DNA from: Isohypsibius dastychi
Lineage: Eukaryota > Tardigrada > Eutardigrada > Parachela > Isohypsibiidae
Direction: 5' to 3'
Assembly (NCBI GenBank): GCA_034696485.1
Contig: JAQIWT010000320.1
Coordinates: 1 to 23,455, forward strand
DNA length: 23,455 nt
Under the pieces are notes generated by a model, which did no database searches, was not told the DNA's origin, and was given only the letters and a program-made list of their open reading frames with translations. Shown one piece after another: positions 1 to 23,455 of the stretch. Within the stretch, counting starts at the first letter, position 1. The number at the start of each line of letters is the position of its first letter. Made by a program: the position numbers and the translations under genes.

Positions 1-571
1 GTCGTCTGATTTCATGGATTTGCCGAGACTTCGCTTGAAAAGTTCACGTGGGTTCACACATTTTTGGATGTTCTTTTTTTAGATATTTTCCGCGTTTAAC
101 AACCGATAATTTTGTTGAAACATTTTTCATCGTTTGGGTTTAAAGACACGAGCATGAGTTCTGCGTTCTTTTGCAGTTGATTTATTATTTGATAATCCAG
201 ATGTTGTTCTTTGATTATGCAGCGTTTATTAAATCTGATTGTGTTAAATGTTTCAACTTTTCAGGCAGAATTAGAATATTCGGTGAAGGATTGTGGGGCT
301 TGAGCTAGCAACAGCAATCGAAACAGCCCCCGAAGCTCGCTCGTTTTCCCCATCGCCTTGCTCGGCTTACGCGCATTCGCACATGCTCCACTCACAATCA
401 GTCGAAAAGGCCCTCGTCGTCTTCGACGTTCTCAACCGCGTGGAGTGAATCAATATTTTGCTGGGTTCCCTGGTTCCAGACTCCCCGACACGTTTCTCCA
501 CAAAATTCGAGAATTTTGATTATTTGTGTGGTGGAATTCTCCGTTATCCGCATGCAGGACCTCAGTGTGAT
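1..571 (+). promoter_or_regulatory. 5' flank and probable 5' UTR of the BAZ1A-like gene
   Basis: No protein-coding exon is evident here. The stretch ending at 264 reads as a T-rich tract followed by TTTTCAG, a good splice acceptor, so an intron inside the 5' UTR may end there. The next 300 bases would then be the untranslated part of the exon that carries the ATG at 572. Short open frames on both strands have no protein-like content. I see no clear TATA box. The transcription start cannot be placed from sequence. Confidence 0.4.
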
Positions 572-3500
572 ATGTCGACCAAAGATAACCATTTACCTAT
601 TATCAGCGGCCCAGAAAGTTCGCTGTTTCATGACCAAAGAACCGGTGATTATTTCACGACTTACGAGTAAGTGGAATATTAATCATGTCAGAAAGAAACG
701 AAGATTCAGCTGTTTTTGGTTTAGCGCCTTTTTCGAGCATGTGCTTTCGGAGAAGTTTCCCGTTCTCGCGGGAAAAGTCCACCATGAATCAGTCTCAGGA
801 AAGTCATTGACATGGCATGAAAGGACGCTACCGAGAACGGATATTACAGAATACAAAACATCGCTGGATTTCCATTTGGAGCTCGCTGTCCTGTTTATGG
901 TCCCTTTCACCCCAATGAGATCTTTGGATGCCCTGGTTAATTCGCTGTTTGGATATCTGGAAGAGCGTTTCATGAGAAACGAACCTGTTCTTGTCTTCCA
1001 TGCCAATTCCTGGTAATAGCTGATTTATCTCTGTCTTTGCAGATTTTTACACATTGAATATTTTCAGGATTCCGGGGAAGATCGTGAATGTTCGTTTAAA
1101 CCGCATTCATCCTGAAAATGTGATTTTGGATGGCACGAGGTAAACATCCAGGCGATGTGCAGAAAATGATTTCTCGAATTTTTGAATGAATTTCCTATTC
1201 AATCGATCCAAGTACTTCGATCTTGGCCACTTTCAACTTCGTGTGAAAAAGTGTTTTTGACTAGGTTTGTTTTTGTTTTAGATATCCACCATCTGAGTTC
1301 GGGTACGATGTCCAGCTATTTTCTGCTGAAGATGAGCAGATCCGAACAGATGTGCGGTGCTTCGATTTGAGGTAAATTATTGGTCTCTTTTTTCGGTAGG
1401 AAATTGCCAGCAATTGACAAAAAGATGGAATATTGTTTTAAGTGAAATTTAGTGAAACCGAAGATTTGGATGGGAGGGTTCGCGTACTGTACTGTTCTAT
1501 CGGATAGTGTGTTTAGTTAAGTCTGCCTGATGTCGAAATCGAACTTGTAAGATAGCTTGCGTCGAGCTTGCTTGCTTCCGTAATCGCCATTCTACGACAG
1601 TGCTGCCCTCACCTATTTTCCTCACAGATTTGAGCTTCTAGGTTGCTTCTGCGTTTGTGAATCCTCAAGGCGCTTGCTACTTCGTAGCTATTCATTTCCG
1701 GTTGAATTAATGCACGAAATAACAGCTGTTTTTCGTAACTCCAGCGTTCATTCAGCTGATTGCTGGCAGCGAGAATACATATTTCCTTTGGTTGAGAATT
1801 TGTTTCTTTCTTAGAAATCAATTTTTTAAACTTGTGATTTTCTTGAGATGCTTTTCTTTGCCGGATACAGCTACAAGCTTGAACGTATGTAAATGTACCA
1901 ACCAACCAACCGTGCTTTTGGCCACTCGTTTACTAATCCGGATTGGTTCAGGCCAAACAGTCGCTTGGCTTTGATTGGTTGAGGGGGTGAATCGTTCATC
2001 AGGGTGTACGTGGTATCCCTCGACCCGCTCCTTGATCGAAGCTTATTGAATTTATGAAAAATTATATCTAAATTCAAATTAGCGAACTTCTATAACCAAA
2101 ATATTTTTTTCTTGTTAAAAACTACCGTGTTTGGTTTGTTGCGTTTAATGGTGGTCTGATGAGGTCTGAGAGGGCGGTCGATTAAGCAGCACGTGTTTGC
2201 TGTGTTTCACAGGCGAGGCGAAGGCTCGTTTTCAAGAGAACTGCTGCGCTGCAGCCTGCTCCAACACTGCAAGTGCCGAAAATCTGGCAGTGTATGGTGT
2301 CTCAAAGTAATTGCATCTTTTCTTGTTGATATGCTCCTGTATGTCAGAATTTTGATATCTAGGATAAAACTGTGGAATTCTTCAATGTAGACAACGTCGC
2401 ATGGTGGGATATGTTTGCGGGACCCGAGCCTAGATTTTCTGTACCCTCCAAACCCACCAAACATTTCCCGCGTCAGGACAAACTGGATAAGCACACAATG
2501 GACCGCCAAAAATCGAAAAAGGACAACAAAAATCTTCTGATGCTTGGAAAAACCAGCAAAACCCTCAAGGACCTGGGAAAAGGAAGCTCAAAGAAGCGTC
2601 AACGTGAGAAAAAAGTCTTGCATCCCTTTTTTGTGAAACTTGACCCTTTGCTTGTTTTAAGCAGTCGAGGACGACTCCCAACCATCCACAAGCTTTAAAA
2701 AGAAGAAGTACAGCTTGGAGTTCAGGAAAGGACTGGCCAGAAGTGATGCTTCGACTAGCAAAGCCCAGACTCCAGAGGAAAGGAGACAGAAGCAGAAAGA
2801 GTACAAAAAGAAGGTAAAAGGACCTTTCCCGGCGGTCTGCCGGCTTCTTTATGGTTTTTCATTATAGTGGAAGGAAAAGCTAGCGAAGGAGCGTGAGCAG
2901 CTCAGCAAAAAGTGGGCGCAGATCTTCACAGTTGGCGAGGACCTCAATCAGCCAAATTTGAAAGTATTGGAGTTGTATGTTGTGGGGAACCTGGTTTCTG
3001 ACGGTTTCTCGTTGCAGCCTATTCCAGTTATCCCTAAAAGACTGTGTACTGATCTTCCTGAGCAGTTCATAGGCGATGGGTTGTTCGTGCTGGAGTTCCT
3101 GCGCACATTCGGAGCCAAATTCGAAAAACCAACACATGTTTCGGATTTGATCAACTGGGGTGAGTTCGTGAGAGAAATTAGCATTGACCAGTGTCCTTTA
3201 CATGCTTGTTTGTAGATTTGAACAACTTACATGCGGCGATAGCTTCGGAGAACATTGACGGAGAGTTTACTCGTTTGTTGGGGTTTTTCGCCAAAGCTGT
3301 GATGTCTTGCGTTCCTCCAAACTTCATGGAAGCTGGTGAGGAGCTCCTTGAGGTACCATAGTGACAAGATAACGTATATTTATTCTTCTAGATGATCCGT
3401 CATCATCCATATATCGGTCTGGGTGGGAGCAATTGGGATTGAAAATTGCCCAGTCCACACGTGTGAAACTTGGTAAAAATTGTAGTAAACTGACAAGGAA

Positions 3501-6500
3501 CTTGGTGAGGAGTTGGGATTTTGTTTTAGGGCTTGCTTTCAACAGGCTACCGGTGTCGTCATCCACAATTTCCGAAATTACACGTATGTGCCTGCTGGTT
3601 GCATCGCTCACTTTGCGATTGCCCGGAAGTACGGAAGCGAAATCTGATGGAGTGATTCTGAGATTCCTGCAGTCCCAGGCAGGAACCACTGTATATGATG
3701 TGATATACACGCATTCTGTATTCGCCTTGTCTTTCGGTAAGTGCGATTTGCCTTCTCGACTATTCTGGGTTCAACTGCTATGTTTTGCAGAACAACGAAT
3801 GAACCTCGTGGTGGTCTTCACTCAGTCTGTGATGGAATCGGACTTTGTTAGAGAAACATTGGAAACTCTTAATTCGGCAACCGATGATTCGGAACGGAGT
3901 CTCAGGATGTTGAAGAGCTTAACGGAAGAAGTCAGCCGGATATGCAAAGCAAAAATCGCAACGACTGTGTAAGTGAACAAAAATCTTTTGAAATGTGTTT
4001 TCCGTTATCTAAGATTGAGGCGAAAATTATGGTCGAATCGAAGTATTAAAATGTCACTACCCACCTAAAATTTCAGGGCGTATTTGATAGAAATAACTTT
4101 TTATTTTTGTCAGTTATTCCCGGTAATCAGATTTCATTCAGTCCGTTAAAAACGTGAAAACTTTTCTCGTTGAAACCTTGTGTTTTGAGTTGAGTTTTTG
4201 GTCAGTGAATTATATTATGATTTTACTTGTGTAGCATGTTTGGTCAGGACGGAGGATCTGGAACACGATCTTTGAGAATTTGTTCTGTCGTTTTAGTGCG
4301 AAGGACCGACCTGCGGATAAATCATCTGAAAAAGGAGATAGATTCCGCCAGCTCCTGGAAGCCTATGCGCGTAAACGGTCAGAACTGCGATCCGATAAAG
4401 GAAGAACTACGCAAGCATTGGTAGACGATATCCGCGTTCTGGGTGAAGGTCGGCGCAAGCGTCGTTTGTCTGACGGCGATATGCTGGCCCTGACGGAAGC
4501 GCTCGCCGATTTGCAAAAGAAATTCGACACGAATATCCACGACGAAAAGCATCAGCTTTCCGAGGCGATTTTCAACAGGAAGCTGAGTGTCCGAATGGAG
4601 CAAATCGGACTGGACCGGCATTTTTTTCATTACTGGCATCTTCCGCTTTATCCCGGCGTCCTTGTGGAGCGATCGTCATCCAGCGAGAGCAAGATCTGCT
4701 CAAAGGGATGTCTCTGCGAAGTTATCAACAAGGAAGTTCAACAAGAACAGACAGCGTCGTCTTGGTGGATGATTAGTCCGGAAGACCAACTCATTCTATC
4801 GAAGGGTCTTTCTCTCCATGGTGAACGCGAAGTGGCCCTCAAACGTGGTCTCGACCAGCATGTAGCTTCCAAGTCGGTCGATGGCTCCCCGGCAAAAGAT
4901 TTAGTTTCGATTATGAAAGATCTTCCTCGTCCGATTCCGGAAATATCTCCCGATATCAGCTGGGAAGATCAGATACTCGACAAGCTGAGATCAAGCCTGA
5001 TCGCATTGGAGGCGAAGCTGCAGAAAACACGCTTAGGTGGATGGAATGTATGTTGGAATTGGTTTCATTTCCTAAGCACGCTGTGACATTGATGTTGTTT
5101 TACAGCCGCCGGAAGATGAGAAGTGGATAGCTAAAGTGAACCGGCCTTTTGGTCAGCCTGATGAAATTGAGCCGGAAGAAAAAGTTGAGCTGGAATCCGG
5201 TCCACCAAGTAGCCCTGAAATTCTTGCACCGCCTGCTGAGATTTTGGAAGCAGTTCCGCCAGGCTTGACGAACGGGCATTCGCATCCGGAAGAACCCTCG
5301 GCGTGCGAGCCTATGGAGCTGGAAGACAGCGCGCAGCGTGAACCGGAAGTACCCGGTCTGGTGGAGTTGATGAAAACTTCTTTAGAAAACAACGGAAGTG
5401 AGGATAAGGATGACGAAAATGGACAGAGCACCCATGTTGTCCAAGCTGTTCCCGAGCCAGTCGTTGTTGAGACTCAAACGAATAAAGATCTGAAGCGGCT
5501 GATTCAGCGGGTTGGCGAACTTGTTGAGACTGTCAGGCTACGTTACATTGGTGCTCCGCTAGGTATGTTACTTCGGTGAGTTTTTGAAATGTTATATCTG
5601 ACGGAATTTTACCATTAAGTGACGATCGGCGAACAATCCAATAAGGACGCCAGTCAACTGGAGCATTGGAAGAGTTCCTTACAGTCATGTAGCAGCCCAT
5701 CCCAAATAAATCTGCATTTGCACGTTTTTGAACATTGCATCTTGTGGAATAAAGCTGTGGTCGCTGGACTCTGCAAACAGTGTCGGAAAAAGGGCGAGCC
5801 GGAGAACCTTGTCGTCTGCGATGGGTGGTCAGTTGTTGATCAAAATATAATTTCATGGGTGTTTTATGTATTTGTTTGTTTTTAGTGATCGGATATACCA
5901 TTTTTACTGCGTCGAGCCACCCGTCACGGTAGGGAGTTTCTCCGGTGATTTTTCCTCTTGATTTAATATAGTTTTGCCGTTATAGGAAATCCCGAAAGAA
6001 CAGTGGTTCTGCATGATCTGTAAACCTCCACCCGCAGTTCCTCGAAGCCGTCGGGTGCGTCATACTGTTAACTACAGCGAAGGTGTAGCGCCATCGCAGG
6101 AGAACGTTGCAGTGGCGCCACCTGTGGTTTCCGATCCTGGTCGACCAAAGATTTCTGATCGAGCTGCTCGGGCTCTCCAACGAAGTCATGCCTTATATGG
6201 AGACCGAGATAGTGTTCATTCCGAAACCAGCAGTGCCGCCTTCTCAGCTGATGGTGATGGAACCAGGCGATCAGCGCGGTCGAAGCGTGTTGATTACAAG
6301 GAACTGGATGGTGGACCGAAGGATGTGCCAAGTCGAGCTGAGTCGATCGAAGAAGATCTTACCGAGGAGGACCTGGAATATGTGAATGGCGATTTCCATA
6401 TCGAGAATGAAATTCAGTCTGGTTCTGAAGACAGGTAAATGAGGATTATTTTATGGAGTCATTTCGGAAGTTATTTAGCTTTTGTGTTTTAGTGAATATG

Positions 6501-6568
6501 ATCCGCAGTCAAGTCCACAAGCGCAGTGGGGGAAAAAGCATAAGAAACACAAGGTTTCCAGGCGGTGA
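572..6568 (+). CDS. BAZ1A: BAZ1A/ACF1-like ISWI remodelling subunit (WAC, DDT, PHD), 19 exons
   Basis: Exons: 572-666, 725-1012, 1068-1139, 1282-1371, 2213-2306, 2363-2603, 2665-2813, 2868-2963, 3018-3159, 3216-3335, 3392-3472, 3530-3736, 3791-3968, 4297-5047, 5106-5562, 5620-5827, 5886-5928, 5986-6434, 6493-6568. All phases agree and give 1278 residues (human BAZ1A is about 1550). An N-terminal WAC DNA-binding domain (to about 128) contains DYFTTYDAFFEHVL. A block near 182-225 (FSRELLR...LLQHC) matches the ACF1-specific region. DDT lies at about 390-450 (FIGDGLFVLEFLRTFG), WHIM-like blocks at about 491-600, and D-TOX/WSD at 717-742 (LDRHFFHYWHLPLYPGVLVE). A complete C4HC3 PHD finger has Cys1072, 1075, 1087, 1090, His1095, Cys1098, 1113 and 1116. 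In known animals ACF1 partners the ISWI ATPase to space nucleosomes in the nucleus. The block order fits BAZ1A better than BAZ1B. The protein ends in a Lys-rich tail about 160 residues after the PHD finger, with no bromodomain. The start is the first in-frame ATG. Confidence 0.9.
1372..2212 (+). other. Long intron 4 of the BAZ1A-like gene (841 bp)
   Basis: This intron is several times longer than most of its neighbours. The donor follows TTGAG and the acceptor is TTTCACAG. Joining the flanking exons keeps phase and gives sequence that aligns with ACF1, so no exon is missing. It holds a short ACC-rich run near 1897-1911 and no recognisable gene, RNA or transposon. The short open frames on both strands look like chance. 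Confidence 0.6.
3969..4296 (+). other. Intron 13 of the BAZ1A-like gene (328 bp)
   Basis: The donor GTAAGTG follows the exon at 3968, and the acceptor is CGTTTTAG before 4297. An open frame at 4227-4424 crosses the acceptor in the wrong phase and is not needed for the protein. I see nothing else in it. Confidence 0.6.
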
Positions 6569-7444
6569 TCCCCATTCCACGCACCTGGATTTAGTGACCT
6601 GAATAGTTTGAACATGGGCTATGCATGAAAAAGCGTTTGAGTTTTATTTAATTATAAGTGCCGAATCGATCTGTGACCTTGTTCATGGCCGATAGTTGAC
6701 GAATTTTATTCGTTCTTCTGCTGAAGTGATCCGACCGTCCCACTCTGTTTTTCTCGTTGGTTCATTCGTTCCTGGATTTTTTTTCTACAGCGAGAATATT
6801 GTTTGAATAAATTTAGACGGAAGGAGGTAGAAGTTCTGATCGATAAGCGACTGCGAAGTGCGAACTACCATACAGATGAGTAGATGTTTCAGCTAAGTGT
6901 ATGGGTCTCATGGAAATGAGGCGTTTCGATGTTCGTTTACCTGTAGCTGTTCAATGTGATTCAAGATTTTACCGTCATCACGAATTAGATTTTGATGTAA
7001 ATTAATCGAACGATGATTTTATTTTTAATGCTTCAAGTCTTTGCAGAAACTGCTTCGATGTACTGTACAGTACTGTAACCAAACAAAAGGATTGGAGGAG
7101 GTTTTAAAAAGATGTAAACCTTACAAACCTTTTGCATTCGAACTGAAAGTGCCATCTACAGAGTAATTTGTAGATCTTTTTTCTTCGAACAGTCAGTTTA
7201 TCCAAAACCATGCCATATCAGATACACGCACCGTGAAGAGAAACAGAACAGAGGAAAAATAACAAACTAACACGAAAGAAACAAGGAAGATACTAACTCA
7301 ATTGCTTTTACAAATAGGAATATTTCTGGGTTAATAAGGCCTATACTACACAACGGGATCATTCAGGCGCGCACTGGTGATCGAAACCGTAACCCAAGCT
7401 GGGTCCACACAAAAGCTTTAAAAAGGAACTATACTACAAACATT
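6569..7444. other. Convergent intergenic region with 3' UTRs of BAZ1A-like and cyclin genes
   Basis: Two genes end towards each other here. The plus-strand 3' UTR probably runs to the AATAAA at 6806. On the minus strand the only AATAAA noticed is opposite 7018-7023, over 400 bases beyond the cyclin stop, so its 3' end is uncertain. A bromodomain exon, which BAZ1A would normally have next, was looked for and not found. A 12-base palindrome lies at 7061-7072. Confidence 0.5.
6806..6811 (+). terminator. Candidate polyadenylation signal AATAAA of the BAZ1A-like gene
   Basis: A canonical AATAAA lies 238 bases after the stop codon at 6568, a normal 3' UTR length for a compact genome. It is a six-base match only. 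Confidence 0.45.
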
Positions 7445-10400
7445 TTACAGTTCAATAACGACTTCTTGGACGTCCACGAACGAGTTGTAAAGGTCGGTGG
7501 CGGCTTCAACAGGTGTCATGTTTTCTACGCCGATGGAAGATTCCAACATATTCAACGATTGACCAAACGTAGCTTTCCAAATTCCGCAAAACCGAGCTGC
7601 AGCAGTGGTATCAAATCCATCGTGCCAACTTGAAGCAACAAGTCGCGTCAGAGCAAAGTCAGTCATATCGTTGAACTAGAAAAAAAACAAAACATTAATA
7701 TTCAGTCCGAAAAACCCAATAAAACCAAACGAATTAATATTCATAAATGACTAACGAAAAAATATATTTACAAAACCAACAAATACAACAACAGACAACC
7801 TTCTTCAAAATACACTCGACTTGAAAAACTCACATATTCCATAGTCATGTTCCCAACACCCAAGACCACAAGAACGGTTCGATGAAGAAAAGTGGCCGGG
7901 TCGCTGATATCAGAGTTGACATTGGCATTCTCCCGGAAAAAGCAGTCGACAACGAGGTAAGATTGGAGGATGACAGCCAAAGCGGCGATGGCGGAAGGTG
8001 GGACATTCGACGCAACACCAGAATCTGAAAAACAAAACCTGGATTAAATTCAAAGGAAATAAGATCCGAAGTCACCATGGACATTTATTGCTAATATATC
8101 CGGTCTGACAATTTACACCTGCTTGCTAGCAAACGACATGATCCCTTGTTCAGCTTGACTTTCCTGTCATCTTGTCTTCCAGACACGCTTTCTCTAGACT
8201 CGATTAATATTTATACGATAAATGGGGAAGCAATTAAGCGTACTACGCCACACCTTTTGGCGTACAAGTCTTCTCTCCGAAAAGACGCCGGCAGAGAAAA
8301 GCTCAAGGAAAACCGCCCAAATGGAAAAAGCAATATTTTCTTCAAGGGCCATCAAGATCATCTGCCACGCTAATTAATGAAATTAGTGGATAAAAAAGAG
8401 CAGTTGCCAACTGGCTCCAAACATCAATGACCTCTCTGAGACAACAGCGCACCGCAATAAATTTCTTTTGCGAGACAAAAGGAAGTCGATGACTTTTCGT
8501 TAATCCAGATGTTTCTTTCTGTGGTATGAAGAGAGACGTTTTCCCCTTGATATCTAAATTTGAGATCACGACTTGTTTACGTTAAATCAGAAAATAACAG
8601 GAACATTACTGCGTGAAAAATAAATTTGATGCATTCCCATGACCAGTCATTAAGATATCATGGCGATGAGATCATTTCACATAAAACGACACGCCAAGGT
8701 GCCGGATAAATCACTGAACCGCACAAATGGGAAGGATGGTTAAAACGGCGAAACCGGAAGACGCCGGTAATTTAAATTTCACGGGTTAATCTGACCGATT
8801 TTATTCCTAGGGATTATTGTCGCCATCAGAGCGGCACCACACCAATTTCGACTTGACTAATTGCTCTTTTAATTTTCATTGAGATTGAACCAACTCACCC
8901 ATCATAAACAACGTGGCAACGGCGAGAATTTGCTGTTGAAACGGCGAGTCGACGCTCTGACGAAGATGGGCCTCTTCAAGATAATGAGGAATAAAAGAGG
9001 CCGGTGTCCAGTCAATCACTTCCCACTGAGTGGTTTGTAACATTAGCTTGACAGCAATCTGCAATATCATAAAGATTAAATATCTTGTAAACATCACTGG
9101 ATATAAATGTGACAATTGTTGATAATCGCGACAAACAGCAATAAAAATTCGATTGTGATTACAGAATTCTCGTATTCAAAAAGTTTCAACGAATATCTAC
9201 AATACATAAACAATTTCAAATCACAATTTAAGATACAAATAAAATATATTTGTTGCTTCAATCTTTGAAAGTTGGCATGGCAGACGTGTTCCTTCAGTTT
9301 GGAGCACTCCTTACAAGTTTCAATGGTTAATCAACTTATCATCATCTTCAATGCTTTATAAAACTCAAAGACCAAGTGGCAGGTGCAGGCGACCAAGCGC
9401 AACAGGCATTCGCATGCTGATCCACAATAATCACATAGCAGCGCAAAGACCGCCCGGACGGCCGCCGCACTTTCCATCGCTGCCCATATTCTTATTAGCT
9501 ACACACCTTTCCTTTTCAAAACTTTTCAGTGATCAGGAAGTATTGAAAGATTAGACGGCGATCGAGGCGAGCCGAGCTCATACCTCTACTGTCATTCTGA
9601 CTAATTTCTCATTTGCTCTTTCATAAACCATCGCCACTCGATGCGACCAAACAGGAGGTAAATGGGATTTAAATTCTCTCTTTGAAACTTGGACGACCGT
9701 AAACACCTGTCCAGTCCTCCATTCACAATTTTCAAGGAGAAACTATTTGACTAGACTCTAAAATACACATCAACGACTTGCAAACCATTTCATAAGAAAT
9801 TTCTATTGATTTGCAAATTATTCATGCTTCCACGAAGGCGCAAGACCAATTTTTATAATCAAACTAGGAGAATAAATTCCATAAGTGACCTTAACTGTAT
9901 GTTGAATTCAACAGATAAATTTATAAATTTACGAACCTGAATATCGGCAACTGCTTTCGGCGATCGTGCACGGCCGACGTTTCCGGTGAATGCCGGTAAA
10001 ATGTTATCCAGATCTGGGTCATCATCCAAGAGCTGCTCGACGATGACTAGGGCTGCCTCGAAGATACAATCCAGGGGGATTTCATTTGCCGTGCAGTCTT
10101 CCGATTTTGCAGCGTTGGACATGAAACGATCGACGAACGAAATTGCCATTTGGATAGAAGCCAGCGACAATTTCTTCTCGCGATACCACTATTTTCAAGA
10201 ACAGTGTTTATTGCCAAGCCAAGAAAAACCAAAACACTAAACTCACCTGAAATGCCCGGAACCAATATTCCTGTCGTTCATCCAAAATATTCCAGCTGGC
10301 AACATTCAGGCTGATTTGTTGCTCCGTCAACTTCCGGTTGAGTGTGCGATCGCCGTAGATTTCCACTTCGCCGTCAATCGGCACGGTCCGTGGCCTGTAG

Positions 10401-10531
10401 CTATCAGATGATCCATCCGATGGATTGGTTGCGAATCCGCTAGAGGACGACCAGGATGGACTACTTTGCAGCACTTCCGAACACATCAAACTAGCCATGA
10501 AACTGTTCTCACTAGAGAATACTTCCGCCAT
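7445..10531 (-). CDS. Divergent cyclin, D-type-like, 5 exons
   Basis: Minus-strand exons: 10531-10247, 10188-9937, 9058-8899, 8024-7834, 7675-7445; phases agree and give 372 residues. The first 60 or so residues are Ser-rich and probably disordered. The N-terminal cyclin box includes DERQEYWFRAF and then IQMAISFVDRFMS, matching the family pattern of an Arg before a Trp helix and the YLDRFLS helix. LMLQTTQWEVIDWTPASFI, with PHYLEE after it, matches the start of the C-terminal box (compare kLkWnLaamTPhdFIeHfL of D cyclins). VPPSAIAALAVILQ matches the PPSmvAAgsv helix. Cyclins bind and activate cyclin-dependent kinases. The order and spacing of blocks are closest to D-type cyclins, but no LxCxE Rb-binding motif is seen near the N terminus and the Lys expected in the first box is not evident. 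The exact class is therefore open. It begins at the first in-frame ATG. Confidence 0.75.
8025..8898 (-). other. Long intron 3 of the cyclin gene (874 bp)
   Basis: It is bounded by GTGAGT at the exon ending at 8899 and by TTTTTCAG before 8024, read on the minus strand. It is AT-rich. Open frames at 8146-8373 (+) and 8342-8569 (-) show no family resemblance and look like chance. Nothing else is supported. Confidence 0.6.
9059..9936 (-). other. Long intron 2 of the cyclin gene (878 bp)
   Basis: The minus-strand acceptor is ATATTGCAG before 9058, and the donor GTTCGT after 9937 is weak. There is a GC-rich patch near 9448-9472 and no recognisable gene or repeat. Joining the flanking exons gives continuous cyclin-box sequence, so no exon appears to be missing. 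Confidence 0.55.
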
Positions 10532-10968
10532 GTTAAATCAAGAATATTACTGCAAAGAAAACCAGTTGAGTGCAAGAGAGTGAGGAAAATGATCCGGGAA
10601 GCAACAGCGAAGATTGCAAAACGACACACACATACACTGGAAGGTGAGAGGAGAAGAGAGCGAAGCAGGCAAGGGGCCAGGCCGCATGCTCCGTGTCCTG
10701 TATTCACTTCAGGCCGTAAGTAGGCTGAACTAGCGAGAAATTTCGGCCAACTGATTGGTTGATTTACAGTTTCTCGAATGAATTCAACTGACCACTCTTT
10801 GACCTGGTAATGTGCTAAATAATTTGAAACAAGTAAAAAAAGCGTGGACATGTGCGGTTTGTAAAAAATCAGATAAAAAATAAGCATCTGTTTTGTCATC
10901 AATAAAAACTGCGATAGTCAAACGAAAACATATTGCTCGTTCAAAACGTAACTTAAGGGCACTTATCG
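10532..10968. other. Intergenic region upstream of the cyclin and downstream of the unknown gene
   Basis: These 437 bases separate two genes on the minus strand. They must hold the 3' end of the unknown gene and the promoter of the cyclin. A short CA-rich run lies near 10624-10636. Open frames on both strands (for example the plus strand at 10466-10723) overlap the cyclin start and have no recognisable content. No promoter element or polyadenylation signal could be assigned. Confidence 0.45.
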
Positions 10969-12300
10969 TTATTTCTGGATCGAGCTGGACATCCTCGGCC
11001 GGTCAGTTTGCGAACGAGTTTCCTTATGAGAGCTGGTATCGCCATTCCTTGCTGGAACTGGATTCTTATAAGTCCGAACGTAGAGATCACGAACAATTTT
11101 CTTAGTGGTAATGTTGGATTCATTCAGAACGTCAGGCTCGGTTTTCCACCACGCGTCAATATCTGCGAAAAAACGTTATGAATCATCAAAACGCTACAAA
11201 ATAATGCAACTTACCAAAACGTTCGCGGACAATCGGCTTTTTCGGTTTCCGGTCCGGCTCACTTCGAACTTCCGGGACATGCAAGCGAGGTGGTCTCCGA
11301 TTGTAAAAGTTCGGCAGAGGGAACTGCTCCTCCCGTTTCTTCAAGTCAATTTTGCTTGCTAGTTTGATAACATTTGAGGTCAAATCAGTTAGCATCCGGC
11401 CAGTCACGATGAACTCTAAATCACCATTCACCAACATCCCAAGATCGAAGAATAATCAACTAGACTGACCGTGTCCGGAAATCGTTTCCCGTGCATTCCA
11501 GTGCAGGCTCGAGTCCGGCAAGATTTCCTTCAGATTCGGTGAGAAATCTCTCTTATCCGCTCTGTATTCCAGATATGATTCCACGCTCCATGGAACCGGC
11601 CAGGAATCGAAGTAGATATCATACCGACGCCAGTTCGGAAAATTCAGAGCAAAACGCTGACTGGAAAATAATAATACAGCATTTCAAAACAAACGCCAAA
11701 ATGTCGATTTTTTACCGGATCATTAGCAACGTGCAACAGAAGCGATAATGATCCTCCTCATCCTCTTCACGGAACCAGTGATATTCGTTGAAAGTACAAG
11801 TTTTAACTCCTACGCCAGCAGCCTGAAAAGTTGACTAATTAACGCACAGATTTGCTGGTGGAAGAACGGAAAACATTCCGGAGGAACTTCAATACAGTAT
11901 TTCTGCCTTGCTGAACCGTACCCTTCCACAGTAGTCCACATGACGATCTTTCCGAACGCAGAATCGGTGGTGAGGGTTGATGGGACACTATTTTGAAAGC
12001 AAGAGGCATACGATGTAACTGCACTTTATATTCTTAGATGGTCAAACGGAAGACTTCCTTACCTGAAGTATGTGACGCGTGAGCAAAGTCCCTGGACATT
12101 TGAGGTTATACGGTACCGCAAAATCCACAAGCCCAATCTAGAACAGTGTGCCTGAGATTTCACATGGATGGAAGTCGAAAAACGGTAGTACGTACGTTGG
12201 CGTGCGAGTCGAAAAACTTCCTGTTGACTTTGTCCTCGCTCTTCCTGTAAGCAACTGATCCGGACTGAACTGGTGGACGACATTTCCATTTGTCGGCCAT
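10969..12300 (-). CDS. Unrecognised multi-exon protein, about 347 residues
   Basis: Minus-strand exons by splice consensus and phase: 12300-12196, 12137-12063, 12018-11848, 11822-11716, 11660-11470, 11415-11215, 11162-10969. Exons 4 to 7 read as convincing protein, for example FNEYHWFREEDEEDHYRF, then FALNFPNWRRYDIYFDSW, then a Pro/Lys/Arg-rich stretch (EVRSEPDRKPKKPIVRERF) and a Ser/Thr-rich end. I do not recognise the family. No signal peptide or membrane segment is obvious, so a soluble protein is likely. Exon 2 in the chosen frame contains FAVPYNLKCPGTLLTRH, which looks real. Exon 3 is the weak point: the phase-consistent frame is Ser/Arg-rich, while another open frame (with FGKIVMWTTVEGYGSARQ) looks more protein-like but does not join in phase. 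The true splicing of exons 2-4 may therefore differ. It is divergent from RPLP1 and may share its promoter region. Confidence 0.5.
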
Positions 12301-12817
12301 ATCGTCAGAATAAGGCTACGCCAAAGCAGCAAACCTTAAGCCTGTGAGAACACTGTTGTTCGAATCAAAATTCGAAATCGGATGAGAGGCGTCATCCATC
12401 AAGCAAACGAGAAAACAAAGAGAGAAAAATTGGTAAGGGGCTAGAATATGGTATTCAGGGGTACACTAGTAAATGCGAGCATGCCCAGTTAGGCCCGCTT
12501 CGACCCACGGCAATTTTTGCACGTCAACCACTTTAAGCTGCATGGCAGTTCCAGCTAGATTTGGTGGAATTTTGTGTATCGAATATCGATATGACACGAT
12601 ACAGCTTGAGCTCCGCCGTTCATTTCCTCCATATCACGTCAAAATTGGAAAGTCAAATTTCATTTGGTTTCTCGTTGGGTTTTATGAGTTCCTCAAGATT
12701 CTCAGAGGTGCTTGTCCTGGATTCTTCCAGCTAAGGTCTAACGACGACTTGCATCCTTCTTTAGAGTCGGAATTTTTCTCCTTTTCTTCATCTGTCCGCC
12801 AATAACTCTCCGCAAGA
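12301..12817. promoter_or_regulatory. Divergent promoter region between the unknown gene (-) and RPLP1 (+)
   Basis: About 517 bases lie between two start codons that point away from each other, so both promoters should be here. No protein-coding exon is evident. The plus-strand open frame at 12473-12805 has no family content and ends just before the RPLP1 ATG. The pyrimidine-rich stretch near the RPLP1 end fits the start of a ribosomal-protein transcript. Confidence 0.5.
12773..12789 (+). promoter_or_regulatory. Candidate 5' TOP pyrimidine tract of RPLP1
   Basis: An unbroken run of 17 pyrimidines lies about 30 bases before the RPLP1 ATG at 12818. Animal ribosomal-protein mRNAs usually start with a C followed by 4-15 pyrimidines (TOP), which ties their translation to growth signalling. 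The transcription start was not observed, so this is inference from position and composition. Confidence 0.4.
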
Positions 12818-13455
12818 ATGTCGAGCGAGGATGAATTAGCTTGTGTTTACGCCGCTCTTGTGCTTCTCGACGACGATGTCGCCATTACGGTTAGTTTCGG
12901 GTTTTATTCCAGACCAACCGCGATATTTATCATCATTTCTTTCTAGGGAGATAAAATCAGCACGATTCTCAAAGCAGCTGGCGTTGAGGTGGAACCTTAC
13001 TGGCCAGGTAAATTGAATACGGTATTCTTTTTGGTTTCTTCTGTTTCTTTGCAATTCTTTCCTGTTCCATGTCGAAATAATTTGCTTATATTCTGATCTT
13101 TTATTTCTACGTCTTGAAATCGTTCGGCCTGATTTTTCTCCAGGGGTGATGAAGGTGTTTTGTTTGTGAAACTCTTATTTTTACAGATCTCTTTGCGCGA
13201 TCTCTGGAGGGAGTCAGCTTGAAGGAACTGATTTCCAGCTTCGGTAGTGGTGCTCCAGCAGCACCTGCAGCAGCGGCTTCTGCTCCAGCTGCGAAGGAAG
13301 CTGCTCCAGCGGCGAAGGTGGAGGAATCCAAGGGAAAGAAGAAAGGTAAATAAAGATGACGTATCGTAATGGTTTAGTTTATAATTGCTGTAATTTCAGA
13401 GGAAAAGAAAGAAGATTCGGATGACGACGACATGAGCTTGTCTCTGTTCGATTAA
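12818..13455 (+). CDS. RPLP1: 60S acidic ribosomal protein P1, 4 exons
   Basis: Exons 12818-12889, 12947-13007, 13187-13345 and 13400-13455 join in phase to 115 residues, the normal length for animal P1. The N-terminal helical domain is clear: ELACVYAALVLLDDDVAIT, then KISTILKAAGVEVEPYWP and LFARSLEGV. After it come an Ala/Pro-rich hinge and a Lys/Glu-rich acidic tail, as in the family. P1 pairs with P2 on P0 to form the ribosomal stalk, which recruits and stimulates translation GTPases through its C-terminal peptide. That peptide normally ends DDDMGFGLFD. Here it reads DDDMSLSLFD, with the Gly-Phe-Gly replaced by Ser-Leu-Ser. The start codon gives the expected N terminus. KISTILKAAGVEVEPYWP identifies P1 rather than P2. 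Confidence 0.95.
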
Positions 13456-14021
13456 AGAGTCATTTTGTTTGTCTACTACTGTTTCCATCCTGTGCAAGTT
13501 TCGGTGTTTGCCGTTTCGGTACATAAAATACGGAAGTTCGAATGCTTATGTGTGACACTTCAATTCAGAAAGGAAATATCAGAGGAAGGAGGTTTTATCA
13601 CGAAAAGTACTGTAAACAGAACAGGAACCGCAAGAAGGTGAATCGAAAAAGAAAGGGTTCATCGATGTGCAGAAATCCAAAGTTAGAATTTTCTACATTT
13701 TTAGGAACAAGTTGTTTTGCGGTTCCTTTTGCGGTTTTTTTGGTGCATTCATTCGTGTCTTCTCTTCTGCAAATTCGTGAGAATATACGTACTTCCCTAC
13801 GTCACAAGTACGGAACTCGGTCAAACGTGGCGCTACCGCCAAGGGGTACAATTGTGAAGAGTCCCATTACTTCCCTGTAGCGTAGCCATTTTGAGGAACG
13901 CCCCCATTTCACATTTCTTAACCTTCATTCTGCTTTCTTTCTGGAGCTTCATTTATCGTTCTGGATTTCTGCGTGGAATTTTGATTTTTTGCGTCCTGTT
14001 TGCTTACTGAAAGTTGTTCAA
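13456..14021 (+). other. Intergenic region between RPLP1 and the BTB gene
   Basis: It contains the RPLP1 3' UTR and the BTB gene's promoter and 5' UTR. No canonical AATAAA was seen after RPLP1; CATAAA near 13522 is a possible variant signal. A plus-strand open frame with an ATG (13542-13880) is Lys/Arg-rich then hydrophobic, resembles no family, and is not called as a gene. Confidence 0.45.
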
Positions 14022-16024
14022 ATGTACGCCGATCGTGAACCTGTTCGTGCAATGCCTCCCAATGTTCAGCGAGCTGTAGTGTGGCAGAATGCCAAATCGG
14101 TTCGTTCGCAGACTTCTTTCCTGTTGGAAAACCCGGAAGTGATCCCGACTGATGCAGTCTTCCGCGTTGGTCCATCAGCCGAAACCATCAAGGCCCACAG
14201 GTAACTTTGACATATCACCTGGTTTTCTGAGTTTCCAAACATATTTTCCAGATTTATCTTGGGCATGAGGAGCACCAAATTCTTCGACATGTTCTTCGAG
14301 CAGCCTCGGATTCCCGAAGCCAACAAAGATGACTCTGCCCAGTCTCAGCATGAAGCTGATGTTTCAGCCAATGATACTAATCCAGAATCATTCGAACCTT
14401 CTGAAAGCTCTTTGGACGGAGAACCCAAAGATTCCGCGGAAACTCTGAAGGACGAAGAGGAGAAAGTCGTTGCTGAAGAGAAAGTATTGAATGTCGATGA
14501 AGAAAAGAAAGGAGGCTCTTTGGATGAGATTCAGCCTGTGGAAGTGACAGACGTTCGGGTTCCTGAATCTGTCGAGATTGATCTGCCAGATGTTGAACCG
14601 TCTGCATTCAAGATTATGCTTGGGTAAGTGGAATTGATATTGCAGTTCTACGCGATCTTGATGGGGTATTATTAAGGTATATCTACAAGGAAGATATCAA
14701 TTTGGAAATGGCGAAAGCGATGGACACGTTGTACTGCGCAAAGAAGTTCCGAGTGGCTGAGCTGGAGGCCAGCGCGCAGCGAGTCATTGCAGGTGGAATT
14801 GCGGCTGAAAACGCGTTCCAAGTCCTGGAAAAAGTGAGTTTATTTTCAGAGTGCGATTTTGTGGGGTATTCTGACGTCTGTTGATACAGGCTCGCCACAT
14901 GGGCGATAACACGTTGGTTGAGAAAGCTCTCGGAGTAATCTTCGCAGATACTAAGAAAGCTCTGGAAGCTGATTGGTTCTTGAACGTTAGCCGCGAAGTT
15001 TTGCTGGACTTCCTCAAATCGGACGCTCCTGATGCCCCCGAGATGGAGATCTACAAAGCTGCTCGAAGGTTCGCTTTTCTTGTTTAACAGCTCCCGATTT
15101 AATTTTCAAACTGATTGGTTTGATAGATGGGCGGTCAAGAATTGTGATATGGTGGCGCCAGCAGGCGAGGATTTGCGAGAGTTCTTGGGAGAGTGTTTCA
15201 GCCACATCCGGCTGCCCCTGATGGATGCTAAAGAATTCCTCGCTGGACCTTGCGCGGTAATTAAAATTTGGTCCCTATTGTTTTCATCGGTTTTTTATGT
15301 TGTTTATATTCAGGATGCATTGGTTACAAAGGACGAGAAAGTCGCGTATTTTGAAGCTACTATGGGCGAAGAGAAAAAGGAAATGCCCGGGTTCTCCGGA
15401 CAGCCTCGAAAGTATCGGAAGGAAATACCCCAGCCAGAACGACCAGTCCAGCATCAGCCACGTTCAGACATCGTTCCAGACCAACGTTTTGGCAGTTCAC
15501 CTCCTTTCCGCGCTCCTCGAACGGAAGGACAGTTCCAAGGTCGCTCCGACATTTCCAACCAGCGAAACCCGTTTGATCAGCCGCGAGATAACTTCCGCCG
15601 CGATGGAGCCAATCCCTATGCATCGAATGGGAATTTCCGTCAGCGTGATGAGCCGTCGGGTGGACAGTTTCCGCAGCAAAGCCATGGTGGATTTGGTGGC
15701 GGCTCGCGTGATCGAGAGGCTGCCGTTTCGGCTTTGGCAAACTCTGGAGGAGGATTTCGTAGCGATCAGTCGAACTTCCGCCGGGAAACTTCTGGGGACC
15801 ATGCTGGAGTTAGTGGAGACGGTCGGCGCCGATTTGGAGCAGATTCGCGGATTGATGGGGGTGATCAAGCAGTCAGTGGTCGAGGTGGATTTGGACAGTC
15901 TGGAGAATACAAGTCGCCAGGCGTTCGCATGGAGGAACGTGGCAACACCGGAAGTGAAAGTGTGACTTCTTCTACTGATGGCAGTCGCCCTAATCGCGCT
16001 CGTTTCGGACCTGTGCCGCAGTAA
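14022..16024 (+). CDS. BTB/BACK-domain protein (BTBD1/2/3/6-type) with acidic insert and Arg/Gly-rich tail, 6 exons
   Basis: Exons 14022-14200, 14252-14623, 14677-14833, 14890-15068, 15127-15256 and 15314-16024 join in phase to 575 residues. The BTB fold begins with VFRVGPSAETIKAHRFILGM and STKFFDMFFEQ. It resumes after about 85 residues with VEIDLPDVEPSAFKIMLGYI. The residues between are strongly acidic (Glu/Asp/Ser/Lys), where family members have a short loop. BACK follows: LYCAKKFRVAELEASAQRVI, LVEKALGVIFADT, EIYKAARRWAVKNCD, then IRLPLMDAKEFLAGPCA. BTBD1/2/3/6 proteins usually bind Cullin-3 through BTB/BACK and end in a PHR domain. Here the last exon instead encodes about 235 residues rich in Gly, Arg, Gln, Ser and Phe with RG/FRR motifs, a disordered RNA-binding-like composition. 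The role is inferred as a Cullin-3 adaptor or scaffold. The ATG at 14022 is the first in frame. Confidence 0.85.
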
Positions 16025-16548
16025 TTTGTGGTAGGAAAATGTTGTTCGTAGACGGATATTTTGAGTGACTGGTCAGATCGAAGAGATCGCATTTTGTTAG
16101 AATTAGTTGGCGGAATTTGAGTATTTAGTTTTGTTTCCGAAGGATCTTCTTATTGACTCTCAGCTAATTCCTGGATTGATTTCATGATTTTATTGCTTTA
16201 TTAAATTGGCTGGCAGTATTTTGCGTTTCGGTTCGGAACATCGCTTGTTGAACTAACGGGTTTTTGTCGGTGATGAGGGGGTGGGTTTTGGTAATTAGAG
16301 CGTGGCTTCCAGGTTAATTACCGAGCAGGTCTGTTTTAGAGAGGACATGAACGCACAACTAGATTGAACTTGGCCTGTTTCGTTTTTTTGGATAGCTCGA
16401 TCGCTTAACGTTGAAGATGGCAGAAAAAGATCGATCAGCGAAAAGAAATGTGTGAATCTTTGACACGGTTCTGGAGGTACCGAAAAATGGTGACGGAACA
16501 TATTGAGGTGTTAATTTGTGCGATGAGCGTCATTTAATTCCATTGAGA
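16025..16548 (+). other. Intergenic region between the BTB gene and the chitinase gene
   Basis: It holds the BTB 3' UTR, ending probably near the ATTAAA at 16200, and the chitinase promoter. The frame of the chitinase signal peptide is open upstream to about 16516, but without another ATG. No TATA box or known element could be assigned. Confidence 0.45.
16200..16205 (+). terminator. Candidate polyadenylation signal ATTAAA of the BTB gene
   Basis: ATTAAA, the commonest natural variant of AATAAA, lies 176 bases after the stop codon at 16024. It is a short match supported only by position. Confidence 0.35.
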
Positions 16549-19500
16549 ATGGTGAACCTATTTTTGTTCGGATTGTTACAGTTTTCGGCGTTTGTATTCC
16601 TGGCGGAAGCGGGATATAAAACAGTCTGTTATTATGAATCATGGGCAGTTTACCGGCGATTGGATTCTCGCCTCAGCGCCGATTTCTCGCTGAATACCCC
16701 ACCTTGTACTCATCTGATTTATGCATTTGCGCTGGTTAAAGATGGACTGATTGCTTCTTTTGATCCAACTGTCGACTTGGATGGTGCTGGACAATATGGT
16801 GGATACCAAAAATTTAATCAAATTAACGTGAGTATTTTTACGTGGAATACTGAGAATTCTGAAAGCAAACTGCATTTTGAAAAGTAAAGACTCTTGGCTG
16901 CTGGTTTGGAAAATGATTGAATTTTTTTATATAGATTAATAAAGGTGTATCTCATTTATTTGATAAATTCTTTTGCGGCTGCTTGCTAATATTTCTGAAC
17001 TGCAGTTTGTGTTTTCAGAAAAGTGCCAAAAATATTAAAACTCTTCTGGCGGTTGGAGGTTGGACCGCTGGATCAAAGGAATATTCCGACATGGCCAGCA
17101 CATCCGACTCACGGGAAATGTTCGCTCAGCAAGCACTTATTTTTCTAAGACAACATGGATTTCAGGGATTGGATATTGATTGGGAGTATCCTGCTGATCG
17201 GGATGGGTCAAGACCGGAAGACAAAGAGAATCTGTCTTCATTGCTTCAGGTTGGCTTTGGTCAAAGTTCAGTCGGCTTCGCGGGTTGGGCAACTCTAAAT
17301 AATTCTTCCTTGCAGGAACTTCGATCTGTTTTTAATGCTGAACAGCTTCAACCTGGCCAAGAGCGACTGTTGCTGACGATCGCTGTTTCGCCGCATCCGG
17401 ACAAGTTGGATAAATCTTACGAGATGGCAGTGATCGGAAAGTGAGAACCGTTCTGGATTTTTTATTTTGCCTGAATGATATGCATTTTTTTCGTTTCAGA
17501 TTGGTGGACTTTATTAATATTATGACGTACGATTACGCGCGAGCTTCGTGGATATCGGAAATAAAGCCGCACAATCCGCTGTGGAAACGGTCAGATGATA
17601 CCTCATGGAATTCACAGCTGAACGCGGTAAAAATTTTTGTTCCTGTTCTAGCGCTCTCTAGAACAAATTTTGTTGCTCTTTGAAGGATTGGGCAGTTCAA
17701 AAGATGATTAAAGACGGCGTTCCATCCGAAAAACTGATTTTGGGAATACCGACATATGGTGTGACCTTTAAGGTTTCCGATGACGGATCAGTTCCACGAG
17801 TACATGGATCTCATTTGGGATCCGGAGATGCCGGACCTGTCACAAAAGAAAAGGGTTATCTGGCATTTTACGAGGTTTATTTTCCAAGTCTTGAAAGGTT
17901 TGTTGTACTGGGTAGGTTCATGGTATTTTGGTTTGTAGATATGTCGCCGGTTGAAAATGGAAAAGCAGTGGATCAGCGCGATGGATGACTCGGGAGTTCC
18001 GGTCTGTTATCGGAAGAATGTCTGGATATCCTACGAGAACCCAAAATCAACGAGAACGAAGGTAAGAAATACTGATTGTGAAATCGATTAATAAATTCTA
18101 ATTCTTTTGTTTTGCCTGTTATTTAGGCGCTGTATGTCATGCGAAGCAAACTCGGAGGAGGTAAGTTCTTATTTTTTCCCACGCGAAGATTATGTTCCGA
18201 AACTTGTCCTTTGTTTTTCTTCGGCTGAAAATAATTTTTCCAACCTGTTTACGAAATTAATTGGCATTTTTTGCAGCCATGGTTTGGTCGTTAGCGACCG
18301 ATGATTTCAACGGATTCTGTTACGGAAAGCGCTATCCAATCACACAGACAATTCGAGATACCTTCGATGCCAGCACGAAGCTGATGAGCCGGACTGGTTC
18401 TAGTCTTTATAATGCCGGTTCTAACAACGCAGCCGCTCTTTCGACTGTTTCGGAAAACTGCTTATCGGATGGAAGTCGTTGTACCACTCCAGTATTCTGC
18501 CCGGAAATCAAACGTGTTTTCCTTCCATACGAGCTTGCATGTGTGAACGTGTTGGGAAAATGCTCTTATCCAAAGATTCAAATTTGTGACGTCCCTAAAG
18601 TGACCACAACTGTCGCAAATTATAACAAGGTTTCGATAATGCTGACGGATATCCAGAAGTCTGTCAATCTTTCTTGCGCCAACGGAGCTTCGCTGAATCA
18701 GGATTTGGTGGTTACCTCCGTTCCCGGAAAATGTAAGAAGCGATATTTGACATGTGAGGGGAATCTTCTGGGGGGTTACAACGTGGTGACTTACTTCTGT
18801 CCGGGTATTGCGGAATTCGATTCCACGTTGAAGGTGTGTAAGCTGCCTGATACGTATGATGGAGAAGAGGAAAATTGTGTCGAACAACGGGCTGGTTCGC
18901 CGAACCGACTTCCGGCTGGAAATGGATATGGTGGGATCAGTCAACTAGCGGATAATACATATGGATATTCTTTTGCGAAGACTAGAAGTGGATCCTATGC
19001 GGCTTTTTCAGCGACCACACAGAAACCGGTAAGATGCTCTATCGCGCACTGAAGTTGCTGAAAAGGTCACTCTGGGATTATTTGGAAAACTGTGCCTGAA
19101 CAAAATATTTCTAATATTGTGAAAATTTACAAAATTCTTTGAGTAGAAGTGTTCTGACATAATCGAACTGAACATCTTTTTGTATTTAGGAACAGCAGAA
19201 AAGTTTTGGGGCACCGGAAGTGTCCAAGAGCAGACCGGTGTCATCTCTGTACTCTTCATCATTTATTGAGGACGACATTCGAGCGGGTTATGAAGATGTG
19301 ACCATACAGCCTACATCAGAATACGTTCCACCAACAGAAGAACCAGTTTTTTACGGAACCACGCAGAGATATGAAGACCAGGAGCGTGTGGACCCAGCGT
19401 TCGAGGACATCTTTCGGGTACGTGGTTGACAGCCACCAGTAATATAAACTAGCTGCTTGTTCCGCGCTACGCGCAGAAATCTGCAGAGACTGAAAAATTC

Positions 19501-20875
19501 GCTCTAGAGTTCCAAGTGCTAGGCTGTTACACCCAAACTGTCCAACCCTTCGGATTGTCAGGTGTTCCACCGAAAGGGGGGAACCATTCCGATTGTTCAG
19601 AGTTCAACCGGAAAGGGGGAAACCTTCGGATTGTTAGGCCAGCCGGAAGCCCCTGTGATTGTTTTCTCTACCGGTAGTATGTTCGGGAGTTGGCCAAAGT
19701 GTATTGGGAGAGAAAGTGACCGGTTATCGCTGTTGCGGTAGATGCACAAATCCATCAGTCAATCAACGTTTCACTCGGTGTGACACACTCAGTGGGCGAA
19801 CATGTATTTGCAGTTGCGCAAAAGCAACTACTCAACTCAATCAGTGTGACGTACGAACGTTAGCACTTTAATATAAAGATTCCGGGCGAGTTATTATCTC
19901 TTAGCATACTTTTGTATCAGAAAAACAGGAAGTAATTCTGATGATACCGTATTTTTGTTTGTTTACAGCAAAGTGCAGGGTTTCCGGCAGAAACGTTTCT
20001 GGAGGGTGACGAAGTTCGAACCGGGAACAATATCGAATTGCCTCCATCACGTTCTATGACGCAGGAAAATGTAGGGATTCAAACAGGACACTGTTTTTTC
20101 AGTCACAGACTCGTTTTTTACTGTTTCTTGTTTAGATGAATTCTCCTCAGAAACAACCTGAATTCAGCCAGTCCCGACGAAGGCCGCAGTTTGCCGAATC
20201 AAACCAACGATTTACTGAGGAAGTAAGAGAACCCGAATCGAAATTCATCTAGTGGCTTATATTTTATTCACGTGATGTTATAGATCTGTTTTATTTATTC
20301 ATGTTCGCTCTGTGTTTAATAATATTTACTTCTTGATTTGTGTTGTATCTAATGACTTATATTTTAGAGAAATCTGGATCAAGCTTATTCGGGAAATTCG
20401 CAGATACCTGAAGTGATTCAACCACCGTTACCGATGGTAAGAGCCAGGAGAAAATCTGTACTGGTCCGTAGCTGTTAACATTTGAATTACTTAGATTTCC
20501 GCTCCAGTCCAGATACTTCCGGCTCGTAAAACACCCCCTCAGCCTCCCGTCCGTTCTCAAGCAGAACCGATACCGATCCACATGGCTGCCCGCAAGAAAG
20601 CGAGTCTCACAGATGGTTTGGTGCGGAAAATGCGTGATCAAGTTTCAGTTCCACATCCTTCGATGAATGAGAACAATAATCAACTGACGAGAAACTTTTG
20701 CGGTCGGATTGGTCAACGTACGGAAAACCCCGAGAAACCATGCAGCTCAAGTTTTCTACTTTGTTTGTCGCCCATGTCAGTTATTGAACTCCATTGTGGA
20801 GGTGGCTTGATTTTTGAAGAGCGACAGGGTTTTTGTGTACCAAGCAGCACATCGGTTTGTTTTAGAACCGGATGA
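16549..20875 (+). CDS. Secreted GH18 chitinase with CBM14-type chitin-binding modules, 13 exons
   Basis: Exons: 16549-16827, 17019-17249, 17316-17440, 17500-17626, 17686-17874, 17939-18061, 18127-18160, 18277-19028, 19190-19417, 19969-20070, 20136-20222, 20368-20436, 20495-20875; 908 residues in phase. A signal peptide covers residues 1 to about 21 (to FVFLAEA). The GH18 barrel runs from about 22 to 395 with KTLLAVGGW, the catalytic GLDIDWEYP (Asp145, Asp147, acid Glu149), NIMTYDY (about 218-224) and MVWSLATDDFNG (371-382). These enzymes cleave beta-1,4 bonds in chitin outside the cell. Cysteines 503, 522, 529, 544, 557, 570 and 851, 865, 872, 883, 896, 904 have CBM14 (peritrophin-A) spacing. 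Cysteines 431-473 form a less regular third module. Between 573 and 850 lies a Pro/Gln/Ser-rich linker whose exons 9 and 10 recur in the minus-strand gene downstream. Residue 142, usually Asp in DxxDxDxE, is Gln. The likely role is cuticle or gut-lining turnover. Confidence 0.88.
19190..19417 (+). repeat. Linker unit B (chitinase exon 9), copy also at 21883-22059 on the minus strand
   Basis: This exon encodes APEVSKSRPVSSLYSSSFIE, a short variable stretch and ERVDPAF. The minus-strand exon at 22059-21883 encodes RPEVSKRRPVSILYSSSSIQ and QRVDPAF with the same phase-0 borders. The two are highly similar at DNA level (for example GAAGTGTCCAAG and CGTGTGGACCCAGCGTTC are identical). The plus-strand copy has extra residues in the middle. 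Confidence 0.8.
19418..19968 (+). other. Intron 9 of the chitinase gene (551 bp), with a short tandem repeat
   Basis: The donor GTACGT follows 19417, and the acceptor TTTACAG precedes 19969. The matching intron in the minus-strand copy is only about 105 bp, so the extra 450 bp was gained here or lost there. It contains the GGGGGAA repeat at 19543-19637. It also contains a Cys-rich open frame at 19659-19871 (first codon TTG) that is not required by the gene model. Confidence 0.5.
19543..19637 (+). repeat. Imperfect tandem repeat, about 37-bp unit, 2.5 copies
   Basis: Units share CCTTCGGATTGT...GTTC, then ACCGAAAGGGGG or ACCGGAAAGGGGG. The third copy is cut after CCTTCGGATTGTTAG. The copies differ at several positions, so the repeat is not recent. 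It lies wholly inside chitinase intron 9. Confidence 0.6.
19969..20070 (+). repeat. Linker unit A (chitinase exon 10), related copies at 22152-22241 and 21736-21777 on the minus strand
   Basis: The exon begins QSAGFPAETFLEGDEVRTGN and ends with MTQEN. A minus-strand segment (22241-22152) encodes FPAETFLDSDEIRTGNNIDL and ends with VTQEH. A second minus-strand exon starts QSAGFPAGVFLEDD. Similarity to the first copy continues a few bases past the splice donor (GTAGG). The unit is short and its function is unknown. Confidence 0.75.
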
Positions 20876-21459
20876 AAACCAACAAGAAGCAAATAAATGG
20901 CAAAAGCGAACAAACGCTATTCAACTTGTTGATCTTCACAAAATGACAGCTTGATGGGGTTCTCGTACCTGGTGACCTTTATGGATCAAGTCCCACTCGC
21001 TCGGAAGCCGGATGGAAAGAAGCATATAGCCCGGATTTTTGTTCCGAAAGCTATCGATTTTCAGCGGGACTTACTTTGTTCATTGGAACGGCACATTAAA
21101 TTAACAATTCAAATACGGCAGCTGCCGCCTGCTCATTTGAATTTTGTAGCGGGTATGCAAAAATTATCCATGCCTTCTATATTTCGCCATAAATTCCCAA
21201 ATGGAAATTGTTTTGTATTGGTTCTAAATCATCAGAACGGATGAGTTGGAAAATCAACTGTTTTGTTTTTGAAAAATGGAGGGAATAGAGCGGGGAAAGA
21301 GCGTTAATTGCATCAAAAAGACGACTTCAAAAAGACTACGAAAACTTCGACACTGGCTGATCTGACTTTGACAAGCTGAAGTTTCGGAAAGAATTCGGAA
21401 TAGTAGGCGATCAATGTTAAAGAGCCTTAAAGAAAACAATGGACGCTTCGATGGCTGTC
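20876..21459. other. Convergent intergenic region between the chitinase and the chimeric gene
   Basis: It contains the chitinase polyadenylation signal and the 3' ends of two convergent genes. A plus-strand open frame (ATG at 20954, end 21244) encodes about 96 residues with no recognised family and no partner exon, and is not called as a gene. No transposon ends or other repeats were seen. Confidence 0.4.
20892..20897 (+). terminator. Candidate polyadenylation signal AATAAA of the chitinase gene
   Basis: AATAAA lies 17 bases after the stop codon at 20875, which would give a very short 3' UTR. It is canonical, and no better signal was noted nearby. Confidence 0.5.
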
Positions 21460-22571
21460 TCAAGGCACAGGAACAATCTTTATGATGTTACCTTTAACAA
21501 CAACTTCTCCCTGGGAAGACTTTTTCAGTGCCTCTGTTGCTTCATTTTCTTCCATATAAAAGATGAAATATCGACATCCGTCACCGCCAGCTACCATTCG
21601 TCCGAAAGCAAAGGCGCCGGGTACTTCTCCTTTAAACGCATCCTTCCATTCCTGTGTAGTCCCGACGATTGGAAATTTAGACGCCACCAGACAGATGCCC
21701 TTTTTCTGCGGGCCGTAACGACTTCGTGGAATCCCGTCATCCTCGAGGAAGACTCCCGCCGGAAATCCAGCACTTTGCTGTAAATGAACAAAGATCTGGC
21801 AACCTGGTCATTTTTCTGATGCAACAATACAATTACAAAAAATGGCAACTTGAGATCTCACTGTGACTAACGACCGACTCACCTGTACCCGGATTTTCTG
21901 GAACGCTGGGTCCACACGCTGCTGGTCGTCGTATCGCGACTGCATAGTCACATCGTCAAAACCTGCTGGACCGTCGTCCTGAATGGACGATGAAGAATAC
22001 AGAATTGACACCGGTCGGCGCTTGGACACTTCTGGTCGAATTAGAGGCTTCTGTGGATCCTGGATAAACGAGACATCAAAATCAGCCAAAAAATTCTTAA
22101 TAGAAAAATTATTCAGTTAACTGAAAAACAGTTTGCCCGAACAAATCCTACATGTTCCTGCGTCACAGAACGACGTGGAGCCAAATCAATATTATTCCCG
22201 GTGCGAATTTCGTCACTATCGAGAAACGTTTCCGCCGGAAATTCGATCGAACTCATGAATTCTTTGACTCTTCCAACATCCATGACATTAAGAGCTCTTT
22301 CAGCCAACAGGCTATCACCGATATTGAAAGCCTGCAACGCGAATACCTAAACATCCGTCCAGATTTGTTTAGGATCGAAGCTTACTCTGTCCAGGACCTG
22401 AAGTGCATTGTCAGCCGTAAGTCTTTCTGAAATCACTCGCTGCGCACTGGCTTCCAACTCTGCCACACGGAACATTTTCGCGCAACACAATGTATCCAGC
22501 GCTACATCCATATCCCAGTTGACATCCAGTTCCTCCTTGTAAAAGTACAATGCAAAGCAGGTAACTTGCAT
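21460..22571 (-). CDS. Chimeric gene: partial BTB/BACK, chitinase-type linker units and RRM-like tail, 4 exons
   Basis: Minus-strand exons 22571-22386, 22331-22152, 22059-21883 and 21777-21460, all joined in phase 0, give 286 residues without a stop. Residues 1-92 match the BTB gene at 14022-16024 from its third exon into its fourth. CCAKMFRVAELEASAQRVI faces YCAKKFRVAELEASAQRVI, 26 of 38 residues are identical over this stretch, and the intron position is the same. Residues 93-122 (FPAETFLDSDEIRTGN...) and 123-181 (PEVSKRRPVSILYSSSSIQD...) match chitinase linker exons 10 and 9, in reverse order. Exon 4 begins with another A-like unit (QSAGFPAGVFLEDD). It then has about 75 residues resembling an RNA-recognition motif: GCRYFIFYMEENEATEAL, then VVVKGNIIKIV. 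The first half of the BTB fold is absent. There is no signal peptide, so the linker pieces would be intracellular. The ATG at 22571 may be the start, or an upstream exon may exist. A pseudogene is possible, but the intact frame argues against it. Confidence 0.65.
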
Positions 22572-23056
22572 AGCTCAAAATTCGAAAATGCATGACAAGT
22601 TGCATAAGTTAACTGAGGGGGAATCCGGTAAGCTTACCATGATGCTACGCGAAATTTGACCAAAACCAGTGGTTACCAGTACCACACGCCTATACTGGGA
22701 GTACCGGATAACTTAAACCAAATGTAATGGATTTCAAGAATTAATTGATGAAACCGAGTGAAAAATAGCAGAACAAAAATAACAGATGTCTGGAATTATA
22801 AGAAATTGAATTCCAGCCAACCAGCAAACCGGAATCATAAAATTCAAAAATCCGCTTATCACAGCGGTATTAAGGACGACAAAGCAAAACAACAACACCG
22901 CCCAAAATGATCAATTAACACAAAGAACATGAACCGTGAACAAAGAACAGCTAATTTGGAATTTGGATTTTTTCCAGGACGACCACGCTTTTTGGGCGCA
23001 ATGTTCACTGAAATGTCTGAAACAGAACGAACTTTTCATATTTCCAGCTGTGATTT
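22572..23056 (-). other. Gap between the chimeric gene and the HTH-bearing ORF
   Basis: AT-rich sequence of about 485 bases. The missing first half of the BTB domain (exons 1 and 2 of the parent type) was looked for here on the minus strand and not found. It probably holds the promoter of the chimeric gene. Nothing else is supported. Confidence 0.45.
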
Positions 23057-23311
23057 CTAAATGGCGAATCCGTCTTCGACGTAACGGAATTCCGTATTTC
23101 CCACAAGACTTGATAACTCCTCCAGCTCGACTTCCTCCTCAGCTGTGAATTTAAATTTCCTGCCCATCTTGCTTGAGCTTCCAGATAATCTGCGGCCAAG
23201 TGTTGGCTGTGGAATTCCGTAAACCTTCCCAGCTTGCGAAAGAGACATTTTGCCCGATCTCACAGCCTCAAGTGCGCAGGCATTCATATTTTCTCTCCGG
23301 ACGAAATCCAT
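23057..23311 (-). CDS. Short protein with Pipsqueak/pogo-type helix-turn-helix, possibly a transposase remnant
   Basis: The frame on the minus strand from the ATG at 23311 encodes about 84 residues. ALEAVRSGKMSLSQAGKVYG followed by IPQPTLGRRLSG is the classic psq-type helix-turn-helix of pogo/Jerky/CENP-B-like transposases and of Pipsqueak-type regulators. KMGRKFKFTAEEEVELEEL then matches the start of the next DNA-binding segment (usually GRkpvfTpeEEeeL). The frame ends soon afterwards in a TAG at 23057, so the second HTH and the DDE catalytic domain are missing. The frame is also open upstream of the ATG, with hydrophobic content, but without another ATG. It may be the first exon of a longer gene, a domesticated solo DNA-binding domain, or a truncated transposon. 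No terminal inverted repeats were seen. Confidence 0.55.
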   Translation of the reverse strand: MDFVRRENMNACALEAVRSGKMSLSQAGKVYGIPQPTLGRRLSGSSSKMGRKFKFTAEEEVELEELSSLVGNTEFRYVEDGFAI

Positions 23312-23455
23312 ATTTCCGCAAGCACAAACAAGAACAGATACTAGAATAATGCAGGACGACCAGAGGAAAGATTGGGACAACAAGCAAGAGGGGAAGGAGA
23401 GGAAATCAAAAACGAAGAAAGAAGCGAAGCTGCAGTTTCGAATCTGGGCACAGGC

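Follow-up and report, generated by a model that had tools for sequence, protein, structure and literature searches.

The window examined here, the whole 23,455-nucleotide stretch of Isohypsibius dastychi DNA held by contig JAQIWT010000320.1 (C320), carries towards its right end a minus-strand frame of 286 residues that has the look of a small gene in its own right. A first-pass annotation, made from the letters alone, had read this frame as a young chimera, in which the second half of a BTB/BACK gene, linker units of a secreted chitinase and an RRM-like tail were brought together, and had noted that all internal introns are phase 0, the class that permits exon shuffling. The question raised by the locus is whether the frame is a newly formed gene with its own start codon, or a part of something older that begins elsewhere.

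Composition and joins of the frame

The frame is open across four minus-strand exons (22571-22386, 22331-22152, 22059-21883 and 21777-21460), with GT-AG splice sites and three phase-0 introns. When its 286 residues were searched against the 30.4-Mb assembly, the only strong non-self matches were the BTB gene (E 1.7e-12) and the chitinase (E 9.2e-8 and 7.4e-7) on the same contig; two weak rows, one with E 0.05 on C1488 that overlapped a BTB match and one with E 2.46 on C169, were not informative. A search with the linker and C-terminal end of the chitinase returned seven rows, all of them on C320. At the DNA level, five inverted blocks connect the composite with its plus-strand neighbours (149 nt at 74%, 138 nt at 75%, 97 nt at 81%, 61 nt at 79% and 44 nt at 86% identity), three shorter inverted pairs of 25-28 nt being taken as chance, and the nucleotide identity of the composite pieces to their parents is 68-83%. 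These matches to the neighbours, together with the predicted fold of the tail, support the annotated composition of pieces of two adjacent genes and an RRM-like end. The GH18 catalytic domain is absent from the composite, in which the 286-residue piece holds no Pfam family and only linker units C, D and D' were matched; likewise, the BACK domain (PF07707) was not detected in the copy, exons 3-4 alone matching no Pfam family at E ≤ 10. The features are collected in Table 1, where exons are numbered as in the full copy described below.

Table 1. Features of the composite locus and of its parents (window positions unless a contig is named)
Feature	Position	Strand	Details
Parent BTB/BACK gene	14022-16024	+	6 exons, open frame; BTB E 1.3e-14, BACK E 3.9e-7
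Parent GH18 chitinase with CBM_14	16549-20875	+	13 exons; GH18 E 2.8e-86, CBM_14 E 2.4e-6
Chitinase linker units	C 19190-19417, D 19969-20070	+	
BTB exons 1-2 of the copy	C182:671-490, 433-173	-	phase-2 introns
Exon 3 of the BTB copy	22386-22547	-	end of the BTB domain; protein 63% identical to the plus-strand BTB gene, E 1.7e-12
Exon 4	22152-22331	-	BACK start (to about 22291), 49 nt without assignment, linker unit D (from 22241); blastn break points
Exon 5	21883-22059	-	linker unit C, copy of chitinase exon 19190-19417; E 7.4e-7; two blocks at 81% and 83% nucleotide identity
Exon 6	21460-21777	-	start of second linker unit D' (to about 21735), 79% nucleotide identity over 61 nt, then tail with predicted RRM-like fold
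Pogo-like DNA transposon of ~1 kb, right 908 nt	22548-23455	-	HTH_psq ORF 23311-23057; holds ATG 22571; contig stops inside

The homology to the BTB gene extends over exon 3 and its intron into the first part of exon 4, up to 22291 (parent 14930), and that to linker unit D runs from 22241 (parent 19981) through the whole of the next parent intron to 22079 (parent 20142). Linker unit C follows from the exon boundary at 22059 (parent 19190), with ungapped homology from 22036 (parent 19213), and a second D extends from 21795 (parent 19951, intronic) to 21735 (parent 20011), after which the tail begins. The BTB-to-linker join thus lies within an exon, as had been proposed, and the break given at residue 92/93 is the right edge of the 49-nt gap between the two homologies. 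Because two of the three internal joins (BTB/linker and linker/tail) fall inside exons and only the D/C join coincides with an intron, phase-0 exon shuffling is not the general route by which the pieces were brought together. Introns were kept, and the copy was therefore made from DNA and not from mature mRNA. Furthermore, the junction at which parent position 20142 is followed by a return to about 19190 may be the trace expected of a tandem C-D duplication. The sequences of D1, D' and the chitinase D, with 18 codons available for comparison in D', are not long enough to give an order of the linker duplications.

Among public proteins, one relative of chitinase residues 400-900 was found, Ramazzottius varieornatus RvY_06543, with 48% identity over 35% of the region and close agreement along the GH18 domain; by inspection, the Ramazzottius chitinase has no clear C or D unit, so the direction of linker copying is unpolarised. 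The parent's donor for exon 5 would place the end of that exon at 21889. Chitinase linker exons C and D are separated by a 551-nt intron in which short imperfect repeats are visible by eye (window 19520-19640), and the counterpart of this intron in the copy measures only 105 nt.

A transposon supplies the apparent start codon

A DNA search of the assembly with positions 21400-23455 revealed that the sequence upstream of about 22545 is a dispersed repeat: of the 24 rows, 21 fell on 12 contigs other than C320, and the three on C320 were the query itself plus two blocks of the chitinase. The last base of the element is 22548, followed by a TA target site; the element is flanked by TA at each end and has terminal inverted repeats. 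Seven more element ends that share the exact last nine bases (two on C15 and one each on C263, C5, C1542, C1176 and C182) all border TA. The ORF at 23311-23057 matches HTH_psq (PF05225, E 3.7e-13), and a longer related copy on C263 contains both HTH_psq (E 2.9e-14) and DDE_1 (PF03184, E 1.8e-9). Judged by its TA site, its inverted repeats and its HTH_psq domain, with DDE_1 seen in the C263 relative only, the element at 22548-23455 is assigned to the pogo-like (pogo/Tigger-type) DNA transposons. The copy in the window is about 1 kb long with an HTH ORF and no DDE domain seen, and is probably non-autonomous.

The homology to the BTB gene begins at 22547. Since the element ends at 22548, the ATG at 22571 lies within its terminal repeat; the first eight annotated codons (22571-22548), ATG included, are transposon sequence. 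The annotated four-exon frame and its introns stand, but the 5' end does not. Members of the family, with inverted repeats of ~60 nt, were located at C182:1-114, C320:22548-23455, C15:18212-19190, C263:15585-18021, C5:95122-95354, C1176:1-76 and C1542:3-190. Five of these contigs (C320, C182, C5, C1176 and C1542) start or stop at or near the element, and the family seems to be a frequent cause of contig breaks.

If the 286-residue protein were made as annotated, the element would donate both promoter and ATG. The ATG is in frame, the frame is open and the ORF pieces have coding-like codon scores; however, the same element end occurs at other loci, so that the ATG is not specific to the composite gene, and the product would be truncated, without most of the BTB domain. 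A longer gene with a start of its own, described next, explains constraint and codon signal equally well, and we regard a protein made as such from the transposon start as quite improbable.

A probable 5' half of the gene on a second contig

The annotation had treated the 286 residues as a self-contained gene derived from the second half of the BTB gene; the other half, however, was found on contig C182, and the self-contained look is due to the transposon insertion and the contig end. A search of the 30.4-Mb assembly with the parent BTB protein (E ≤ 1) gave 22 rows, which comprised the parent, exon 3 of the copy, a single 5' half, and distant rows at 20-35% identity. The 5' half consists of C182:480-671 (90% identity to residues 1-63) and C182:289-441 (65%), both on the minus strand. 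It matches the BTB profile (PF00651) with 29.5 bits against a cut-off of 20.5; the parent scores 54.7 bits, and exons 3-4 of the copy alone do not match the profile. The three introns within the window are phase 0, as annotated, but the two upstream introns are phase 2.

The first 114 nt of C182 belong to the left end of an element of this kind, located just past the second intron of the gene. This piece and the 908 nt on C320 complement each other; projected onto the C15 copy of the element, they leave a gap of about 20 nt. Joining the flanks yields an intron acceptor, kept intact, and an in-frame exon 3 at the same place as exon 3 of the parent. One 5' half and one orphan 3' half of the copy were recovered from the assembly, the remaining rows of the searches with the 286 residues and with the parent BTB protein being distant BTB genes at 20-36% identity or a chance row. 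C5, which ends in the same element, overlaps the window end at only 87% over 86 nt and was set aside as another copy of the element; element ends are also present on C1176 and C1542, neither of which appeared in the BTB search. As no read spans the gap, we infer the adjacency of C182 and C320 from these flanks. The full copy would then comprise BTB exons 1-2 on C182 and exons 3-6 in the window, at least six exons in all, none with a stop or frameshift and all with conserved splice sites. No transposon-free copy of the gene was found in the assembly.

When the first 10 kb of C182 were compared with the window, only the BTB exons and the element matched, and thus the ribosomal protein gene beside the parent BTB gene was not copied there. 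About 37 codons of an acidic stretch in the parent BTB domain are missing from the copy (window 14252-14623 versus C182:433-173); either sequence may have changed. Directly upstream of the split copy, at C182:~2500-4541 on the minus strand, frames resembling a BTB-kelch gene are seen by eye. Across the whole assembly of 30.4 Mb, the scoring of 150 out of 175 candidates gave at least 134 BTB domain matches. Many lie in open frames about 255-300 aa long, and their clustering (five on C246) suggests an expansion of BTB genes.

Misjoined reads are a conceivable source of the composite in a draft assembly of 1648 contigs, and a repeat lies at the end of this one. However, the divergence of the pieces from their parents is 17-32%, which makes confusion of reads hardly possible; moreover, two joins lie inside open exons, and it is in the transposon, and at none of the joins, that the contig breaks. 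An assembly artefact is for these reasons scarcely credible.

Age, constraint and coding signal

The copy and its parents were compared pairwise at synonymous and non-synonymous sites. Across BTB exons 1-3 (198 codons), dS is 0.83 and dN 0.20, a ratio of 0.25 (bootstrap 95% 0.16-0.36), though two sequences without an outgroup cannot separate constraint on the parent from constraint on the copy. Divergence is lower for exon 1 by itself (dS 0.42, ratio 0.09). Linker units C and D (92 codons) have a dS of 0.48 and a dN of 0.27, and their ratio of 0.56 (0.34-1.09) is compatible with neutrality; exon 4, with 22 comparable codons, gives 0.57 (0.31-1.91). These ratios suggest that the BTB part was probably under constraint. 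Because synonymous divergence from the parents amounts to 0.5-0.8 (0.83 for the BTB part and 0.48 for the linker part), the fusion is not young, contrary to the original reading.

Codon scores were compared with those of 57 null ORFs, the highest of which reached 0.048. All six pieces of the copy that were tested exceed this value, exon 2 just so (0.055). The tail scores 0.096 per codon, and the ORF that overlaps it on the other strand scores -0.165; since the two parent genes served as training data, only the score of the tail is independent of homology. When neutral change was simulated at 0.24 substitutions per site, 0.4% of runs left the 278-codon 3' part stop-free, against 5.5% at 0.1. 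The tail alone remained open in 14.6% and 38% of runs, respectively, and its open frame by itself is therefore weak evidence.

These data bear on whether the composite is a dead patchwork, a scar of rearrangement that was never expressed and whose frames are open by chance. Such a pseudogene would account for linker units that are tandem and out of order, for a linker dN/dS indistinguishable from 1, for the insertion that breaks the gene and for a tail frame that often survives neutral change. It accords poorly with six exons that lack any stop or frameshift and keep their splice sites, with an upper bound of 0.36 on the BTB ratio, with the tail codon score above all null ORFs, and with an RRM-like model obtained for the tail and not for the overlapping plus-strand ORF. 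We consider it unlikely; as it is compatible with the transposon split, its probability overlaps that of the old, split coding gene preferred here, and the two need not sum to one.

The RRM-like tail

The tail had been annotated as RRM-like. No Pfam family, RRM included, matched it at E ≤ 1, but single-sequence AF2 models (best of five: pLDDT 62.6, pTM 0.50) resemble RRM structures, and the prediction of an RRM-like fold is of moderate confidence. No RRM-like model was obtained for the plus-strand ORF that overlaps the tail. In RRM domains, the aromatic residues of the RNP1 and RNP2 consensus motifs serve RNA binding; by eye, and in the register that we assumed, two of these three residues appear to be absent from the tail, namely the RNP2 aromatic and one of the two RNP1 aromatics. 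A candidate relative at C169:19865-20122 (E 2.46; 0.003 in a small subset) was rejected on account of an internal stop, and its frame resembles a haem peroxidase.

Formation and present state of the gene

Taken together, these data make it probable that the frame is the 3' half of an old, local patchwork gene of BTB, linker and tail, which was coding for a long time and was later split by a pogo-like transposon. The DNA itself shows the duplication and its joins, the coding signal and the transposon. In the proposed course of events, the BTB gene and parts of the neighbouring chitinase linker would have been copied at the DNA level, in inverted orientation, to a place just downstream, where the pieces would have been joined out of order (BTB exons 1-4a, linker D, linker C and linker D') and fused to the RRM-like 3' end. 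The product would have been one gene of at least six exons, starting at the BTB start codon, with a single transcript presumably running across them. Later, a pogo-like transposon of ~1 kb would have landed at a TA that lies a single base into exon 3. The assembly would then have broken within the element, so that the window displays the 3' half alone, with a transposon-borne ATG that mimics a gene start.

From exon 2, reading into the element via the normal acceptor meets a stop after 29 residues, and the portion of the element on C320 offers 41 AG acceptors, none of which restores the frame into exon 3. The gene is thus probably non-functional in the sequenced individual or individuals; it is possible that a protein lacking most of the BTB domain is made from the ATG at 22571. 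Before the insertion, the product may have worked as a BTB dimer or as an adaptor of the Cul3 type, its linker being disordered and its RRM-like end a degenerate interaction domain. Since the BTB start is part of the copied gene, it is plausible that a once-extracellular linker now belongs to a cytosolic or nuclear protein. A bolder proposal, which we put forward tentatively and with considerable doubt, is a long-lived, lineage-specific gene combining BTB, a chitinase-derived disordered linker and an RRM-like domain that selection maintained over most of its existence, and that a segregating insertion, present in some individuals, either silences or re-starts from the transposon ATG.

The locus illustrates how an old, interrupted gene can be given the look of a newborn one, with a start codon of its own, by a transposon and the end of a contig. 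If the gene is expressed in transposon-free individuals, a local rearrangement with several joins would have moved an extracellular linker, in frame, into an intracellular adaptor, and parents, joins and interruption could all be read in one place.

Comparison with known systems

Among 1661 candidate public proteins that shared 5-residue words with the 286-residue query (the C182 half excluded), none matched at E ≤ 1; none of 7997 candidates scored matched the parent BTB protein at the strict threshold of E ≤ 1e-10 (database 5.8 billion), a result that says little. Scans of the window for Rfam families (gathering threshold) and tRNAs returned nothing. The titles and opening abstract lines of the listed tardigrade papers on chimeric genes, BTB and transposons contain nothing on this composite gene, and a literature search for the combination of BTB domain and RRM yielded no paper, from which no wider claim of absence is made.

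Like other BTB-BACK proteins (PF00651, PF07707), the copy has a BTB domain in exons 1-3 followed by the start of BACK; unlike them, its BACK is cut after about 15-20 residues and gives way to linker units and a putative RRM-like end. SRSF1 RRM2 is a pseudo-RRM. The composite tail differs from it and from other RRM domains in having no Pfam RRM match and, by eye, in apparently missing two of the three canonical RNP aromatics. The interrupting element shares with pogo/Tigger-type transposons the TA target sites, the terminal inverted repeats, HTH_psq and, in a related copy, DDE_1, but the window copy is about 1 kb long, with an HTH ORF and no DDE domain seen.

A close parallel for the assembly of the gene is provided by Drosophila chimeric genes, which are reported to have formed via local duplication and rearrangement (PMC5460883, PMC6776367). 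In both cases, duplication or rearrangement at the DNA level appears to build new genes from existing parts (PMC5460883, PMC6776367); however, the tardigrade copy is inverted, has at least three joins in about 1.1 kb and was later cut by a transposon, and the species and ages differ.
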